From NCBI RefSeq assembly GCF_024362485.1, contig NZ_CP101456.1:2170001-2234000 (forward strand): a DNA stretch of 64,000 nt, given 5' to 3'. The notes beneath the pieces were generated by a model. It did not search any database. It was not told where the DNA came from and saw only the letters and a list, made by a program, of their open reading frames with translations. The position numbers were made by a program, and so were the translations under genes. The stretch comes from Natronobeatus ordinarius. Its GTDB lineage: Archaea > Halobacteriota > Halobacteria > Halobacteriales > Natrialbaceae. Every line of letters starts with the position of its first letter. Position 1 is the first letter of the stretch. This document shows, in pieces, positions 1 to 64,000 of the stretch.

Positions 1-1
1 C

Positions 2-232
2 GAACACGCCCTGTTACGAAACGACCTCCGCGCCCAGCGATCGCGTCGCTACCGGCTCGAGGATCGAACCGACGAACTCGAGACCGAACTCCGTCGGCTC
101 GAGCGCGAGAACGAGTGGCTCAGCCGTCGACTCGAGCGACGGACTGAACCGTCGTGGAAACGCGTCGGGCGCCGGCTGCTCGAGCGCACCTCGGTGCTCT
201 CGATCGGTACGTGGCGGGAACGGCAATCGTAA
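2..232 (+). CDS. C-terminal part of a coiled-coil protein (5' end outside window)
   Basis: The frame is open from base 2 and ends at a TAA at 230-232, giving the last 76 residues. The visible part is dominated by charged heptad-like repeats rich in Leu, Glu and Arg (LEDRTDELETELRRLE is typical), which predict a coiled coil over roughly the first 45 residues. It is followed by a basic tail with a few hydrophobic residues. No enzyme motif is present in the visible part, so the function is not recognisable. The gene is followed 46 bases later by the E1-like gene on the same strand. Function is unknown; the reading frame itself is convincing from codon usage and from the stop just before the next promoter region. 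Confidence 0.6.
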   Translation, partial: EHALLRNDLRAQRSRRYRLEDRTDELETELRRLERENEWLSRRLERRTEPSWKRVGRRLLERTSVLSIGTWRERQS

Positions 233-278
233 CCCGTCGGTCACCAACCGTTATCCCGCCTCCGGGTGGAGCCGACGT

Positions 279-1088
279 ATGAACGAGTCGCTCGATTCGA
301 CCCAGTGCGATCGGTACTCGAGGAGCCTCCTGGTGAAGTCGTTCGAGGAAGCCGACCAGCACCGGTTGTTGACGAGCCGGGTGCTCGTCGTTGGTGCCGG
401 CGGACTCGGCTCGGCGATCATCCAGTATCTGGCGGCGGCCGGCGTCGGCACGATCGGCATCGTCGACGACGGGACGGTCAAACCGTCGAACCTCCAGCGC
501 CAAACGATCCACGGCGTCGACGATGTCGGGGAGCCGAAAGTCGACAGCGCGGCCCGGTTCGTCGGGGCGCTCAACCCCGACGTGACGGTCGAGACCCACT
601 CCGTCCGGGTCGAACCCGACACCGCCGAGGCACTCGTCGAGGGCTCCGACGTGGTCGTCGACGGCCTGGACAACTTTCCCGCACGCTTTCTCCTCAACGA
701 CGTCTGTCGCCTCGAGGGCGTGCCGTTCGTCCACGGCGCCGTCTACGGACTCGAGGGACAGACGACGGTCTTTCGTCCCGGCGGCCCCTGCTACCGCTGT
801 CTGCTCCCCGAGGCGCCGGACCCCGACGTGGCTCCCTCCGGCGAGCCGATGGGGATCTTCCCCACCCTCCCCGGCACGATCGGCTGTCTCCAGGCGACCG
901 AGACGCTCAAACTTCTCCTCGAGCGCGACGGGATCCTCGAGGACCACCTGCTTCGGTACGACGCCACGGACGCGACAGTCGTCCGGACGCCGCTCGAGCG
1001 CGACCCCGACTGTCCGGTCTGCGGACCGGACGGGATCGACTCGATCGAGGACGTCGACTACGGTGGCCGGTGTCGGATCGAACGGTGA
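279..1088 (+). CDS. E1-like/MoeB-ThiF family adenylyltransferase (UbaA-related) without the usual catalytic cysteine
   Basis: This is a 269-residue protein of the HesA/MoeB/ThiF superfamily. In haloarchaea the family member UbaA adenylates SAMP ubiquitin-like proteins for protein conjugation and for sulfur transfer to molybdopterin and tRNA. The N-terminal DRYSR, the Rossmann glycine loop VVGAGGLGS (residues 38-45), the ATP-binding SNLQRQ (70-75), the Lys of GEPK (87) and DGLDNF are all present. Zinc-binding CYRC (171-174) and CPVC (245-248) are intact. In UbaA, MoeB and ThiF a cysteine lies between CYRC and the LPGTxG loop. Here that stretch (about 180-198) reads with Val, Ala, Pro and Ser and has no Cys. 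It could still adenylate, as MoeB does not need the cysteine for adenylation, but thioester formation looks unlikely. It may be a paralogue of UbaA rather than UbaA itself. The ATG lies 46 bases after the upstream gene. Confidence 0.85.
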   Translation: MNESLDSTQCDRYSRSLLVKSFEEADQHRLLTSRVLVVGAGGLGSAIIQYLAAAGVGTIGIVDDGTVKPSNLQRQTIHGVDDVGEPKVDSAARFVGALNPDVTVETHSVRVEPDTAEALVEGSDVVVDGLDNFPARFLLNDVCRLEGVPFVHGAVYGLEGQTTVFRPGGPCYRCLLPEAPDPDVAPSGEPMGIFPTLPGTIGCLQATETLKLLLERDGILEDHLLRYDATDATVVRTPLERDPDCPVCGPDGIDSIEDVDYGGRCRIER

Positions 1089-1124
1089 GCCGGAAGTGAA
1101 ACGCATTTCGTCTCCGGAACGAGA

Positions 1125-1544
1125 GTGACGGGCGTGTCACGAGCCGCCGAGTACGCCCGACGACGGATCGCCGACGAGCATCAGGACGTGATCGCCGGCA
1201 TCGACGCCTGTGCCGACGCCGTCGCCCACCGGTGGGAGGAGGACTCGACGGGCGATCGCGCTGCCGTCGTCGAGCCCCTTCGAACCTGCCTCGACGCTCG
1301 CGGCCTGCTCGCTCGCCTTCCGTCGGTCCTCGCGGCCGCCGTCGAGGCGACGGGACACGACCTGGCCGCGCCGCCGGTCGCCGCACCGCCGTACGTCGTC
1401 GTGACGAGCCAGGGACCGGTCCTCCGGGCGACGATCGACCCCGGCCGGCTCGTGATCCGGCTCGAGGCCTTCACGGTCGTCCGCGAGTCAGAATCCAGCT
1501 ATCGGCGCCTCGAGGGGACGCAACTTGCGGTCTCGCTCGAGTGA
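1125..1544 (+). CDS. Hypothetical haloarchaeal protein
   Basis: This is a 139-residue acidic protein. The N-terminal half is helical with a conserved-looking EHQDVIAGIDACADAVAHRW segment. The C-terminal half has alternating hydrophobic residues (YVVVTSQGPVLRATIDPGRLVIRLEAF) consistent with a small beta sheet. No catalytic motif is recognisable and no membrane segment is present. The outer start is GTG at 1125; a second GTG at 1134 (MSRAAEYARR) is an equally good start. It lies 37 bases after the E1-like gene on the same strand and may be cotranscribed with it, and it converges tail-to-tail with the cyclase gene (4 bases apart). Function unknown. Confidence 0.65.
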   Translation: MTGVSRAAEYARRRIADEHQDVIAGIDACADAVAHRWEEDSTGDRAAVVEPLRTCLDARGLLARLPSVLAAAVEATGHDLAAPPVAAPPYVVVTSQGPVLRATIDPGRLVIRLEAFTVVRESESSYRRLEGTQLAVSLE

Positions 1545-1548
1545 GGAC

Positions 1549-2301
1549 TCACTCCTCGTCGAGGACTGCGACCGCCCGGACCGGAGCGCCGTCGGCGTCG
1601 CCGAGGTTCAGCGGGTAGGCGTGGAGTTCGAACGTCTCCGGAACCGCCGCGAGTCCGCACAGGTTCTCGAGGAGCAGCCGACCGTCGCCGAGGAGGGCGT
1701 GATGGACCGGATAGCCGTCGGGTTCGTCGGCTCGAGCGGCCGGCGTCGGCGTGGGATCGACGTTCGGCGCGTCGACCCCGAGATGACAGCGTCGCTCGAG
1801 CAGGTAGTCGGCCGCGTCGGCCGTCAGGTACGGGTGGTCGAAGTAGCGATCTGTCCCCCAGTGAGTTTCCCAGCCGGTCCGGACGAGGAGCAAGTCGGCG
1901 TCGCGTGGATCGTCGTCGGTGTCTGCGGCGTCGTACGCGTCACGGAGTGCGTCGGTGTCTGCGGCGTCGTACGCGTCACGGAGTGCGTCGGTGTCTGCGG
2001 CGTCGTACGCGTCACGGAGTGCGTCGGCGTCGATCGGCTCGCGGTCCTCGAGCGGCCGACAGTCAACGACGCGCGTCGTGAAGCGAAACGTCTCGAGGGA
2101 GTATTCCTCGAGCGTCCGGCCACCGGAAACGAGGTGTGCCGGCGCGTCGACGTGCGTCCCCGCGTGGGTGTCGATCGACAGTCCCGTGGTGCGGTAGCCG
2201 TCGGCCTCGAGCGTCGCCGTGGGTTCGATCTCGACGGGCGGATCGCCCGGGTAGACCGGCATCCCATCCTCGAGTTGGTGCGAGAGGTCGTAGGTTGGCA
2301 T
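1549..2301 (-). CDS. Cyclase family protein (kynurenine formamidase-like metal-dependent hydrolase)
   Basis: This 250-residue protein belongs to the Cyclase/KynB-like family of metal-dependent amide or lactone hydrolases. The hallmark motif HxGTHxDxPxH is at residues 46-56 (His46, His50, Asp52, His56), and the N-terminal DLSHQLEDGMPVYPGD is typical. The C-terminal part (LLLENLCGLAAVP) also matches the family. An unusual insertion at residues 93-128 consists of three identical 12-residue units, DALRDAYDAADT, encoded by three identical 36-base repeats. They replace what is normally a short linker before the strand containing DLLLVRTGW. The insertion keeps the frame and would add acidic helix. 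Substrate unknown; a formamidase or other cyclic-amide hydrolase role is possible. Confidence 0.8.
   Translation of the reverse strand: MPTYDLSHQLEDGMPVYPGDPPVEIEPTATLEADGYRTTGLSIDTHAGTHVDAPAHLVSGGRTLEEYSLETFRFTTRVVDCRPLEDREPIDADALRDAYDAADTDALRDAYDAADTDALRDAYDAADTDDDPRDADLLLVRTGWETHWGTDRYFDHPYLTADAADYLLERRCHLGVDAPNVDPTPTPAARADEPDGYPVHHALLGDGRLLLENLCGLAAVPETFELHAYPLNLGDADGAPVRAVAVLDEE
1915..2022. repeat. Three perfect tandem copies of a 36-bp in-frame repeat
   Basis: Three identical 36-base units lie at 1915-1950, 1951-1986 and 1987-2022 inside the cyclase gene. Being a multiple of three, they add whole 12-residue units. Perfect identity between units, including third codon positions, indicates recent expansion by slippage or unequal recombination. 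Confidence 0.95.
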
Positions 2302-2349
2302 GCGGATCGCTAGTCGCTCGAGCGTGGTGTATCGCGCGGTCTCGGGCGG

Positions 2350-2847
2350 TCAGTCGGCGGTCTCGACCTCGAGGTCCTCGCGCGCCATGGCGAGCCTGAA
2401 CGTCGGAACGGTCCGGTACTCGACCTCGACGACGCCCTTCCGGCGGAGGCTCTGGAGGCCCGAGCGGACCTCGTCGGTGTCGGGGTCGACGTCGAACGCC
2501 TCCCGGAGGGCGTGGAGGACGGCGACGACGCTCTGGGAGCGCTCGTCAGGGCCGGCGAGCACCTCGAGGATCTGCGTCTGGAGTTCGGGGACGCGGACGC
2601 GAGAGGGTGGCCCCTCGTCGACGCTCTCGACCCCGGGTTCGACGTCGACGAGGTCGGCGGCCTCCGCAGTGGCGCGGATCAAGCTGTTGTCGTCCCGGAA
2701 GTAGTACTCTTTGAGCTCGTTCTCGAGGTACTGGTGGACCTCGCTGCCGCTCTCCAGCTCCCAGCGCTCCTGTAGCTCGGCGTTTTTCGTCGGTTGCAGT
2801 TCGACGACGTCGGCCAGTCGTGCTTTCGCCTCCTCGGAGAGCGTCAT
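2350..2847 (-). CDS. DUF5797-like haloarchaeal winged-helix protein
   Basis: This is a 165-residue acidic protein. Residues near the N terminus (RLADVVELQPTKNAELQERWEL) and the C-terminal half (QTQILEVLAGPDERSQSVVAVLHALREAF...GLQSLRRKGVVEVEYRTVPTFRL) look like helix-turn-helix and wing elements. I recall this pattern as the haloarchaeal family DUF5797, but I cannot verify the name. The start is ATG at 2847, preceded by an A/T tract (AAAAATA on the minus strand, about 2870) at the distance expected for the TATA box of a leaderless transcript. The in-frame ATG at 2889 lies upstream of that box. A DNA-binding role is inferred. Confidence 0.75.
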   Translation of the reverse strand: MTLSEEAKARLADVVELQPTKNAELQERWELESGSEVHQYLENELKEYYFRDDNSLIRATAEAADLVDVEPGVESVDEGPPSRVRVPELQTQILEVLAGPDERSQSVVAVLHALREAFDVDPDTDEVRSGLQSLRRKGVVEVEYRTVPTFRLAMAREDLEVETAD

Positions 2848-2914
2848 CGTCGAACCGTACGGGAAACCGCTATTTTTGCGTTGCGTCATCCCACGCGCGG
2901 CGAGGTCGCTCGAC

Positions 2915-4210
2915 TTAGTCGTCGCCCGTGGTCGGCGTCCCCCCGGCCACCTCGAGGGTCTCTTCGACCTGCGTGTAGACGAGGATCGAGCCGAAGACGG
3001 CGAGGCCCGCGCCGAACGCGAAGGGTACCACGAAGCCGTAGCCGATCAGCGCCCCCGAGATGAGCGGGCCGGCCGCGATGCCGAAGCCAAAGGCCATCGT
3101 GAGCACCGACAGCTTCGTCCCGGACTCGCCTTTGCCCGCGAGGTCGCCGGCGAGGGCGAGCGCCGGCGCGAACACCATCGCCCCGGCCGCGCCCTGGAGG
3201 AATCGGACGAGGAACATCGTCTCCGGCGTCGGCGCGAAGCCCTGCCCGAGCGTCGTCGGGATCAGTAGCAGCATCCCGACGAGGATGAACGGCCGCCGGC
3301 CGTAGCGGTCGCTCGCTCGTCCGACCGGCGTCTGAAACAGCACCTGGGCGAGGATGAACGCCGAGAACTGCAGGCCGAACCAGGTGGCCCCCTGCTCGAG
3401 TTTGGCGTTGACCTGGGGCTGGATGGTCGCAAAGAGCGCGATTGCCGCCGCCAGAAAGAGCGTGACGACGCCGAGGGTGAAGATCGGATCGAGCAGCTTC
3501 GACCCGGTTCGATCCCGGATCGGGATCGAGAGGTCGGCGCCGGCGTTCGCTCGCGCCACGTCGGGGTCGGAGACGAGAATCGTCACGAGCAGAAGTCCGA
3601 GAGCGGCCATGACCGTCGCGAAGTAGAAGGCGGCGTCGAAGCCGCTGACCGTCACGCCGCCGGTGGGCGGAAGCGAGTAGGGGCCGGCGTTGACGACGGC
3701 ACCCGCGGCGACCGGGCCGGCACCGAAGCCGATCAGTCGGAAGGTGTTGTAAACGCCCATGTTGCCGCCGCGGTCTCCTGTCGTCGCCAATTCGTTCACG
3801 AGCGCGATCGAAGCCGGGACGATGAAGGCGATGCTTACCCCCTGGAGCCCGCGAATAACCACGAGCGAGAGGTACGACCCCGCGAAGACGTACGCGAGGT
3901 TCGTGGCGGCCAGTCCGCCGAGGCCGAAGAGGATGAACAGCTTGCGCTTCCCCGCCCGATCCGAGAGCCGCCCCGTCAGCGGCTGGACGCTGCTGTTGAG
4001 CAGGCCTGCCAGCGAGAGGATGATCCCGATGATCATCGACTCCGCCAGCCCGAACGTCTGCCCGCCCACGACGTCGCTCACCACGTACAGCGGGATGACG
4101 ACGATCAGAAACGAGTTGCCGACGCCGTCGGCCATTCGCGCGAACGCCAGCGCCAGCACTCGCCGGTCGACGGCGAACAGCGCGAACGCTCGACGCAAAA
4201 TCCCTCGCAC
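2915..4210 (-). CDS. MFS transporter
   Basis: This is a major facilitator superfamily carrier of about 430 residues with 12 predicted membrane helices. The first is around RMADGVGNSFLIVVIPLYVV. The inter-helix motif A is clear: GRLSDRAGKRK between TM2 and TM3, with a second copy GRASDRYGRRPF in the C-terminal half. This duplicated pattern is typical of drug:H+ antiporter or sugar-type MFS proteins; the substrate cannot be told. The start is uncertain: GTG at 4210 gives a normal-length N terminus, GTG at 4219 and TTG at 4237 are in-frame alternatives. The gene stands alone and is divergent from the small DUF5789-type gene. Confidence 0.85.
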   Translation of the reverse strand: MRGILRRAFALFAVDRRVLALAFARMADGVGNSFLIVVIPLYVVSDVVGGQTFGLAESMIIGIILSLAGLLNSSVQPLTGRLSDRAGKRKLFILFGLGGLAATNLAYVFAGSYLSLVVIRGLQGVSIAFIVPASIALVNELATTGDRGGNMGVYNTFRLIGFGAGPVAAGAVVNAGPYSLPPTGGVTVSGFDAAFYFATVMAALGLLLVTILVSDPDVARANAGADLSIPIRDRTGSKLLDPIFTLGVVTLFLAAAIALFATIQPQVNAKLEQGATWFGLQFSAFILAQVLFQTPVGRASDRYGRRPFILVGMLLLIPTTLGQGFAPTPETMFLVRFLQGAAGAMVFAPALALAGDLAGKGESGTKLSVLTMAFGFGIAAGPLISGALIGYGFVVPFAFGAGLAVFGSILVYTQVEETLEVAGGTPTTGDD

Positions 4211-4354
4211 TACTCCCACATCCGTGGCTGAACGCAATCATCGTTTCGAAGCGAAACGAACGCTGCCCTGACCACGCGCCGACCGTTCCGCAGGGTGTAC
4301 TGTCACGATCACCCCACAGAGGAGTACAAGCCGTTCCGGCGACTCGAGTGCGGT

Positions 4355-4612
4355 ATGGGTCGACAGATCAAACTCAGCCGCGTCGAGACGACCCTCGAGG
4401 AACTCGACTACCCCGTTACCAGAGCACAGGCGGTCGACGGCCTTGAGGACGTCACCCTTCTGCTCGCCGACGGCGAGGCGAACCTCGGCGACGTCGTCTC
4501 CCGGACGGGCAGCGAGACGTACGCGAGTCGCGACGAACTCGTAGGCGAGGTGTTCAACGTCCTCCCCCGCCGTGCCGTCGGCGAGCCGTTCCAGTCCGAA
4601 GGCGAGGGATGA
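4355..4612 (+). CDS. DUF5789-like small haloarchaeal protein
   Basis: This is an 85-residue acidic protein starting MGRQIKLSRVETTLEELDYP and ending in AVGEPFQSEGEG. It is soluble, mostly helical, with a central DVTLLLADGEANLGDVVSRT segment. The pattern resembles a conserved haloarchaeal family I recall as DUF5789; no function is known to me. The ATG at 4355 is preferred over an upstream in-frame ATG at 4295 because family members begin at this point. It is transcribed divergently from the MFS gene. Confidence 0.7.
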   Translation: MGRQIKLSRVETTLEELDYPVTRAQAVDGLEDVTLLLADGEANLGDVVSRTGSETYASRDELVGEVFNVLPRRAVGEPFQSEGEG

Positions 4613-4665
4613 GCGGGCAGCAGGAGGTGAGCGGGCAGCAGGAGGTGAGCGGGCAGTCGGGGAGT
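4611..4665. repeat. 18-bp tandem repeat, two full units and a partial third
   Basis: Two perfect 18-base units (4611-4628 and 4629-4646, core GAGCGGGCAGCAGGAGGT) are followed by a third, diverged unit from 4647. They begin on the stop codon of the DUF5789-like gene and lie in the 149-base gap before TFS. Each full unit contains GGAGGTGA, which resembles a Shine-Dalgarno sequence but is not placed in front of a start. Confidence 0.85.
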
Positions 4666-4761
4666 CAACGGACGGAGCGGCTGCGGTGCGCGAACACGGC
4701 TCGATGGAAGTGAGCGCAAACGGGTCGTTTAAGATGTTCCGCCCGCGTATCCCCGACACTG

Positions 4762-5070
4762 ATGGAGTTCTGCGACGAATGCGGTTCGATGATGAAAGCC
4801 GAGGACGACACCTGGGTCTGTGGCAGCTGTGGCTTCACGAAACCGAAGGGTGACGCCGCCCAGTATACGATCACGGAAGACCAGGAGATCAGCGAAGTGA
4901 TCGAGTCCTCAGAAGAGACGTCGCTCCCGGAGACGGACGCTCGCTGTCCCGAGTGCGGGCACGATCGGGCGTACTGGTACATGCAACAGATTCGGTCGGC
5001 CGACGAGTCAGAGACGCGCTTTTTCATCTGCTCGAGTTGCGAACACAAGTGGCGCGAGGACGATAACTGA
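4762..5070 (+). CDS. tfs: Transcription factor S (TFIIS-like cleavage factor / RPA12-type subunit)
   Basis: This 102-residue protein rescues backtracked archaeal RNA polymerase by stimulating transcript cleavage. The N-terminal zinc ribbon uses C4, C7, C20 and C23. The C-terminal TFIIS-type ribbon uses C62, C65, C90 and C93, with the catalytic acidic pair Asp81-Glu82 in the hairpin loop QIRSADESETRFF. All are present, so the protein should be active. The length and two-ribbon layout match archaeal TFS. The ATG at 4762 begins directly with the first ribbon. It converges with the LMW phosphatase gene 53 bases downstream. Confidence 0.93.
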   Translation: MEFCDECGSMMKAEDDTWVCGSCGFTKPKGDAAQYTITEDQEISEVIESSEETSLPETDARCPECGHDRAYWYMQQIRSADESETRFFICSSCEHKWREDDN

Positions 5071-5123
5071 CACCGCTGGGGCGATTCTGACGTCGCCCAG
5101 TGTCGACCTCGTTCGACGCCGTT

Positions 5124-5600
5124 TCACCCGTTACTCTCGTTCTCCGCCGCCTCGAGTTCGTCGAAGAGCGCCTCGACCCGCCGTCGAATCTCGGCTCTGA
5201 TCTCGCGCGCGCCGTCGACCGACGCGCCGTGGGGGTCCTCGAGGTCCCAGTCGCGGGCGTCCCCGCGCCAGGTCATCGGGCAGATCCCCTCGGCGTCACA
5301 GCCCATCGTGATCACGACGTCGCAGTCGTCGATCTCCCCGGGCGTAATCTCCCGCGGGCGGCTGTCGGCGAGGTCGATTTCAACCTCCGCCATCACCTCG
5401 CAGACGACGTCGTGGACGCGATCGGCGGGGTCCGTCCCACCGGAGTGAATTCGCACGCGGTCTTCGAGGCCGCGCTCCTCGCGCTCTCGTTGCGCGAACG
5501 CGGTCGCCATCTGGCTTCGTCCCGCGTTCTGCACGCAGACGAAGGCGATCGTGGTCGGGTCGGTTCCTCGTTCGTTCGATCGATGTTCTCGTTCCGTCAT
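5124..5600 (-). CDS. Low-molecular-weight phosphatase / arsenate reductase ArsC-like protein
   Basis: This 158-residue protein has the LMW-PTP fold signature C(X)5R-S at residues 22-29 (CVQNAGRS) and a C-terminal Asp-Pro loop (DWDLEDPHG) that supplies the general acid. Members act either as tyrosine phosphatases or as arsenate reductases. Extra cysteines around residues 68 and 100-106 could serve thiol-coupled arsenate reduction. It is the last gene of the pst-phoU cluster, 55 bases after phoU, on the same strand. Since arsenate enters through Pst transporters, a detoxifying arsenate reductase fits the context, but a regulatory phosphatase is also possible. Confidence 0.82.
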   Translation of the reverse strand: MTEREHRSNERGTDPTTIAFVCVQNAGRSQMATAFAQREREERGLEDRVRIHSGGTDPADRVHDVVCEVMAEVEIDLADSRPREITPGEIDDCDVVITMGCDAEGICPMTWRGDARDWDLEDPHGASVDGAREIRAEIRRRVEALFDELEAAENESNG

Positions 5601-5655
5601 GGTTCGGTATCCCCTCGCGTCGGTTCGTTCGTAGTGTCGCTCATCGTACGGTCGG

Positions 5656-6339
5656 TCAGTAGATCAACTCGTCGTCGTTTTCGACCATGTACAGCGTCCT
5701 GGCGGCGACGTTGACCGCGTGATCGCCGACGCGTTCGAGGTCCCGGAGGATCAACAGCATCCGGGAGACCTCCGCGAGGGCGGTCTCGGCGTCCGTCCAG
5801 TCGTCGGCTTCGGCCGCTGGATCCGCCTCGAGCAGCTCACGGACGACGGCGGAACTCGCCTCCGCACAGCGCGCGTCGAGGTGGTCGTCCATGGCAGCGA
5901 CCTCCCTCGCTGCGTCGGCATCGTCGGTCGCGTACGCACCCATCGCGGCGTCGACCATCTCGAGGGCGTACTCGCCGATCTCCTCGACGTCGACGGTCGG
6001 ATGCTCGATTCCGCCGGCCGGCGTCGTGTACTTTCCGAGGTTCGTCGCCAGATCGCCGATCCGCTCTATGTCGGTGATCACCTTGAACGACGAGGCGATG
6101 ACGCGCAGGTCGCCTGCGACCGGCTGCTGGAGGGCGATCAGTTCGATACACGCCCCCTCGAGCTCGAGGTACCGCTCGTTGATCTGGTAATCGCCCTCGA
6201 TCACCGCCTCGGCGCGCTCGACGTCGCCGTCCTCGAGGGCGCGGATGGCTTGCTGGAGCCGGCCGCGGACCAGGTCGCTCATGTCGAGGACGTCCTCGCG
6301 GAGGGCCTCGAGTTGTCGCTGGTAGTCGGTTCGTGGCAT
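5656..6339 (-). CDS. phoU: PhoU phosphate signalling protein
   Basis: This 227-residue protein is made of two PhoU repeats of three helices. The first runs from LREDVLDMSDLVRGRLQQAI to the conserved metal-site region ERIGDLATNLGKY; the second ends with DLERVGDHAVNVAARTLYM. The E/DxxxDxxxN patterns that bind iron or manganese clusters are visible in both (ERIGDLATN and ERVGDHAVN). PhoU represses phosphate uptake when phosphate is sufficient, working with PstB. Its ATG at 6339 is 2 bases after the pstB stop, so translation is likely coupled. Length matches archaeal PhoU. Confidence 0.94.
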   Translation of the reverse strand: MPRTDYQRQLEALREDVLDMSDLVRGRLQQAIRALEDGDVERAEAVIEGDYQINERYLELEGACIELIALQQPVAGDLRVIASSFKVITDIERIGDLATNLGKYTTPAGGIEHPTVDVEEIGEYALEMVDAAMGAYATDDADAAREVAAMDDHLDARCAEASSAVVRELLEADPAAEADDWTDAETALAEVSRMLLILRDLERVGDHAVNVAARTLYMVENDDELIY

Positions 6340-6341
6340 GA

Positions 6342-7178
6342 TTATCCGAACTTTCCGGTGATGTAGTCCTCGACGCGGTCGTCTTCCGGGTCCTCGAAGA
6401 TTTTTGCCGTCTCATCGAACTCGACGAGTTCGCCGCCGGTGAGGAAGACGGCGGTCTGATCGGAGATCCGGGCGGCCTGTTGCATGTTGTGGGTGACGAT
6501 GACGACGGTATACTCCTCGACGAGTTCGTCGATCAGGTCCTCGATCTTCGAGGCGGCGACGGGGTCGAGCGCGGAGGTCGGTTCGTCCATCAGGATGACC
6601 TCGGGGTCGGGTGCGATCGCGCGGGCGATACAGAGCCGCTGTTGTTGGCCGCCGGAGAGGTCCAGTCCCGAGGACTCGAGTTTGTCCTTCACCTCGTCCC
6701 AGAGGGCCGCCCCGCGCAAGGCGCGTTCGACGGCGGCGTCGAGGTCGACCTCGTCGGCTTTTCCCTGAATGCGCAGGCCGTAGGCGACGTTGTCGTAGAT
6801 CGACTTGGGGAAGGGGTTCGGTTTCTGGAACACCTGTCCAATCTTCCGGCGCAAGGCGACGGGATCGACGTCCTCGTCGTAGACGTTCTTCCCGTGGAAG
6901 GAGAGCTCGCCCTCGACGCGACAGACGTCGATCCGGTCGTTCATCCGGTTGATCGACCGGAGGAACGTCGACTCCCCACAGCCCGAGGGGCCGATCAGCG
7001 CGGTGACCTCGCGTTCGGGGATCGCCATCGAGACGTCCGAGATCGCCTGGTCGTCGCCGTAGTAGACGTCGAGGTTCCGGGCCTCGAGGACGATGTCGTG
7101 TGACCGGTCGGTTCGATCTCGAGTCTCGGTCTGTACGTCGGTCGTGATCAGCGAGTGATCGTCGTTTGTCGTGGACAT
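6342..7178 (-). CDS. pstB: Phosphate ABC transporter ATP-binding protein PstB with altered Walker A (K to E)
   Basis: This 278-residue ABC ATPase energises phosphate import through PstC and PstA. The signature LSGGQQQRL, Walker B VILMDEP, the H-loop VTHNMQQ and the PstB-specific [25 protein letters not shown] are intact. The Walker A reads GPSGCGEST: residue 69, normally the phosphate-binding lysine, is glutamate (codon GAG at 6974-6972; AAG would give Lys). Loss of that lysine usually abolishes ATP hydrolysis. The rest of the gene shows no decay, so either a recent single-base mutation, a sequencing error, or a tolerated variant must be considered. It is 1 base from pstA upstream and 2 bases from phoU downstream. 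Confidence 0.93.
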
Positions 7179-7179
7179 G

Positions 7180-8079
7180 TTAGATCTCCGTCTCGTATCT
7201 GTGTCGGATGTACATCGCGACCGCGTTCATGACGAACAGGAACGTGAGCAACACGACGATACCGACCGCGGCGAGGTGGATGAAGTGCTGGCTCGGTTCG
7301 TTCGCCCAGTTGTAGATCGTCGTCGGCATCGCGCTGAAGCGGTCGAACGGGCCGTAGGGCATCCGGTTGATGAAGATCGCTCCGACCATGATCAGCGGAG
7401 CCGTCTCGCCGATCGCGCGGGCGAGTGCGAGGATGGTCCCGGTCATGATGCCGGGGATCGCCGCCGGCAGGACGACCCGCCGGATCGTCTGCCACTTCGT
7501 CGCGCCCGTCGCGTACGAGCCGTTGCGCACCCCGTCGGGAACCGACCGCAGCGCCTCCTGTGCGGAGACGATGATGATCGGCATGACGAGCAAGGCGAGG
7601 GCGATCGCCCCGGCGAGCAAGATCGGCCCCATCCCGATCCCGTTGACGAACGCCGCCAGTCCGAGTAGGCCATAGACGATCGACGGGACACCCGCGAGGT
7701 TCGCCAGGTTCGCCTCGATGAGACGGGTGATTCGGTTGTCAGGTGCGTACTCCTCTAGATAGATCGCCGAGCCGACGCCAACGAAAAACGACAGGATCGT
7801 CACCAGGACCATCAGCATGACCGAGGCGACGATCGCACCTCTGAATCCGGATAACTCTTCACGCCGGGAGCCATCCCGGGTGAAGAAATCGACCAGACTG
7901 ATGTTGTACTCGGTCAGGCCGACGTAGAAGTCGGTGGCGACGTCGAACAACAGGAGTGCGAGCATGACGACGCCGAACATCGACGCGGCGAAGATGACCC
8001 CGAGGAAGAGTCGGTTCTTCAGGTGCTCCCAGCCGAGGTCGACGTCACTGAACAGGTCGGTGTCGGTATCGGTACTCAT
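7180..8079 (-). CDS. pstA: Phosphate ABC transporter permease PstA
   Basis: This inner-membrane permease of about 299 residues has six predicted helices. The binding-protein-dependent transport EAA loop is visible as [39 protein letters not shown], which contacts PstB. The N-terminal cytoplasmic tail is acidic ([17 protein letters not shown]). The ATG at 8079 overlaps the pstC stop by 4 bases (ATGA), so the two are translationally coupled; the frame stays open far upstream over pstC but that is a shadow. It pairs with PstC to form the phosphate channel. Confidence 0.94.
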
Positions 8080-9077
8080 CGGTACTCCTCCTGGAAGCGG
8101 CGTTTGAACCAGTCGTTGAGCAAATTCATCGTGAGTGTCATGACGAACAACAGTAAGCCGACGGCGAACAGCGACTGATACTCCACTGTCCCCACCGCAG
8201 TCGTCCCGCGTGCCATCTTCACCATGTACGCCGTCATCGTCATGATCTCGGCGAAGGGGTTGGCGGTGAGATTCGCGGTGAACCCGGCTGCCAGCGTGAC
8301 GGCCATCGTCTCGCCGATCGCTCGAGAGACGGCGAGGATGTAGGAGGCGAAGACGCCCGAGATCGACGCCGGCAGGACGATTCGCGTCGAGACGTCGAAC
8401 TTCGTCGCGCCGAGGGCATACGCGCCGTTTCTGAGTTCGTCCGGGACGGCCGACATGGCGTCCTCGCTGATCGAGGAGACCATCGGGATCGTCATGATGC
8501 CGACGACCAACATCCCCGAGAGTAGGCTGTATCGGCCCATGTTGATGCCGAACAGCGCGGACGCGATCGGGGCGACGAGAACCGGGTTGATGAACGCGAT
8601 CGCGAAGTAGCCGTAGACGATCGTCGGGATCCCGGCGAGGATCTCGAGGGTCGGCTTGAGCTTCGATCGAACGCTGGCGGGAGCGTATTCGGAGAGGTAG
8701 ATCGCGGTCGCCGTTCCGATCGGGATCGAGACGAACGCCGCGCCGACCGTGATCGCGAGGGTCCCGAAGACGATCGGGAGCACGCCGTGAGCGGGCGTCG
8801 CGTGGTCGGGTGCCCACCGCGTTCCGGTGAAGAACTCGGTGAACGTGACCGTCCGCTCGGGATTCGCACCCATGAGCATCTCGGTCACCTTGGCGCCGAA
8901 GAAGTAACTCGCCGCGTTGTCGATCAACACGAAAAAGATCGCGAGCGTGGTCAGGACCGTGATCGCGGCACAACCAAACAGGATGCGTCGGGCTCTGCGG
9001 TCGGCCGCGTTATCGGCCTCGGCGGGCCCACCGCCGCTGATCCCGGACCCCGACTCGTGGTGTGATTCGGTACTCAT
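8076..9077 (-). CDS. pstC: Phosphate ABC transporter permease PstC
   Basis: This 333-residue permease has a long Ser/Gly-rich cytoplasmic N terminus, a first helix at ILFGCAAITVLTTLAIFFVLI, and five further helices. The EAA-type loop VPDELRNGAYALGATKFDVSTRIVLPASISGVFASY is clear. Between helices 1 and 2 is a loop with TVTFTEFFTGTRWAP typical of PstC. The ATG at 9077 lies 15 bases after the pstS stop. With PstA it forms the transmembrane pathway for phosphate. Confidence 0.94.
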   Translation of the reverse strand: MSTESHHESGSGISGGGPAEADNAADRRARRILFGCAAITVLTTLAIFFVLIDNAASYFFGAKVTEMLMGANPERTVTFTEFFTGTRWAPDHATPAHGVLPIVFGTLAITVGAAFVSIPIGTATAIYLSEYAPASVRSKLKPTLEILAGIPTIVYGYFAIAFINPVLVAPIASALFGINMGRYSLLSGMLVVGIMTIPMVSSISEDAMSAVPDELRNGAYALGATKFDVSTRIVLPASISGVFASYILAVSRAIGETMAVTLAAGFTANLTANPFAEIMTMTAYMVKMARGTTAVGTVEYQSLFAVGLLLFVMTLTMNLLNDWFKRRFQEEYR

Positions 9078-9092
9078 TGGGGAATTCGAGGC

Positions 9093-10115
9093 TTATGCGC
9101 GCTGTACGGTGAGGTCATCAGGCGAGGCACCGACCGCCTCGAGCCACTCGTCGATCTTCTCGTGGTTCTCCTCGGTCACGGCGTCCGGAGCGGCGTAGAA
9201 GCCCTCATCGCGGGCGAACTCCTGGGCGTCGTTGGTGTAAAAGCGGGCGAACGAGCCGATGAGGTCGGTCCGTTCCTCGAGGCTCGCGAGGTTGACGAAC
9301 GCGAACAGCGGACGAGCCAGCGGCGAGTACAGCCCCTCCTCGATGTTTTCCTGCGTCGGGAGGTAGAACTCGCCGTCGACGTCGCTCTCGACCGGGACGG
9401 CCTCGATCGGCTGGTCGTCCTCGATCTCACGCAGGTATCCGAGACCACCCCAGCCGAAGCCGTGTTCGTTGTCGGCGACCGCGGCCATGATCTCGTTGGT
9501 CTGGCTGGTCGCCGAGTAGTCGTCACGGACGTTCCCGATCTCGCCGTTGATCTCGCGGGTGAAGTAGTCGAACGTCCCGGAGGCGCTGTCACGGGCGTGC
9601 AACTGCATCTCCTCGTCGGGCCACTCCTCGCGGACGTCGCTCCAGCGGGTGACTTCGCCGGTCGCCTCGAACTCCCAGATCAGCTTGAGTTCCTCGAGCG
9701 TAATCTCGTCGACCCAGTCGTTCTCGGAGTTCTTGACGACCGACAGTCCGTCGAGGCCGACCTCGAGGAAGCCGTAGTTGACGTCGTTTTCGCTACAGAG
9801 GTCGACCTCGTCCTCGGTGATCATCCGGCTCGCGCTCTGGTAGTCGGAGTTCGCCCGGCAAAACTCCTGGAAGCCGGCCCCGGTCCCCTCCGGTGCGACG
9901 TCGACCAGGACGTTCGGGTACTCGTTTTCGAAGTTCTCGCCGGCCCACGAGGTGATCGGCGCGACCGTGTTCGATCCCGAGGCGTCGATCGTTCCCGAGA
10001 GCCCGTCGTCGTCGCTACCGAGACAGCCCGCGACGCTCAGCACGCCAACGGATGCGATAGTCGTGATCGCTGCTCGTCGGGTAATACGTCCCGCTGGATT
10101 CTGGCTGGGTGCCAT
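9093..10115 (-). CDS. pstS: Phosphate-binding lipoprotein PstS
   Basis: This is a substrate-binding lipoprotein of about 340 residues and the first gene of the pst operon. The N terminus has a Tat motif (RITRRAAITT) followed by a hydrophobic stretch and lipobox VAGC, so the mature protein is lipid-anchored outside the cell. DASGSNTVAPI is the first phosphate loop, and RDSASGTFDYF carries the Arg/Ser/Gly phosphate-ligand motif. The ATG at 10115 is preferred over a GTG at 10139 because the Tat motif then lies near the N terminus. The A/T-rich stretch at about 10147-10180 on the minus strand probably holds its promoter. Confidence 0.93.
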   Translation of the reverse strand: MAPSQNPAGRITRRAAITTIASVGVLSVAGCLGSDDDGLSGTIDASGSNTVAPITSWAGENFENEYPNVLVDVAPEGTGAGFQEFCRANSDYQSASRMITEDEVDLCSENDVNYGFLEVGLDGLSVVKNSENDWVDEITLEELKLIWEFEATGEVTRWSDVREEWPDEEMQLHARDSASGTFDYFTREINGEIGNVRDDYSATSQTNEIMAAVADNEHGFGWGGLGYLREIEDDQPIEAVPVESDVDGEFYLPTQENIEEGLYSPLARPLFAFVNLASLEERTDLIGSFARFYTNDAQEFARDEGFYAAPDAVTEENHEKIDEWLEAVGASPDDLTVQRA

Positions 10116-10473
10116 CGACTTGTCGTTTTCGACGACCACACAAGAACTGTTCTAATAGTTATATGTTGTACCGAGTACGTATCTATTCTCGGCCGTTGGT
10201 GGACGTTCTCGACCACTCGTCTATATAGTACACATGAGACTGGCTCCGAGAAATACTCGAGATCTGGCTCTCGGTCGTGAATCGCCTCTGGATCAAGTGA
10301 TGGCGATGGATTCCGGCGGACGGGACGAGCCGCGTCAGTCGACAACGGGCGGTCCGATTCCTAACGTTCACGAACCGTTCATGCGAGCGACGATGGACGA
10401 ACAACCGCTGGGGCGACCGCCCGGCGTTCGTCGTCTCGAGACGGAGTGATCGCTGGACTGGTGAGTGGGCGAC
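10116..10473. other. Intergenic region upstream of the pst operon
   Basis: About 358 bases without a convincing gene. The part next to pstS is A/T-rich, with TATA-like stretches near 10150-10165 (minus-strand AACTATTA and ACATATAAC) and another TATA-like tract at 10220-10230. These probably hold the phosphate-responsive pst promoter. I could not identify a P-box with certainty. Short open frames here have atypical composition and are not called. Confidence 0.5.
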
Positions 10474-11250
10474 TCAGCGTGCCGTCGAGAGACGGCAATC
10501 GAGCTGCCGTCGAGTCCGGTCGATAGACTCGCCGATCTCGGCGATCGTCGCGAGTGCCGGATACGTGTGTTCACACTCTCCGTAGAGGTAGTGACCGAGA
10601 TCGGTGTGGTCAAGGATCATCGCCCGCTGGCGGTTCTGAATCCACGACTGGCGGCTCGCGGCGAGGGTATTACAGTCGGTTTCGAGCCGCATGAGGCGCA
10701 CGCGGGTCAACCGCAACGCGTTGAACTCGAGTTGCTCGAGCGGCTGGGCGAGCAGCGACTCGAGTTCCTCGAGCACTGCCGTCAGTGCTCGTTCGGCCCG
10801 CTCGAGTTCGTCCGCTTCGGTCTCGAGCAGGTCGAGGACTCGCTCACGGGCCGTGATCGCCTGTCGACTTCCCTCGAGCAACAGGCGTTTCAACTCCGGG
10901 TGAAACTGCGAGCCGCTCGTGACGGCCGCTGCCAGCTCCACCCCGAGTTCGCCGGCGAAGTGCTCGAGGATGGGTTCGTCGTATACGTCCGTGTAGTGTG
11001 GAACAGTTGCCACGGTTTCGGCGTACGCGTCTACGACGCAGTCCAGTTTTTGGGGTGCAGTCGCGAGCAGCGGCGACTGCGTCTGGGAGGGCTGGTGGAC
11101 GTCGAGGCCCTTGACTCGATCGAGAAACGCCTCGAACGCCTGTTTTTCGTCGATCAGCTCCCGACGTTCGGCCCTAATTGCGAGCCTGGCTTCCTCGAAC
11201 GGATCGAGGCTGGGTTCCGGGGACACAGTAGCCGCAGTTTGTGTCGCCAT
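10474..11250 (-). CDS. Haloarchaeal helical protein (DUF7260-like), unknown function
   Basis: This is a 258-residue soluble, mostly alpha-helical protein. Two long coiled-coil stretches are visible: EARLAIRAERRELIDEKQAFEAFLDRV near the N terminus, and a longer one through ARERVLDLLETEADELERAERALTAVLEELESLL in the middle. Between them lies a conserved-looking HYTDVYDEPILEHFAGELG segment. The C terminus ends ESIDRTRRQLDCRL. I recall a haloarchaeal family DUF7260 with this layout but cannot confirm it. The ATG at 11250 is chosen; an in-frame GTG 15 bases upstream is less likely because an AATTAAG box about 25 bases before the ATG suggests a leaderless transcript. Confidence 0.7.
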   Translation of the reverse strand: MATQTAATVSPEPSLDPFEEARLAIRAERRELIDEKQAFEAFLDRVKGLDVHQPSQTQSPLLATAPQKLDCVVDAYAETVATVPHYTDVYDEPILEHFAGELGVELAAAVTSGSQFHPELKRLLLEGSRQAITARERVLDLLETEADELERAERALTAVLEELESLLAQPLEQLEFNALRLTRVRLMRLETDCNTLAASRQSWIQNRQRAMILDHTDLGHYLYGECEHTYPALATIAEIGESIDRTRRQLDCRLSTAR

Positions 11251-11577
11251 CGTATTAAACACCACTAATAGCTCTTAATTCAGATACGTGGTGGGTCGGA
11301 TTCCTACTGATCGATAAATAGCGATCCGTGCTGACGGGGGCTGGATCGCTACCCGTGAGTATGGACGGTTCCGTCGTGGGCTTCCGGCTCACTATCCCTG
11401 TGAATCGACCCGGGGCCCGAAACGTCTTTCTCGTGGTTCGCTGCCGGGTGGTCGGGGAAACACGGTCGGTGGAGTGAGGATCGTGGATGCTGTGTCCCGA
11501 CCGCATCCGCACGTTCTGCCGGTGGAGAAATAGCGCCGATCCCTACCTGGTTAGGCTGGCACTCGGGTGACGGGAGC
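11251..11577. other. Intergenic region, no gene seen
   Basis: About 327 bases between two minus-strand genes. The end next to 11250 carries the A/T-rich promoter box of the helical protein. In the rest I see no open frame with normal haloarchaeal codon use, no tRNA and no clear inverted repeat. Confidence 0.5.
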
Positions 11578-12324
11578 TTACGTCGTGCGTGCGACCGTCA
11601 GGTAGCCCGTGTGCCCGACCGGCGCCGTCGACGGCCTCGAGCCCCGCCCGTCGAAGTCCATCTCGCGCTGGATCGTCTCGTGGGTTCGGACGTCCGTGAG
11701 TCCGACCTCGTGCGCCGTCTCGACGACCTCGCGGCTATCCTCGACGAACGGGCTGTAGACCGCGAGGAAGCCGCCGTCGACGAGCAGCGTCGGTGCCTGT
11801 TCGACCATCGAGGGCGCGTCGCCCGTATCGAGCGTGAGGACGTCGAACTCCGGCTCGTCGACGAGCGACTCGAGCGACTCGAGGACGTCACCGGCTCGGA
11901 CCTCGACGGCGTCGGCGACGCCGGCCAGCGCCATGTTCTCGCGGGCGACGTCGGCGAAGTCGGGGTCGCGCTCGTAAGTGACGACCGAGGCGCCAGCGCG
12001 GGCCATCGACGCGGCGAGGACGCCGGTCCCCGTGCCGGCGTCGAGCACTCGATCCCCGACCGAGATCCCGGTCTCGCCGATGACGAGGCCGACGTCGCGG
12101 GGAACCATCGGTGCGCCCGTCCGCTCGAAGTGGTGAAAGAGGTCCGGCCCGCGGAGCGCGCGGACGCGAAACGCCGTCCCGAGGTGCGTCTCGAGCGTCT
12201 CCCCGGGCTCGACGTCCTCGGGGACCTCGAGCACGCCGAGGTCGGTGCCGAACTCCTCGCCCGGCTCGACGAGGTACTCGCGGTCGTCGTGGACGAGCAG
12301 GACGCGTCTCACGTGACCGCTCAC
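11578..12324 (-). CDS. trmI: tRNA (adenine-N1)-methyltransferase, TrmI family
   Basis: This 248-residue SAM-dependent enzyme belongs to the family making m1A57/58 in archaeal tRNA. The N-terminal beta domain is followed by the class I SAM motif [19 protein letters not shown] and the acidic [18 protein letters not shown]. The catalytic-site motif [11 protein letters not shown] follows. The C terminus [11 protein letters not shown] is typical of TrmI. The GTG start at 12324 overlaps the NAC gene stop by 4 bases (GTGA), so the two genes form a coupled unit. Length matches archaeal homologues. Confidence 0.9.
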
Positions 12325-12686
12325 TCGAGCTCCTCGACCGCCGCTGCGAGGTCGCCGTCGTGGGCCTCGAGCGCCTCGCGAGCCTCGTCCTCGGTCGCGC
12401 CGGTTCGCATGGCGACGATCTCGACGTCGTCGTCGGGGATCGCTGCGTCAGCGTCGCCGCCCTCGTCGGCAGCGCCGCGTTCGCGTTCTTCGGGCGAGCC
12501 GATGATCTGGTAGGTCTCCTGCCCGCGGGCGTCCATCTTCGTCACGTCGGGGTCGCTGAAGACGAGGTCGTGGTCTGCGGTGCGGATGATCACTTCCTCG
12601 GCGTCGAGCTCGTCGACGTCGATGCCCATCTGCTTCATCATCTGTTCCATCTTGCGTGGGTCGAGCCCACCGCCTCCTCCAAACAT
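12321..12686 (-). CDS. nac: Nascent polypeptide-associated complex protein
   Basis: This 121-residue archaeal NAC subunit binds ribosomes near the exit tunnel and protects nascent chains. It begins [22 protein letters not shown]. It then has a NAC beta domain ([32 protein letters not shown]), an acidic low-complexity linker, and a C-terminal UBA domain ([33 protein letters not shown]). The ATG at 12686 matches the conserved family start; a GTG at 12695 is in frame. It is coupled to the tRNA methyltransferase gene by a 4-base overlap. Confidence 0.95.
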
Positions 12687-12812
12687 ACCCGACACGTTGC
12701 CATCCGTCGGGAAAAGGCTACCGAACGACCGTGAGACAACTCACGCCCACCGGAGCCGCCGTGGATGTTCTGGCTCCAGTACGCTTATTCCGGACGTCGA
12801 CGAACGGTCCGT

Positions 12813-13244
12813 ATGTCCGCACCTGAACGCGTGCTCGTCGCCCTCGACGGCTCCGACCAGTCACGGGCGGGCCTCGAGTACGCTGCGGAGACGTACACCG
12901 ACGCGACGATCGTCTGTTTTCACGCCATCGATCCGTTCGACCGCGATCCCGAGGAGGCGACGGCCGAGCCGCTGACCGAGGAGTGGCTCGAGCAAGAACG
13001 CGAGCGAGTCGAGGCGCTGTTCGACCGCGCGCTCGAGCGCGTCGACCTGCCCGCAGATCGGGTCGAGCGGGAGACGAACGTCGGGCAGCCCGCAGAGTCG
13101 ATCGTGGCCTACACCGAGGAGGAGCCGATCGATCACGTCGTCGTCGGCAGTGTCGGCCGGGGAGGGGCGAACCGGCTGCGACTCGGGAGCGTCGCCGAGG
13201 TCGTCGTCCGCCGGTCGCCGATCCCCGTGACGGTCGTCCGGTAG
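12813..13244 (+). CDS. Universal stress protein (UspA family)
   Basis: This 143-residue protein has a single Usp domain. The N-terminal strand VLVALDGSDQS, the central VDLPADRVERETNVGQPAESIV and the ATP-binding motif VVGSVGRGGANRLRLGSVAEVVVRRSPIPVTVV (pattern G-2x-G-9x-G-S/T) are all present, so it should bind ATP. The ATG at 12813 is chosen since upstream in-frame sequence is not conserved-looking. It lies 43 bases before a second Usp gene on the same strand; the two may be cotranscribed or each have a promoter. Confidence 0.92.
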   Translation: MSAPERVLVALDGSDQSRAGLEYAAETYTDATIVCFHAIDPFDRDPEEATAEPLTEEWLEQERERVEALFDRALERVDLPADRVERETNVGQPAESIVAYTEEEPIDHVVVGSVGRGGANRLRLGSVAEVVVRRSPIPVTVVR

Positions 13245-13287
13245 CCTGGACAGTACTATTATCGTCCCCTCGCCCGAACGGGCGGGC

Positions 13288-13698
13288 ATGGAGGTACTCG
13301 TTCCGATCGACGGATCGCCACAGTCGAACGCCGCCCTGGAGCTCGCCCTCGAGCGGTTCGCCGACGCCGACCTCACGCTCGTCCACGTCGTCGACCCCGT
13401 CGGCGACGACTGGGACGACCCGTCGACGGAGGCCGGCAAGCGCTTCGAGGCTGAAACGGAGCTTGCAGAGCGACTGTTCGAGGACGCTCGAGCGCAGATT
13501 CCGGCCGACGTGGCGGTCGAAACGGTGGTAAAGCGGGGCTCTCCCTGGCGGGAGGTCGTCGCCTGCGTCGAGGAGCGCGACGTCGACCACGTCGTGATGG
13601 GCAGCCACGGCCGTGACGGAACGAGCCGGCTGTTGCTCGGGAGCGTCGCCGAGCTCGTCGTTCGGCGTGCGCCGGCTCCGGTGACGGTCGTCAAGTGA
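13288..13698 (+). CDS. Universal stress protein (UspA family)
   Basis: This 136-residue Usp-domain protein has an N-terminal MEVLVPIDGSPQSNAALE and the ATP-binding VVMGSHGRDGTSRLLLGSVAELVVRRAPAPVTVV. It is a paralogue of the preceding gene. A TATA-like stretch (TACTATTATC, about 13255-13264) lies roughly 25 bases before the ATG at 13288, so it likely has its own leaderless promoter. Usp proteins in haloarchaea accompany stress responses; the exact role is not deducible. Confidence 0.92.
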   Translation: MEVLVPIDGSPQSNAALELALERFADADLTLVHVVDPVGDDWDDPSTEAGKRFEAETELAERLFEDARAQIPADVAVETVVKRGSPWREVVACVEERDVDHVVMGSHGRDGTSRLLLGSVAELVVRRAPAPVTVVK

Positions 13699-13782
13699 GG
13701 CGGTGAATCCGGCGAACCGGTCGGAGACCGGCGACGACCTGACGGCTAAAGACGTTTTACCGATCGGCTGCCTAGAATCGGT

Positions 13783-14985
13783 ATGTTCAGAAGTTACCGG
13801 ATCGGCTCGATCCTCGGGATTCCGATCAAGCTGGACGTCACGTTCCTCTTGATCTTGCCGGTGTTCGCGTGGGTCATCGCGGTGCAGTTCGTCGAGCTGG
13901 CGGAGATTCTCAATCTCGTCATCGGCGCCGGCATCGACCCCGACGCGTTCGCCGGCACCGAGTGGATCTGGGTGCTCGGGCTCGCGGCGGCCATCGGGCT
14001 GTTCGTGAGCGTCCTGTTGCACGAACTGGGCCACTCGGTGGCGGCGATGCGATACGACGTCCCAATCGAGTCGATCACTCTCTGGCTGCTCGGCGGGGTC
14101 GCCTCGTTCACCGAGATGCCCAAAGACTGGCGCCACGAGTTCGTGATCGCGATCGCCGGACCCGTCGTCAGCGTCGCGATCGGCGTCGGCTCCTACCTCC
14201 TCCTGTTCGCCGTGCCGCCGGCGTTCGGCGGTATTCGCTTCGTCGTCGCCTACCTCGCGGTGATGAACGTCTTCCTCGCGGCGTTCAACATGCTGCCGGC
14301 GTTTCCCCTCGACGGCGGACGCGTCCTTCGGTCGCTGCTCGCCCGGAACCGTCCCTACGCGGCCGCGACCCAGCAGGCGGCCCGCGTCGGCCAGCTGTTC
14401 GCCATCGCCCTCGGCCTCTTCGGCCTGCTCGCGCTCAACTTCGTCCTGATCGCGATCGCCTTCTTCGTCTACATCGCCGCCGCCGGTGAGGCACGCCAGA
14501 CCGCCCTCGAGGCCGCCGTCGGCGACCTCCTGGTCGCAGACGTGATGATCCCGTCGAACGAACTGGTGACCGCTCGTCCCGAAGAGACGGTGAGCGACTT
14601 ACTCGAGCGGATGTTTCGCGAACGCCACTCCGGCTTCCCGGTGGTCGAGGACGGACACGTCGTCGGAATCGTCACCCTCGAGGACGTCCAGGACGTCGCG
14701 TCCGTCGAGCGCGAGGCGATGCTGGTCCGGGACGTGATGCGAACCGACCCGGAGACGCTCGACGTCGACGACGAGCTCGTCCCCGCGATGATCACGCTCC
14801 AGCGAAGCGGCGCCGACCGGGTGCTCGTCATGGACGAAGCCGGCGGTGCCGTCGGGATGGTGACGCGCTCTGACCTCGCGCGGGCGCTGAGCATCGGCAT
14901 GGTCCGAGGGCCCCGAGAGCCGGACGAGCGCGACCAGCCGCTCGAGGAGGTCTCGATGACCGACTCGACGCCCCATCGCTGGTAA
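13783..14985 (+). CDS. Site-2 protease-type M50 metalloprotease with CBS domains
   Basis: This 400-residue intramembrane zinc protease has the zinc-binding HELGH (His80, Glu81, His84) within a membrane helix. The third ligand is Asp177 of NMLPAFPLDGGR. About six membrane segments fill residues 1-230. Two CBS motifs follow (about 252-300 and 315-370; ADVMIPSNELVTARPEETV and RDVMRTDPETLDVDDELV), which probably bind an adenine nucleotide and gate activity. The family cleaves membrane-bound regulators or clears signal-peptide remnants. The ATG at 13783 starts at the family's usual MFRSYRIGSILGIPI. It lies downstream of the two Usp genes in the same direction. Confidence 0.92.
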   Translation: MFRSYRIGSILGIPIKLDVTFLLILPVFAWVIAVQFVELAEILNLVIGAGIDPDAFAGTEWIWVLGLAAAIGLFVSVLLHELGHSVAAMRYDVPIESITLWLLGGVASFTEMPKDWRHEFVIAIAGPVVSVAIGVGSYLLLFAVPPAFGGIRFVVAYLAVMNVFLAAFNMLPAFPLDGGRVLRSLLARNRPYAAATQQAARVGQLFAIALGLFGLLALNFVLIAIAFFVYIAAAGEARQTALEAAVGDLLVADVMIPSNELVTARPEETVSDLLERMFRERHSGFPVVEDGHVVGIVTLEDVQDVASVEREAMLVRDVMRTDPETLDVDDELVPAMITLQRSGADRVLVMDEAGGAVGMVTRSDLARALSIGMVRGPREPDERDQPLEEVSMTDSTPHRW

Positions 14986-15045
14986 CTGGTACGACTCGGT
15001 GACAGCGAGCCAATCACTATGCTCCTGGGCGTCGTACGATCGGAC

Positions 15046-15222
15046 ATGTTTCGCGCGATCCTCCCGGAAGGACAGATCCACTGCGATCGGTACGACCACG
15101 CCGACGACGGGGTAGAACTCTACGATTCCGACGATCGGTTCATCGCGTTCGTCCCCTACAGCAACCTCCACGCGCTGCTCAACGAGGACGTCTACGCCGA
15201 AGACGAACGGTCGATAATGTGA
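15046..15222 (+). CDS. Small conserved-looking haloarchaeal protein
   Basis: This is a 58-residue acidic protein starting MFRAILPEGQIHCDRYDHADDGVELYDSDDRFIAFVPY. The pattern of alternating hydrophobic and charged residues suggests a small beta sheet, with a closing helix SNLHALLNEDVYAED. An in-frame ATG at 15019 would add nine residues of atypical sequence. Function unknown. It sits 60 bases after the M50 protease gene, same strand. Confidence 0.65.
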   Translation: MFRAILPEGQIHCDRYDHADDGVELYDSDDRFIAFVPYSNLHALLNEDVYAEDERSIM

Positions 15223-15313
15223 GACGGATTGCTGTCCCGAGGTGCTGGCGCGGTCGGAGACGGTTCGCGAGTGCGCCGTAACTGACGACAGTGGTTCGTA
15301 CGAGGCCGATCGA

Positions 15314-16261
15314 TCAGGCCGGCTGGTCGATCGCCTCGAGCTGCTCGCGATAGCGGTTTCTGACGGTGACGACGGTCGTCTGGGCGGTGTCGGCGACCGC
15401 TCGCTGGGGGACGGTCTCGTCACAGAGGAGGCCAGCGGCGTAGATCGCTGCGGCCGCGTAGCCGGTCGGCGACTTGCCGGAGTGGAGCCCGGCTTCGGTC
15501 GTCTCGTCGATGATCTCGATCGCTTTCGTCTCGACGTCCTTGCTCACGTCGAGTTCCGAACAGAAGCGCGGGACGAACTGGCGCGGATTTGTCGGCTCTA
15601 AATTGATGTCGAGTTCGTCCGCGATGTAGCGGTAGGTGCGCCCGATCTCGCGCTGGTCGACGCGAGCGACGGCGGTGACTTCCTCGAGGCTGCGGGGGAT
15701 GCCCTCCTTTCGGCAGGCGGTGTAGAGCGCGCTCGTAGCGACGCCCTCGATCGATCGGCCGCGGATGAGATCACGGTCGAGCGCCTGGCGGTAGATGACG
15801 CTCGCCGTCTCTTTGACCGGGCGGGGAACGCCGAGGGCGCTGACCATGCGATCGATCTCCGAGAGCGCGTACTTCAGATTTCGCTCGCCGGCGTTCTTGG
15901 TTCGAATGCGTTCTTGCCAGACGCGCAGTCGGTGGAGCTGACCGTGTTTGTCGGCGGACATCGAGTGGCCGTTCGCGTCGCGGTTTCGCCAGTCGATGGT
16001 CGTCGTTAGCCCGCGGTCGTGCATCGACTGGGTGAGTGGTGCGCCGACGCGCGAGAGTTCCTGGTGCTCGCGTGCGTTGAACGCTCGCCACTCCGGGCCG
16101 TAATCGATCGGATCTTCGCTGAGAACGAGTCCACACTCTCGACAGACCCGCTCACCGCGATCGGGGTCGTGAACGATCGTGTCGGTCTCGCAGTCGGGAC
16201 ACCGGCCGGTCTCACTCGTCTCTGATTCGTCTCTGGTACGGTTGGTGATCGACTGCGTCAT
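15314..16261 (-). CDS. tfb: Transcription initiation factor IIB (TFB)
   Basis: This 315-residue archaeal general transcription factor has a zinc ribbon using C21, C24, C40 and C43. It is followed by the B-reader/linker region (SEDPIDYGPEWRAFNAREHQELSRVGAPLTQSMHDRGLTTTIDWRN) and two cyclin folds (about 120-210 and 215-310). The ATG at 16261 is chosen because the zinc ribbon then begins at a normal position; the frame remains open upstream by 64 codons that look non-coding. Haloarchaea encode many TFB paralogues and this is one of them; which one cannot be told. Confidence 0.93.
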   Translation of the reverse strand: MTQSITNRTRDESETSETGRCPDCETDTIVHDPDRGERVCRECGLVLSEDPIDYGPEWRAFNAREHQELSRVGAPLTQSMHDRGLTTTIDWRNRDANGHSMSADKHGQLHRLRVWQERIRTKNAGERNLKYALSEIDRMVSALGVPRPVKETASVIYRQALDRDLIRGRSIEGVATSALYTACRKEGIPRSLEEVTAVARVDQREIGRTYRYIADELDINLEPTNPRQFVPRFCSELDVSKDVETKAIEIIDETTEAGLHSGKSPTGYAAAAIYAAGLLCDETVPQRAVADTAQTTVVTVRNRYREQLEAIDQPA

Positions 16262-17040
16262 CAGTGACGTAAGCGAGCGGCCCACCCACTGTAAGGGGTT
16301 CACATGGTTTCGATAGAAAGGGAGTCTTACGCCGATCCGTCGGGGGCTGAAGCGGCGCGCGACGAACGGCCGATTCTGTGTCGTTCGACCGCTGTTCCGC
16401 TCGGTCGACGACTGGCTGCTCCACTGACGACCCGTCGAGTCGGCCCAGTACACCGATCCTGCCAGCTTCGACTACCCCACTCTCCCGTCACTGGCGGAGT
16501 GGCATAACCCGTCAACATTGGTGTGGCGGCTACCGGGGTAAATGCCGTCGTTCGGTCTGTAAACGTTGCTTGGTCGGACAAACCGTCACCTATGTTTATG
16601 TCGTCTCCGTCGAACGTACCGCATCCGACAACGTATCCCGTACCCCCGGTCGACCCACCACACACACCACGCTCGTCCAGTATGTCTCGTCCACGTCCAT
16701 CACGTACGGCTTCGGTACGCAGCCGAAAGCGTGCGGTACCGGGACGCTTCGAGTCATCGCCCACTCGAGCCGATTTGCGGGCGAGGGAGCCGACGCGAGG
16801 GGTGGTCCGTGGCGAGGAGTGGCACCGAGGAAGTCACACCGTACGGTGTTCGCAGCCGTTGCGAAAAGTGACCGTATTTAATAGTTTCTACGTTGGCCTC
16901 GAAAGTGGTGTGTCAATCGTGATTGCGAGCGACCGTTCGAACCGACATCGATCGCCGTCGTGGGGAGAGAAACCCGAGCGAGCGAGCCACCGGACGGTGG
17001 CTACGCACGTAACGACTCTTTACGACGAGGCACTTCACTA
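16262..17040. other. Long intergenic region without a supported gene
   Basis: About 780 bases between the divergent TFB and DUF7344-type genes. Open frames exist on both strands but none has typical haloarchaeal codon use or recognisable protein features. A clear TATA-like TATTTAATAG lies at about 16874-16883, roughly 160 bases before the downstream ATG, and a perfect 8-bp inverted repeat lies at 16985-17002. The length may reflect regulation, a small non-coding RNA or decayed genes. Confidence 0.5.
16985..17002. promoter_or_regulatory. Perfect 8-bp inverted repeat with 2-base spacer
   Basis: AGCCACCG, two bases, CGGTGGCT. It lies 39 bases before the ATG of the winged-helix membrane protein at 17041 and could be an operator, possibly autoregulatory. 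Position and symmetry are seen; function is inferred. Confidence 0.35.
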
Positions 17041-17637
17041 ATGTCATCGATGGATACCTCGTTACCAGAAGAGATTACGTCAGTCACCGACGATGGTGAC
17101 GATGGACGGCTCTCCAAGGACGTAATCTTCGAGCTTCTGAAGAACCGTAGACGGCGGGAAGTACTCACTTACTTGCTCGAGACCGACGGCACAGTGACGC
17201 TCGGTGAACTCGCCGAACAGATCGCCGCCTGGGAGAACGACACGACGGTCAACGCGCTGAGTTCCGACCAGCGAAAGCGGGTGTACGTCGCCCTCTACCA
17301 GACCCACCTGCCCAAGATGGACGACGCTGGCATCATCGAGTACGACCAGGATCGCGGGTTGATCGAGCTCTCTGACAACGCCGATCTGCTGATGATGTAC
17401 CTCGACACCGACACCCATCAGACGGATCGGTGGGACCGCTGGTACGCAGTCGTGAGCGTCGTCGGTGCTGCCGTCGTCACGGCTGCGTACCTCGGGGTGC
17501 CACCGCTGACGATCGTTCCGACGAGCGCCGTCGCCGGCGTCGTCGTCGGTGCGTTTCTCGCGCTCTCGCTCGCACACGTGTTCGTCAACCATCGCCGCCA
17601 GCAGGCGGTCGACGGAAAGTTATCGCGGATCGAGTGA
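17041..17637 (+). CDS. Winged-helix protein with C-terminal membrane segments (DUF7344-like)
   Basis: This 198-residue protein has an N-terminal winged helix: SKDVIFELLKNRRRREVLTYLLETDGTVTLGELAEQIA, then QRKRVYVALYQTHLPKMDDAGIIEYDQDRGLIELSDNADLL. Two hydrophobic helices follow near the C terminus (WYAVVSVVGAAVVTAAYLGV and VAGVVVGAFLALSLAHVFV), then a basic tail. This layout is a common haloarchaeal membrane-tethered regulator type, which I recall as DUF7344. The ATG at 17041 (MSSMDTS) is preferred to an upstream in-frame ATG at 16960, whose extra sequence overlaps the inverted repeat. The regulated genes are unknown. Confidence 0.82.
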   Translation: MSSMDTSLPEEITSVTDDGDDGRLSKDVIFELLKNRRRREVLTYLLETDGTVTLGELAEQIAAWENDTTVNALSSDQRKRVYVALYQTHLPKMDDAGIIEYDQDRGLIELSDNADLLMMYLDTDTHQTDRWDRWYAVVSVVGAAVVTAAYLGVPPLTIVPTSAVAGVVVGAFLALSLAHVFVNHRRQQAVDGKLSRIE

Positions 17638-17851
17638 CGTCGACGCGTCGAGAAGGGTTTTTTAGGATCGACTACGTAGCGATAGACGGCTCCCGACGAC
17701 CGTCTCCAGTATCGGAGCAGTTCGCGTGCCAGCAAACCTGTTCCCGGCGCGGGAGCCATCTTCTACCGAGACCACACGCGAGAGCCGACGCGTTCGACAC
17801 AGGGTTCATCGAATCGATCGGCTATGCCGGAGCACGGTCCGACGTCGACCG

Positions 17852-19678
17852 CTACTGATCTCGAGCGTTGTACTGGATGTACACGTTCGCATCGCCGAGC
17901 ACCGTGCAGTCGGTGAGTTCGCCGTCGAACCAGTACGCCTCGAGCCAGTCCGAGACGATTCCACGAATAGCCCGCCCCTCGATGACGTTTTCGTCGACCG
18001 ACGGATCGTCGAAGTTCGGTCTGGCGACGCGACCATCGACGCGGAACGAGTACGTGCTCGGCCCCGACGCCTCGGTGCCGTCGATGACGAGCGCGTGTGG
18101 CAGCAACTCCTCGCCGTACTCGTCGGGGTCGATCTCCTCGCCGTCGACCGTCACGCGCACCTCGCCGGTGATCGTGAGGCTCGCGATCACGCCGGAGAAG
18201 CGAAACGCCTGGCTCCCCTCGGTGATCGAACTCTCGACGGTGGTCCCGGAGACGATCGTCACCTCGTCAGTGGATTCTCCCTCGCCAGCGTACGCGATCT
18301 CGCCGTCGACCGTCACCTCGAAACTCGCGGCCTCACCCTGACCTTCGACCTCGAGGACGTGTGGCAACTCCTCGCCGTACTCGTCGGGGTCGATCGCCTC
18401 GTCGTCGAGGTACACCGTCGCCGGTCCGTCGACGGTGAGTTCCTCGAGGTCGCCGTTGAAGTAGAACGCGTCCTTCCAGTTCGCGACGACGCCGGAGGCG
18501 TGGCCGTCCTCGACGACGACGCCGTCGTCGATCGTCGCTCCCTGGTAGTTCGACGGGCTGACGTCGCCGTCGACGACGAACTCGTAGCGGGTGACGGCTT
18601 CGTCGTTGCCGTCGAAGAGGAGGACGTGCTCGAACTCGTCCTCGTCGTCCGCTTCGGGTTCGGGTTCGACAGTTCCACTGGACGAGCCAGAGCCGGTACT
18701 CGCCGCGCCGCTCGCAGCTTCTTCAGGGCTCTCGGGGCAGCCCTCGGGGACGAAGTGGCGGGCGTCGTTGCCGTTGCCGCCGCCGTCACGGAGACTGAGG
18801 TTGTTGGAGTTGTGCTGGATCGTCCCCCGCGTCTGGACGTTCTCCATGTAGACGTCCACCGACCGTGAGCGAGACGCCGCTCCGAGGACGGCCGCGTAGG
18901 GGTAGGGGCCGGCGATGAAGTGACAGTCGACGACTTCGACTTCGTCGTTGTGCCGATTCGTCGGCCAGACCCACAGCGGCCGGCCGTTCCGGCCCGAACT
19001 CGTATTCACCGCGACGCAGTTCTCGACCCGCCCGCGGGCGAGCCGGAAGCTCGAGACCCAGTTGTCCCGCGCGTAGCAGTTTTTGATGTGGACCGAGCCG
19101 AGCCGACCGTTGCCGTTCGAACCCGGTGCGGAGGCGTAGAACGCGTTGTCGTTGGCGTCGTAGACGTAGACGCCGTCGATCTCGAGGTGTCCCGAGTGGT
19201 CGGGAGCGACCCAGATACCGTGGGATGGGTAGCGCTGCTGGCGCGGCGCGTCGGTGCCGTCGCCCATGTAGACGTTCTCGATCGTACTCTCGCCGTCGCC
19301 GGTGTCGGCAACGCCGAAGATCGGTCCGTCGAGGCTGTGTCGCCCGCGGAAGCCGATGTTTCGGATCGTCCAGTTGGTCCCGCGTGCGGTGATCGCGACG
19401 CCGGCGCCGTTCGCGGAGACGTCGAACAGGACGTTTTCGAACGTTTCGCCGGAGTTCACGCGGACGACGCGCCGTTCACCAGGATCGAGTTCGATCACGT
19501 CGTACTCCGCCGCTGTCGCAGTGGCTGCAACTGCCGTGCCAGTACTCACGGCGGCCGCCGCACCGGCCAGCTTCAGATACGATCGCCGATGTAAGAATCC
19601 GTCCGTACTCCCATCACCGGTCGAATCGTCCGCGGATCCGACGACTTCATCCTCCAGTACCGAAGGTTCGCGTGCCAT
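17852..19678 (-). CDS. Tat-exported right-handed beta-helix protein with three C-terminal repeat domains
   Basis: This is a 608-residue exported protein. The Tat motif HRRSYLKLAGAAAAV lies at residues 30-45 without a lipobox, so it is probably released or surface-bound. Residues about 60-330 form a pectate-lyase-like beta helix with regularly spaced Asn/Gly turns. An acidic Ser/Gly/Glu hinge follows (about 330-350), then three homologous domains of about 80-90 residues. Each starts with the pattern HxLxxDG...YxFxVDG and ends xIDPDEYGEEL. The beta-helix core is nearly identical to that of the gene at 20378-21340. Catalytic residues for a polysaccharide lyase are not obvious, so carbohydrate binding or lysis is only inferred. 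Confidence 0.85.
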   Translation of the reverse strand: MAREPSVLEDEVVGSADDSTGDGSTDGFLHRRSYLKLAGAAAAVSTGTAVAATATAAEYDVIELDPGERRVVRVNSGETFENVLFDVSANGAGVAITARGTNWTIRNIGFRGRHSLDGPIFGVADTGDGESTIENVYMGDGTDAPRQQRYPSHGIWVAPDHSGHLEIDGVYVYDANDNAFYASAPGSNGNGRLGSVHIKNCYARDNWVSSFRLARGRVENCVAVNTSSGRNGRPLWVWPTNRHNDEVEVVDCHFIAGPYPYAAVLGAASRSRSVDVYMENVQTRGTIQHNSNNLSLRDGGGNGNDARHFVPEGCPESPEEAASGAASTGSGSSSGTVEPEPEADDEDEFEHVLLFDGNDEAVTRYEFVVDGDVSPSNYQGATIDDGVVVEDGHASGVVANWKDAFYFNGDLEELTVDGPATVYLDDEAIDPDEYGEELPHVLEVEGQGEAASFEVTVDGEIAYAGEGESTDEVTIVSGTTVESSITEGSQAFRFSGVIASLTITGEVRVTVDGEEIDPDEYGEELLPHALVIDGTEASGPSTYSFRVDGRVARPNFDDPSVDENVIEGRAIRGIVSDWLEAYWFDGELTDCTVLGDANVYIQYNARDQ

Positions 19679-19729
19679 GCACTCGAGTAACTTCTGGATA
19701 CTCGCATAAAGATTTCCCTTCCCGGATCA

Positions 19730-19750
19730 GTTAAATTTACAGACTGTAAA
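19730..19750 (-). promoter_or_regulatory. Shared upstream motif with perfect palindrome before the beta-helix gene
   Basis: On the minus strand the motif TCTGTAAATTTAAC (19730-19743) is also found at 21392-21405 before the paralogue. Here it overlaps a perfect 7-1-7 palindrome, TTTACAG-T-CTGTAAA (19736-19750). A TATA-like CTTTATG lies about 20-25 bases closer to the gene, and GTTACTCGAGTGC abuts the ATG. The arrangement suggests a regulator site upstream of TATA. Confidence 0.5.
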
Positions 19751-20275
19751 TAGTTACTTATTTGTTGTTCACGGAACCATTACTGTATCTTCACGAATTT
19801 ATCTACTGCATCACAGCGCAGTCTATCGATTCAATCGTGTTTTACCAACTTTGACTCGGACACTGGCGTACTTAGTGATGTCCGGGTGCTGTGACTGTCG
19901 TCAGTAATACTATATTACCTATCGTTCGAGTAACAGTACTGAACGGGTGGCCGTCGACCAGCGGGAGACGTCTCGAGGTGTCGATACGATCGTGTTGCTA
20001 CCGCCGGTTCGGCGTAACGCCGCGCGACTCACGGTGAACGCGAGAACGTCGCGACAGACCGCCGGCACTGACGCCGGATCGCCCGCAGGAATACGGTGGC
20101 AGCAAATCTCCATAACGGGTGGAACGACGGGATGACTCGGAGAGCGAGGAGGCGATCGCGAGAACCCACAATCGTCAGTTCGCGGACGCGGACGTCAGTA
20201 CGAAATCGAAGTCGAGTCGTCAGCGGGCGCTGTGTGAAGTGGGAGTCGGGCGCCAGCAGGAAGTCGAAGCGTCGA

Positions 20276-20349
20276 CGGATGAAAGAGAGGGCCGAATCGT
20301 CAGCGGATGAAGGGTCAGGTCGTCAGCGGTTGAAGGGCCGAATCGTCAG
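20276..20349. repeat. Three degenerate tandem repeats of 23-28 bp
   Basis: Units at 20276-20303, 20304-20326 and 20327-20349 each begin CGGATGAA/CGGTTGAA and end with TCGTCAG. They lie within 30-100 bases of the stop of the second beta-helix gene, on its 3' side. The difference in the first unit is a 5-base insertion. Confidence 0.7.
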
Positions 20350-20377
20350 CGGAGTCGCGGGCGAGAGCCGTGGGTGA

Positions 20378-21340
20378 TCAGTCGGCTCCGCCTGCGGCTT
20401 CCTCGGGGCTCTCGGGGCAGCCCTCGGGGACGAAGTGGCGGGCGTCGTTGCCGTTGTCGCCACCGTCGCGGAGGGTGAGGTCGTTGGAGTTCTCGTGGAT
20501 CGTCCCGTCGGTCTGGACGTTCTCCATGTAGACGTCGACGGGTCGGCCCGGGGAGTCGGCGCCGAGCACCGCCGCGTAGTCGTACGGACCGGCGATGAAG
20601 TGACAGTCGACGACTTCGACTTCGTCGTCGTGGCGACCGGTCGGCCAGACCCACAGCGGCCGGCCGTTCCGGCCGGAGTCCGTGTTGACGGCGACGCAGT
20701 TCTCGACCCGCCCGCGGGCGAGCCGGAAGCTCGAGACCCAGTTGTCCCGCGCGTAGCAGTTTTTGATGTGGACCGAGCCGAGCTGGCCGTTGCCGTTCGA
20801 GCCCGGTGCGGAGGCGTAGAACGCGTTGTCGTTGGCGTCGTAGACGTAGACGCCGTCGATCTCGAGGTGCCCCGAGTGGTGGGGGGTTACCCAGATGCCG
20901 TGGGATGGGTAACGCTGCTGGCGCGGCGCGTCGGTGCCGTCGCCCATGTAAACGTTCTCGATCGTACTCTCGCCGTCGCCGGTGTCGGCGACGCCGAAGA
21001 TCGGTCCGTCGAGGCTGTGTCGCCCGCGGAAGCCGATGTTGCGAATCGTCCAGTCGCTGCCGTCTGCGATGATGGTCACGCCGGCACCGTCTGCGGAGAC
21101 GTCGATGAGCTTGTTCTCGAACGTTTCGCCGTCGCTGACGTTGATCGTTCGAGCCTCGCCGGACGAGAGCGTGATCGTCTCGTAGTCGTCGTCGGCCGCT
21201 GCCGAGCCGACCATCGCGGCTCCGGTCGTCGCCGCGGCGACCGCTGCGAGCGAGCGGACGTACGAGCGACGGGTTACCTCGGTGTTACGGAGGGAGTTCG
21301 AGTCGATCGCGGTCTCGTTAGCGCGGGGTTTCTGCGCCAT
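20378..21340 (-). CDS. Tat-exported beta-helix protein, short paralogue
   Basis: This 320-residue protein has Tat motif TRRSYVRSLAAVAAATTG at residues 23-40 and no lipobox. The beta-helix core matches the gene at 17852-19678 at a constant 1,680-base offset over roughly 730 bases (18720-19450), including the ends of the core at GPYxYAAVLGA and ARHFVPEGCPESPEEAA. It stops exactly where the longer protein enters its hinge, so it lacks the three repeat domains. N-terminal regions differ by 6 residues in length. It is probably the product of a tandem duplication followed by loss or gain of the C-terminal domains. A role in surface polysaccharide binding or modification is inferred only. Confidence 0.85.
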   Translation of the reverse strand: MAQKPRANETAIDSNSLRNTEVTRRSYVRSLAAVAAATTGAAMVGSAAADDDYETITLSSGEARTINVSDGETFENKLIDVSADGAGVTIIADGSDWTIRNIGFRGRHSLDGPIFGVADTGDGESTIENVYMGDGTDAPRQQRYPSHGIWVTPHHSGHLEIDGVYVYDANDNAFYASAPGSNGNGQLGSVHIKNCYARDNWVSSFRLARGRVENCVAVNTDSGRNGRPLWVWPTGRHDDEVEVVDCHFIAGPYDYAAVLGADSPGRPVDVYMENVQTDGTIHENSNDLTLRDGGDNGNDARHFVPEGCPESPEEAAGGAD

Positions 21341-21391
21341 GCATTCGAGTAACCCGGTGTTTTCCTCATAAACTTTTCCTTGCTGGTATGG

Positions 21392-21405
21392 GTTAAATTT
21401 ACAGA
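21392..21405 (-). promoter_or_regulatory. Conserved upstream motif of the second beta-helix gene
   Basis: Minus-strand TCTGTAAATTTAAC, identical to the motif upstream of the first paralogue. A TATA-like GTTTATG lies about 20-25 bases downstream and GTTACTCGAATGC abuts the ATG at 21340. The palindrome seen in the other copy is only a half-site here. Confidence 0.5.
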
Positions 21406-21596
21406 GATTGTATTTAACATCTCCTATCGTGGCAGGTTCATTGAGAAAGCGTACACGAACGAACTACTCTCGTCGAATCCAGATCGTCCGGTTCACGTGG
21501 ATACAAAGCGGTCGTTGTAAGGAGTAGTTCAGTATTACCGCCGGACAGCGACGCGACGGCGGCTGACCGAGGCACGAAACAGAGCCGACCTGGGTG

Positions 21597-22811
21597 TTAT
21601 AACGTGTCCTGTTCGGCGAACGTAACGGTCCAATTCGTCGGATCGGTGATCGCACGTCCGGCGACGGTCCACTCGTGACCGCCGTCGTCGGCGATCGGGT
21701 ACGCCACCTGCGTCGTCGGCACCGTCAGCGCCGAGAGGGGAAGCGAGTCGTCGGCGTGGAAACCGAACCGACGAAGGAGCGATGGCGGGATCGCCCGTCC
21801 GCTCGCGGCGACGAGGTCCGCGTCGCGCCGATCGGCGAGCACCCGTTTCAAGATCGCGATCAGCCCTGCCTCTCGATCCGGGGCTGACTCGAGCGGCACG
21901 ACGTCGGTGAGACACACCTGATCCGTTCCATCCCGGTCACGCGTCCCCACGACGACGCCGGCGATCGCGTCGCCGTGTCGACGGGCGACGTACGATTCGT
22001 ACTCCCACTGGGGGTTCCGGAAGCGCCACTGGTAGAACGTCTCGTCGCGGTGAGCGTGGAACGTCGACGGGACTGCCCGTTCGTACAGCTCGACGAACGG
22101 CTCGACGGGAACGTCGTCGTACCAGTCGACGGTGAGCGCTTCAGACAAAATAGTTAGATCACGCGCGCGAAGGTACCCACGTGCGAGAGGACGGGCCATC
22201 CTCGCGAACCGCGAGAGCCGCCCATCGTCGACCAGGGCATCGGGCCGCTGGACGCGGTAGAACGTCGGCACTTCCTCGACGACCTGCCAGCCGTGCTTGA
22301 GACTTCCCGAGAGCGTCGCCGGGTTGGGGAAGTTGAAAAAGAGCGACGGATCGCGATCCCGGTAGTGGGTTTTCAGCAACTCGGTCGTCCGAGAGTAGAG
22401 TCCTCGGCGCCGGTGATCGGGGTGGACCATCACGTCTGCCGGCTGATAGCCACGGACAGTTTGGTTCCCGGCACGCAACTCGAGGGCGAAACACGGCTTC
22501 GTGCCGACGACCCTGTCGTCTGTGACTGCGACGGTCATCGGGACGTGGTCGGTGTAGGGATTCTCCTCGTACTTCCAGCGGAACCAGCCGTCGTCGCGCT
22601 CGCCGAGGACGAGGTCGTAGAGCTCGAGGAAATCCTCCCGGTCGTCCGGCTCGTACGGGCGGATCTCGTATGGATCGGCTCTCGTTTCGGCGTTCTGTTC
22701 ACGGTCTCGCTCGCCGGACTCAGCGGCGTCGTGGGTGTCGCCGTCTCGTGTCCGGGCTCGTCGCTCGGCCGTCGCGTCACCGCCGTTGGACTGTGTGTGA
22801 TCGGTGGCCAT
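21597..22811 (-). CDS. GNAT-family N-acetyltransferase
   Basis: This protein of about 404 residues has a disordered, charged N terminus (about 45 residues rich in Asp, Arg and Glu) followed by a GNAT domain. YEIRPYEPDDREDFLELYDLVLG starts the fold, and VMVHPDHRRRGLYSRTTELL is the acetyl-CoA-binding motif A (R/QxxGxG/A). The C-terminal half (TFYQWRFRNPQWEYESYVARR...) looks like a second, degenerate GNAT-like half, as in FemX-like or tandem GNAT enzymes acting on sugar or peptide conjugates. The ATG at 22811 is chosen over one 9 bases upstream. Its stop is 256 bases before the short beta-helix gene on the same strand, and it is 11 bases after the CoA-transferase gene; a surface-glycan context is suggested but not proven. 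Confidence 0.8.
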   Translation of the reverse strand: MATDHTQSNGGDATAERRARTRDGDTHDAAESGERDREQNAETRADPYEIRPYEPDDREDFLELYDLVLGERDDGWFRWKYEENPYTDHVPMTVAVTDDRVVGTKPCFALELRAGNQTVRGYQPADVMVHPDHRRRGLYSRTTELLKTHYRDRDPSLFFNFPNPATLSGSLKHGWQVVEEVPTFYRVQRPDALVDDGRLSRFARMARPLARGYLRARDLTILSEALTVDWYDDVPVEPFVELYERAVPSTFHAHRDETFYQWRFRNPQWEYESYVARRHGDAIAGVVVGTRDRDGTDQVCLTDVVPLESAPDREAGLIAILKRVLADRRDADLVAASGRAIPPSLLRRFGFHADDSLPLSALTVPTTQVAYPIADDGGHEWTVAGRAITDPTNWTVTFAEQDTL

Positions 22812-22822
22812 ACGTATCACCG

Positions 22823-24046
22823 TCAGTCGTCGTTCGAACCACCGTCTGAGAGCCCGACGTGAGACGAGCGCCCGTCCATTCTTATCCGCTCGATCGGATC
22901 CTCCGGGTCGTCGAGCAGTTCGTCGCGGTGCTCGTCGAGCAACGGCGCACGACCGTTCGGCCGGGGTGGGGTCTTGGTCATCTTGATCGGCGTCCCGGCG
23001 ATCGTCACCGTCTCCTCACCGTTGGCGAGGGGTGCTTCGACGAGCATCTCCCGACAGCGGATGTGTTCGCTCTCGTAAATGTCCTCGATCGTCTGCACGG
23101 GACCACAGGGAACGGCGGGACTCAGCGTGTCGGTCACGTCGTCGACCGTCCGTTCGGCGACCCAGGCGGTGATCTCGGCGTGAAGCTCGTCGCGGCTCTC
23201 GAGGCGGTCCTGTGCGCTCGGATATTCGACGATCCACCCGGGTCTGTCCATCGCCTCACAGAGCGCGTGCCAGTGACGGTCACCGAGGGCGGCGATGACG
23301 ACGTAGCCATCGGTCGCTTCGTAGGCGTTGTACGGATAGAGTGTCGGGTGGGAGTTCCCCTGGCGCTTGGGCACCTCACCAGTGTAGGAGTACTGGTAGA
23401 CGGTTCGCTCGGCGAGGCTGACCATCGCGTCGTACATCGCCGTGTCGACGTACTGGCCGACGCCGGTTCGTTCGCGGTAGTGCAACGCGGCAAGAATGTT
23501 AACCGCGTGTAAGGTTCCCGTAAAGATGTCGCCGACCCCGAAGCCGACTTTCGTTGGTGGGCTGTCTTCCTGGCCGGTGAGGTGCATGACGCCGCCGAGC
23601 GCCTGGGCGACGAGGTCGAACGCTGGCTCGTGTTGCTTCGGGCTCGGACCGGTCCGTGGATCGCCGAAGCCACGCATCGACGCGTAGACGAGCTGCGGAT
23701 TGATCGCGGCGAGGCGTTCGTACTCGAGGTCGAACTTCTCCATCGTTCCGACGCGGTAGTTCTCTACGACGACGTCAGCTTCCTCGACGAGCGAGAGGAA
23801 GTCGGCGCGATCGGCTTCGTCGGTGAAGTCGAGCTCGAGGCTGCGTTTACCCCGGTTAACGCTCTGGAAGTAGCCGCCGAAGCTGTCGTCGTCCTGGTGG
23901 AACGGTGGGGTGTCGCGGACGAAGTCACCACCCGGTGGCTCGATCTTGACGACGTCTGCACCGAGGTCGGCGAGCAACATCGTACAGTACGGTCCGCCGA
24001 GGACGCGCGTCAGATCCAGCACGCGGAGGTCGTCGAGGGCAGGCAT
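22823..24046 (-). CDS. Class III CoA-transferase (CaiB/BaiF family)
   Basis: This 407-residue enzyme moves CoA between carboxylic acids. The N-terminal LRVLDLTRVLGGPYCTMLLADLGADVVKIEPPGGD is the family signature. The catalytic Asp is in KVGFGVGDIFTGTLHAVN (about residue 174). The helical insertion and the C-terminal RPNGRAPLLDEHRDELLDD agree with the family. In haloarchaea such enzymes include mesaconyl-CoA C1-C4 transferase of the methylaspartate cycle, but the substrate here cannot be told. The gene is 11 bases upstream of the GNAT gene, so they may be one transcript. Confidence 0.88.
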   Translation of the reverse strand: MPALDDLRVLDLTRVLGGPYCTMLLADLGADVVKIEPPGGDFVRDTPPFHQDDDSFGGYFQSVNRGKRSLELDFTDEADRADFLSLVEEADVVVENYRVGTMEKFDLEYERLAAINPQLVYASMRGFGDPRTGPSPKQHEPAFDLVAQALGGVMHLTGQEDSPPTKVGFGVGDIFTGTLHAVNILAALHYRERTGVGQYVDTAMYDAMVSLAERTVYQYSYTGEVPKRQGNSHPTLYPYNAYEATDGYVVIAALGDRHWHALCEAMDRPGWIVEYPSAQDRLESRDELHAEITAWVAERTVDDVTDTLSPAVPCGPVQTIEDIYESEHIRCREMLVEAPLANGEETVTIAGTPIKMTKTPPRPNGRAPLLDEHRDELLDDPEDPIERIRMDGRSSHVGLSDGGSNDD

Positions 24047-24131
24047 GAGTTCGTATCAGTTTTCACAGTGGTTTCGGCCATTGTTATGCGTCTACTTCGC
24101 CGTGTAAGGCAGTCCATCATTGACGTCACTC

Positions 24132-25919
24132 TCACCCCTCGGACGAGACGGCGTACATCCGAAACTCGTCGTTCGAGATGACCTTGTTCGCGTTCGGGTC
24201 GGACTCGACCCCGGCGAGGGCGGACTCGCTGTGGTGGAGTCCGCGATAGATCTCGAACTCACGCGTCTCGTCGAACGCGCTGACCGTGAAGTAGTAGTCC
24301 TCTCCGCCGTACGCACCGCCGTAGTTGCCGGCCTCGAACTCGGTGACGTTGACGACGCCGTCGCCAGCGCCGTAGTAGTTGCCCCGTTCGGTCCCTTCGG
24401 TGCCGTGAATCGCGTCGCCGTACCGGTTGACGCCGAAGCCGAAGCCGGCGTACAGCCGATCGTCACCGTGGGTGAGCGCCGACTCGTAGCCGCTCATCTG
24501 CTGGTCGGTGACGTGCTGTGTGGGATTGTAGATAAACGGCGAGGAGAAGATCGTCAATGCGGCGAGCACCAGACAGGCCCCGAGGAGGACGGCAGCGAGG
24601 GTGCTCGCGCCGGGCGTGGTGATCCCCCTCGAGAGCCAGCCGAAGAAGTGAGCGAGCGCGACTCCCGAAAGGACCGTGAGAACCACGAAGATGAACCCGA
24701 CCTGCCTGAACGCCATCGTTCCCGTCCCGAAGAAGTAGACCAGAAACATCGCTCCCAGCGGGAACAGCGCGATCCCGAAGTAGGTGACGAACGACTTCGT
24801 CTCGCGATCGACTCGAGTCAATCCGAGCCACGTCGCGAGGACGAACAGCCCGACGACGAGGCCGACGAGCGCACTCACGAGGAACATCTTCGCGAACAGC
24901 TCGCTCAGGCTCCCGCCGATCTCGGCGAGCGAGGCCCCGCGCTGGTCGACCTCGCCACCACCGCCGATCTCCTGGGTGAGCAGTCCGTAGATCAGCCCGC
25001 TCCCTGCCCGACGGAACCGTTCGTTGCTGAGCGACCAGACGACGAAGAAGCCGCCGAGAACGGCCGTGTGAGCGTACACCGTCGGATGCTCGAGCATCGG
25101 ATGGTCCTCGAGTCGGCGGCGGGCGACGTACTGAACGAACGCCACTGCCGCGAGAACGATGACGACGTTGACCATCTGCTGTGGGTGGACGAACAGGAGC
25201 CCGACACCGGTGAGCACCAACAGGGCACCAAACGGCGAGACGCCGAGGGGCAACACCTCGGCCCCGCCGCGTCGTCTGGCGTACGCGACCAGCGCGAAGA
25301 GGACGACGGGAACGAAAAACAGCGCGTTCGAGTTCGTGTGCGCGCCCATGTGCGTCGCGACGTTGTTGATCGGGAGGACGAACCACGAGACGATCGCCGC
25401 GAACCCGACGGCGGCTGCGCTCCCGCTCAGGTCGCGTACCACCAGCGGCACGAAGATGACGAACGGAACGAAGACGAAGACGATCGTAAAGAGTACGGCC
25501 CGCTCGAGCGACACCCCGCCGACGAGGTGGAAGACAGTCGCGATGCTGTGGACGCCGGGATAGAAGAGCTGGTGGGGGAGCATGTCCCCGTCGACGAAGT
25601 CGCGCACCCAGCCGAGATGCGTCAACGCGTCGCCCATCCCGATGAACCGATAGTTTCGAATCACGGGAATGCTCACGATCGTCGTGACAGCCGTCCCACC
25701 GAGCGCGATCCCGAACGCCTGATCGCGTCCCCGGTGGAGAAGCGTGACTGGAATCGCGATGGCAAAGGCGACTGCGAGCCCGATCCACGTTCCCGTCGGC
25801 GTTCCGGCGTAGATCGAGGCCTCGTAGCCGACCGGTGGTGAACGATGGGCCACGACGATCGCCCCCGCGATGGCGAGAAAGCCGATCGCGAGGAGGACGT
25901 TCAGGGCAGCCCGTCTCAT
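24132..25919 (-). CDS. Large multi-pass membrane protein, GT-C-like, unknown function
   Basis: This 595-residue protein has about 12-13 hydrophobic helices from the first (LNVLLAIGFLAIAGAIVVA) to about residue 465, and a soluble C-terminal tail of about 130 residues rich in Tyr and Gly. The first extracellular loop has a conserved-looking GYEASIYAGTPTGTW, and loop MGDALTHLGWVRDFVDGDMLPHQLFYPGVHS contains acidic/His residues typical of GT-C glycosyltransferases or related membrane proteins. No exact family is identified. It lies upstream of the CoA-transferase and GNAT genes on the same strand. A role in cell-surface glycan assembly is inferred from topology and neighbours. Confidence 0.75.
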   Translation of the reverse strand: MRRAALNVLLAIGFLAIAGAIVVAHRSPPVGYEASIYAGTPTGTWIGLAVAFAIAIPVTLLHRGRDQAFGIALGGTAVTTIVSIPVIRNYRFIGMGDALTHLGWVRDFVDGDMLPHQLFYPGVHSIATVFHLVGGVSLERAVLFTIVFVFVPFVIFVPLVVRDLSGSAAAVGFAAIVSWFVLPINNVATHMGAHTNSNALFFVPVVLFALVAYARRRGGAEVLPLGVSPFGALLVLTGVGLLFVHPQQMVNVVIVLAAVAFVQYVARRRLEDHPMLEHPTVYAHTAVLGGFFVVWSLSNERFRRAGSGLIYGLLTQEIGGGGEVDQRGASLAEIGGSLSELFAKMFLVSALVGLVVGLFVLATWLGLTRVDRETKSFVTYFGIALFPLGAMFLVYFFGTGTMAFRQVGFIFVVLTVLSGVALAHFFGWLSRGITTPGASTLAAVLLGACLVLAALTIFSSPFIYNPTQHVTDQQMSGYESALTHGDDRLYAGFGFGVNRYGDAIHGTEGTERGNYYGAGDGVVNVTEFEAGNYGGAYGGEDYYFTVSAFDETREFEIYRGLHHSESALAGVESDPNANKVISNDEFRMYAVSSEG

Positions 25920-26484
25920 ACTGGCCCGTCGGCGCTACCCACCCGATCCGATGAACTATCGACTCTCATGTACTGATCGAGATGATCGTCTACGGGTGGA
26001 ATTTGTTATTCTCTACGTATACCTCGAGAAGGCAGCGTCTACGGCTGCCCTGGCGCTACTCGGATCAGAACGCCATCGAGCCCCGATGTTCTCCCATCGG
26101 GCCCCACGCTTCCCTCGAGCCTCGACGTTCCCCAAGTCCCGTCCCCACTCGAGTGGGAGACCTGCCCTTACAGCCGCCCACTCCGGGGTGAACGCGAGCA
26201 ACTCGCTATCCCGTGCCTACTGGCCAGTTCGTCGCCCACTTCGGCCCGATTTCTCGTGCGGCCCAGCGCCAGCAGCCGATGACGGTATCGAGGCCGTTCC
26301 AGCGGTGCGTTCGCGGTCACCCGCTCGAGGGGAGTTCGTTCGGCGACACCCCGGTACGCTGCCTCTCGCCACCAGCCCAATTGATATATCGATATTGGGT
26401 GTATATGATCGGGCTCCGACGACATCCGTCTCACCCATCCGCCAAAATCAGTACGTTAAACACGACCCACAACCGACTACGCCC
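25920..26484. other. Intergenic region with A/T-rich imperfect palindrome
   Basis: About 565 bases between the divergent membrane protein and the zinc-ribbon gene. No open frame here has convincing composition. An A/T-rich imperfect palindrome (about 26376-26399, CCCAAT...ATTGGG around GATATATCGATAT) and a following TGTATATG (about 26400) could be promoter or operator elements. The rest appears featureless. Confidence 0.45.
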
Positions 26485-26646
26485 ATGGCTCTCGAACTCG
26501 AGCGAACCTGCCCGGAGTGTGGCTCCGAGACGTTCTACCGCGCTGCGAGTACGACGGTTCACCTCGGCGAGAAAGTGAAGTGGCACTGCACCGACTGCGA
26601 GTACGGCTTCGTCCAGATCGACGGCATCGATTCGAGCACGGCCTGA
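26485..26646 (+). CDS. Small zinc-ribbon protein
   Basis: This 53-residue protein is formed by two CxxC knuckles, CPECGSETFYR near residue 10 and WHCTDCEYGFVQIDG near residue 37, giving a single treble-clef/rubredoxin-like zinc ribbon. Such mini-proteins are abundant in haloarchaea (I recall a family of putative zinc beta-ribbon proteins of this kind). The ATG at 26485 is preceded by GTTAAACAC as a likely promoter box about 30 bases upstream. It is followed 7 bases after its stop by the 68-bp hairpin element. Partner and role unknown. Confidence 0.78.
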   Translation: MALELERTCPECGSETFYRAASTTVHLGEKVKWHCTDCEYGFVQIDGIDSSTA

Positions 26647-26652
26647 TACCGG

Positions 26653-26720
26653 CTGTTGTGACTGGGTGCCGACACAGCCGTAAGACGGTTCGTGGTTGCA
26701 TCGGTACCGGCTCACAACAG
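26653..26720. repeat. 68-bp quasi-palindromic element, copy 1
   Basis: The element starts CTGTTGTGA and ends CACAACAG, and its arms pair imperfectly over about 29 bases. Its minus-strand sequence matches the element at 39535-39602 in length (68 bases) and in about the first 40 bases (CTGTTGTGAG, CGGTACCGATGCAACC, CGAACCGTCTT). It begins 7 bases after the zinc-ribbon stop codon. It may be a terminator hairpin, a non-coding RNA or a MITE. Confidence 0.7.
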
Positions 26721-26877
26721 TCGGGATGAACGGACGACTCGTGACCCGATCGCCGCCGACGGCGTTCTTTCCGGTTGCTCCCACCCGATTCTGACCCGCT
26801 ACCTGTCGGTGTGATCGAGCAACGCGTCCGGCTCGAGCCGGTGCCGGTGAGATCCCCTGAAGAGTGGCAGGCGAGAA

Positions 26878-27120
26878 TCAGTCCGCTTTCCACGGCGTCT
26901 CGATCGGCTCGCTCGAGTCCCTGGCTTGCCGGACGACGACCCGCGACGGCGCCGACTCGAGGTCGACGGTCAGGTCGTACCCCCTCGTCGTTTCTGCGTC
27001 GTCACACCCCCACCACCTCGCCAGCCGGCCAATATCCTGTTCGGTTCCGATCGAGACGGCGAGCACGTCGTCGGTGATGGACTCGAGGACGTCCCTGCAC
27101 GCTTTCGAGCCGACGACCAC
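26878..27120 (-). CDS. Possible small hypothetical protein
   Basis: This 80-residue frame begins with GTG at 27120 (VVVGSKACRDVLESITDDVLAVSIG) and continues with a plausible acidic alpha/beta pattern, ending SSEPIETPWKAD. Codon use is haloarchaeal. Upstream in another minus-strand frame (27002-27271) a second plausible stretch (MYGDVPIAGVDVEFRDSDEG) starts with an ATG behind an A/T-rich box, so the two may be parts of one gene separated by a frameshift. No family recognised. The call is uncertain. Confidence 0.4.
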   Translation of the reverse strand: MVVGSKACRDVLESITDDVLAVSIGTEQDIGRLARWWGCDDAETTRGYDLTVDLESAPSRVVVRQARDSSEPIETPWKAD

Positions 27121-27379
27121 GTGGCCGGTGATCGCGACGTGGCGGGGGCTCGGACGTGACGTCGCTCACCGCTCGCCGTCCGTTGTGACTGACGATCCGG
27201 GATCTGGCGTTACCCTCGTCCGAGTCACGAAACTCGACGTCGACGCCGGCGATTGGCACGTCGCCATACACGACATAATGGTTTACAGACAGACGATCAC
27301 TCCGGCCGATACGCGCGTGGGCAAGGTCGAGATCGCGAACGGAACTGGATCGTCGTTCGTGGGGTTGAGAAGGCCCAGA

Positions 27380-28858
27380 TTATGGCGTACGCGACGAATC
27401 CGTCGCCGTCTCCTCTTCGAGCGCGTGCCAGGACAGCCGAGGGTTTCGCGCGGCGCTCGTCTGGTCGATGCGCCGGGCCGACGTCCGGCTGGGTGCGGCC
27501 TCGAGCGTCTCGTCGTCCTCGTCGACGACGGCGTTGAACGCCGCGGCGAGCTGGTCGAGCGTCTCCCTGCTTTCGACCTCCGTCGGCTCGGTCATCAGCG
27601 CCTCGGGGACGATCTCGGGCCACTTGGTCGTCGGCGGGTGGACGCCGTAATCGAGCATGCGCTTGGCGACGTCGGCGGCGTCCTGGTCGCCCGCGCTGGC
27701 GACGAACTCGTGGTGGAACGGGCCGTAGGGAACGTCGTACTCGATCTGGCTCGCGAGGTAGTTCGCGTTGAGGACGGCCTTCGCGCTGGCATCGGTGAGC
27801 CCCTCGTCTCCGAGCCGGGCGATGTAGGCGAACGTCTTCACGAGCACGAGCCAGTTACCCTGGAAGCCGTGGACGTGACCGATAGTATGTTCGGGCTCGA
27901 ACAGCTCGTAGGCGTTCTCGCTGTCGTCTCCGGTCTCGCGGACGCGGGGTGACGGCAGGAACGGCTCGAGTTCCTCGGCGACGCCGACCGGGCCGGCCCC
28001 GGGACCGCCCCCGCCGTGAGGCGTCGCGAACGTCTTGTGGACGTTGTAGTGCATCACGTCGAAGCCCATGTCGCCTGGACGAGCGCGCCCGAGCAGCGCG
28101 TTCAGGTTCGCGCCGTCGTAATAGAGCAGCCCGCCGACGTCGTGAACCATCTCGGCGATTTCGATGATGTCCCGCTCGAACAGCCCGAGCGTGTTGGGGT
28201 TCGTGAGCATCAGCGCGGCGGTGTTAGAAGAGAGGGCAGCCTCGAGCGCCTCGAGGTCGACGCGGCCCTCGTCGTCGCTCGGCATCGAGACGACGTCGTA
28301 ACCGGCCAGCGCTGCGGTCGCGAAGTTCGTTCCGTGGGCGCTCTCGGGGATGATCACCTCGTCGCGGTGGCCCTCGCCGTTGTGTTCGTGGTAGGCCGCC
28401 GCGACGCGGACGCCGACGAACTCGCCCGCCGCACCGGCCGGTGGCTGGAGCGTCACGGCGTCCATGCCGCCGATCCGGCCGAGGTAGTCCTGCAGCCGAT
28501 ACATGAGCTCGAGCGTTCCCTGGATCGACGCCGCCGAGCGATCCGGGTGGACGGCCGCCGAGGGGAGGGCCGCGACGTCCTCGGTGAACTTGGGGTTGTA
28601 CTTCATCGTACACGATCCGAGCGGGTACGGACCGCTGTCGATACCGTACACCATCTGCGAGAGCCGGGTGTAGTGGCGCGCGAGCTCCGGCTCGGAGAGT
28701 TCGGGCAGCTCGAGAGCGTCGCGCGTGAGCTCGTCCGGGAGCGGCGAGTCGTCGCCGTCGATCTCGACGCGCGTTCGGTCCTTCTCCGAGAGCAACGGTT
28801 CGTACTGGCCGTCGTTCGTCCACCGCGCCTGGTCGTACCTGGTGCCTTCTCGCGTCAT
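27380..28858 (-). CDS. gcvPB: Glycine dehydrogenase (decarboxylating) subunit 2, GcvPB
   Basis: This 492-residue PLP-dependent subunit of the glycine cleavage system P-protein decarboxylates glycine and passes the aminomethyl group to lipoyl-H-protein. The PLP lysine is Lys275 in [26 protein letters not shown] (82-89), PPAGAAGE and ANLNALLG motifs are intact. The C terminus carries about 50 extra residues beyond the usual end, rich in Arg, Ser and Thr. The ATG at 28858 overlaps the gcvPA stop by 4 bases, so the two are coupled. No gcvT or gcvH is within this window. Confidence 0.94.
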
Positions 28859-30192
28859 GGTGCCACCTCCTCGAAGACCTCCACGAACTCGTCCAGCGTC
28901 GCATCTGAGACGCCCGCGATGCAGAGTTGAATCTCGTGCTCGCCGACGACGTGCACCGCGAAGCCGCGTTCCTCGAGGTCGTCCGCGACCGCCTGCGCGG
29001 GCTGGTCGACGTGGGCGACGAACTCCCGGAAGTGCCGACGGTCGTGGACGGGTGCCTTGACGCCGACGATCTCGTCGACCCGTCGTGCAAGCTCCTCTGC
29101 GCGTGTGACGTCGCGCTTCGCGAGGTCGACGAGTCCCGACGCGCCGAGACAGGCGACGTGCATCGCCGTTCGGAGGGCGACCCACGCCTGGTTCGTGCAG
29201 ATGTTGCTCGTCGCGCGCTCACGGCGGATGTGCTGTTCGCGCGTTTGCAGGGTAAGCGTGAACGCCCGCCGGTCGGTCGCGTCCTCGCTCACGCCGACGA
29301 GGCGGCCGGGAACCTGTCGGAGGTACGCCTCGCGGGTGGCGAAGAGGCCGAGCCCCATCCCGTAGCTCGTCGGCAGCCCGAGCACGCTCGCGTCACCGAC
29401 GACGACGTCCGCGCCGACGTCGGCGGGCCGCTGGAGCAGCGACAGCGCGACGGGGTCGGAGCCGAGGACGAACAGCGCGTCGGCGTCGTCGGCGAGCTCA
29501 CCGATCGCCGCGAGGTTCTCCTCGATCGTGCCGCGAACGGTCGGGTTCTCGGCGTAGACCATCACGACGTCCTCGTCGACCCGGTCGGTCAGCGCGTCGA
29601 CGTCGACCGCCGCGTCCTCGGTCGGATACTCCTCGACGACGAGCTCCGTACCGGCGACGTAGTTCTCGAGCGTGCTCCGTCGCCCCTCGAGTAAGAGGTC
29701 GGGGACGAGCACGCGGTGGCCGCTCGTGTGCCGGAGACGGTCGGCGAGCGTCGCCGCCTCGCCCAGCGCCGTCGCCGCGTCGTACATCGAGCAGTTGGCG
29801 ATCTCGAGTCCCGTGAGTTCGACGAGCATCGACTGGTACTCGAACAGCGCCTGGAGGAAGCCCTGAGACACTTCGGGCTGGTACTGCGTGTAGGAGGTCA
29901 GATACTCCGAACGGTCCGCCAGGTGGTCGACCAGCGAGGGGACGTAGTAGCCGTAGTGCCCCCTACCGAGCAGCTCCGTGAGGTCGTCGTTGCTCTCGAG
30001 GATCGATTCGACCAGCGCACGCGCCTCGCGCTCGGTTCGCGCTTCGATGCCGAACTCGTCGTCGAATCGTACCGCTGTGGGGATGTCGAAGAGGTCGTCC
30101 ACCGAGTCGGCGCCGAGTTCCTCGAGCATCGCCGCGGTTTCGTCGTCCGTGTGGGGAGCGTACGGACTCCCCGTCGTCCGTGATCCGTGCAT
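28855..30192 (-). CDS. gcvPA: Glycine dehydrogenase (decarboxylating) subunit 1, GcvPA
   Basis: This 445-residue partner of GcvPB completes the glycine decarboxylase active site in archaea and many bacteria with split P-protein. YTPYQPE-type motif [25 protein letters not shown] and [20 protein letters not shown] are diagnostic. The ATG at 30192 begins with [27 protein letters not shown]. The gene precedes gcvPB in one transcript. About 175 bases separate its start from the stop of the HMG-CoA synthase gene, room for a promoter. Confidence 0.94.
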
Positions 30193-30366
30193 GGTAGTAG
30201 TGAGGTTTCTGTCCCGGAGGGTACGCGATCGCCGCCGCCCGTGATCGGCCGTGCGTTTCGTTCCGAGACACGCTGTTCGCTACTTGTGAGTAAAAGGTTA
30301 TGAACGCACCCCTTTTGGAGTCGATTCTCCTGGATGGACCGATTCGGGGGGTTCGAAACTGAACGA

Positions 30367-31704
30367 TTAGTCGACGAATCGGTACTTGCGTTCGCCCATC
30401 GGCCCCCAGCCGTCGAAGACGAACTCCGCTTCGGGCGTCGTTCGCGGCTCGATGTCGACGTCCATATCGTGGTTGTGAGCGTCGTGGATCTCCTCGTAAT
30501 CCGCCCAGGTGAGTTCGTACCGCGAGGCGAGCTGCTCGTCGATATTCAGGGCTGCAATCTCTTCGCGCCAGCCGTCCTGGATCGTCTCGGCGTGGATCTC
30601 AGCCTGTGCACCGCTGCCGTAGGAGCCGACGAGCACCCGCTCGCCGGCCAGCTCGAGCTCGTTCTCGAGGCCGTGTTTCAGCGCGCTCACGCGGGCGAGG
30701 TGGACCGACCCGGTGTACCAGTTGCCGACCTCCCGGGAGAGCGTGAGCGTCGGATCGATCGTCGAGCCGTACCAGTCGGCGTACCGGTCGGTGCCCTTGA
30801 GTGCGCTCATGTACTCCCGGAGCGCGTCGTGGTAGGCCGCTTCGTCGTCGAAGGCCTCCTCGCGGGGCTGGCGACCGATCTCCGCCGCCAGGTCGTCCTC
30901 GATGGCGGTATCGCGCGTGATGTGACGATAGCCGAGCATGCCAGCTTTCCGGACCATCCCCGGGAACGGCGTGTGGAACGGGATGAACGCGATGTCGTCG
31001 GGGTGGACGTCGCCAGCGACGCTCTCGTAGTCCTCGAGCGCCTCGCGCATCCGCGCGAGGTAGACCTGTACCGAGCGCTTGCCGTCGACGCTCGGGAACT
31101 GCTGGTTCGGTTTGAGAAAGTCAGTCTCGTCGGCCGAACCGTAGCCCTGCTCGGTCGAGAGTTCGACCAGCGACGGGTTTTCGGTGATGTACATCGCGAC
31201 CGCGCCCGCACCCTGCGTCGCCTCCCCGGCGTCGCCGCGGGCGTACAGCGCCGTGTCCGTCGCGATCACGAGCGCCCCGCGACCACGATTGCGTCCCGCA
31301 CGGATCCAGTTGCACGCGTCGTCGAGGCTCTGGGTGCCCGCGATACACGCGAACTTGCGCTCGCCTTTGTTCGCGTGGTGGAAGTCGCCGTCGAACACGC
31401 CCTCGAGACAGCCTGCGACGTACGTCGAAACCGGTTTCGAGTTGTCGAAGGCGCTCTCGGTCGCGACGTCGATTCGGCCGATATCCTTGGGCTCTAGGCC
31501 CTTTCGGTCCATCAGTCGATAGGCGGCGTTCGCGCCCATCGTGACGATGTCCTCGTAACTGTCGGGAAACGAACTGGCGTTCAGACCCAGTCCCTTCGTG
31601 TACTTCTCGGGATCCTCGCCCTTCTGTGGGGCGAACGTTCCCGGAAGATCGAGTTTGAGATTGCCGGTCCAGACCTCGATCGCATCGATTCCGACAGCTG
31701 TCAT
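30367..31704 (-). CDS. hmgB: Hydroxymethylglutaryl-CoA synthase
   Basis: This 445-residue enzyme condenses acetyl-CoA with acetoacetyl-CoA to HMG-CoA, the first committed step of the mevalonate pathway for archaeal isoprenoid lipids. The catalytic cysteine is Cys120 in KFACIAGTQSLDDA. Glu83 in ATESAFD and a His in FIPFHTPFPGM complete the triad typical of the family. The ATG at 31704 (MTAVGIDAIEVWTG) is the conserved start; the frame is open 25 codons upstream but those do not look coding. It is a single gene on the minus strand. Confidence 0.94.
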   Translation of the reverse strand: MTAVGIDAIEVWTGNLKLDLPGTFAPQKGEDPEKYTKGLGLNASSFPDSYEDIVTMGANAAYRLMDRKGLEPKDIGRIDVATESAFDNSKPVSTYVAGCLEGVFDGDFHHANKGERKFACIAGTQSLDDACNWIRAGRNRGRGALVIATDTALYARGDAGEATQGAGAVAMYITENPSLVELSTEQGYGSADETDFLKPNQQFPSVDGKRSVQVYLARMREALEDYESVAGDVHPDDIAFIPFHTPFPGMVRKAGMLGYRHITRDTAIEDDLAAEIGRQPREEAFDDEAAYHDALREYMSALKGTDRYADWYGSTIDPTLTLSREVGNWYTGSVHLARVSALKHGLENELELAGERVLVGSYGSGAQAEIHAETIQDGWREEIAALNIDEQLASRYELTWADYEEIHDAHNHDMDVDIEPRTTPEAEFVFDGWGPMGERKYRFVD

Positions 31705-31912
31705 AGCTGCTAGGTGAGGCCGCTGATACAAGATATTGTCGTTCGACAGTTCGACGAACGTCGAAATACCTTCCGCCACCAGTCAAGCGGACGTCACGTC
31801 ACCGTGACGGTGTGCAGCAGACAGTCGGTGTCACACGCTTCGGGATCGATCTTCGTACTCGTCCCTATCGGGCGGTTAGTGCGCTCGACGACGAGTCCGA
31901 AAAACCCCCGTT

Positions 31913-32491
31913 CTACTCGTCCTCTTCGACGACCTCCGGGTCGCTCATCGCGCTCTGGAGGCTGTCGAGGCCGTTGATCCACTCCGTGACGAGTCCGTAC
32001 TCGAGCTCTTCGACCACCGCGATGTCGAGCTCCTCGCCGTCGATGATCCGCGTGCCTGCCTGGGCGGCGTAGCCGAGGGCGGCGTCTAAGTCCTCTTCGG
32101 CTTCGGCGTCGACTGCCGCGCCGAGATAGTCGGTCACGCTCCCTTCCTCGGCGGAGCCACCGACGACGTACTCCTCTGCGGCGAAGAAGACGCAAACGAG
32201 ACTCGTCTGGACACCGTCGACGAGCAGCCGTTTCTCCTCGTCGTCGATGTCGACTTCCGAGAGGACGATCTCCCGAACCTCGGCGAGCTCCTCGAGCGCG
32301 CCGTCCTGGTCGAGCTCCCCGTCGTCGTAGGCGGCGACGATCTTCGCGATCGCGATCGCGGTGTCGTCCTGTAAATTCAACAGCAGCCGCGCCGAAGACT
32401 CGTCCTCTGGATCGATCTCCTCGTCCTTGATGCGGTCGATCCAGTTCTGCCAGCGTTCCTCCGAGTAGTACTCGGTGGGGGGATTGCTCAT
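31913..32491 (-). CDS. DUF2150 family protein
   Basis: This is a 192-residue strongly acidic, alpha-helical soluble protein. It starts YYSEERWQNWIDRIKDEEIDPEDESSARLLLNLQDD. The central IDDEEKRLLVDGVQTSLVCVFFAAEEYVVG is typical of the archaeal family DUF2150. No function is known to me. It is transcribed divergently from none of its neighbours: TatD-like and HMGS genes flank it on the same strand, about 140 and 210 bases away. Confidence 0.8.
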   Translation of the reverse strand: MSNPPTEYYSEERWQNWIDRIKDEEIDPEDESSARLLLNLQDDTAIAIAKIVAAYDDGELDQDGALEELAEVREIVLSEVDIDDEEKRLLVDGVQTSLVCVFFAAEEYVVGGSAEEGSVTDYLGAAVDAEAEEDLDAALGYAAQAGTRIIDGEELDIAVVEELEYGLVTEWINGLDSLQSAMSDPEVVEEDE

Positions 32492-32628
32492 ACTGCAACC
32501 TACACCGGCCGCTTGAAATGCCTTTCTCTACCTGTGCGAAACGGAAAACGTCGGCCGAAATCGATGCCGTTAAGGCCGTCTGCGTACCGTTCGCGTCTCG
32601 ACCGCTTGCGGCGGGGCTTTTCTCGCGG

Positions 32629-33474
32629 CTACTCGAGTGTCGCCTCGGTGTCGATCCCGTAGGCAAGTGCCGGCGTCTCGACGTGGGCGTTGTGGACGGC
32701 CCCGGCGTACCCTTCCTCGAGCAGCCACGAGACGCGCTTCGGGACGGTCTTCGGTCCCAGCACTGCCCCCGGGCGGTCGGGGTCGTCGATGAAGTCCGTC
32801 TCCATGAGGAACGGTGCGCCGCGTTCGGCCGCCACCCTGAGCTCGTCCTCCCGGCTCGTCACGCTCGGAATTGGCCCCTCGAGCGTTCCGCGAGCGAAGT
32901 GCTTGATCACCCGGTGGGCGGGCAGTCCGGCCGCCTCGGCCCACTCGGCCACCTCGCTCATGTCCTCGGTGTCCTCGGCGTGGAGCTGCACGGCACAGTC
33001 GCGCTCGGCCGCCAGTTCGAACGCCCGGCGCATGACGGCGTTCGAGGCCTCCCAGACGTCGTCGGGGGCGTCCCAGTGGGGTCGTCCGGACTTCAGCCCC
33101 AGCACGTCCTCGCGATCGGCGTACTCGGCGGCGACGTCGATTCCCCCTCGCATGATCTCGCTCGCCTCCTGCGGATTGTAGCCGTGCCCCCCGATCAGCT
33201 GTGAGATACAGCCGGGGTGAACGCCCAGGCACGCCCAGGCGCGTCCCTCGAGCAGCTCGGTCGCCTCCGCGACGATCTCGAGCGTTCGTTCGAAAACGGG
33301 ACGGAAGTCCTCACCCGCGTCGGCCTCGACGCCGAGATGCCAGGAGGGCTTGTTGATCACGATCAGGTGCGTCCCTCCCGCGCGGGCGAAGTCTTCGACG
33401 GCCTCGAGCCCGCGGCCGTGGTCGGGATCGATGTGGATGTGGTTGTCGAGCACCGGGCTCTCGAACTCGCTCAT
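32629..33474 (-). CDS. TatD-related metal-dependent hydrolase
   Basis: This protein of about 281 residues has a TIM-barrel amidohydrolase signature: His12-Ile-His14 near the N terminus, followed by GVHPGCISQL, LKSGRPHWD, a QLHAEDTED strand and a METDFIDDP motif carrying metal-ligand Asp. This agrees with archaeal TatD-like hydrolases (phosphoesterase or DNase type). The ATG at 33474 (MSEFESPVLDNHIHIDPDHG) places the HxH at the usual position; an upstream ATG at 33567 is too far. It is divergent from the flavoprotein operon. Confidence 0.85.
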   Translation of the reverse strand: MSEFESPVLDNHIHIDPDHGRGLEAVEDFARAGGTHLIVINKPSWHLGVEADAGEDFRPVFERTLEIVAEATELLEGRAWACLGVHPGCISQLIGGHGYNPQEASEIMRGGIDVAAEYADREDVLGLKSGRPHWDAPDDVWEASNAVMRRAFELAAERDCAVQLHAEDTEDMSEVAEWAEAAGLPAHRVIKHFARGTLEGPIPSVTSREDELRVAAERGAPFLMETDFIDDPDRPGAVLGPKTVPKRVSWLLEEGYAGAVHNAHVETPALAYGIDTEATLE

Positions 33475-33759
33475 GACTCGAGGTGCGGGCGCGAGCGGTG
33501 AAAACGCACCGACTTTCAACTGAAACCGATCTGGAGCCTGAGCGCACCTCGTCCGTGCGGGCTCCACATGGTGGACAGCCCTCCGGTTGCAACTGCTGGT
33601 AGTTTTGCAACGGCTGCGTCAACAGCGCCCACTGCCGAATCGGCAGCAGGTAGCTACCTCATGTCTGTGGTAGTAGCTAACATTGCGCTTGGTGACGACG
33701 GTTCACACGTATTGCCGAGCTATACCCGTTCTCCAAACGAGAGAAGGAGGACTGAAACC

Positions 33760-35148
33760 ATGGCAACAGCACCTACAGACGTTGACGCGGAGATAGAACT
33801 GTTCGAGGGGGCGCTTCGAGGCAACCTCCTCCACGCCGGCGACCCCGAATTCGACGACGCGCGCGCCGTCTACAACGCGATGATCGATTCGCACCCGCGG
33901 CTGATCGCCCGGTGTGCAAACGTCGCGGACGTGATCGAAGCCGTAACGTTCGGGTGCGAACACAGTCTCGAGACGGCGATCTGCAGCGGTGGTCACAACG
34001 GTGCCGGTCTGGGAACCGTCGACGACGGCCTGGTCATCGACCTGTCGCCCATGACCGGCATCCGCGTCGATCCCGAGGCGAAGACCGTCCACGTCGAACC
34101 CGGCTGCACCTGGGGTGACGTCGATCACGCCACGCACGCCTTCGGCCTGGCGACGGTCAGCGGGGTCATCTCGACGACCGGCGTCGGCGGGCTGACCCTC
34201 GGCGGCGGGCACGGCTATCTGAGCCGCAAACACGGGCTCACCATCGACAACCTGGTGAGCGCCGACGTCGTCCTGGCTAATGGACAGCTCGTCCACGCGA
34301 GCGCGGACGAGAATCCGGACCTGTTCTGGGCCCTGCGCGGCGGCGGCGGGAACTTCGGCGTCGTCACCTCGTTCGAGTTTCAGTTACACCCGGTCGAGAC
34401 GGTCGTCGCCGGACCGCTGTTCTGGCCGATCGACGAACTCGAGACCACGATGCGCTGGTACCGCGAGTGGCTGCCGGAAGCACCCGAGGACGTCTACGCG
34501 TTCTACGCGATCCACGAAATCCCGGGTGATCCGTTCCCCGAGGATATCCACGGCGAGAAGGTCTGCGGGCTGCTGTGGTGCTGTCTGGGATCGGAAGCCG
34601 AGGCCGACGACGTGATCCAATCGGCTCGAGACGTCGCCGACCCGCTGTTCGAACACGTCGAGCCGATGCCGTATCCGGCCCTCCAGAGCCTGTTCGACGA
34701 CCTGTACCCGTCGGACGAACAGTGGTACTGGAAGGGCGATTTCGTCCGCGAACTGTCCGACGAGGCCATCGCCGAACACGAGCGCTTCGCCGAGGTTCCG
34801 ACGGCCAAATCGACGATGCACCTCTACCCCATCGACGGCGCCGCCCAGCGCGTGGATGCGGACGAAACCGCCTGGGCGCATCGTGACGCGACCTGGTCGA
34901 TGGTCATCGCCGGCGTGGACCCCGATCCCGCCAACGAGGACCTGATCACGAGCTGGGCCGAGGACTACTGGGAGGCAGTCCACCCCCACACGGCCGGCGG
35001 CTCGTACGTCAACTTCATGATGGAAGAAGGCGAGGACCGTATCCGTGCCACCTACGCCGATAACTACGAACGACTGCGGAAAATCAAAGCGAAGTACGAC
35101 CCGGATAACTTCTTCCACGTGAACCAGAACATCGAACCCGAACCATGA
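33760..35148 (+). CDS. FAD-linked oxidoreductase (berberine-bridge-enzyme-like)
   Basis: This 462-residue flavoprotein belongs to the FAD-binding PCMH/BBE family. The covalent-flavin histidine is His79 in CSGGHNGAGLGTVDDGLVIDLSPM. The FAD loop VSGVISTTGVGGLTLGGGHGYLSRKHGL has Ile/Ser where bicovalent members have a Cys, so attachment should be by histidine only. The C-terminal BBE motif is YADNYERLRKIKAKYDPDNFFHVNQNI. It likely oxidises a sugar or related alcohol; substrate unknown. A Shine-Dalgarno-like GGAGG (33746-33750) precedes the ATG at 33760. The stop overlaps the next ATG, so this gene is coupled to a riboflavin enzyme. Confidence 0.88.
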   Translation: MATAPTDVDAEIELFEGALRGNLLHAGDPEFDDARAVYNAMIDSHPRLIARCANVADVIEAVTFGCEHSLETAICSGGHNGAGLGTVDDGLVIDLSPMTGIRVDPEAKTVHVEPGCTWGDVDHATHAFGLATVSGVISTTGVGGLTLGGGHGYLSRKHGLTIDNLVSADVVLANGQLVHASADENPDLFWALRGGGGNFGVVTSFEFQLHPVETVVAGPLFWPIDELETTMRWYREWLPEAPEDVYAFYAIHEIPGDPFPEDIHGEKVCGLLWCCLGSEAEADDVIQSARDVADPLFEHVEPMPYPALQSLFDDLYPSDEQWYWKGDFVRELSDEAIAEHERFAEVPTAKSTMHLYPIDGAAQRVDADETAWAHRDATWSMVIAGVDPDPANEDLITSWAEDYWEAVHPHTAGGSYVNFMMEEGEDRIRATYADNYERLRKIKAKYDPDNFFHVNQNIEPEP

Positions 35149-35876
35149 AGCGCCTCGAACACGGTACCGACCCACCGCTCTCGGAACGATCACGACCGCT
35201 CCCAGCCGTGTTCGAGAACGACCACGGACCGTCGGTCCCCGTTGACGACGTGATTGCGGCCTTTCGAGCGGGTAGTCCGGTGTTGATTCACGACGCCTCG
35301 GACCGGGAGGGCGAGACGGATCTCGTCTATCCGGCACGAGCCGTCACGCCCGCCATCGTCACCCGGCTGCGCAACGACGCCGGCGGCCTCATCTGCGTGG
35401 CCGTCGCTGACCGCGTGGCCCGACACTGGAGACTGCCGTTCCTCCACGAGACGCTCGACCACCCCGCGACGGCGAATCACGACCTCGAGTACGACGAGCG
35501 CTCGTCGTTCTCGCTCACGGTGAACCACCGTGACACCCACACGGGCGTCACCGACGAAGACCGTGCGCGCACCATCGCCACCATCGGGACAGCCGCCGCA
35601 GCCCCGGAGACGCTCGAGTTCGCCAAAACGTTCCGAACACCCGGCCACGTCCACCTGCTGCGTGCAGCCCCCGACCTGCTGGCCGACCGGCAGGGACACA
35701 CGGAACTCGGAGTGGCGCTGGCGGTGGCGGCGGAGCTGCCGCCGGCTGTGGTCGTCTGTGAGATGCTCGACGACGAGACGGGACGGGCACGCTCGCCAGC
35801 CTCCGCGAAGACGTACGCGGACCAGAACGGTGTCCACTACGTGGAGGGGGCACGTCTCGTCGACCGGTTCGGATGA
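35145..35876 (+). CDS. ribB: 3,4-dihydroxy-2-butanone-4-phosphate synthase (RibB)
   Basis: This 243-residue enzyme of riboflavin biosynthesis converts ribulose 5-phosphate to the four-carbon precursor. The catalytic motif DASDREGETDL (residues 50-60) provides the acidic metal-site residues, HRDTHTGVTDEDRARTI and RTPGHVHLL are the substrate loops, and HTELGVALAV closes the fold. The 30-residue N-terminal extension and extra C terminus differ from the shortest bacterial forms. The ATG at 35145 overlaps the oxidoreductase stop by 4 bases, so flavin supply is produced together with a flavin consumer. Confidence 0.88.
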   Translation: MKRLEHGTDPPLSERSRPLPAVFENDHGPSVPVDDVIAAFRAGSPVLIHDASDREGETDLVYPARAVTPAIVTRLRNDAGGLICVAVADRVARHWRLPFLHETLDHPATANHDLEYDERSSFSLTVNHRDTHTGVTDEDRARTIATIGTAAAAPETLEFAKTFRTPGHVHLLRAAPDLLADRQGHTELGVALAVAAELPPAVVVCEMLDDETGRARSPASAKTYADQNGVHYVEGARLVDRFG

Positions 35877-35954
35877 TCGGTCGCCGTGGCGAGCAGCAAC
35901 GATCTACGCGCCCAAAACGCACAGGTCAGTATCGTAGTACTGATTAGGCAACGT

Positions 35955-36029
35955 ATGACCTTCTACGACCGGGACGGCGAACTCGAATCGCTAGAAACAG
36001 CGTACACGTCGCCCGGTCACGCCTGCTAG
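35955..36029 (+). pseudogene. Remnant of an archaeal AAA-type ATPase N terminus
   Basis: An ATG-initiated 24-codon frame reads MTFYDRDGELESLETAYTSPGHAC and stops at TAG. The pattern FYDRxxELxxLxxAYxSPGH resembles the start of archaeal ATPases of the Arch_ATPase type (PF01637), whose P-loop would follow. Nothing ATPase-like follows here, so this looks like a truncated relic. It lies about 280 bases from tRNA-Glu. The assignment rests only on this short match. Confidence 0.4.
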
Positions 36030-36306
36030 CTCGAAAAGTGGATTCGTCAACGACCTCGCCGACGACCTCACCGACGACTGGGTACTGCTTGACCTTGACG
36101 CCCTCGAACAGATTTTCACGTGGCGAATCGCTGGACTGCACCGACTTCAACCGGGAGACCTGGGAAGCTGAAGCGGGAACTGGCGGACGGTTCGTGTCCA
36201 AGAGTTCCCGCTTCACTGGGTCGTGGTGAATCGCCATACGGCGTCAGGTTATAGTTTTCCGCTGATCAGTTTACGGTGAACATCACGAAAATGTGGCGGG
36301 GAGAAG
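36030..36306. other. Region of possible mobile-DNA scars beside tRNA-Glu
   Basis: No intact gene. A 13-base perfect inverted repeat (TGAAGCGGGAACT at 36169-36181 and its complement at 36203-36215, loop 21 bases) resembles hairpins at ends of IS200/IS605-type elements. The sequence next to it shows no complete transposase. Together with the ATPase remnant, this suggests decayed mobile DNA. Confidence 0.4.
36169..36215. repeat. 13-bp perfect inverted repeat with 21-base loop
   Basis: TGAAGCGGGAACT pairs with AGTTCCCGCTTCA. It is long enough to fold into a stable hairpin. It could be an insertion-sequence end, a terminator of the riboflavin operon or a structured RNA. Confidence 0.6.
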
Positions 36307-36381
36307 TGCTCCGTCAGGGATTCGAACCCTGGTCATTGCCGTGAGAGGGCAATATGATTGGCCGGACTACACCAACGGAGC
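36307..36381 (-). tRNA. tRNA-Glu (CTC anticodon)
   Basis: Minus-strand sequence with 7-bp acceptor stem GCTCCGT/ACGGAGC and discriminator A (36307). Its anticodon stem TTGCC/GGCAA has loop CTCTCAC, with anticodon CTC reading GAG. The T arm is CCAGG-GTTCGAAT-CCCTG. All cloverleaf elements fit; there is no intron. A TATA-like TTAAAC (minus strand, about 36425-36431) lies roughly 45 bases upstream. Confidence 0.96.
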
Positions 36382-36483
36382 GCGTTCGTCTCGTTGTCCG
36401 CACTCTAAGGTTGCGTGGAACGATGTTTAAGGGTTACGTTTCGACGCTTGCGTGCCCGCAAATGACACGGCCGAGCCGACAGC

Positions 36484-37593
36484 TTAGCGCTCGAACGGGG
36501 AACGGGCCGCCTCGGGTTCGTGACCGTCGAGGCTGATGATGTTCTCGCGGCCGACGCGAAGCTTGCTAATGGTTTCGTCTTCTTCCATGTCCGAGAGGAG
36601 CATACTGACCTTGGATTTCGACCAGCCGGTTTCGTCGACGATGGCGACCTGTTTCATTCGGCCGCCGTTCTCGCGAATGAGGGCAACGACGCGGTCCTCG
36701 TCGGTCAACAGCTCTTCGTCACCGATCGCGCCCGACTCGGCGCCCGTCTCGGTGACGGCAGACGGCTGCTCCGTCGTCTCGGTGTCGCTACGGCCGTGGG
36801 GGTCCGCCGTCGTCCCATCGGAACGGTGCTGCCAGACGACTCCCGCACCGAGCCCGAGGACGACCAGCCCGGCGACGACGAGCCAGGTCATGGCGTCGGT
36901 GCCGCCACCACCATCCGTCGGCTCAAGGACGATCCGCGGCTGTCCGGGTGGGAAGTCGCGCTGGCCGCTCCAGGAGATGGAGTCGGCGTCTTCGATGGCC
37001 GTGCCGCTGTACTGTCCGTCGGGCTGGGCGGTCACGAAGGTGAGTCCGTCTCCGGGCTGGATGACGAACGACTGATCGTCGTCGATGAAGAGGCCGCCCG
37101 CGAAGACGTCGCCGACGGTGATGGTGTGGTCGTCGACGGGGGCGAACCCGCGCCACGTAAACGACATCTCGACGTAGCCCATGCGGTTCGGCCGGTAGTC
37201 GATTCCCGCCGAGCGATTGAAATCGACCGCCTCCATCTCGCGGCCGGTGTGGTCAGCACCTCGGTCCGTCAGTGCGTGTGCCTGTTCGGTGAAGCGAACG
37301 TAGAGGTCGACCTCGTCGTTCGCTTCGAACTCCTCGACGAACTCCTCGAACGCCTCCCTCTCGCCGGGAGAGAGCTGGCGCTCGTACCGGGAGGTCCACG
37401 TTGCGTCTCCGTTCTCGTGGACGGTCAGCTCGAACGTGGTGCTCTCGAAACTGTCGGTGTCTACCTCTTCGATTGCAGGCCCGTCCGCCGCGTCCGAGTC
37501 TTCGAACGGATCGGCCGCAATCGATCCGCCCACACCGACAGCGGCGACGACGAGCACGACGACGAGGAGTCCTACCAGAACCGACCGAGGCAT
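36484..37593 (-). CDS. Membrane-anchored helix-turn-helix protein with extracytoplasmic domain
   Basis: This 369-residue protein starts with a signal anchor (MPRSVLVGLLVVVLVVAAVGVGG) and then has an exposed domain of about 200 residues (DSFESTTFELTVHENGDATWTSRYERQLSPGE...). A second helix follows (WLVVAGLVVLGLGAGVVW), then a linker and a C-terminal winged helix: DEDRVVALIRENGGRMKQVAIVDETGWSKSKVSMLLSDMEEDETI. This outside-sensor/inside-HTH layout is common in haloarchaea and suggests a one-component transmembrane regulator. Targets unknown. It is one gene on the minus strand, between tRNA-Glu and the amidohydrolase gene. Confidence 0.82.
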   Translation of the reverse strand: MPRSVLVGLLVVVLVVAAVGVGGSIAADPFEDSDAADGPAIEEVDTDSFESTTFELTVHENGDATWTSRYERQLSPGEREAFEEFVEEFEANDEVDLYVRFTEQAHALTDRGADHTGREMEAVDFNRSAGIDYRPNRMGYVEMSFTWRGFAPVDDHTITVGDVFAGGLFIDDDQSFVIQPGDGLTFVTAQPDGQYSGTAIEDADSISWSGQRDFPPGQPRIVLEPTDGGGGTDAMTWLVVAGLVVLGLGAGVVWQHRSDGTTADPHGRSDTETTEQPSAVTETGAESGAIGDEELLTDEDRVVALIRENGGRMKQVAIVDETGWSKSKVSMLLSDMEEDETISKLRVGRENIISLDGHEPEAARSPFER

Positions 37594-37654
37594 TCGTCTA
37601 CCAGTACGTGCCGGAGCTAAAAGAGCTTGTGAATAGGAGGCAACGTAGTCTGGA

Positions 37655-38809
37655 TCAGTGAACTATCACGCCGTCTGTAACGACGTGTTCCGGACGTTGC
37701 CACGCCGTCACGTCCTCGAGCGGATTCGAGTCGAGGACGAGCAGGTCCGCGCAGTAGCCGGGTTCGACGAGGCCGACGTCCTCGAGCCCCAGGAGCGTCG
37801 CCCCGTTGATGGTCGCCGCCTCGAGCGCCGCCGCAGGCGAGAGGCCGTGGTCGACGAGTCGTTCGAGTTCGGTCGGGACGTCGGCGAAGGCGTTGAACGG
37901 CGTGCCGGCGTCGGTTCCCATGGCGATCGGGACGTCGGCTTCGAGGGCGTGTTCGAAGGCGTCGGCGTAGGGATCGAGCGCGGCTTCGGCTTTCGCGACG
38001 GCCTCGTCGGGGATGCCAGCGCCGGTGCCGTGCTCGACGATGCCGTAGAGGGCGTTCGCCGTCGGCACCCAGTACGTCCCGTTGTCGGCCAGTCGCGTCG
38101 CTGCGTCGGCGTCCATGAACGTCCCGTGTTCGACGCTGTCGATCCCCGCCTCGGTGGCGGCGACGATCCCCTCGACCCCGTGGGCGTGTGCGGCCGTCGG
38201 AACGCCCGCGGCGCGGGCGACGCCGACGGCCGCCTCGAGTTCTTCGCGCGTGAGTTCGGGTGCGCCGGTTCGGCTGCCGGTGGTGAGGACGCCGCCGGTG
38301 GCCATGCATTTGACCGTGGTGGCGCCGCGTTTGAGCTGTTCGCGAGCGGCTTTTCGGACCTCGGCTGGGCCGTCGGCCTCGCGGCCGAACCAGTGACCGT
38401 GGCCGCCGGTCATGGTAATCGCTTCGCCGGCGGCGAGGATCCGGGGGCCGTCGACGACCCCGGTCTCGACGGCTCGTGCGGCGTCGATCGCCATCGATCC
38501 CCAGCTGCCGAGATCGCGGACGGTCGTGACGCCGGCCTCGAGCAGCGTCTCGAGGTTCGCCGTGACCCGGTACGCGCCCGCGTACCCCTGTTCCCCCCGG
38601 AGCGTCGAGACGTCGGGGCGACCGTCCATGGCGAGGTGAACGTGCGTGTCGATGAGCCCTGGAACCACGTATCGGCCGTCGACGTCGAGTTCGCGGTCGG
38701 CTGCGTCGGTTTCGGTGCCGACGGCCGTAACGCGGCCGTCTTCGACGGTGACGTCGGCGCGTCGTGTTCCGGTCGCGTCGATTACTGTCCCACCCCGAAG
38801 AGCGATCAT
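37655..38809 (-). CDS. Amidohydrolase family protein (prolidase/imidazolonepropionase-like)
   Basis: This 384-residue TIM-barrel metal-dependent hydrolase has HxH at His56-His58 (GLIDTHVHLAMDG). It has a possible carboxylated Lys in TTVKCMATGGVL, His pairs in AAHAHGVEG and SVEHGTF, and the catalytic Asp in MGTDAGTPFNAF. It resembles the group containing imidazolonepropionases, aryldialkylphosphatases and proline dipeptidases; substrate is not certain. The ATG at 38809 (MIALRGGTVIDATG) is the typical family start. It is divergent from the MBL-fold gene. Confidence 0.87.
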   Translation of the reverse strand: MIALRGGTVIDATGTRRADVTVEDGRVTAVGTETDAADRELDVDGRYVVPGLIDTHVHLAMDGRPDVSTLRGEQGYAGAYRVTANLETLLEAGVTTVRDLGSWGSMAIDAARAVETGVVDGPRILAAGEAITMTGGHGHWFGREADGPAEVRKAAREQLKRGATTVKCMATGGVLTTGSRTGAPELTREELEAAVGVARAAGVPTAAHAHGVEGIVAATEAGIDSVEHGTFMDADAATRLADNGTYWVPTANALYGIVEHGTGAGIPDEAVAKAEAALDPYADAFEHALEADVPIAMGTDAGTPFNAFADVPTELERLVDHGLSPAAALEAATINGATLLGLEDVGLVEPGYCADLLVLDSNPLEDVTAWQRPEHVVTDGVIVH

Positions 38810-38949
38810 GCGACAAAATTGTGTGGGACGCACTAAAGCGTCGTGGCCAAACCCACGCGCAGCTGGCCCGGCTGCTCCTGTGTCACCAGGCGGCGGTCGA
38901 TCACGCCCGCTTCGACACGCACAAACCGTGACCCCCCGTACCGGTGTCC

Positions 38950-39528
38950 ATGATCGCCAATCTCGCACAGGGTGTCCACACCTTCACGAGCAACGCCTTC
39001 CTGGTCCACGGTGAGCGAACGGTGCTGGTCGACACCGGCGCGAACTTCGACGTCGTGGCGCCGCTCGAGGACCGCGTCGAGCGCCTCGACGCCGTCGTGT
39101 TGACCCACACCCACCCCGATCACGTGGGGAACGTTCCGGCGGTGAAAGACGCCTTCGACATCGACGTCTGGGGGTACGATCCGGCGCAGGCGAGCGTCGA
39201 CCACGCGATCGAAGACGAAGCGACGGTCGAACTCGGCGATTACGAGTACGTCGCCTTGCACACGCCCGGTCACAAGGACGACCACCTCTGTTTTTACGCC
39301 GCGGAGCCGGAGATCCTCTTTGCGGGCGATCTGATCTTCCAGAACGGCGGCTTCGGCCGAACCGACCTCCCCGAGGGTGACCGCGCGACGCTCATCGAGA
39401 GCATCGACCGCGTCCGCGGACGGGTCGACTCCGAGTTGCGAGAGCTCCACACGGGCCACGGGCCGAGCGTCACGAACGAGCCGTACGACCACGTCGAACT
39501 CGCGGCCCGGATGGCCCGACAGCTCTGA
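38950..39528 (+). CDS. MBL-fold metallo-hydrolase (glyoxalase II-like)
   Basis: This is a 192-residue metallo-beta-lactamase fold protein. Zinc motif THTHPDHVG (H53, H55, D57, H58), HTPGHKDDHLCFY and the bridging Asp in LFAGDLIFQNGGFGRTD, plus the terminal His in ELHTGHGPSV, are all present. It is probably a hydroxyacylglutathione-hydrolase-like thioesterase; glutathione is absent in archaea, so a different thiol is likely. The ATG at 38950 is preferred to a GTG two codons upstream. A 68-bp hairpin element starts 7 bases after its stop. Confidence 0.88.
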   Translation: MIANLAQGVHTFTSNAFLVHGERTVLVDTGANFDVVAPLEDRVERLDAVVLTHTHPDHVGNVPAVKDAFDIDVWGYDPAQASVDHAIEDEATVELGDYEYVALHTPGHKDDHLCFYAAEPEILFAGDLIFQNGGFGRTDLPEGDRATLIESIDRVRGRVDSELRELHTGHGPSVTNEPYDHVELAARMARQL

Positions 39529-39534
39529 GAACGA

Positions 39535-39602
39535 CTGTTGTGAGTCGGTACCGATGCAACCGCGAACCGTCTTGCGCTTCTCTCGTGAAACGGACACAAC
39601 AG
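39535..39602. repeat. 68-bp quasi-palindromic element, copy 2
   Basis: It begins CTGTTGTGAG and ends ACACAACAG. Its left part matches the reverse strand of the element at 26653-26720 closely. Same length, same distance from the preceding stop codon. Probably the same type of 3'-end element; see the separate finding. Confidence 0.7.
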
Positions 39603-39620
39603 CCAGTACGAATCACGTCA

Positions 39621-40127
39621 TCACCGCGACGGGAGAACGTGTGCGTCCTCCGGCGCGAACCCCACGGCGACATCGCCGTCGGGGCCCCTCGAGTCGCAGG
39701 ACGACCGTCCTGTCGTTCCACCGGCCGTACGCGTGGTGGTGTTCGCCGTGGAACTCGCTGGTCTCGACGGCGACGGAGAACCGGTTGCGCTCGGCGGCGG
39801 GTGACAGCGCGGCCGCCCGGACGCACACGCTGACGCGATCCGCGTCGTCGGGAACGGCCGTCACCTCGAAGGATGCGTCGCCGACGTCAACCACGGCCGA
39901 TCGCCGTCGCGAGTCTCTACGACGCCGTCGAACATGACCGTTCCCGCCGTCGGCTCCTCGAACCCGGCGATCGTCCGGAGCGTGGTCGTCATCCCGCAAC
40001 CGGAGGGGCTGACGAGGGTGAAGAACTCACCGTCCCGAACGCTCAGGTCGATGTCCCGGAGCGCGACCGTTCCGGTCCCCGCCGGTCCGTATCGCTTCGT
40101 GACGCCCTCGAGTCGGAGTTCGGTCAC
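39621..40127 (-). pseudogene. Degraded ABC ATP-binding gene of the thiamine transporter (ThiQ-like)
   Basis: The GTG start at 40127 overlaps the permease stop (GTGA). The frame encodes a normal start (MTELRLEGVTKRYGPAGTGTVALRDIDLSVRDGEFFTL), then Walker A reads SPSGCGMTTT: Lys46 is Met and the first Gly is Ser. After GVVETRDGDRPW the frame breaks. The middle of the gene (Q-loop, signature LSGGQ, Walker B, H-loop) is missing, and TOBE-like sequence resumes in another frame (VTAVPDDADRVSVCVRAAAL...VETSEFHGEHH). A further frame change leads to the normal-looking end DGDVAVGFAPEDAHVLP and a TGA at 39621. The pseudogene is about 507 bases against roughly 1,050 for an intact gene. Confidence 0.85.
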
Positions 40128-42103
40128 GGTTCGTTCCCCTCCGAGGTCTTCCGTGCGCGTTCGTGCCCGCGATCCGCGTTCGGGTTCTCGTTCGTCCGTA
40201 CGCTCGCGTCCGCGGTCGCACTGACGCGGTCGATGACGACGAAACTCGTCGCGGTGACGAGCAAGAGGAGCGTTCCCATCGCGGTCGCGGGCCCGGATCG
40301 GCGACCGAGGTAGCGTTCGACGGCAACCGGCATCGTGTAGCTTTCGCCCCCGCTCGCCAAAATCACCGTCGACGAGAACTCGCCGATCGAGATGGCGAAC
40401 GCAAACGCCGCGCCAGCGAGGATTCCGCCCCTGATCAGTGGGAGTTCGACGTCGATTAGCGCCCGAACCCGCGAGGCGCCGAGCGCGCGGGCGGACTCGA
40501 TCATCGCCGGGTCGATGGTCGAGAGAGACGGCGAGACGATTCGGGTCACGAACGGGTAGGCTGCGACCGCGTGGGCGACGACGATCGCGACCGCTCCCGT
40601 CACCTGGAATCGCCACCCACCCGGCAGCGAAATCCCGAAGACCAGCCCCTGCACGAGCCCGATGCCGAAGACGATGCCGCTGACGGCGAGCGGGAGCATC
40701 GCGAGCGCGTCGACGAACCGACCCCACCGGCCGGCGCGAACCGTCGTTACCGAGACGACGACGCCCATCGGGACTGCCACGACGAGCGTCGCGAGCCCGA
40801 AGAGCACCGAGTTTCGGATGGCTGGCAACGGACGCGTCTGGAAGGACTCCCCCTCGAGCTGGCGCTCGAGCAAGAACGCGTAGTGGCGGAGCGTGAAGCC
40901 AGAGCCGTCGGTGAGACTCCCCGCCACGAGGCTCGCCATCGGGCCGACGAAGACGACCAGCGCGAGGAGCCCGTAGCCGACGACGGCGAGTCGCGTCGGC
41001 GTGAGCGCCGTCCGCAGGTCAGGAAACAACGGCTCTCTCGGGGGTGGCGACGGCGCTCGAGCGAGGCCGGCGGTGGTCGACTCGTAGCGGAGGTAGGCGT
41101 AGGTCAGCCCCAGCGAGAGGATCGTCTCGAGGATCGCGAGCGTGGCGGCCTCGGCGTAGTTCAGCCGCTGGATGCGATCGTAGATCCAGACCTCGACGGT
41201 CGCGAGTTGCAGCCCGCCGAGGGCGAGCACGATGGGGAACGTCATGAACGTAAAGATGAACGTCAGCAGGGCGCCGGTGAGGACGGCCGGGACGAGTTGT
41301 GGAACGACGACGTCCCAGAACGCCCGTCGCTGGCTCGCCCCGAGACACCTGGCGGTCTCGATCGTCCTGGCGTCGACGGACTCCCAGGCGGTGACGGTGA
41401 GCCGGGCGACCAGCGGCGCGTTGTAGAACGCGTGTGCGAGGATCACGATCGCGAGCGGGTTCGACTCGATGAACGCGTACGGACCGAGCCCGACGAGGCC
41501 GAGCAGGCCGTTGAGGGTGCCCGCGCGTCCGAACGTGGCGTAGAACCCGACGGCGACCAGGATTCCCGGCAGAACGAACGGGAGGATCGTCAGGGATCGG
41601 AGGGTTCGCCGGCCGGAGAACTCGTAGTTCGCGAGGACGTACGCAGCCGGAATCCCGAGCGCGACGCTCGCGACCGTCGACAGCGCGGCCTGATAGGCGG
41701 TGAAGCCGAACAGCCCCATCCGAACGCCCGGCGTCTCGACGGCGAGCCACGGAACCGGGACCTTCACGCCGGGAATCGGGTACTCGAGCGATAGCGAGAT
41801 CGAAACGGCGGCGAGCCAGCCCGCGATCGAGCCGAGGTGCGTTCCGATCGCTAGCGGCTCCGCGACCACGTCGGCGAGGGCGCCGACGTAGAACGGATCG
41901 GTCAGGACGTCGACGAAGTGACCGAGCGTTGGCACACCGTCCTCGACGACGGCGTTGGCGAAGACGACGCCGACGGGGACATAGAGCATCACGAGGAGGA
42001 CGACCGCCGTCCCGAGCGCGGACACGCGCAGGGCGTGGCGCTCGAGCCACCGCCGGACGTAGCCGCGGTGGACGGCGGGCTGGGCGACTGGTGACGGTGA
42101 CAC
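40124..42103 (-). CDS. thiP: Thiamine-type ABC transporter permease, two-domain
   Basis: This 659-residue membrane protein has two homologous permease halves, about 12 helices in all. Each half has an EAA loop: ARTIETARCLGASQRRAFWDVVVPQLVPAVLTG in the first and ALGASRVRALIDVELPLIRGGIL in the second. This fused layout is that of ThiP/FbpB-type permeases. The GTG start at 42103 is 10 bases after the binding-protein stop, and its stop overlaps the start of the degraded ATPase gene. The gene itself looks intact, so it would need another ATPase to work. Confidence 0.88.
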   Translation of the reverse strand: MSPSPVAQPAVHRGYVRRWLERHALRVSALGTAVVLLVMLYVPVGVVFANAVVEDGVPTLGHFVDVLTDPFYVGALADVVAEPLAIGTHLGSIAGWLAAVSISLSLEYPIPGVKVPVPWLAVETPGVRMGLFGFTAYQAALSTVASVALGIPAAYVLANYEFSGRRTLRSLTILPFVLPGILVAVGFYATFGRAGTLNGLLGLVGLGPYAFIESNPLAIVILAHAFYNAPLVARLTVTAWESVDARTIETARCLGASQRRAFWDVVVPQLVPAVLTGALLTFIFTFMTFPIVLALGGLQLATVEVWIYDRIQRLNYAEAATLAILETILSLGLTYAYLRYESTTAGLARAPSPPPREPLFPDLRTALTPTRLAVVGYGLLALVVFVGPMASLVAGSLTDGSGFTLRHYAFLLERQLEGESFQTRPLPAIRNSVLFGLATLVVAVPMGVVVSVTTVRAGRWGRFVDALAMLPLAVSGIVFGIGLVQGLVFGISLPGGWRFQVTGAVAIVVAHAVAAYPFVTRIVSPSLSTIDPAMIESARALGASRVRALIDVELPLIRGGILAGAAFAFAISIGEFSSTVILASGGESYTMPVAVERYLGRRSGPATAMGTLLLLVTATSFVVIDRVSATADASVRTNENPNADRGHERARKTSEGNEP

Positions 42104-42113
42104 GGTGGCGTCG

Positions 42114-43223
42114 TTATCGGCTGGCGAACTCGCGCGCCCAGTCGTCGACCCAGCCGTCGAGGTTCTCGCGGAGGTCGTCGTAACCGACCGTCACCGGCTC
42201 CGGCGGTACGTGGGCGTACCGGTCGAACGCCTCGTCCAGGTCGGCGTACTCCGGCTCGACCGCGGGGAACTGGACGTTCCGCTGGGCGATCTCCGCCTGC
42301 GCCGCACTCGAGAGCACGAAGTCGAAGAAGTCGTAGGCGAGCGCGACGTTCGTGGCGTCCTCGAAAATCGCCATGCCCTCGGGGTTGGCGTACCCCTGGT
42401 CGTCCGGGAACGCGACCTGGTGGCGCGTCAGGTCGTGACCCTCGGCACTCGCGAACACCTGGTCGGTCGAGTAAGAGACGACCATCGGGCGCTCTTCTTC
42501 CATGTACGCGCCGTAGTACGAGTCGGTCCAGTCGTCGAGGATCCGGACGCCGTTGGCCCCGAGCTCGCGCCAGTACTCCAGGTAGCCTCCCTCGCCGAAG
42601 GCGTCGATCGTCCACAGGAGGAACGCCTGTCCGGGATCGGAGGTCTGCGCGTTCTGGGTCACCAGCACGTCCTCGTAGGCGGGTTCGGTCAGCGTCTCGA
42701 GCGTCTCCGGTTCGTCGACCTCGCTCTCGTCGTAGACGAGGCAGATGTAGCCCGTGTCGTAGGGCAGCACGCGCCCGTGCGGATCGCCCATCTCGAGGCC
42801 GTCGCGGACGCGGTCGGCTCGCTCGACCGACGCGAAGTCGAGTTCGCGGAACAGCCCGCCGTCGCCGCCGTCGAGGCCGTCGTCGACCGTGACGAGGTCG
42901 TCGACGTTCAGCCCGAGGTAGACGTCGGCGTCGATCCCCTGGCCCGCGTTCGCCTGCTGGACGTAGTGGGCGATTCCCTGGTCGGGGAGCTGTATCCACT
43001 CGAGTTCGGCGTCCGGGTGCTCGTCCTCGAACGCCTCCTTGAGCCACGGACCCGCGGGGTTCGTCCCGTCGATCATCGAACTGTACGTGACGACGGTGAG
43101 CGTCCCGTCGTCCTCGGTTTCGCCGGCACCGCCGTCCTCGGTTCCGTCGTCGCGACTGAGACAGCCGGCGAGGCCAAGCGCCGCGCCGCTGCCGAGCGTA
43201 CTAACGAACGTTCGTCGGTCCAT
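42114..43223 (-). CDS. thiB: Thiamine-binding lipoprotein (TbpA/ThiB-like)
   Basis: This 369-residue periplasmic-type binding protein has Tat signal MDRRTFVSTLGSGAALGLAGC with lipobox LAGC. The mature part follows the TbpA pattern: TLTVVTYSSM, ADVYLGLNVDDL, LPYDTGYICLVYDESEV, TSDPGQAFLLWTIDAFG, WTDSYYGAYMEEERPMVVSYSTDQVF and the C-terminal DGWVDDWAREFAS. These match E. coli TbpA segment by segment as I recall it, so thiamine or a derivative is the likely ligand. The ATG at 43223 places the Tat motif at residues 3-4; TTAATA about 30 bases upstream fits a leaderless promoter. It is the first gene of the operon. Confidence 0.88.
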   Translation of the reverse strand: MDRRTFVSTLGSGAALGLAGCLSRDDGTEDGGAGETEDDGTLTVVTYSSMIDGTNPAGPWLKEAFEDEHPDAELEWIQLPDQGIAHYVQQANAGQGIDADVYLGLNVDDLVTVDDGLDGGDGGLFRELDFASVERADRVRDGLEMGDPHGRVLPYDTGYICLVYDESEVDEPETLETLTEPAYEDVLVTQNAQTSDPGQAFLLWTIDAFGEGGYLEYWRELGANGVRILDDWTDSYYGAYMEEERPMVVSYSTDQVFASAEGHDLTRHQVAFPDDQGYANPEGMAIFEDATNVALAYDFFDFVLSSAAQAEIAQRNVQFPAVEPEYADLDEAFDRYAHVPPEPVTVGYDDLRENLDGWVDDWAREFASR

Positions 43224-43292
43224 TACTCGGTTGTTATACCCGGTGGTATTAACGGCTGTGATCTGCCGTTTCCGCGTCGACGACAAGGGTAG

Positions 43293-43568
43293 TCACTCGG
43301 GGTCGGTTTTCAGCCCGTAAAAGCCGGGTTCGTCGTCGGTTCGCGGCTCGCCGACGACCAGATCGTCGGCGTTGGTCATGATCCACGGGATCGCCCAGTC
43401 GAGCAGAATTTCCTCGGTCTCCACGTCGAGTTCGGCGTCCGGGTCGAGTTCCTGAAGGAGACGGGCGATCTCGTAGACGGTGTACATCTGATCGTCCTCG
43501 AGCAGGTCTTCGGCGGTGTAGAAGTCACACGGATACAACTGCTCGAACTCGTCTTTCGGCACTGGCAT
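43293..43568 (-). CDS. DUF5827-like small haloarchaeal protein
   Basis: This is a 91-residue acidic, helical soluble protein beginning MPVPKDEFEQLYPCDFYTAEDLLEDDQMYTVYEIARLLQELDPDAELD. I recall the haloarchaeal family DUF5827 with this start and length, without known function. It lies 69 bases upstream of the thiamine-binding protein gene, same strand, so a shared transcript is possible. A TATA-like ATTTAG lies about 30 bases upstream of the ATG on the minus strand. Confidence 0.75.
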   Translation of the reverse strand: MPVPKDEFEQLYPCDFYTAEDLLEDDQMYTVYEIARLLQELDPDAELDVETEEILLDWAIPWIMTNADDLVVGEPRTDDEPGFYGLKTDPE

Positions 43569-43790
43569 GCCCGATGCTACAGCCGTGGTGTGCTAAATGC
43601 TGTGGGTTTTCCCGTCCGGCTCCGTGTGATCCTCCGATCTGGCTCCCGTTTCGAGCGGGTGCCCGAAGCGACTGGTGGGCGCAGTTTCGTCGCCCGATTT
43701 GTGGTGTGGTTCTACATTGCATATATCGTAATCGTCAGCGGGGATCCTGCCGGTCCGAGTACGGGGCTGTTCACCGAGCGGCCAGAACGG

Positions 43791-43796
43791 TTAAAT
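43791..43796 (+). promoter_or_regulatory. TATA-like box for the HalOD1-type gene
   Basis: TTAAAT, 24-29 bases before the ATG at 43820, in a locally A/T-rich stretch. Spacing fits haloarchaeal leaderless transcripts. Confidence 0.45.
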
Positions 43797-43819
43797 GCTA
43801 CTAATGGTATTCGAGTGAC

Positions 43820-44176
43820 ATGTGTTCGAATTCCCTGTTATCGGTCTGTAATCGGACCCCTGTGTGCAGAGTTAACACCGAGACGGGACGGAATCTCCCG
43901 CCGTCGATGGCGACCGTCGAGGCGCTCGCGACGGCCGACGGCATCGATCCGCAGACACTCGAGTCGTTGTACACGGTCGTCGATGCGGAGGCGCTCGACC
44001 GACTGTTCGCCCACCGGGCACGATCGCCCGGCGAGGAGCGGACTGTCGTCTCCCTGACTGCCGGTGAGAAGGTCGTCTGCGTCGGTGACGGCACTGACGT
44101 CTGCGTGTGCGATTCCGGCCGAGACGCCGACGGGGACGATGACGCTGTCGGTGACCGAGCAGACGGCTGCCGGTGA
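43820..44176 (+). CDS. Small HalOD1-type output domain protein
   Basis: This 118-residue protein has a core (about 30-98) that matches the HalOD1 output-domain pattern of haloarchaeal response regulators: ATVEALATADGIDPQTLESLYTVVDAEALDRLFAHR, then VVSLTAGEKVVCVGDG, which would be the paired beta hairpin. The N-terminal tail is Cys/Ser-rich and the C-terminal tail is acidic. The ATG at 43820 has TTAAAT (43791-43796) 24-29 bases upstream, as expected for a leaderless transcript. Stand-alone HalOD1 proteins probably bind other signalling proteins. Nearby genes are unrelated. Confidence 0.65.
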   Translation: MCSNSLLSVCNRTPVCRVNTETGRNLPPSMATVEALATADGIDPQTLESLYTVVDAEALDRLFAHRARSPGEERTVVSLTAGEKVVCVGDGTDVCVCDSGRDADGDDDAVGDRADGCR

Positions 44177-44187
44177 ACAGCGATTGC

Positions 44188-45054
44188 TCAGGCCCCCTCA
44201 CGCTGGATGAGGATTACGCCGGTGACGACGAGCACCCCGCCGACGATCGTCACGGCCGTGACGGGCTCGCCGAGTACCAGTGCACCGAGTGCGACCGTCA
44301 CACCCGGCTCGGCCGTGCTGATGATGCTCGCCCGGCTCGCACCGATTTTCGCGATCCCCGCGAAGAAGGCGAGCACGGGAATCACGGTGGCGAGGATCGC
44401 GATCGCGAGGGTGACGCCCCACGCAGTCAGGCTGCCCGGCAGCGCAAGCGAACCCGTGCCGGCGCCGAAGACGACGAAACTCACGGCCGCGGCGGGCAGG
44501 ACGAACGCCGTGAGGAGCTCGGCGTCGACCGTCGTCAGCGCCCGCTGGCTCACGACGATGTAAAGCGAGTACGCGAGCGCGGCGCCGAGGACGACGGCGA
44601 CGCCCCGTGGGTCGGCGCCCGCGGGATCGGCGCCGGTGATGAGGGCAACGCCGCCGATCGAGAGCCCGAGGGCGACGAGGAGCACCGTCGTCACCCGACT
44701 CGGGTGGAAGATGGCGACGATGCAGACGACGAACGCCGGGTAGGTGTAGAGGACGATGGCGACCATCCCCGCAGTCATGAACTCGAGGCCGAGGAAGTAG
44801 AGCCCGCTCTGGGTGGCGTAGCCGAACGCGCCGAGTGCGAACGCGATCGCGAGCAGCCGGCCGGTGAGGAGGCGAAACCGGCCCCGCAACCAGAGGACGA
44901 TCCAGACGACGATCGCCGCGAGGCCGAATCGGAGCGCAAGCACCGTCGGGATCGACAGCCCCTCCTCGGCGGCGATCACGCCGAAGATCCCGAGCGTGCC
45001 GAAACCGATCGCAGAAAGGATCACGAGCGCGACCCCGACTGTGTCGTCGTCCAT
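44188..45054 (-). CDS. EamA/DMT family transporter
   Basis: This 288-residue protein has ten predicted helices in two EamA repeats (about 5-135 and 150-285). The start is VGVALVILSAIGFGTLGIFGVIAAEEG and the second repeat ends TAVTIVGGVLVVTGVIL. Proteins of this drug/metabolite transporter class export amino acids or metabolites, or act as nucleotide-sugar carriers; substrate unknown. The ATG is at 45054. It is divergent from a second EamA gene starting 105 bases away, and converges with the HalOD1-type gene (11 bases between stops). Confidence 0.88.
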   Translation of the reverse strand: MDDDTVGVALVILSAIGFGTLGIFGVIAAEEGLSIPTVLALRFGLAAIVVWIVLWLRGRFRLLTGRLLAIAFALGAFGYATQSGLYFLGLEFMTAGMVAIVLYTYPAFVVCIVAIFHPSRVTTVLLVALGLSIGGVALITGADPAGADPRGVAVVLGAALAYSLYIVVSQRALTTVDAELLTAFVLPAAAVSFVVFGAGTGSLALPGSLTAWGVTLAIAILATVIPVLAFFAGIAKIGASRASIISTAEPGVTVALGALVLGEPVTAVTIVGGVLVVTGVILIQREGA

Positions 45055-45158
45055 GGACTGTGGCTGGCGCCATCCATCAAAAAATCGTCGGCTCGAGCGC
45101 GTCGGCCTCGCGTGCCGGATCCGCTACTGCTTTAGGCCGCGTGCGTCATGGAAGCGAC

Positions 45159-46070
45159 GTGTACGGGGACACGACGTCGGAGCTCGAGGTGACGCCCGTC
45201 GCCGCGCTCGGGTTCGCCATCCTGGCCTCGAGTACGAGCGCGATCCTCGTCCGCTGGAGTCACGCCCCGAGTTCGGTGGTCGCCCTCTATCGGGTGCTGT
45301 TCACGACGTTGCTCGTCGCCCCGATCGCGGTCTGGCGCTACCGCGAGGACTTCCGCCGGCTCTCGATGCGGGACCTGGGGTTCGCCGTCGTCGCGGGCGT
45401 CGCGCTCGCGGTGCACTTCGCCGCCTGGTTCGAGAGTCTCAATCACACGAGCGTCGCCGCGAGCGTGACGCTGGTTCAGACCCAGCCCATCTTCGTCGCT
45501 GCGGGCGCCGCCCTCCTGCTGAGTGAGCGGGTGAACCGCGCGACCGTGATCGGCATCGTCGTCGCGATCGTCGGGGCGGCGGCGATGTCCTTCGGCGACG
45601 CCGGCGAAGCGCCGATCTCCGACGCCACGCTCTACGGCAACTCCCTCGCGCTGCTCGGCGCGATCACCCTCGCCGCCTACGTGCTCGCGGGCCGATCGAT
45701 CCGCCAGCGCGTCTCGCTGTTCCCGTACGTCACCGTCGTCTACACCGCGTGCGTGCTGACGCTGTTCGTCGTCGTCGGTGCCCAGGGCCACGCCTACCTC
45801 GAGTATCCACCTCGAGAGTGGCTACTCTTTCTCGCGATGGCCGTCGGTCCCGGCGTCTTCGGTCACACCGTCGTTAACTGGGTGTTAGAACACCTCGAGT
45901 CCGTCGTGGTGAGTGTCGCCTGGCTGGGCGAGCCGATCGGGTCGACGATCCTCGCGCTGGTGTTGCTCAAAGAGGTTCCCGACGTGATCACGATCGTCGG
46001 CGGGTTAGTCGTCCTCGCGGGGATCTACGTGACGACGATCGAGCGCGAGCGGCGCCGGCCCGGCGGATGA
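45159..46070 (+). CDS. EamA/DMT family transporter
   Basis: This 303-residue protein has ten predicted helices in two EamA repeats. The first repeat contains SSTSAILVRWSHAPSSVVALYRVLFTTLLVAPIAVW, and the second ends VITIVGGLVVLAGIYVTTIE. The GTG start at 45159 has TGCTTTAGG about 25 bases upstream as a TATA-like box; an upstream start at 45060 is in frame but adds non-conserved sequence. It is paralogous to, but clearly different from, the EamA gene on the other strand. Substrate unknown. Confidence 0.87.
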   Translation: MYGDTTSELEVTPVAALGFAILASSTSAILVRWSHAPSSVVALYRVLFTTLLVAPIAVWRYREDFRRLSMRDLGFAVVAGVALAVHFAAWFESLNHTSVAASVTLVQTQPIFVAAGAALLLSERVNRATVIGIVVAIVGAAAMSFGDAGEAPISDATLYGNSLALLGAITLAAYVLAGRSIRQRVSLFPYVTVVYTACVLTLFVVVGAQGHAYLEYPPREWLLFLAMAVGPGVFGHTVVNWVLEHLESVVVSVAWLGEPIGSTILALVLLKEVPDVITIVGGLVVLAGIYVTTIERERRRPGG

Positions 46071-46203
46071 CGGGCTCTGGACCCGATCGTCGAATATCAG
46101 GTTGCTGTCTCATCGCCAAGTTGAATACACCCTTGAAACGCATGATTTACAACGGGGGGCGCGAGTAGTGTCGTCAAAGATGGACTTTCGTAGGTGGTGA
46201 TAG

Positions 46204-46491
46204 ATGGATGGTGTGCTCTGGTATTTGCTCGCCAGTTCCCGGGGTGGTGAGACGAGGACTCGGATTCTTCGCGTGCTCCAGGAACGACCGCGCAATGCGA
46301 ACCAGCTCTCAGAGGAGTTGGACCTCGATTACACGACGGTCCGCCACCACCTTGATGTGTTGATGGAGAACAACGTCGTACAGAAGGGTGGAGACGGCTA
46401 CGGTGCCGTCTATCTGTTCACCGACCAGGTACGAAGCAACTGGGAAACCGTCGAGGAGATCCTCGACACCGTCAGTCCGGAGGAACAATGA
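46204..46491 (+). CDS. Small winged-helix regulator (ArsR-like)
   Basis: This 95-residue protein is one winged helix: GGETRTRILRVLQERPRNANQLSEELDLDYTTVRHHLDVLMENNVVQKGGDGYGAVYLF. There are no cysteines for metal sensing. The ATG at 46204 follows GGTGGTGAT. The next gene, 56 bases downstream, encodes a small membrane protein, and the two form a recurring haloarchaeal pair. Ligand and targets unknown. The stop codon is immediately followed by a partial copy of the shared 29-bp motif. Confidence 0.88.
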   Translation: MDGVLWYLLASSRGGETRTRILRVLQERPRNANQLSEELDLDYTTVRHHLDVLMENNVVQKGGDGYGAVYLFTDQVRSNWETVEEILDTVSPEEQ

Positions 46492-46495
46492 ATTG

Positions 46496-46510
46496 GGACG
46501 AATTTTGGAC
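46496..46510 (+). promoter_or_regulatory. Shared motif, copy A (15-base core)
   Basis: GGACGAATTTTGGAC, five bases after the HTH stop and 37 bases before the membrane-protein ATG. Only the left half of the 29-base motif is conserved here. Confidence 0.55.
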
Positions 46511-46546
46511 AGCGCATATACGTAGTGGGGGTAAAGAGGTGAGACA

Positions 46547-46849
46547 ATGAGCGTGTTACTCGAAGTTGCACGTCTCGCGGCCGGTGTCAACATCGTGTTA
46601 CTGCTCATGCTCACGTACGTGTGGGGTGGAAACTACCGGCGCCACGGCGCGAGTCACACGCTCGGGTTACTCGTCTTCGCCGGCTTTCTGCTCGTTCAGA
46701 ACGCCCTCTGGCTCTACCTCTACCTGTTCGACGCCCAGTTCATCAGGTGGTTCGGGCGGGGGGGACTCGACTTCCAGCTCAGCATCACGCTCCTGTGTGG
46801 CCTACAGACGGCAGCACTGATTTTCCTCACACGGATCACCTGGCGGTGA
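46547..46849 (+). CDS. Small membrane protein with three helices
   Basis: This 100-residue protein has three hydrophobic segments: LAAGVNIVLLLMLTYVWG, LGLLVFAGFLLVQNALWLYLYLF and LSITLLCGLQTAALIFL. It has no enzymatic motif. It is paired with the winged-helix gene 56 bases upstream. A membrane partner or target of that regulator is likely. The ATG at 46547 follows AGAGGTGAGACA, a plausible ribosome-binding site. Confidence 0.8.
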   Translation: MSVLLEVARLAAGVNIVLLLMLTYVWGGNYRRHGASHTLGLLVFAGFLLVQNALWLYLYLFDAQFIRWFGRGGLDFQLSITLLCGLQTAALIFLTRITWR

Positions 46850-47165
46850 ACCGCCTCGAGACACCCGGTCTCACCCCCTGAAGCCGTTTGGGTTCTGTTA
46901 ACTTTCTATAGGAAACCGAGACTACTAGTGCCACGGGGGCCAATAGCACTTCCAGAGAGAGGAATCTGGACTCACTTTGGACGAATTTTGGAAAGAGTCC
47001 GGAAAAGCATGAAGTCGACTACGGGACATCGATCGTTCATGCGAACCCCGTTCCAATCCACCACGACCGCCGCGATCATACTGCACTCCGTTTTGGCCGG
47101 CCGAACGACTACTCGCCGACCGTTCGGTTCGCGTCGTCGATTCACCACTGCCGAGGTGAGCTGCG
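46850..47165. other. Intergenic region with a full copy of the 29-bp motif
   Basis: About 316 bases before the globin-coupled transducer gene. It contains copy B of the shared motif and an A/T-rich stretch around 46895-46925 (TTAACTTTCTATAGG). No gene is supported. Confidence 0.6.
46979..47006 (+). promoter_or_regulatory. Shared motif, copy B
   Basis: GGACGAATTTTGGA, two bases, GAGTCCGGAAAA. It lies 160 bases upstream of the HemAT-like gene and 130 bases downstream of the small membrane-protein gene. It matches copies C and D on the opposite strand. Confidence 0.6.
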
Positions 47166-48806
47166 ATGGGTGAAACTGACCCGATGGCCGTCTTCGGTCA
47201 GGGAGGACTGAACGAGCACGTCGATCCCGACGCGCTCCTCGAGTCGATCGGCGTCGATGAGGCTGAACTCGAGTTTCGCAAGGCGTTCATCGGCTTCGAC
47301 GACGAGGACGAGCGCCGACTCACCGACCTCGAGCCGTTGCTTCGCGACCATCAGGACGAGATCGCCGAGCGGTTTTACGAGAACCTGACGAGCTACGACG
47401 GCCCGCTCGAGATCATGGGTCGGTCGCCGAAGGGGATCGAGCCGTTGAAACAGAGCCAGCGGGCCTACCTCGTCTCGCTGGCGACCGGCGAGTACGGCGA
47501 GACGTACTTCCGCAACCGGGCGCGAATCGGGAAGCTCCACGAACTGCTCGATATGCCGATGAAGTACTACGTCGGCCAGTACGGCGTCTACTACGACCTG
47601 ATCCTCTCGACGCTCGACGAGCGCGTCCAGCAACTCACCGTCGACGCCATCGAGACGTGGCTCGACGAGGAGCTGGACGGTGGGCGAGGGTCGCGCGGGT
47701 TCGTCGGACAGCTCTTCGGTGGCGGAGACGGGGGTTCAGAAACCGACGGCCTCGACGAGTCGCTCGAGCGAGCCGTCAGGACGGCGATTCACGACGGAAT
47801 GGCGGACGTCCTCTCGGTGCTGAAGATCATGAACCTCGACATGCAGATCGCCGCGGACACGTACTTCGAGAGCTATACGCGGAAAATCGACCGGGAAGTC
47901 GACCAGCGGCGGGAGCTCGCGTCTCGGGTCCAGCAGGACGTTCGCCAGCCGATCGAGGACCTCCAGAGCGCCTCGCAGGCGACGGCCGAGAGCGCCCAGG
48001 AGATCAACGATCACGTCGTGAGCCAGGCACAGGACATGGACGAGATCGCCGCCGAGGTCGAGTCGTTGAGCGCGAACGTCGAGGCGGTCGCGACGGCCGC
48101 CGAGGCGGTGCAGGAGGCGGGTGGCGAGGCGGCATCGCTGGCGAACGACGGCGTCGAACAGGCCGAGTCGGCGCTCGAGGAACTCACCGCGGTCGAGGAC
48201 GCCGCCGTGGAGACCACGGACGCCGTCGACCGCCTCGAGTCGCAGATGGGTGCCATCGACGAGGTTGTCGACCGGATCGACCAGCTCGCAGAACGGACGA
48301 AGGTGCTCGGCACGAACGCTTCCGTCGAGGCGACCAGGGGTGAGAACGCGGGTGAGACGCTCCAGGTGATCGCGAAGGAGGTCCAGTCGTTCGCCGCACA
48401 GGCCCAGGGGGACCTCGACCGGATCGAAGCCGAGATCGAGGAGATGAAACGCACGACCGACGAGACGGTCGAGGCCGTCGACGAGACGGTGAGCCGGCTT
48501 TCCCAGAGCACCGACCGGATCGACGAGGCGGTAACCGACTTCAGGACGATTCACGACGTCGTCGAAGACGTCTCGAACGGCGTCGACATCGTCGCGAACG
48601 CGGTGACCGAGCAGGCGACCAGCGCCGAAGCGATCAACCGAACGGTCGAGGGAGCCGCGACGAGCGCGGATCAGATCTCGAGTGAGACCCAGACGGTCGC
48701 CGTCGCCGCTGAGCAACAGAGCCAGAACCTCACCGAGATCGTCCAGAACGTTCGTCGGCTGGCGACCGTCGAGTCCGTCGAGCGACGGCCGATCTACGAA
48801 CGGTAG
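47166..48806 (+). CDS. Globin-coupled methyl-accepting transducer (HemAT-like)
   Basis: This 546-residue soluble signal transducer has a globin-coupled sensor domain over residues 20-170. The proximal heme His is His125 in RARIGKLHELLDMPMKYYVGQY. A coiled coil follows, with the MCP signalling hairpin tip around LAERTKVLGTNASVEATRGENAGETLQVIAKEVQSFA. Heptads and Gln/Glu pairs for methylation are spread through the C-terminal half. It has no membrane helices, so it is cytoplasmic and probably senses oxygen for aerotaxis. The ATG at 47166 is chosen (Met7 is the alternative). A copy of the shared motif lies 160 bases upstream. Confidence 0.9.
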   Translation: MGETDPMAVFGQGGLNEHVDPDALLESIGVDEAELEFRKAFIGFDDEDERRLTDLEPLLRDHQDEIAERFYENLTSYDGPLEIMGRSPKGIEPLKQSQRAYLVSLATGEYGETYFRNRARIGKLHELLDMPMKYYVGQYGVYYDLILSTLDERVQQLTVDAIETWLDEELDGGRGSRGFVGQLFGGGDGGSETDGLDESLERAVRTAIHDGMADVLSVLKIMNLDMQIAADTYFESYTRKIDREVDQRRELASRVQQDVRQPIEDLQSASQATAESAQEINDHVVSQAQDMDEIAAEVESLSANVEAVATAAEAVQEAGGEAASLANDGVEQAESALEELTAVEDAAVETTDAVDRLESQMGAIDEVVDRIDQLAERTKVLGTNASVEATRGENAGETLQVIAKEVQSFAAQAQGDLDRIEAEIEEMKRTTDETVEAVDETVSRLSQSTDRIDEAVTDFRTIHDVVEDVSNGVDIVANAVTEQATSAEAINRTVEGAATSADQISSETQTVAVAAEQQSQNLTEIVQNVRRLATVESVERRPIYER

Positions 48807-48911
48807 CTCGTGTCGGAATCGCGTCGACCCCCCACAGCGAGTGACGTTCGAATCGGCCGTTGCTGTAGCAGTACGTCGGCTTGCGCTGTGTCCCCCTCGA
48901 GAACCTGACCG

Positions 48912-51377
48912 ATGACGCGACCAGACGACCTCGCCGACCGGTACGCCGCGACGCTCGTCAGCCACCGCCGACTCGTCATCGTCGGTCTGTTGCTCGTCAC
49001 CGCCGTGCTCGGAAGCGGACTCGCCTCCCTCGACGGGCTCGAGGTGACCGAGTTCGACGTCGAGTCAGAAGCGGCCCGGGCCATGGAGACCGTCGAGGAG
49101 ACGTTCGAACGAGACGACCACCCGACGACGCTCGTCGTCGTCCACGGCGAGGAGACGCTCGCCCACGAGTCGATCCTCGAGACGATGGAGGTACAGCGCG
49201 AGCTCCGGGCGAACGAAACCGTCGACGCGACGCTGGCCGACGACCGGTCGACCGCCGGGGTCGGCAACGCGATGGCGCTGGCCGCGAACCTGCGACTGGC
49301 GACTGCCGACGGGAACGCGATCGGCGAAAAGATCGAGACGCTCGAGGACCGATCACCGGAGCAACTCGAGCGCGACCTCGAGCTGGCGTTCGCGGCCGAC
49401 GAGTTCGTCCCCGACGGGCAGCCGAACACGACGACGCTGTTACCGACCGACGTCGATCCCGAGGAGCGGTCGGCCGACGCGCGGCTCGTGGTCGTCGTTC
49501 ATGACCCGGACGTCGACGAGGAGGAGTTGCTCGAGGCCCAGCGAGCGATCGACGACGTGGTCGACGAGCGAATCGAGACGACCGAGGCGTTCGTCTTCGG
49601 CCAGGCGCTCGCGTTCGACCGCGGGGCGCAGGCGACCGGCGAGAGCTTCGCGCTGGTGGGGCCGCTCGCGCTGTTCGCGGTCGTCGCCGTGCTCGCCGCG
49701 ACCTACCGGGACGCAGTCGACGTCCTGCTCGTGCTCGTCGGGGTCGCACTCGTCCTCGTCTGGACCGGGGGTGCGATCGGCTGGATGGGACTCCCCGTCA
49801 CCCAGTTACTCGTGGCCGTTCCCTGCCTGCTCGTCGGGCTCGGCGTCGACCACGCGTTCCACGTGCTCACGCGCTATCGGGAAGAACGAGCGACCGGCAG
49901 CCACGAGTCGGCGATGCGAGTCGGGCTCGGGAGCGTGATCGCGGCGATCGGGATCACGACGGTGACGACCGTCGTGGGCTTTCTCTCGGGGCTGGGCAGT
50001 CCGATCGGGCTCCTCCGAGAGTTCGCCGTGGTGAGCGCGGTCGGGATGGTCGCCGCGCTGGTCGTCTTCGGCTCCTTGCTCCCGGCGCTCACACTCGAGC
50101 TCGAGGCCCACAGAAACCGGCGGCTCCGACCGCTCGGCCGGCGACCCGCCCTCGAGCGGCCGTTGGGGCGGACGGCGATCCTCGCGAGGCGTGCTCCCAT
50201 CGCGGTCGTCGTCGTCGCACTCCTGCTCACGCTCGGGGGTGCCTACGGGTTCACCCACGTCGACACCGCGACCGAACGGGAGGACTTCCTGCCCGGCGAA
50301 CAGCCCGCGTGGATGGCATCGCTGCCCGACGCGATCCAGCCGAGCGACCACGCGCTCAGCGCCCAGGCGACGCTCCTCGAGACGCGGTTCGACGGACCCG
50401 ACGACCCGCAGGCTGAGATCCTGATCGAGGGGAACGTCACCGATCCCGAGACGCTCGAGGCGATCGACGAGGCCGAACGCCAGCTCGACGACCGGCTCAC
50501 TCTCGCGACGCCGGCCGACGGGCGGCCGCCGGTGTACGGCCCCGTCGACGCGCTCGAGGAACTCGCCGCCGAAAATGAAACCGTCGCCGACGCGCTCGAG
50601 GCGGCCGACACGACCGGCGACGGACTCCCCGACACCGAGATCGAGGGCGTGTACGACGTCGCCTACGACGTCGATCCCGACGCGATGGGGGCCGTCGTCT
50701 CCCGGACCGAAGCCGGCGAGTACGAGTCGGTGCTGGTGACGATCGCCGTCGACGATGCAGACCGGGCCCCGGCGGAACTCCCGCTCGTCGCCGAGCGCAT
50801 TTCGGCGTCGCCCGGCGTCTCCGCGACCGCCACCGGCGACCCGATCCTCGAGGCGACCCGGGACCGGGCCATCGTGGAGACGGTGTTCGGGACCTTCCTG
50901 GTGGCGTTCGTCGTCATCGCGACGCTGCTGACGGTCCTCTTTCGCGTCCGCCACGGTTCGTGGACGGACGGACCGATCACCGTCGTCCCCGTCCTCGCCG
51001 CGCTCGCCTGGACCGTCGGAACCATGACGGCGCTCTCGATTCCGTACAACGCCGAGACCGCCATCATCACCGGCGTCGGGATCGGCCTCGGCGTCGACTA
51101 CGCCGTCCACGTCTGTGAACGGTACCGACAGGAACGACGGACCGCAGCGCTCGAGGAGGCGCTCGAGCGAACCGTCGTCGGCACCGGTGGCGCGTTGCTC
51201 GCGAGCGTGGCGACGACCGCGATCGGCTTCGCCACGCTCACGCTGACGCTCGTTCCGTCGCTCCAGCGATTCGGGTTCATCACCGCGCTCGTCGTCGTGT
51301 ACGCGTTCGTCTCGAGCGTCGTCTTCCTCCCCGCCCTGCTCGTGCTCCGGGAGCGGCTGCTCGAGCGAGACGAGTGA
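48912..51377 (+). CDS. RND-family transporter (MMPL/SSD type)
   Basis: This 821-residue protein has one N-terminal helix (RLVIVGLLLVTAVLGSGL), a large exposed domain of about 200 residues, five helices (from LVGPLALFAVVAVLAATY), another exposed domain, and five more helices. The characteristic GLGVDHAFHVLTRYREE and GIGLGVDYAVHVCERYRQE motifs occur after TM4 and TM10. It resembles hydrophobic-compound exporters of the archaeal RND class rather than tripartite AcrB types. Substrate unknown; lipids or hydrophobic metabolites are likely. It is on the same strand as the transducer, 105 bases downstream. Confidence 0.9.
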   Translation: MTRPDDLADRYAATLVSHRRLVIVGLLLVTAVLGSGLASLDGLEVTEFDVESEAARAMETVEETFERDDHPTTLVVVHGEETLAHESILETMEVQRELRANETVDATLADDRSTAGVGNAMALAANLRLATADGNAIGEKIETLEDRSPEQLERDLELAFAADEFVPDGQPNTTTLLPTDVDPEERSADARLVVVVHDPDVDEEELLEAQRAIDDVVDERIETTEAFVFGQALAFDRGAQATGESFALVGPLALFAVVAVLAATYRDAVDVLLVLVGVALVLVWTGGAIGWMGLPVTQLLVAVPCLLVGLGVDHAFHVLTRYREERATGSHESAMRVGLGSVIAAIGITTVTTVVGFLSGLGSPIGLLREFAVVSAVGMVAALVVFGSLLPALTLELEAHRNRRLRPLGRRPALERPLGRTAILARRAPIAVVVVALLLTLGGAYGFTHVDTATEREDFLPGEQPAWMASLPDAIQPSDHALSAQATLLETRFDGPDDPQAEILIEGNVTDPETLEAIDEAERQLDDRLTLATPADGRPPVYGPVDALEELAAENETVADALEAADTTGDGLPDTEIEGVYDVAYDVDPDAMGAVVSRTEAGEYESVLVTIAVDDADRAPAELPLVAERISASPGVSATATGDPILEATRDRAIVETVFGTFLVAFVVIATLLTVLFRVRHGSWTDGPITVVPVLAALAWTVGTMTALSIPYNAETAIITGVGIGLGVDYAVHVCERYRQERRTAALEEALERTVVGTGGALLASVATTAIGFATLTLTLVPSLQRFGFITALVVVYAFVSSVVFLPALLVLRERLLERDE

Positions 51378-51414
51378 TCTGGGGTAGAACACGAGCGGCG
51401 AGTGACGCCGCGTC

Positions 51415-52992
51415 TCAGTGCTGGACGAAGTAGTCGAAGACGTACTCAGAGAGCTCCACGTAGCGGTCGTGGAACTCCTCGCTGCGCTCGAGGAGTTCGT
51501 CGTCGGCGTCGTCCCAGTCGCGGGCGCGTTCGACGAGGTCGCCCGCGCGGTAGTTGATCCCGAGGCCGGTGACGAACATCCCGACGGCGTAGGCCGTGTG
51601 GCTGTCGTCGGTGATCTCGCCCTCGCCGTAGGCGAGTTCGGCGACCGGGTAGCCGTCGTCGTCGAGCTGTGCGCCCTCGAGGAGCCCCATCTCCATCTGC
51701 CAGTCGGCGAATTCGGTGATCGACTCGAGCACGTCCGGATGGTTCTCGGTGAGGAACTGCGGAGAGTTCTCGCCCTCGCGTTCGCGGGGGAGCGACCAGC
51801 CCGCCGTGACGTGCGTGATGAACTCCCAGGTCGCACCGACGTCGGCGGTGTCGGATGCGGGCTCGACGCCGTCGGCGGTGTACTCGACCAGTTCGGGCAG
51901 TCCACAGGGCATCCCGACGTCCTCGCCGAGCAGCGGGGCGACCATCCGGGCGGTCCGATCGGCCAGCTCCTCGGCGTCCTCGTCGTCGCCGCCGAACTGG
52001 TACAGCACCTCGTACATCGCCTTGTGACCGAGCAACAGGCCGGCCACGCAGTTGACGTGGTACGTCGTCCCGTCACCGAAGTCGTACATCCCGACGTCGT
52101 CGTCCCAGTGGTCGTCGAGGATCGGCTTGATCTCGCGCATCACGTCCACCAGGTCGTCGGTGTCGTACTCGAGGTAGGTCGCGAGGACGTCCTCGTCGGC
52201 GAGTGCCATGTCGTCGTTGTCGCCGTTCCACCGCACCCACGCGTACGACGCCGAGTGGATGGCACCGAGGCCGTGAGCCATGCTTCGTTGGTCGACCGTT
52301 CCGTCGGCGTGGTGGAACTCGCCGTCCTCGTAGTGCTCGTTGAGGACGTGCCGGGTGAACGAGGAGACGTAATCGGCCGGCTCGAAGTAGATCCGATCCT
52401 CGAGGTCGCCGTGCTCGGAAAAGCGCCCACCGCGATGGTGCATGTGCCAGGCGTAGCCGCCGAGGGGATAGTCGGGGAGGGCCGGATCGCCGTCGGGGTA
52501 CCACTCGTCGCCCTCGGCGGTGAGCTGGGGTGAGATCGCGCCGTCGTCCCAGAAGGTGTGCTCGATCGTTTCGACGAGCTCGAGCCACGCCTCACCTCGC
52601 TCGCGCATGAAGTCCTCGGCGAGTTCGGGACGGTAGTTCTCGTGGCCGAACTCGCTGTCCCGGGCGACGGCCCCGGAGATGTAGACGGCGTGTTTCACGC
52701 TCGCGTAATCCCTGAACGTGAGGTACTCGCCGTACACGGGTTCGCCGTCTTCGACGACGCCCGGAACCACGATCGCCGGGTCGACGGTCTCGAGTTCGTC
52801 GTCGTGATCGTCGTCGTCGTGATCGTCGTCCGGCTCTTCGCCGTCGTCGTCCGGGTCGCCGTTATCCGCACAGCCGGCCAGCGCGATAGCTGCCGTTCCA
52901 CCGACTGCCGCCAGGAATCGCCGGCGGGCCGTACTGGGTGTTCGTTCGTCTCGGTGCGCGACTCGCGTCGGGTCGAAGCGGTTCTCTCGCAT
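51415..52992 (-). CDS. Large Tat-exported lipoprotein, unknown function
   Basis: This is a 525-residue protein. TARRRFLAAVGGTAAIALAGC is a Tat signal with lipobox. It is followed by a low-complexity Asp/His stretch (DPDDDGEEPDDDHDDDDHDDE), a likely metal-binding or spacer segment. The rest is soluble and helical, with repeated aromatic/acidic elements (AWLELVETIEHTFW, ADYVSSFTRHVLNEHY, AHGLGAIHSASYAWVRW, NCVAGLLLGHKAMYEVLYQFGG) that suggest an (alpha/alpha) toroid, as in some glycan-active or terpene-cyclase-like proteins. No catalytic signature recognised. It converges with the RND gene (37 bases). Two copies of the shared motif lie upstream of its start. Confidence 0.8.
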   Translation of the reverse strand: MRENRFDPTRVAHRDERTPSTARRRFLAAVGGTAAIALAGCADNGDPDDDGEEPDDDHDDDDHDDELETVDPAIVVPGVVEDGEPVYGEYLTFRDYASVKHAVYISGAVARDSEFGHENYRPELAEDFMRERGEAWLELVETIEHTFWDDGAISPQLTAEGDEWYPDGDPALPDYPLGGYAWHMHHRGGRFSEHGDLEDRIYFEPADYVSSFTRHVLNEHYEDGEFHHADGTVDQRSMAHGLGAIHSASYAWVRWNGDNDDMALADEDVLATYLEYDTDDLVDVMREIKPILDDHWDDDVGMYDFGDGTTYHVNCVAGLLLGHKAMYEVLYQFGGDDEDAEELADRTARMVAPLLGEDVGMPCGLPELVEYTADGVEPASDTADVGATWEFITHVTAGWSLPREREGENSPQFLTENHPDVLESITEFADWQMEMGLLEGAQLDDDGYPVAELAYGEGEITDDSHTAYAVGMFVTGLGINYRAGDLVERARDWDDADDELLERSEEFHDRYVELSEYVFDYFVQH

Positions 52993-53126
52993 TAGTATCG
53001 ATAGTTCGGCTGACTGATGATTCGACGCCCTGTCGCCGACCGGGGACCGCGAACGGATCGACTGGAGGGCATCGCGGTTGACTCGTCGGTACCTCGGTTC
53101 GTTCGACTCGCGAAAGTGGCTTTAGG

Positions 53127-53155
53127 ATTTTCCGAACTTATTCCAAAATTCATCC
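53127..53155 (-). promoter_or_regulatory. Shared motif, copy C
   Basis: Minus strand: GGATGAATTTTGGA, then three bases, AGTTCGGAAAAT. It is 135 bases upstream of the lipoprotein ATG (52992). It differs from copy D at only a few positions. Confidence 0.6.
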
Positions 53156-53394
53156 GCAATTCGGCTTGGACAGGGGGGGGGCCGTCTAACGGGATGGGGA
53201 TCGCCGTCTCGGACAGCAGCGAGTGAGAGAACGGAGTTACTGCTCGGGTTCGCCGTCGAGGCGTCGAGTTCGTCTTGTTCCATAGGTGATGTGATTTCTG
53301 TTTGATCGTTCCCCGATCACCGATCAACCGGGGTAAACTGGTGAGGAGCGTGTCCCACCCACCATTCGAGAAGCGATCTCGATGGTGTTTGACT

Positions 53395-53423
53395 ATTTTC
53401 CGAACTCCGTCCAAAATTCGTCC
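53395..53423 (-). promoter_or_regulatory. Shared motif, copy D
   Basis: Minus strand: GGACGAATTTTGGA, two bases, GAGTTCGGAAAAT. It lies 116 bases downstream of the stop end of the sensor-domain gene (53539), between it and the lipoprotein gene, both on the minus strand. The best match to copy B. Confidence 0.6.
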
Positions 53424-53538
53424 AATATTCCGGTCCGATCGCGCCGGTGGCACGATCGGAAATGCCACGGCCGAGCCTGTGCTCGAGCGAGGCCGTCAGA
53501 CGACGGTATCGTGATCCCGTGCTCGAGTCGCCGCACTC

Positions 53539-54303
53539 TTACGGTTCCTGAAGCTCGGTGAAGATCGAGGGCTGCGTCCGGCTGAGCATCACCTCGGTGT
53601 ACTTCCCGTAGAGCCACGCGAGGCCGTTGAACAGGTGGAGGATGCCGAGGCCGACGACGACGCCGATCCCGGAGATGACCAGTGCGGCGGCCAGCGAGTC
53701 GGCGTACACCGAGACGAGTTCGCCCTCGGCGATCGAGATCGTCACCGGGGAGACGACGTCGATGGTCCAGCCGTCGTGCTGGTAGACGAACTCGGGGACG
53801 AATTCGATCGGCCCGGCGAGGTAGATGCCGACCGTGGCATCCTGATAGTGAAACGGCGCGGTCACCAGCGCGTAGGTGAACGTGAGCCCGAAGACGAGGA
53901 GGACGAACGTCACGACGCCGATGACGAACTTGCTGAACAGGTAGACGACGCCCAGCCACGTGCCGGGGCTGAAGACCAGCCGCCAGGCTCGCTCGCGGAG
54001 GTCTCGAGGCGGTTCTGACGCCGGGATGTCGACGTCGAGGAGGACGGCGGCGAGCCCTCGCTCGGCGGCCGACAGCTCGTTCACGAGAAAGAGGACGACG
54101 AGCAGCATCGGGATACCTACGAGCAGGATGATCAGCACGCCGGAGGTGACGAAGCCGGTCACCAGGAACGTAAAGTAGGCGACCCCGAGCGGGAACGTCA
54201 ACAGGAGATAGAGCAGGTTGTAGTACGTCTGTCGACGGGCGGCGACGCCGACGAACCAGCGACCACCCCGTTCCAGTTCGGACGTGACCTCAGCAGCGTT
54301 CAT
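53539..54303 (-). CDS. Sensor domain-containing membrane protein
   Basis: This 254-residue protein resembles the prokaryotic Sensor family (PF13796). It has about five to six membrane helices: NLLYLLLTFPLGVAYFTFLV, VLIILLVGIPMLLVVLFLV, SKFVIGVVTFVLLVFGLTFTYALV and VISGIGVVVGLGILHLF. The N terminus RQTYYNLLYLLLTFPLG is diagnostic. In other haloarchaea and bacteria it is often linked to kinases or HTH proteins. No kinase or HTH domain is fused here. The ATG at 54303 is clear. Downstream HTH/membrane-protein cassettes lie on the same strand. Confidence 0.85.
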   Translation of the reverse strand: MNAAEVTSELERGGRWFVGVAARRQTYYNLLYLLLTFPLGVAYFTFLVTGFVTSGVLIILLVGIPMLLVVLFLVNELSAAERGLAAVLLDVDIPASEPPRDLRERAWRLVFSPGTWLGVVYLFSKFVIGVVTFVLLVFGLTFTYALVTAPFHYQDATVGIYLAGPIEFVPEFVYQHDGWTIDVVSPVTISIAEGELVSVYADSLAAALVISGIGVVVGLGILHLFNGLAWLYGKYTEVMLSRTQPSIFTELQEP

Positions 54304-54481
54304 CGTTCCCCCCGGCGACCCGCGGGGGGCGGGCCGCCAATGTCGAAACCCGACCGATCGTAGCCGGTCGTGACGAGCTGACGACGTGCTGTGTTATCAT
54401 GGTGTTGGTCCTCACCGGATCGGCGACGAGGCTGCCGATGTACAAACCGGCCGGCGAACGGCGGGCGTGGTCGGTCGGTGG

Positions 54482-54823
54482 TCATGCTCGGTCGGGCCTC
54501 CTGAGCGAGGTGACGACGGCGACGAGCCCGACCAGGTGACAGACGGTGATCACGAGCAACACCGTCGCGTCGGTCGCCGCCGTCAGCTGGTCGATCACGT
54601 GTGCGAGGACGAACGGGATCGTGGTGAGAAAGACGACGCCGACGGCGAGAAACAGCATCGGTCGGCTGTCGTTTCGGACGTAGCCCCGGTAGGCTGTCCA
54701 CGCGACGAACGCGCCGAGCAGCGCGCTCGCCAGCCCGAGGAGGAACGTCGTCGTCGCCTCGTCCAGCCCGAAGACGGTCGTCGCCGGCGCGAGCGAGAGC
54801 GCGCCGACGAGGCTGCCCGTCAC
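54482..54823 (-). CDS. Small membrane protein (DUF7521-like)
   Basis: This 113-residue protein has three hydrophobic helices (TTTFLLGLASALLGAFVAWTAY, MLFLAVGVVFLTTIPFVL and VLLVITVCHLVGLVAVV). It is homologous to the product of the gene at 55014-55331: both contain AW-TAYRGY and a long second helix. I recall a haloarchaeal family DUF7521 of such three-helix proteins found beside HTH regulators. GTG at 54823 is taken as the start because the frame upstream is low-complexity and the GTG overlaps an upstream stop (GTGA). Confidence 0.72.
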   Translation of the reverse strand: MTGSLVGALSLAPATTVFGLDEATTTFLLGLASALLGAFVAWTAYRGYVRNDSRPMLFLAVGVVFLTTIPFVLAHVIDQLTAATDATVLLVITVCHLVGLVAVVTSLRRPDRA

Positions 54824-55017
54824 GCCGCCCACCCCCGGGCGTCGATCGACCGGCGTCGATCCTCGTCGATCGGCCAGTGCTGATTCGCGTCGATCGACTG
54901 GCGCCGGCTCTCGTCGGCCGGCCGGCGTCGCCTCCCGTCGCTCGAGCGGCTTCGACCGACGGCGAGCCGTCGAACCGGGCGGGCGAGTCGGGGTCGGGGG
55001 TCGTGTTCGTCGGTCAT
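54820..55017 (-). CDS. Possible small Arg-rich protein bridging two membrane-protein genes
   Basis: A 65-residue frame from ATG 55017 (overlapping the stop of the upstream membrane protein by ATGA) to a TGA at 54820 (overlapping the next GTG by GTGA). The double 4-base overlaps are the usual sign of coupled genes. The product is Arg/Ser/Asp-rich low complexity (RPADESRRQSIDANQ, DEDRRRSIDARG), from degenerate repeats of the underlying DNA. It may be a real disordered protein, or the repeat tract may only look coding. Confidence 0.35.
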   Translation of the reverse strand: MTDEHDPRPRLARPVRRLAVGRSRSSDGRRRRPADESRRQSIDANQHWPIDEDRRRSIDARGWAA

Positions 55018-55331
55018 GGTCGTCCGTACACCGCATAGAGGATCGCGAGCAGGCCCGCGATCTCGCTGCTCGTCGCGAGGAGGGTCGTCGTCAGCGGGGT
55101 CACGTCGGTGATTGTCGGGATCAGGAACCGAACCATCGTCGGGACGGCGGCCAGCAGGGCGATCCCGAGCGCGAGCCAGAGCAGCGCCGGTGCCCGGACC
55201 CGCTCGTAGCCGCGGTAGGTCCGCCAGGCGATCCAGCAGGCGATGGCGAACGCGATCGTCCGGCCGACGAAGACGAGCGCGGCGGCGCTCTGTGAGCCGC
55301 CCGTCGCCGCCTCGAGTGGGATGGCGATCAT
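55014..55331 (-). CDS. Small membrane protein (DUF7521-like)
   Basis: This 105-residue protein has three hydrophobic segments: AAALVFVGRTIAFAIACWIAWRTY, APALLWLALGIALLAAVPTMV and TTLLATSSEIAGLLAILYAVYG. A paralogue of the 54482-54823 product. Its ATG at 55331 lies 2 bases after the stop of the HTH gene, so the pair is coupled. Function unknown; probably controlled by or partnering with the HTH protein. Confidence 0.78.
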   Translation of the reverse strand: MIAIPLEAATGGSQSAAALVFVGRTIAFAIACWIAWRTYRGYERVRAPALLWLALGIALLAAVPTMVRFLIPTITDVTPLTTTLLATSSEIAGLLAILYAVYGRP

Positions 55332-55333
55332 GG

Positions 55334-55675
55334 TCAGAGGTCCTCGAACAGCCGGGTGAACCGGTCTGCGGGGTCTTCCTCGCGGCGGTAGACGTCGATC
55401 TCCATCTCGCCGTCACCCACCTCGATCGCCACGCGCTCGAGGCGGGTACTGTAGGTTTTGTAGTGATGGCCGTCCGGATCGAGCTCCTGGTAGGACTGGA
55501 CGAACTCGTGTTCCTCGAGTTGTTCGATCCGCCGGTAGATCGTCGGCGGCGAGGCGCCACAGCGCTCGGTGAGCGTGTCGACGGACATCGGTTCGATGCT
55601 GGCCTCGATGAGGATCGATCTCGCGTACTCGTCCTCGAGGAGCTCGAGCACGGCTTCGTCCTCATCGTCGGTCAT
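55334..55675 (-). CDS. Winged-helix regulator
   Basis: This 113-residue protein starts MTDDEDEAVLELLEDEYARSILIEASIEPMSVDTLTERCGASPPTIYRRIEQLEEHEFV. The helix-turn-helix is at about residues 25-60, and the rest forms a wing and C-terminal strand/helix. A CTTTTATATCACC box (about 55697-55709) lies upstream of the ATG at 55675, which fits a leaderless or short-leader transcript; an upstream in-frame ATG at 55714 falls within that box and is rejected. It is the first gene of a cassette with two small membrane proteins. Confidence 0.85.
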   Translation of the reverse strand: MTDDEDEAVLELLEDEYARSILIEASIEPMSVDTLTERCGASPPTIYRRIEQLEEHEFVQSYQELDPDGHHYKTYSTRLERVAIEVGDGEMEIDVYRREEDPADRFTRLFEDL

Positions 55676-55992
55676 TCGACAGTTTGTACGGACAGGTGAT
55701 ATAAAAGCCCCCACAGTTTCCGGGTCAGAAACCGTCGGTCGGCGGCTATGGAGGTGGTGGTCTCCGAGATGATTGCGTTCGACACGTTCGACATTGAATA
55801 TTCAAAGGTGTGACCGGCAGAGCGACGATCGAACTCGAGCATCGCGAGGCGTGCGTGTCCTGACTCGGGACAGCCCCGGCGAGCCAACCGATCTCTCGGT
55901 CGATACCGATCGAGGGGCTCCGAACGCCGGAGCACCGTTCACCGGATCCCCGATTCTTATCTGATTGCCACTCTGACTGGTAGCAGACGACA
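55676..55992. promoter_or_regulatory. Divergent regulatory region between two winged-helix genes
   Basis: About 317 bases. It contains the TATA-like box for the minus-strand regulator, a perfect 12-base palindrome TTGAATATTCAA at 55794-55805, and a TTCTTATC box about 35 bases before the plus-strand ATG at 55993. No gene is supported. The palindrome may bind one of the two flanking regulators. Confidence 0.5.
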
Positions 55993-56445
55993 ATGTCATC
56001 GATTAACACGTCGTGTGCGCTGCCGGACGCGCTCGTCGACGTCGACGACCCGCGCGTCGCCGTCTGGCTCGCACTTCGATCGTCCGGTGGCCCCCGGACG
56101 GGACCGGAACTCGTCGACGAAACGGAGTTCTCGACGTCGACCGTCTACCGGTCGTTGAAGCAACTCGAGGCTGACGGGCTCGCCCGTTCACGCCCACGTG
56201 TCTCGGCGACAGCCGACGTCGCTTCGAGCGAGTGGCAGGTGGTTTCTCCGGCTTCGGCGCGACCGGCGGTGCTGCTCGCCGATGTCGTCGAGTTGCTCGA
56301 GGCGGTCCCGTGGGAAGACGTGCGGTGCGTGTCGCGGGAGGAAGTCGACTCGTTCACCCGGCGACTCGAAACCGCACGGGAGGAGTTCATCGACGACGAA
56401 CCCGACGAACGTTCGAGACGGAAAGCGAGTACCGAGCTACGGTGA
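55993..56445 (+). CDS. Winged-helix protein
   Basis: This 150-residue protein starts with a winged helix: VDDPRVAVWLALRSSGGPRTGPELVDETEFSTSTVYRSLKQLEADGLARSRPRVSATADV. The HTH is followed by a helical C terminus (LLADVVELLEAVPWEDV) that might form a dimerisation arm. Family not recognised beyond haloarchaeal HTH. ATG at 55993. It converges with a Usp gene 21 bases downstream on the other strand. Confidence 0.82.
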   Translation: MSSINTSCALPDALVDVDDPRVAVWLALRSSGGPRTGPELVDETEFSTSTVYRSLKQLEADGLARSRPRVSATADVASSEWQVVSPASARPAVLLADVVELLEAVPWEDVRCVSREEVDSFTRRLETAREEFIDDEPDERSRRKASTELR

Positions 56446-56466
56446 GAGCCGTCGCGTTCGGGTGCG

Positions 56467-56916
56467 TCACTCGGCGTGGCGAACCACGTACACGTCGTAG
56501 CCCTGGTTGGCTGCCGCGACGGGCCCACCGACGCTCGACAGTGGCGTCGTCACCGAGCCGACGTTCTCAGAACCGACGAAGACGACCGACGCGTCGAGGT
56601 CGGCCGCCACGTCGCGTATCGCCCGGACGACGTTCGTCGTCGGCGTCGCCGTCGGCTCGTCGGAGTCGACGAGTTTGTGGCGAACGTCGGCGTCGGGCGC
56701 GATGCGTTCGGCCGCCCCACGCAACTTCCTGCAGACCACGTCCGGATCGAACCCCTCGGTCGCGTCGATCCAGCCCCGTTCACGGGCGTACTCGTCGTCG
56801 TCCGGTACGACCGACAGCACCACCACGTCCTCGTCGGTGAGGTCGCTGTACCGGGTCGCCTTCTCGAGCGCTGCCGTCGACAGCTCAGAGCCGTCGAACG
56901 GAACGAGTAGTGTCAT
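56467..56916 (-). CDS. Universal stress protein-like protein with degenerate ATP motif
   Basis: This 149-residue protein starts MTLLVPFDGSELSTAALEKATRYSDL and shows a Usp fold with VVVLSVVPDDDEYARERGW and TNVVRAIRDVAADLDASVVFVGSENVGSVTTPLSSVGGPVAAANQGYDVYVV. The ATP-binding G-2x-G-9x-G motif is not clear: VGSENVGSVTTPLSSVG. It may not bind ATP. About 45 bases separate its start from the MITE-like element. It is separated from another Usp gene by that element. Confidence 0.85.
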   Translation of the reverse strand: MTLLVPFDGSELSTAALEKATRYSDLTDEDVVVLSVVPDDDEYARERGWIDATEGFDPDVVCRKLRGAAERIAPDADVRHKLVDSDEPTATPTTNVVRAIRDVAADLDASVVFVGSENVGSVTTPLSSVGGPVAAANQGYDVYVVRHAE

Positions 56917-56961
56917 GGCTCGGTATGGTTCGAGGAGCGACCTAAAGGTTCGGTCTACGGC

Positions 56962-57083
56962 TATAGTAACAACTGAAACGGGTTACACACTGCTCGCAGT
57001 GGGGCGGCCAGAACTGGCTTACGCTGCCAGTTCTGGCCGCTTGATCGCGAGCAGGTGTGCAATGACTTTCAGTGGCTACTATA
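56962..57083. mobile_element. MITE-like element, 122 bp
   Basis: Ends are inverted repeats of about 36 bases: left TATAGTAACAACTGAAA, right (reverse complement) TATAGTAGCCACTGAAA, both continuing into CTGCTCGC. Inside is a perfect hairpin: GGCCAGAACTGGC (57006-57018), loop of seven bases, GCCAGTTCTGGCC (57026-57038). No transposase. Its right end lies inside the next Usp gene, so the final codons there are element-encoded. No clear target-site duplication is visible. Confidence 0.75.
57006..57038. repeat. 13-bp perfect inverted repeat inside the MITE-like element
   Basis: GGCCAGAACTGGC pairs with GCCAGTTCTGGCC across a seven-base loop. It would form a strong hairpin in RNA and could terminate transcripts from either side. 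Confidence 0.85.
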
Positions 57084-57536
57084 CAATTCCGGTGCCGGGC
57101 TGCGATCGTCGTCCTCGCCGACCACCACCACGGGGACGGAGGAGAGCCGAACGATCGCGTCGACCGTACTGCCGAGCAGGGCTCGCCTGAACGACGAGCG
57201 CCCGCACGCGCCGACGACGATGGTGTCTACGCCGTGTTCGTCCGCGTACGTGAGAATCTCTTCGTGTGGGACGCCCTCACGGACTGCCGTTTCGACCGCA
57301 ACGTCGGCGTCCGCGGCCCGCGCCTCGAGTTCCTCGAGCGTCGTCTCCGCCTCGTCCCGAAGCCGGCGCTCTACCTCTTCGGGGTCGACGATCGCGTTGT
57401 CGTAGGCCGTCCGGGTTTCGACGACCGCGACGGCGTGCAGCGGGACCTCGAGTCGGCGTGCCAGTTCGATCGCGTGGGTAACGGCGACCGACGCGTCGTC
57501 ACTCCCGTCCGTGGCCACGAGGACCGAGTCGTACAT
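57069..57536 (-). CDS. Universal stress protein (UspA family), C terminus altered by an insertion
   Basis: This 155-residue protein has MYDSVLVATDGSDDASVAVTHAIELARRL, AVREGVPHEEILTYADEHGVDTIVVGACGRSSFRRALLGSTVDAIVRLSSVPVVVV with a full ATP motif (G-2x-G-9x-G-S). After VVVVGEDDDRSPAP the last codons (about ELYSSH and stop) come from the MITE-like element end, so the native end was replaced. The core fold should be unaffected. The ATG at 57536 is chosen over one 78 bases upstream. Confidence 0.88.
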   Translation of the reverse strand: MYDSVLVATDGSDDASVAVTHAIELARRLEVPLHAVAVVETRTAYDNAIVDPEEVERRLRDEAETTLEELEARAADADVAVETAVREGVPHEEILTYADEHGVDTIVVGACGRSSFRRALLGSTVDAIVRLSSVPVVVVGEDDDRSPAPELYSSH

Positions 57537-57579
57537 GCCTACCCATTGAACACGACGGACAAAAAGGGCTGCTCGTCGC

Positions 57580-58347
57580 TCACCCTCGGCCGTACGTGCC
57601 GGCGTGTCGCTCACAGAACGCGGGGTCGCACAACTGGGCCTCGATCAGGTCCTCGTGGTAGTGGGCGTTGAACAGCCGGCACCGCTCGTCGTCACAGAAC
57701 GCCTCGCCCGTCTCGAGGTAGTGGACCGCCTGGAGGACGTATCCCATCAACGCGTCGGTCGTCCTGGGGTCGTCCTCGATCAGGAACTCGCCCTCGACCT
57801 GATTCTCGAGCACCTCCCGGGGCGGTGCGTCCCCCGACAGCAGTGCGTGTTTCTGCTTCGCCTTGTAGTACGCCTCCGGCTTCGCTGGTGCCTCGTACAG
57901 CCCGGGGACGGAGACGATCGCGGGCTGGCCGAGGACGGTCACCCGTTTGTGCCACCGCCCGTCGTGGTCGCCCCAGGTGCCGATCGCCCGGTCGAGGACG
58001 GCGACGTGGGCGTGCTCGAGGCCGAGTTCCTCGTCGGGAACCGCCGCGTTCAACGCCCGCTGGACCGCCACCCCATCGTAGAGCACGCCGCCCTCGCGCT
58101 CGGGGTACTCGAGGGCGCGTTCTTCGTACCGGATCGTGCCGAGCATCGTGTTCCCCGTCCGGGGATCGTACGGCGAGAGGACTCGCGCCTTCGCGAACCG
58201 CTCTGCGAGGTCGTCGGTGCGGTGGACCTCGAGAAACCGATCGCGCACGGAAACGGTCGCGTCGATCCGATCGCGGAGCCAGTCGGCGATCGCGTCGACG
58301 TCGGCGACAGTGGTGGGTGCCCGGTAGAGGGTGACTCGGTCGACCAT
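57580..58347 (-). CDS. Putative metallopeptidase (DUF6775/archaemetzincin-like)
   Basis: This 255-residue archaeal protein has a C terminus with a cysteine/histidine cluster, CDDERCRLFNAHYHEDLIEAQLCDPAFCERH, that resembles the zinc-binding end of archaemetzincin-like proteins. The central HAHVAVLDRAIGTWGDHDGRWHKRV also fits a family I recall as DUF6775 putative metallopeptidases. The classical HExxHxxGxxH is absent, so an active protease is not certain. The ATG at 58347 begins MVDRVTLYRAPTTVADV. It lies between a Usp gene and thi4, all on the minus strand. Confidence 0.7.
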   Translation of the reverse strand: MVDRVTLYRAPTTVADVDAIADWLRDRIDATVSVRDRFLEVHRTDDLAERFAKARVLSPYDPRTGNTMLGTIRYEERALEYPEREGGVLYDGVAVQRALNAAVPDEELGLEHAHVAVLDRAIGTWGDHDGRWHKRVTVLGQPAIVSVPGLYEAPAKPEAYYKAKQKHALLSGDAPPREVLENQVEGEFLIEDDPRTTDALMGYVLQAVHYLETGEAFCDDERCRLFNAHYHEDLIEAQLCDPAFCERHAGTYGRG

Positions 58348-58383
58348 GGGTGTGTGTTGGGACGGGAAATTCGTCCTCGCTCG

Positions 58384-59313
58384 TCAGTCGTCCGCCGGCG
58401 TCGCGCGACTCGTCAGCTCGACGGGGTCGGCGTCGACCTCGAGTTCGTCGAGGGCGACCTGGGCGGCGCGCTTGCCGGAGACGAGCATGGCGCCGAAGGT
58501 TGGGCCCATCCGCGGCAGGCCGTAGGCGGTGGCAACGGCCATCCCGGTGGCGATGAGGCCATCGTGGACGAGGCCGGTGTGTTCGACGACGGCGTCCTCG
58601 GATTTGCCGACCCACATCGAGTCGTGGCCGGGGGAGTCGTGGCCGGGGGCGCCGTACTGTTCGGAGCCGGTCTGGTCCATCACCTGGCCGCGCTCGCGGG
58701 CGTCCTGGACGCCGGGCGCGTTCAGCACGCCGCGCTCGTCGAGTTTGGTGATCGCCATCGCGTCGTGACCGGTGGCGTCGATCACGAGGTCGGCCTCGAC
58801 GGCGATCGGATCGACGCAGGTGATCTCACGCGGCAGGGCGTGGACGGGCGTCCAGTTCATCACGATGCCCGAGACGCGGTGGTCCTCGCGGATGACGATG
58901 TCCGTGAACTCGGTCATGTTCTGCATCTTCGCGCCCGCGTCGCAGGCGGCCTTGATCAGCCCCGAACAGGCCTCGGGCCCGTTGGCGACGTACAGCCCCT
59001 CGCTGTCCTGGGACTGCTTATAAGAGACCTCGAGTTCCTCGAGTACCTGTTCGGCCGGCGAGCGAACCGTCACCTTGTTCATCAGGAAGCCGCCGAGCCA
59101 GAAGCCGCCGCCTAAGTAGTTGTTCTTCTCGACGACCATCGTCTTCACGCCGCGGGCGGCGAGTTCTTTCGCTGCCATGAGCCCCGAGGGGCCGCCACCG
59201 ACGATAATGACGTCGCTGTCCGAAAAGTCCATGAACTCCTCGGTCCACTCCTGGCCGATCGCGCGCGTTACGTCCGCTTCACCGACGTCGCTGAACTGGT
59301 CGAAGTCGCTCAT
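58384..59313 (-). CDS. thi4: Thiamine thiazole synthase Thi4, cysteine-type
   Basis: This 309-residue enzyme forms the thiazole phosphate moiety of thiamine from NAD and glycine, with sulfur either from its own cysteine or from sulfide. The Rossmann loop [18 protein letters not shown] is at about residues 35-52. Cys166 in [11 protein letters not shown] corresponds to the sulfur-donor Cys of the yeast and Haloferax enzymes (Cys205 and about Cys165), so this is probably the single-turnover type rather than the His-type of methanogens. The loop [16 protein letters not shown] repeats PGHDS. The ATG at 59313 has CTTTTTCAC upstream as promoter. It complements the decayed thiamine transporter in this window. 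Confidence 0.93.
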
Positions 59314-59575
59314 ACAACCTGGTGGTATTCTCCAGTGGTGAAAAAGGCTTGCGATTCGGTTCATCGGGTTGAACCGTCCGTCGAGGACGAACGTCCCGGA
59401 ATTCGGCCGATTCGTGAGGCGAAAAGTAGATGACGCATTCTCCGAATCACCCAGACGATGGGCCCGGGAGTCGAGACGGACGTCAGCCCTCGAGCCGACC
59501 GGCATCCGCCACGGCGACAGAGAGCGGTACGTGCCCGAAGGCTCAAGCCTCGTCCGTTCAAACGCTCTGTAGAGT

Positions 59576-59962
59576 ATGCACCGCCGCGCGTTCCTCGCCG
59601 CCGCCGCCGTGACTGCGGGCTCGGGTTGTCTCGAGTACTTCGAGGAGAACGGCGAGGAGATCACCGATCCGGGCGACCTCGAGATCGTGTACGCCGACCT
59701 CGGCCGAGACAATCCGGGGACCGAAGACGAGCGCGTCTACGTCTGGGGCGTCGTCGAGAACGTCGGCGACCGGGAACTGAGCTACGTCGAGATCAGCGCG
59801 ACGTTTCTCGACGACGAAGGCGAGGAACTCGATACCGTCATCGAACGCGTCGAGGACGTGACCTCGGGTGAGGAGTGGACGTTCGAGATCGAGTACCCAC
59901 GCTTCGGGGAGGATGCAGCCGCGGTCGACGACTACGAACTCGAGCCAGCGACGGGTGTGTGA
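59576..59962 (+). CDS. Small Tat lipoprotein with FxLYD-like domain
   Basis: This 128-residue protein starts [18 protein letters not shown], a short Tat-type signal with lipobox GSGC, so Cys18 is the lipid anchor. The rest ([70 protein letters not shown]) is the beta-sandwich pattern of haloarchaeal FxLYD-like domains, typical of surface-exposed proteins without known catalytic role. ATG at 59576. It stands alone between thi4 and the flippase. Confidence 0.85.
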
Positions 59963-60100
59963 GCGGACCTCCCCGGAGCGGAACTGACGGATGGCAGTCG
60001 AGAGGAACCGACGTATGGACGCGTATTCGCACACGGCGGCTGTGCTTTCCCGCTGCGATCAGCCGCCGGTCGGTCGGTCGCCTCGAGGGTTGTCCCACCT

Positions 60101-61621
60101 ATGACCGACCACGACGAAGGCGTCTCTGTCCTCGCGAAACAGGGGAGTATCACCTTCGTCGGGAACGTCGCCAACGGCGTCTTCGGCTTCGCTATCGTCA
60201 TGCTGATGACCCGCTTCGTCAGCCCCTCCGTCTACGGCCTGTTCGTGCTGGCGACGTCGGTCATCCTCTTCATGCAGGTGTTCGCGAATCTCGGTCTCCC
60301 GCTCGCGATCGACTACTTCGTCCCCCAGTACCTCGACGACGGCGAGAACGGCAAGGCCAAGGGCGTGATCGTCCAGGTGACGGGCACCGTCCTCGTCACC
60401 TCGTCGCTGATCGCGGTCGCACTGGCAGTGAGCGCCTCGACGATCGGCGAGTTCTTCCAGGAGCCCTCGCTCGGGATCGCCCTCCTGCTGCTGAGCGTCA
60501 CTATCCCGATGCTGGCGATCTATAACGTCTTGCTCACCTCTTACTACAGCATCAAGAAGCTCCAGTACCGGGTCATTATGCGCGACCTGGTCCGACCGAT
60601 CGTCCGCTTCATCGTCACCGCCGGACTGCTGCTCGGCGGCTTCGGGTTGCTCGGACTGATCGGTGGCTACCTCGTTGGCCTGCTGGTCGCGATCACCGTC
60701 GGCGCGGTCGTCTTCACCTACAAGGCCTGGCAGATCGTCTCCGCAAAAGTTGAGTTCGTCGCCCCCGGCCCGCTCGTGCGATACTCGGTGCCGCTGGCGA
60801 TGACGAGCGTCGTCTACGTCCTGATGGGACACGTCGATTACTTCCTGCTCGGCTTCTACCTCGACTCCGACGACGTCGGCATCTACCGGGTCGGCTACAT
60901 GCTCGGCTCGGCGCTGATGATCATCTTCAGCTCGCTCGCCCCCGTCTTCAAGCCGCTCATCGCCGAGACGCGCGACGACACCGCCCTCGTCCAGGAACGC
61001 TTTCGCGTCGCTGCCCGCTGGATCGCCGGCTTCACACTGCCCATCGCTATCACGCTCGCACTCGGGGCGAGTTCGTACCTCGCCGTGCTCTACACGCCCC
61101 AGTACGCCGAGGCGAGCGCCGTCGTCGCCCTCCTCTGTGCGGCGTTCCTGTTCAACGTCACCTTCGGCGGTCCCGACGGGACGCTGCTCCAGGGGATGGG
61201 CTACGCGCGAATCGTCTTCGTCAACACGTTAGTGCTGTTTGGGGCGAACTTCGTCGTCTCGATCGTCCTGATTCCGATCTACGGCATCGAGGGCGCCGCG
61301 ATCGGCTCGGCGACCGCGCTCGTCCTCGTCGGCGCGATGACGCTCGTCGAGCTGTACTACCTCGACCGCGTCCACCCGTTCACCCGCGACTTCGGCAAGA
61401 TCGTCTTCTCGGGACTCCCGGCGACCATCGCGGGGCTCCCGGTCGTCCTCTTCGTCAACTCCGATACGCTGATCGTCTTCGTCCTCCCGATCGTCGTCCT
61501 CACCGTCTACTGTGCCTCGCTAATCGCCACCGACGCGTTCACCGACAACGACGCCCACATGGTCGCGGCGTTCGGCCCCGGCGTCCAGAAGTGGCTCCCG
61601 GCCGGCCTGCTGAACCGCTAA
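60101..61621 (+). CDS. Polysaccharide flippase (Wzx/MATE-like)
   Basis: This 506-residue membrane protein has about 14 predicted helices, e.g. ITFVGNVANGVFGFAIVMLMTRFV and LPLAIDYFVPQYLDD. It belongs to the MVF/MATE superfamily that flips lipid-linked oligosaccharides outward. The C-terminal part has VLLCAAFLFNVTFGGPDGTLLQGMGYARIVFVNTLV. In archaea these proteins accompany N-glycosylation or exopolysaccharide genes; no glycosyltransferases are next to this one. The ATG at 60101 follows CCACCT. The gene converges with the RNA ligase gene and is followed by a long imperfect hairpin. Confidence 0.9.
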   Translation: MTDHDEGVSVLAKQGSITFVGNVANGVFGFAIVMLMTRFVSPSVYGLFVLATSVILFMQVFANLGLPLAIDYFVPQYLDDGENGKAKGVIVQVTGTVLVTSSLIAVALAVSASTIGEFFQEPSLGIALLLLSVTIPMLAIYNVLLTSYYSIKKLQYRVIMRDLVRPIVRFIVTAGLLLGGFGLLGLIGGYLVGLLVAITVGAVVFTYKAWQIVSAKVEFVAPGPLVRYSVPLAMTSVVYVLMGHVDYFLLGFYLDSDDVGIYRVGYMLGSALMIIFSSLAPVFKPLIAETRDDTALVQERFRVAARWIAGFTLPIAITLALGASSYLAVLYTPQYAEASAVVALLCAAFLFNVTFGGPDGTLLQGMGYARIVFVNTLVLFGANFVVSIVLIPIYGIEGAAIGSATALVLVGAMTLVELYYLDRVHPFTRDFGKIVFSGLPATIAGLPVVLFVNSDTLIVFVLPIVVLTVYCASLIATDAFTDNDAHMVAAFGPGVQKWLPAGLLNR

Positions 61622-61649
61622 CCGGGACAGCGGTCGCGCTCATAACGAT

Positions 61650-61713
61650 GGTTGTAGTCTCTTCCCGGTGATCGCCGTGACGGTGGTGCGATCACCGGTA
61701 ACCAGTTACAACC
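61650..61713. terminator. Long imperfect hairpin between convergent genes
   Basis: Arms of about 25 bases (61650-61674 and 61689-61713) pair at GGTTGTA/TACAACC and at CGGTGATCG/CGATCACCG with mismatches between, and a loop of about 14 bases. It begins about 29 bases after the flippase stop and ends 7 bases before the RNA ligase stop. It may terminate both genes. Confidence 0.5.
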
Positions 61714-61720
61714 GTCAGTA

Positions 61721-62842
61721 TCACTCCTTCACGATGTGGCCCTCGAGGTAGTTGCGCGTCTTGTCGTTCGTCGACTGCACCCGTTTGACGAACGTGACGA
61801 CGCGATCGTCGCCCTCCCGGCGGTCGTCCTCGACGTCGACCGTCAGCCCCTGACCGCGGAGGTGCTCGAGTAAGGCGTCGACCGTTTCGGGGTGGGCCCG
61901 GACGGTGTGTTCCTCGTCGACGCGTCCGCCCTCGTCGATCGTCTGGATGGTGTCACGCATCGACAGCAAGATCGCCTCGCCCAGTTCGTGGGCCCGGGCT
62001 TTGGCCTCGTCGTCCCCCTCGTCCCACTCGACCGTCTGGAACGCCTCGCGGATGAGCCGCCGGAACATGAACGGCTGGCCGTAGTCGAACGGCAGTGTGA
62101 ACGCGTACGCGAGGTCGCCCTGGTTGGCCGCCGAGGTGGTGTACTTCAGCTGCGTCGAGACGTCGGGCGACTTCATGATCACGCCCTCCCGGCCCTCCTC
62201 GTCGAGTTCGCGGACGATCCGGCGGACCTCCTCGGCGGCGTCTTCGACATCGTACTCGCCGAGCAGCCGGGTCTGGGGGACGTCGAACGACTCGTACCGT
62301 TCCCGACGCTCGTCGACCGGCAGTGACTCACCCGACACCCGATCCCGCCAGTCGAACGCCCGGAACTCGAGGGAGTCGACGCCGGGATAGTCGTGGGCCG
62401 TGTAGGGATTCTCCGGACCGATCATCTCGCCACAGACCATCGCCTCGGGGTGGTCCTCGAACAGCGGTTCGAGGTCGACCAGCCGCTCGAGGTAGCGCGT
62501 CGTGAACGGACAGATCTGCCCGCTTCGGGAGAACGCGAGGCGCTCGCCCTCGATCTCGGCGACGCGGACGTTGTAGCCGTTTAACTTCTCCTCGACGACG
62601 ACGACCCGATCATCGAAGTGGTTCGGGACGCCCTCGGCGAGAACGAGCGTCCGGGGCACCTTCGGGAAGCCTCGGACGACGGTGTCGGCGATCAACGCCG
62701 TCCCGCGCTCGACGCCCCGCCGGTAGTCGGGAACGTGACGGTACTCGCGTCCCTCGTACTCGCGTCGCTCGAGGTGGTCCTCGAGGTTCTCGAACGCCTC
62801 TTCGCCCATCCCGAGCAGCCGGTGGTAGTCCGTGCCCGTCAT
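61721..62842 (-). CDS. RNA ligase (archaeal, Rnl3-type)
   Basis: This 373-residue nucleotidyltransferase joins RNA ends using ATP. Motif I EEKLNGYN carries the AMP-accepting Lys86; motif [13 protein letters not shown], motif [10 protein letters not shown] and motif V QLKYTT follow in order. The C-terminal helical extension ([17 protein letters not shown]...) is found in the archaeal homodimeric class (Methanothermobacter-type). The ATG is at 62842. The divergent gene 97 bases away encodes its usual partner protein, so the two probably work together in RNA repair or maturation; biological substrate unknown. Confidence 0.9.
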
Positions 62843-62904
62843 CAGTGGGTCGTGGCTACAGGTGCTGGCGTAATAGATGCTCGCCGCCAGTCAGACGCGT
62901 CGGC

Positions 62905-62915
62905 CACTTATTTCC
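62905..62915 (+). promoter_or_regulatory. TATA-like box of the RNA ligase partner gene
   Basis: CACTTATTTCC at about 26-34 bases before the ATG at 62939. Spacing fits a leaderless haloarchaeal transcript. Confidence 0.45.
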
Positions 62916-62938
62916 CGCTCCGCTTCCAACGTCTCGCT

Positions 62939-63613
62939 ATGTCCGCCCAACCGTTCAGACAGCGGTTCGTACTCGACACCTCGCTGTTCATCACCGAGGA
63001 GATCCGCCAGGACGGCGAGTCGCTCGAGGAGGCGAACCTGCGGTTGCTCGAGCTGATCGCCCAGGCACGGCTGCACCTCGGTATCTCCTGTTACATGCCG
63101 CCGACGATCCACGACGAACTCACCTCGATGCTCGACGACCGGGACGTCGACGACGAGGTGTACCGCAAACTCAACACCTGGGTGGTTCGCAAACACCCCG
63201 ACCGATACGAGATCTCGATCCCGGCGAACGTCGTCTACAGCTTCGTCGACGAGATGAGCGAGCGCGTCAACCGCGGCCTGCGCGTCTCCGAGGAGGCCGT
63301 TCGACGCGCCGAGACGGCGGCGGACGAGCCACTCGAGGGCCACGAGTACAAGACCGAAGTCGACGCCGTCGTCGCCGACTTGCGTGAGAAGTATCGCACG
63401 GCGATGCGCACCGGCGTCCTCGACTCCCGGGAGGACTTCGACCTGCTCATCCTGGCCCGCGAGCTGGACGCCGGCGTCGTCACCGAGGACTGGGGGATCA
63501 TCGGCTGGACCGAGGACTTCGGCCTGCGCTACATCCGCGGCCGAGAGTTTCCCGACCTGATCGAACAGTACCTCGAGGCCGTCGATCACGGCGCCGGGCG
63601 GCAGGGCGACTGA
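62939..63613 (+). CDS. RNA ligase partner protein (PIN-domain-like)
   Basis: This 224-residue protein is of the family always found beside archaeal Rnl3-type ligases. [20 protein letters not shown] starts with the first PIN acidic residue (Asp13). [40 protein letters not shown] carries the C-terminal acidic cluster and strand order of PIN nucleases. It may therefore be a nuclease that cuts or trims ends for the ligase. ATG at 62939; a CACTTATTTCC box lies about 26-34 bases upstream. Divergent from the ligase gene. Confidence 0.88.
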
Positions 63614-63756
63614 GGAGTGCGTCTGAGCCGCCGCTGGCGCGCAGACGGTCAGTGTGTCGCGTCGGACGCCGTCGAGCAACGCAGCGGTCGACGGCGTCCG
63701 GACGGTAAAATTGGGGTGTCGGCTTCGACGCCGGTGCGTCGCAGCGCGCGTCTTCG

Positions 63757-64000
63757 TTAGATGCGGCCGACGTTCTCGACGGAGACGCTCTCGACCTCGT
63801 CGACTGCCGAGAACGTCTCCTCGACGGCCTCGGTTCCACCGGAGCCGTCGGGGACGATGACGGTCGGGTAGAGCGCGACGAGGCCGAAGGCGACCTCCTC
63901 ACGTTCGACGCCGTTGATCTTCGCGCCCTCGGGGAGGCTCTCACCGAGTTGCTCCTCGAGCGCGTCGAGGTCGACGTCTGGGCTGTTCGGCATGACCTTG
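63757..64000 (-). CDS. ef1b: Elongation factor 1-beta (aEF-1beta), 5' end outside window
   Basis: The visible 81 codons cover almost the whole protein: [80 protein letters not shown]. This is the archaeal guanine-nucleotide exchange factor that recharges aEF-1alpha with GTP. The family is about 88 residues, so only about seven N-terminal residues are missing. An internal ATG at 63993 would give a shortened protein and is not the likely start because the frame stays open with the conserved KVM before it. TAA at 63757. Confidence 0.93.

Follow-up and report, generated by a model that had tools for sequence, protein, structure and literature searches.

Why a riboflavin-synthesis gene should overlap the gene of a flavoenzyme is the question raised by a locus of the haloarchaeon Natronobeatus ordinarius, which lies in the 64,000-nucleotide stretch of contig NZ_CP101456.1 that was analysed as a whole (hereafter, the window). 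An earlier note on this DNA had offered two answers, namely local flavin supply for a highly expressed or exported flavoenzyme, or an extra RibB paralogue diverted to another sugar-phosphate substrate. Our analysis favours supply over diversion, as a function deduced from sequence comparison: with a probability of roughly 0.6, the second gene of the pair, ribB2, encodes an accessory RibB for flavin supply that lies in a flavoenzyme operon outside RbkR control and is conditional and dispensable.

The overlapping gene pair and its two products

The upstream gene (33760..35148, forward strand) encodes a 462-aa EncM-like FAD oxidoreductase of the BBE family, in which PF01565 (E = 8e-32) and PF08031 (E = 2e-14) both pass the Pfam cut-offs, and is preceded by a Shine-Dalgarno-like GGAGG (33746..33750, forward strand) at a spacing of nine bases from its ATG. 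The downstream gene, ribB2 (35145..35876, forward strand), encodes a second RibB of 243 aa, of the DHBP synthase family, which matches PF00926 (E = 3e-51; 174 against a cut-off of 26.4) and TIGR00506 (198.8 bits, where the cut-off is 177.45). The TGA stop of the BBE gene shares four bases, ATGA (35145..35148, forward strand), with the ATG of this complete RibB. The coordinates given earlier for both genes were exact, and the description of a BBE-type oxidoreductase joined through an ATGA overlap to a RibB-type gene was confirmed by the sequence, Pfam and NCBIfam. The GC contents of ribB2 (68.4%), the BBE gene (64.8%) and the window (65.5%) were uninformative, and no Rfam riboswitch was detected in or 5' of the pair (33400-36100) up to an E value of 1.

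A search at E 0.001 identified two RibB genes in the genome. The other, housekeeping ribB is located at 964 kb, directly 3' of an RbkR-like gene, and rbkR is likewise described as adjoining ribB in Haloferax volcanii in passages of PMC8305020. The extra RibB paralogue suggested by the earlier note was therefore borne out by the rbkR-ribB locus at 964 kb, and the opposite case, a sole ribB always found in this context, does not hold. An origin of ribB2 by recent duplication within this genome was considered and is disfavoured, since RibB2 is 62% identical to the genome's other copy as against up to 71% to the housekeeping RibBs of other genomes. Lumazine synthase is encoded by a single gene, away from the pair.

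Concerning the activity of RibB2, eleven catalytic and metal-site positions (M. jannaschii D21, R25, E26, E28, D30, C55, T112, H147, H164, E166 and E185) are unchanged in it and identical in 51/51 aligned rows; they are intact in the five linked copies of the family, and a sixth copy from another family of the order (L168) is intact by the motifs looked for. With these positions unchanged, nothing was found in favour of the proposed diversion to another substrate. The N-terminal extension remarked on earlier is real, with 32 aa ahead of the domain, but it is nothing special, falling within the range of 0-44 aa (median 20.5) seen in 46 other RibBs of the order with start codons chosen by rule.

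For the BBE protein, the closest solved structure by sequence is EncM of enterocin biosynthesis, a flavin-N5-oxide oxygenase (E = 9e-102), and the match covers residues 10-461, that is, the full length. The EncM residues H78, V135, V136, T139, L144 and H138 are named in passages of PMC7662398, and the numbering matches that of the printed EncM chain. His79 of the window protein, equivalent to the FAD-linking His78 of EncM, is His in 96/96 rows of close relatives, in an alignment that includes at least six near-duplicates; an 8-alpha-histidyl-FAD is predicted at this position, and the FAD is probably covalent. A second, cysteinyl link to FAD is typical of bicovalent BBE-like members; at the place where the motif would put it, the window protein has SGVISTTGVGG without Cys, the alignment being one without bicovalent members. 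BBE-like VAO/PCMH flavoproteins combine FAD_binding_4 with a C-terminal BBE domain carrying a Y/FxN motif, according to passages of PMC11375781, and this motif is present as YVNF at residues 416-419, with Tyr in 96/96 rows.

EncM T139, L144 and Y416 are kept in the window protein, and at the O2 pocket it has V136, I137 (a conservative change) and T140, with L145 nearby, which correspond to EncM V135, V136, T139 and L144; the pocket Thr occurs in 96/96 rows and the Leu in 95/96. Two positions differ from EncM: H138 is replaced by Thr (88/96 rows), and E355, presumably a functional residue of EncM, by His (96/96 rows). By these comparisons the window protein is a BBE-like family member near EncM with a different pocket, and its substrate probably differs from that of EncM because E355 is an invariant His in its group. 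The idea of an exported enzyme found no support, as the N-terminus is not signal-like by eye.

Conservation, loss and selection of the linked RibB

A close BBE gene (E 1e-150 or better) was found in 22 of the 125 genomes of the family, and the conservation of the pair, a point raised by the earlier note, proved to be patchy. An intact RibB lies directly 3' of the BBE gene in five of the 22 (G000, G131, G126, G144 and G032), RibB wreckage occupies the same junction in another five, and 12 have no clear RibB trace. Of the wrecks, L039 has lost an internal segment in frame, L043 has a different deletion, L046 and L050 combine frameshifts with deletions, and L126 is truncated. Local alignment against shuffles confirmed all five, the other 12 loci scoring 24-36 against 30-38 for the best of 30 shuffles; four of these apparently empty loci (L127, L133, L134 and L135) exceed their best shuffle by 1 to 5 points, and L134 may hold a trace. 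In the sixth intact pair, that of L168, the BBE protein is 80% and the RibB 70% identical to the window's.

The ATGA junction is present at 5/5 family loci with an intact RibB, at 4/5 with a broken one (the fifth has GTGA) and at 1/12 without RibB, and it is also found at L168. Because the junction tracks the presence of RibB among the 22 family loci, the overlap is unlikely to have arisen by chance. At L038, RibB must start further in, its reading frame being different from that of the overlapping ATG.

The BBE enzyme would need no linked RibB, since 17 of the 22 family BBE genes are without an intact RibB directly downstream, and ribB2, broken or not found beside these close relatives, is on this comparative evidence dispensable. 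More widely, the best 80 BBE loci (at least 56% identity) belong to halophilic archaea and to several bacterial phyla; six of them have a complete or fragmentary RibB nearby (two intact, four broken), and 74 have none in the flanking DNA examined. Across 91 loci, the neighbours of the BBE gene gave no clue to a pathway: apart from the antisense frame of the BBE gene, which came up at 12 loci, no neighbour cluster occurred in more than eight (RibB in six).

The counts of five intact, five wrecked and 12 not found suit an alternative account, in which an active and nearly useless RibB behind the BBE gene is being lost lineage by lineage. The sister loci L039 and L043 are broken differently, L126 has lost its RibB beside the intact sister L123, and BBE relatives persist without RibB, all of which agree with such a decay. 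The dN/dS values of the 10 pairs among the five family copies point the same way, being 0.21-0.37 for RibB2, 0.09-0.26 for the housekeeping RibB encoded in the same genomes and 0.08-0.18 for BBE, with RibB2 above housekeeping RibB in 10/10 pairs that are non-independent and include some housekeeping dS near saturation. These values are nevertheless well below 1, six copies are still open and keep the catalytic positions or motifs, with the five family copies separated by synonymous distances of 0.35-1.06, and other RibB copies recur near flavoenzymes. RibB2 is thus, as far as substitution rates indicate, under purifying selection that is looser than that on housekeeping RibB, and we consider the loss of a nearly useless gene an unlikely explanation, though one of some weight. 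Under the supply reading, the benefit of ribB2 would be conditional, and therefore the gene would decay wherever flavin supply is not limiting.

In phylogenetic trees, the linked RibBs form one clade, with support of 100/99 when five are included (leaving out L143 and L138 (flagged broken), L145 and L006) and an SH-aLRT value of 99 when six are included (also without L004, L023, L030, L161, L167 and the housekeeping L157 and L163). The clade falls outside the main housekeeping group of the family, where deep branches are poorly resolved. In a BBE tree of 37 chosen rows, all rows with an intact or broken RibB fall in one group (94/96) of 19 rows, eight of which have no RibB; the intact/none label changes four times (3-5 in bootstrap trees), and well-supported branches force only one change. 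One gain followed by several losses is the simplest history suggested by these trees, although how many losses occurred is not firm; the pair may also have been transferred.

In four genomes (L037, L120, L039 and L043), the pair or its remnant is followed by the gene of a conserved, roughly 425-aa protein that resembles a molybdopterin sulfite oxidase by eye; its relatives also occur near the BBE gene at L040 and L129, and it is absent from the window.

RbkR operators and the neighbours of extra RibB copies

A strong, long operator with a consensus near GTTTTGTTATGCATNCCACATTCGGTATGCTTTTA is found upstream of haloarchaeal rbkR-ribB. The matrix for this operator, trained on 34 sites from 45 loci with an RbkR-like match, scores 36.8-61.8 at the training loci and 24.2-44 at 8/8 housekeeping loci outside both the training set and the family (among L153-L169). 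The maximum over the whole window is only -6.3, so that RbkR control of the BBE-ribB2 pair was rejected. Scores do not exceed -14 in the 500 bases 5' of the BBE gene in the window and 15 relatives, nor -3.9 over the whole length of the four other family BBE-RibB loci, and L168 reaches -15.7. The window copy thus shares with haloarchaeal rbkR-ribB a homologous RibB domain and the same catalytic residues, but has neither RbkR nor its operator beside it.

Escape from RbkR as a rule for every extra RibB was also considered and was dropped. The extra loci outside the family score at most -0.5 (9/9), and seven of the eleven other extra loci of the family score at most -5.5, but four of these 20 loci score near a weak operator (L118, 10.0; L143, 14.4; L119, 22.8; L138, 23.5). 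L119 and L138 fall just short of the weakest housekeeping operator (24.2), and L118 and L143 are flavoenzyme loci despite their intermediate scores; perhaps some extra copies are under weak RbkR control. By matrix score, the BBE-RibB pairs are without an RbkR operator, whereas certain other extra copies may have retained a weak one.

The missing operator and the presence of the catalytic residues would also suit a general dosage effect, in which RibB2 raises the total cellular DHBP synthase without any special tie to its neighbour. The position of ribB2 behind a flavoenzyme gene, with the overlap kept in relatives, argues against such an effect, and we judge it improbable.

The region upstream of the BBE gene contains a conserved non-coding stretch (33600-33759) with the palindrome AGATAGCTATCT near -110, which is also present at L038, L123, L126, L127, L135, L055 and others; at L055 (Halorussus amylolyticus) the stretch occurs with no RibB found in the flanking DNA examined. 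The palindrome AGGTAGCTACCT (33648..33659, forward strand) is a candidate operator of the BBE gene. Of 45 BBE loci listed, 12 have a similar site (at least 9/12 bases) between -94 and -116, some beside a RibB and some not; the palindrome was chosen by eye from the same sequences, and nine of the 12 sites were reached in at most 4/200 shuffles. The conserved stretch is possibly the site of an unknown regulator. RNAalifold found no pairing that would indicate a structured RNA leader in the upstream alignment of 18 loci.

The company kept by other extra RibB copies was compared with that of housekeeping copies, using 20 extra loci that exclude the five family BBE pairs and include L168; outside the family, extra copies were followed in eight genomes with at least two RibB matches among the matches listed from 392 genomes. 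A luciferase-like monooxygenase lies within 4 kb of 12/20 extra RibBs as against 0/16 housekeeping RibBs (Fisher p 0.0002), and any flavoenzyme of the eight kinds tested lies near 15/20 as against 4/16 (Fisher p 0.006). Of the 12 monooxygenase loci, seven belong to a single cluster type. With cluster types collapsed by hand, the figures are 6/13 against 0/16 for luciferase-like genes (p 0.004) and 9/13 against 4/16 for any flavoenzyme (p 0.03). The flavoenzyme profiles came mostly from extra loci (two kinds came from controls), and other kinds would be missed on both sides. The four positive controls have an electron transfer flavoprotein (L003), an acyl-CoA dehydrogenase (L163) or a proline dehydrogenase (L165 and L169).

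Within the family, extra RibBs adjoin luciferase-like monooxygenases at L117, L139, L141 and L142, a flavin reductase lies near the extra copy at L117, and electron transfer flavoproteins at L118 and L143, the latter also with FAD-dependent oxidoreductases. Outside it, at least six more extra RibB loci have luciferase-like genes, in addition to the BBE pair of L168. Five extra loci are without a tested flavoenzyme (L119, L138, L140, L166 and L167), two of them cut by contig ends, and the neighbours scanned at L119 and L140 include none. In the 4.2-Mb genome that contains the window, ten luciferase-like genes were counted, all more than 200 kb away from both ribB genes.

Since extra RibBs recur beside flavoenzymes and ribB2 is without an RbkR operator, flavin supply is the best-supported role for RibB2. 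The BBE gene and ribB2 would form a two-gene operon with one transcript and translational coupling, and the accessory RibB2 would raise flavin supply whenever the flavoenzyme is made. Outside RbkR control, RibB2 would convert ribulose 5-phosphate to 3,4-dihydroxy-2-butanone 4-phosphate for use by the single lumazine synthase, and the extra FAD would load the BBE enzyme. As this enzyme probably binds FAD covalently, one FAD would be spent per new polypeptide.

A possible shared pathway, known systems and wider meaning

A closer metabolic link between the two proteins was also weighed, in which the DHBP made by RibB2, or a derivative of it, is a substrate or side product of the BBE oxidase on a two-step route from ribulose 5-phosphate. 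The coding overlap, the several sugar oxidases among the BBE relatives in the PDB list and the invariant His at EncM E355, which makes the substrate of EncM an improbable one, are compatible with this link. Against it, BBE relatives occur without RibB at 74 of the best 80 loci and at 12/22 family loci, the RibB catalytic positions are unchanged, and extra RibBs also lie near unrelated flavoenzymes, so that we hold it very improbable. Least probable of all is its most specific form, in which DHBP rather than riboflavin is the purpose and the EncM-like enzyme, possibly through a flavin-N5-oxide, oxidises the C4 sugar phosphate or its product as a new two-step branch from ribulose 5-phosphate.

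The supply reading has a parallel in the lux-rib genes of Photobacterium, where, according to a passage of PMC9378992, riboflavin genes are co-transcribed with a flavin-consuming enzyme, ensuring cofactor supply. The window pair likewise sets a rib gene beside the gene of a flavin-using enzyme, in the co-oriented and, here, overlapping layout of that type. It differs in that a rib operon and bacterial luciferase are found there, whereas here a lone ribB (the only PF00926 gene at the locus, with no group of several rib genes) accompanies a probably covalent-FAD oxidase in an archaeon. Passages of PMC10012899 describe duplicated functional rib genes outside the main operon in Aeromonas salmonicida, which resemble ribB2 in this respect; as described there, the extra ribB differs in being transcribed by itself, with a predicted FMN riboswitch ahead of it and no flavoenzyme tie. 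No prior description of the BBE-RibB pair was found in the mostly open literature on haloarchaeal BBE proteins, lux-rib, extra ribB and DHBP synthase. The comparison suggests that the pair is a new form of a known type of rib-flavoenzyme operon, and the extra RibBs beside other flavoenzymes suggest that the arrangement recurs in haloarchaea.

The wider link of extra RibBs with flavoenzymes is a more useful result than the patchy and dispensable pair. A candidate haloarchaeal rule is that extra RibB copies tend to be clustered with the genes of flavin-dependent enzymes, mostly without an operator for RbkR, a flavin-sensing regulator; this operator is missing at 16 of the 20 scored loci and at the BBE pairs. 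If true, cofactor supply would be wired to single pathways, and an extra ribB would be a pointer to flavoenzyme pathways yet to be characterised. Further flavin-N5-oxide chemistry might also be sought in the EncM-like subfamily, which keeps the O2 pocket and has an invariant His for E355.

Several RibB loci stood out during these comparisons. The extra RibB at L139 (2219-8500) has a GTP cyclohydrolase III beside it, together with a luciferase-like monooxygenase and an AMP ligase, and this cluster may combine two early riboflavin steps. In a cluster that recurs at L142, L144, L154, L156, L158, L160 and L161, the extra RibB is accompanied by a luciferase-like monooxygenase and by a riboflavin-kinase-like domain that lacks the HTH part; a glyoxalase and an iron alcohol dehydrogenase are often present too, identified by Pfam at L142 and by eye at the other loci. 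The extra RibBs of L119 and L138, which have no tested flavoenzyme, lie near a lipoyl ligase-like gene, an FGGY sugar kinase and a DRL-type oxidoreductase (by Pfam at L119, by eye at L138) and possibly have a different role. Seven genomes of genus g61 (G372, G292, G340, G290, G249, G229 and G192) have a single RibB scoring 269-275 bits, against 202 for the next best listed; the open frames are 418-606 aa long, as though a bacterial-type RibBA had replaced the archaeal gene.
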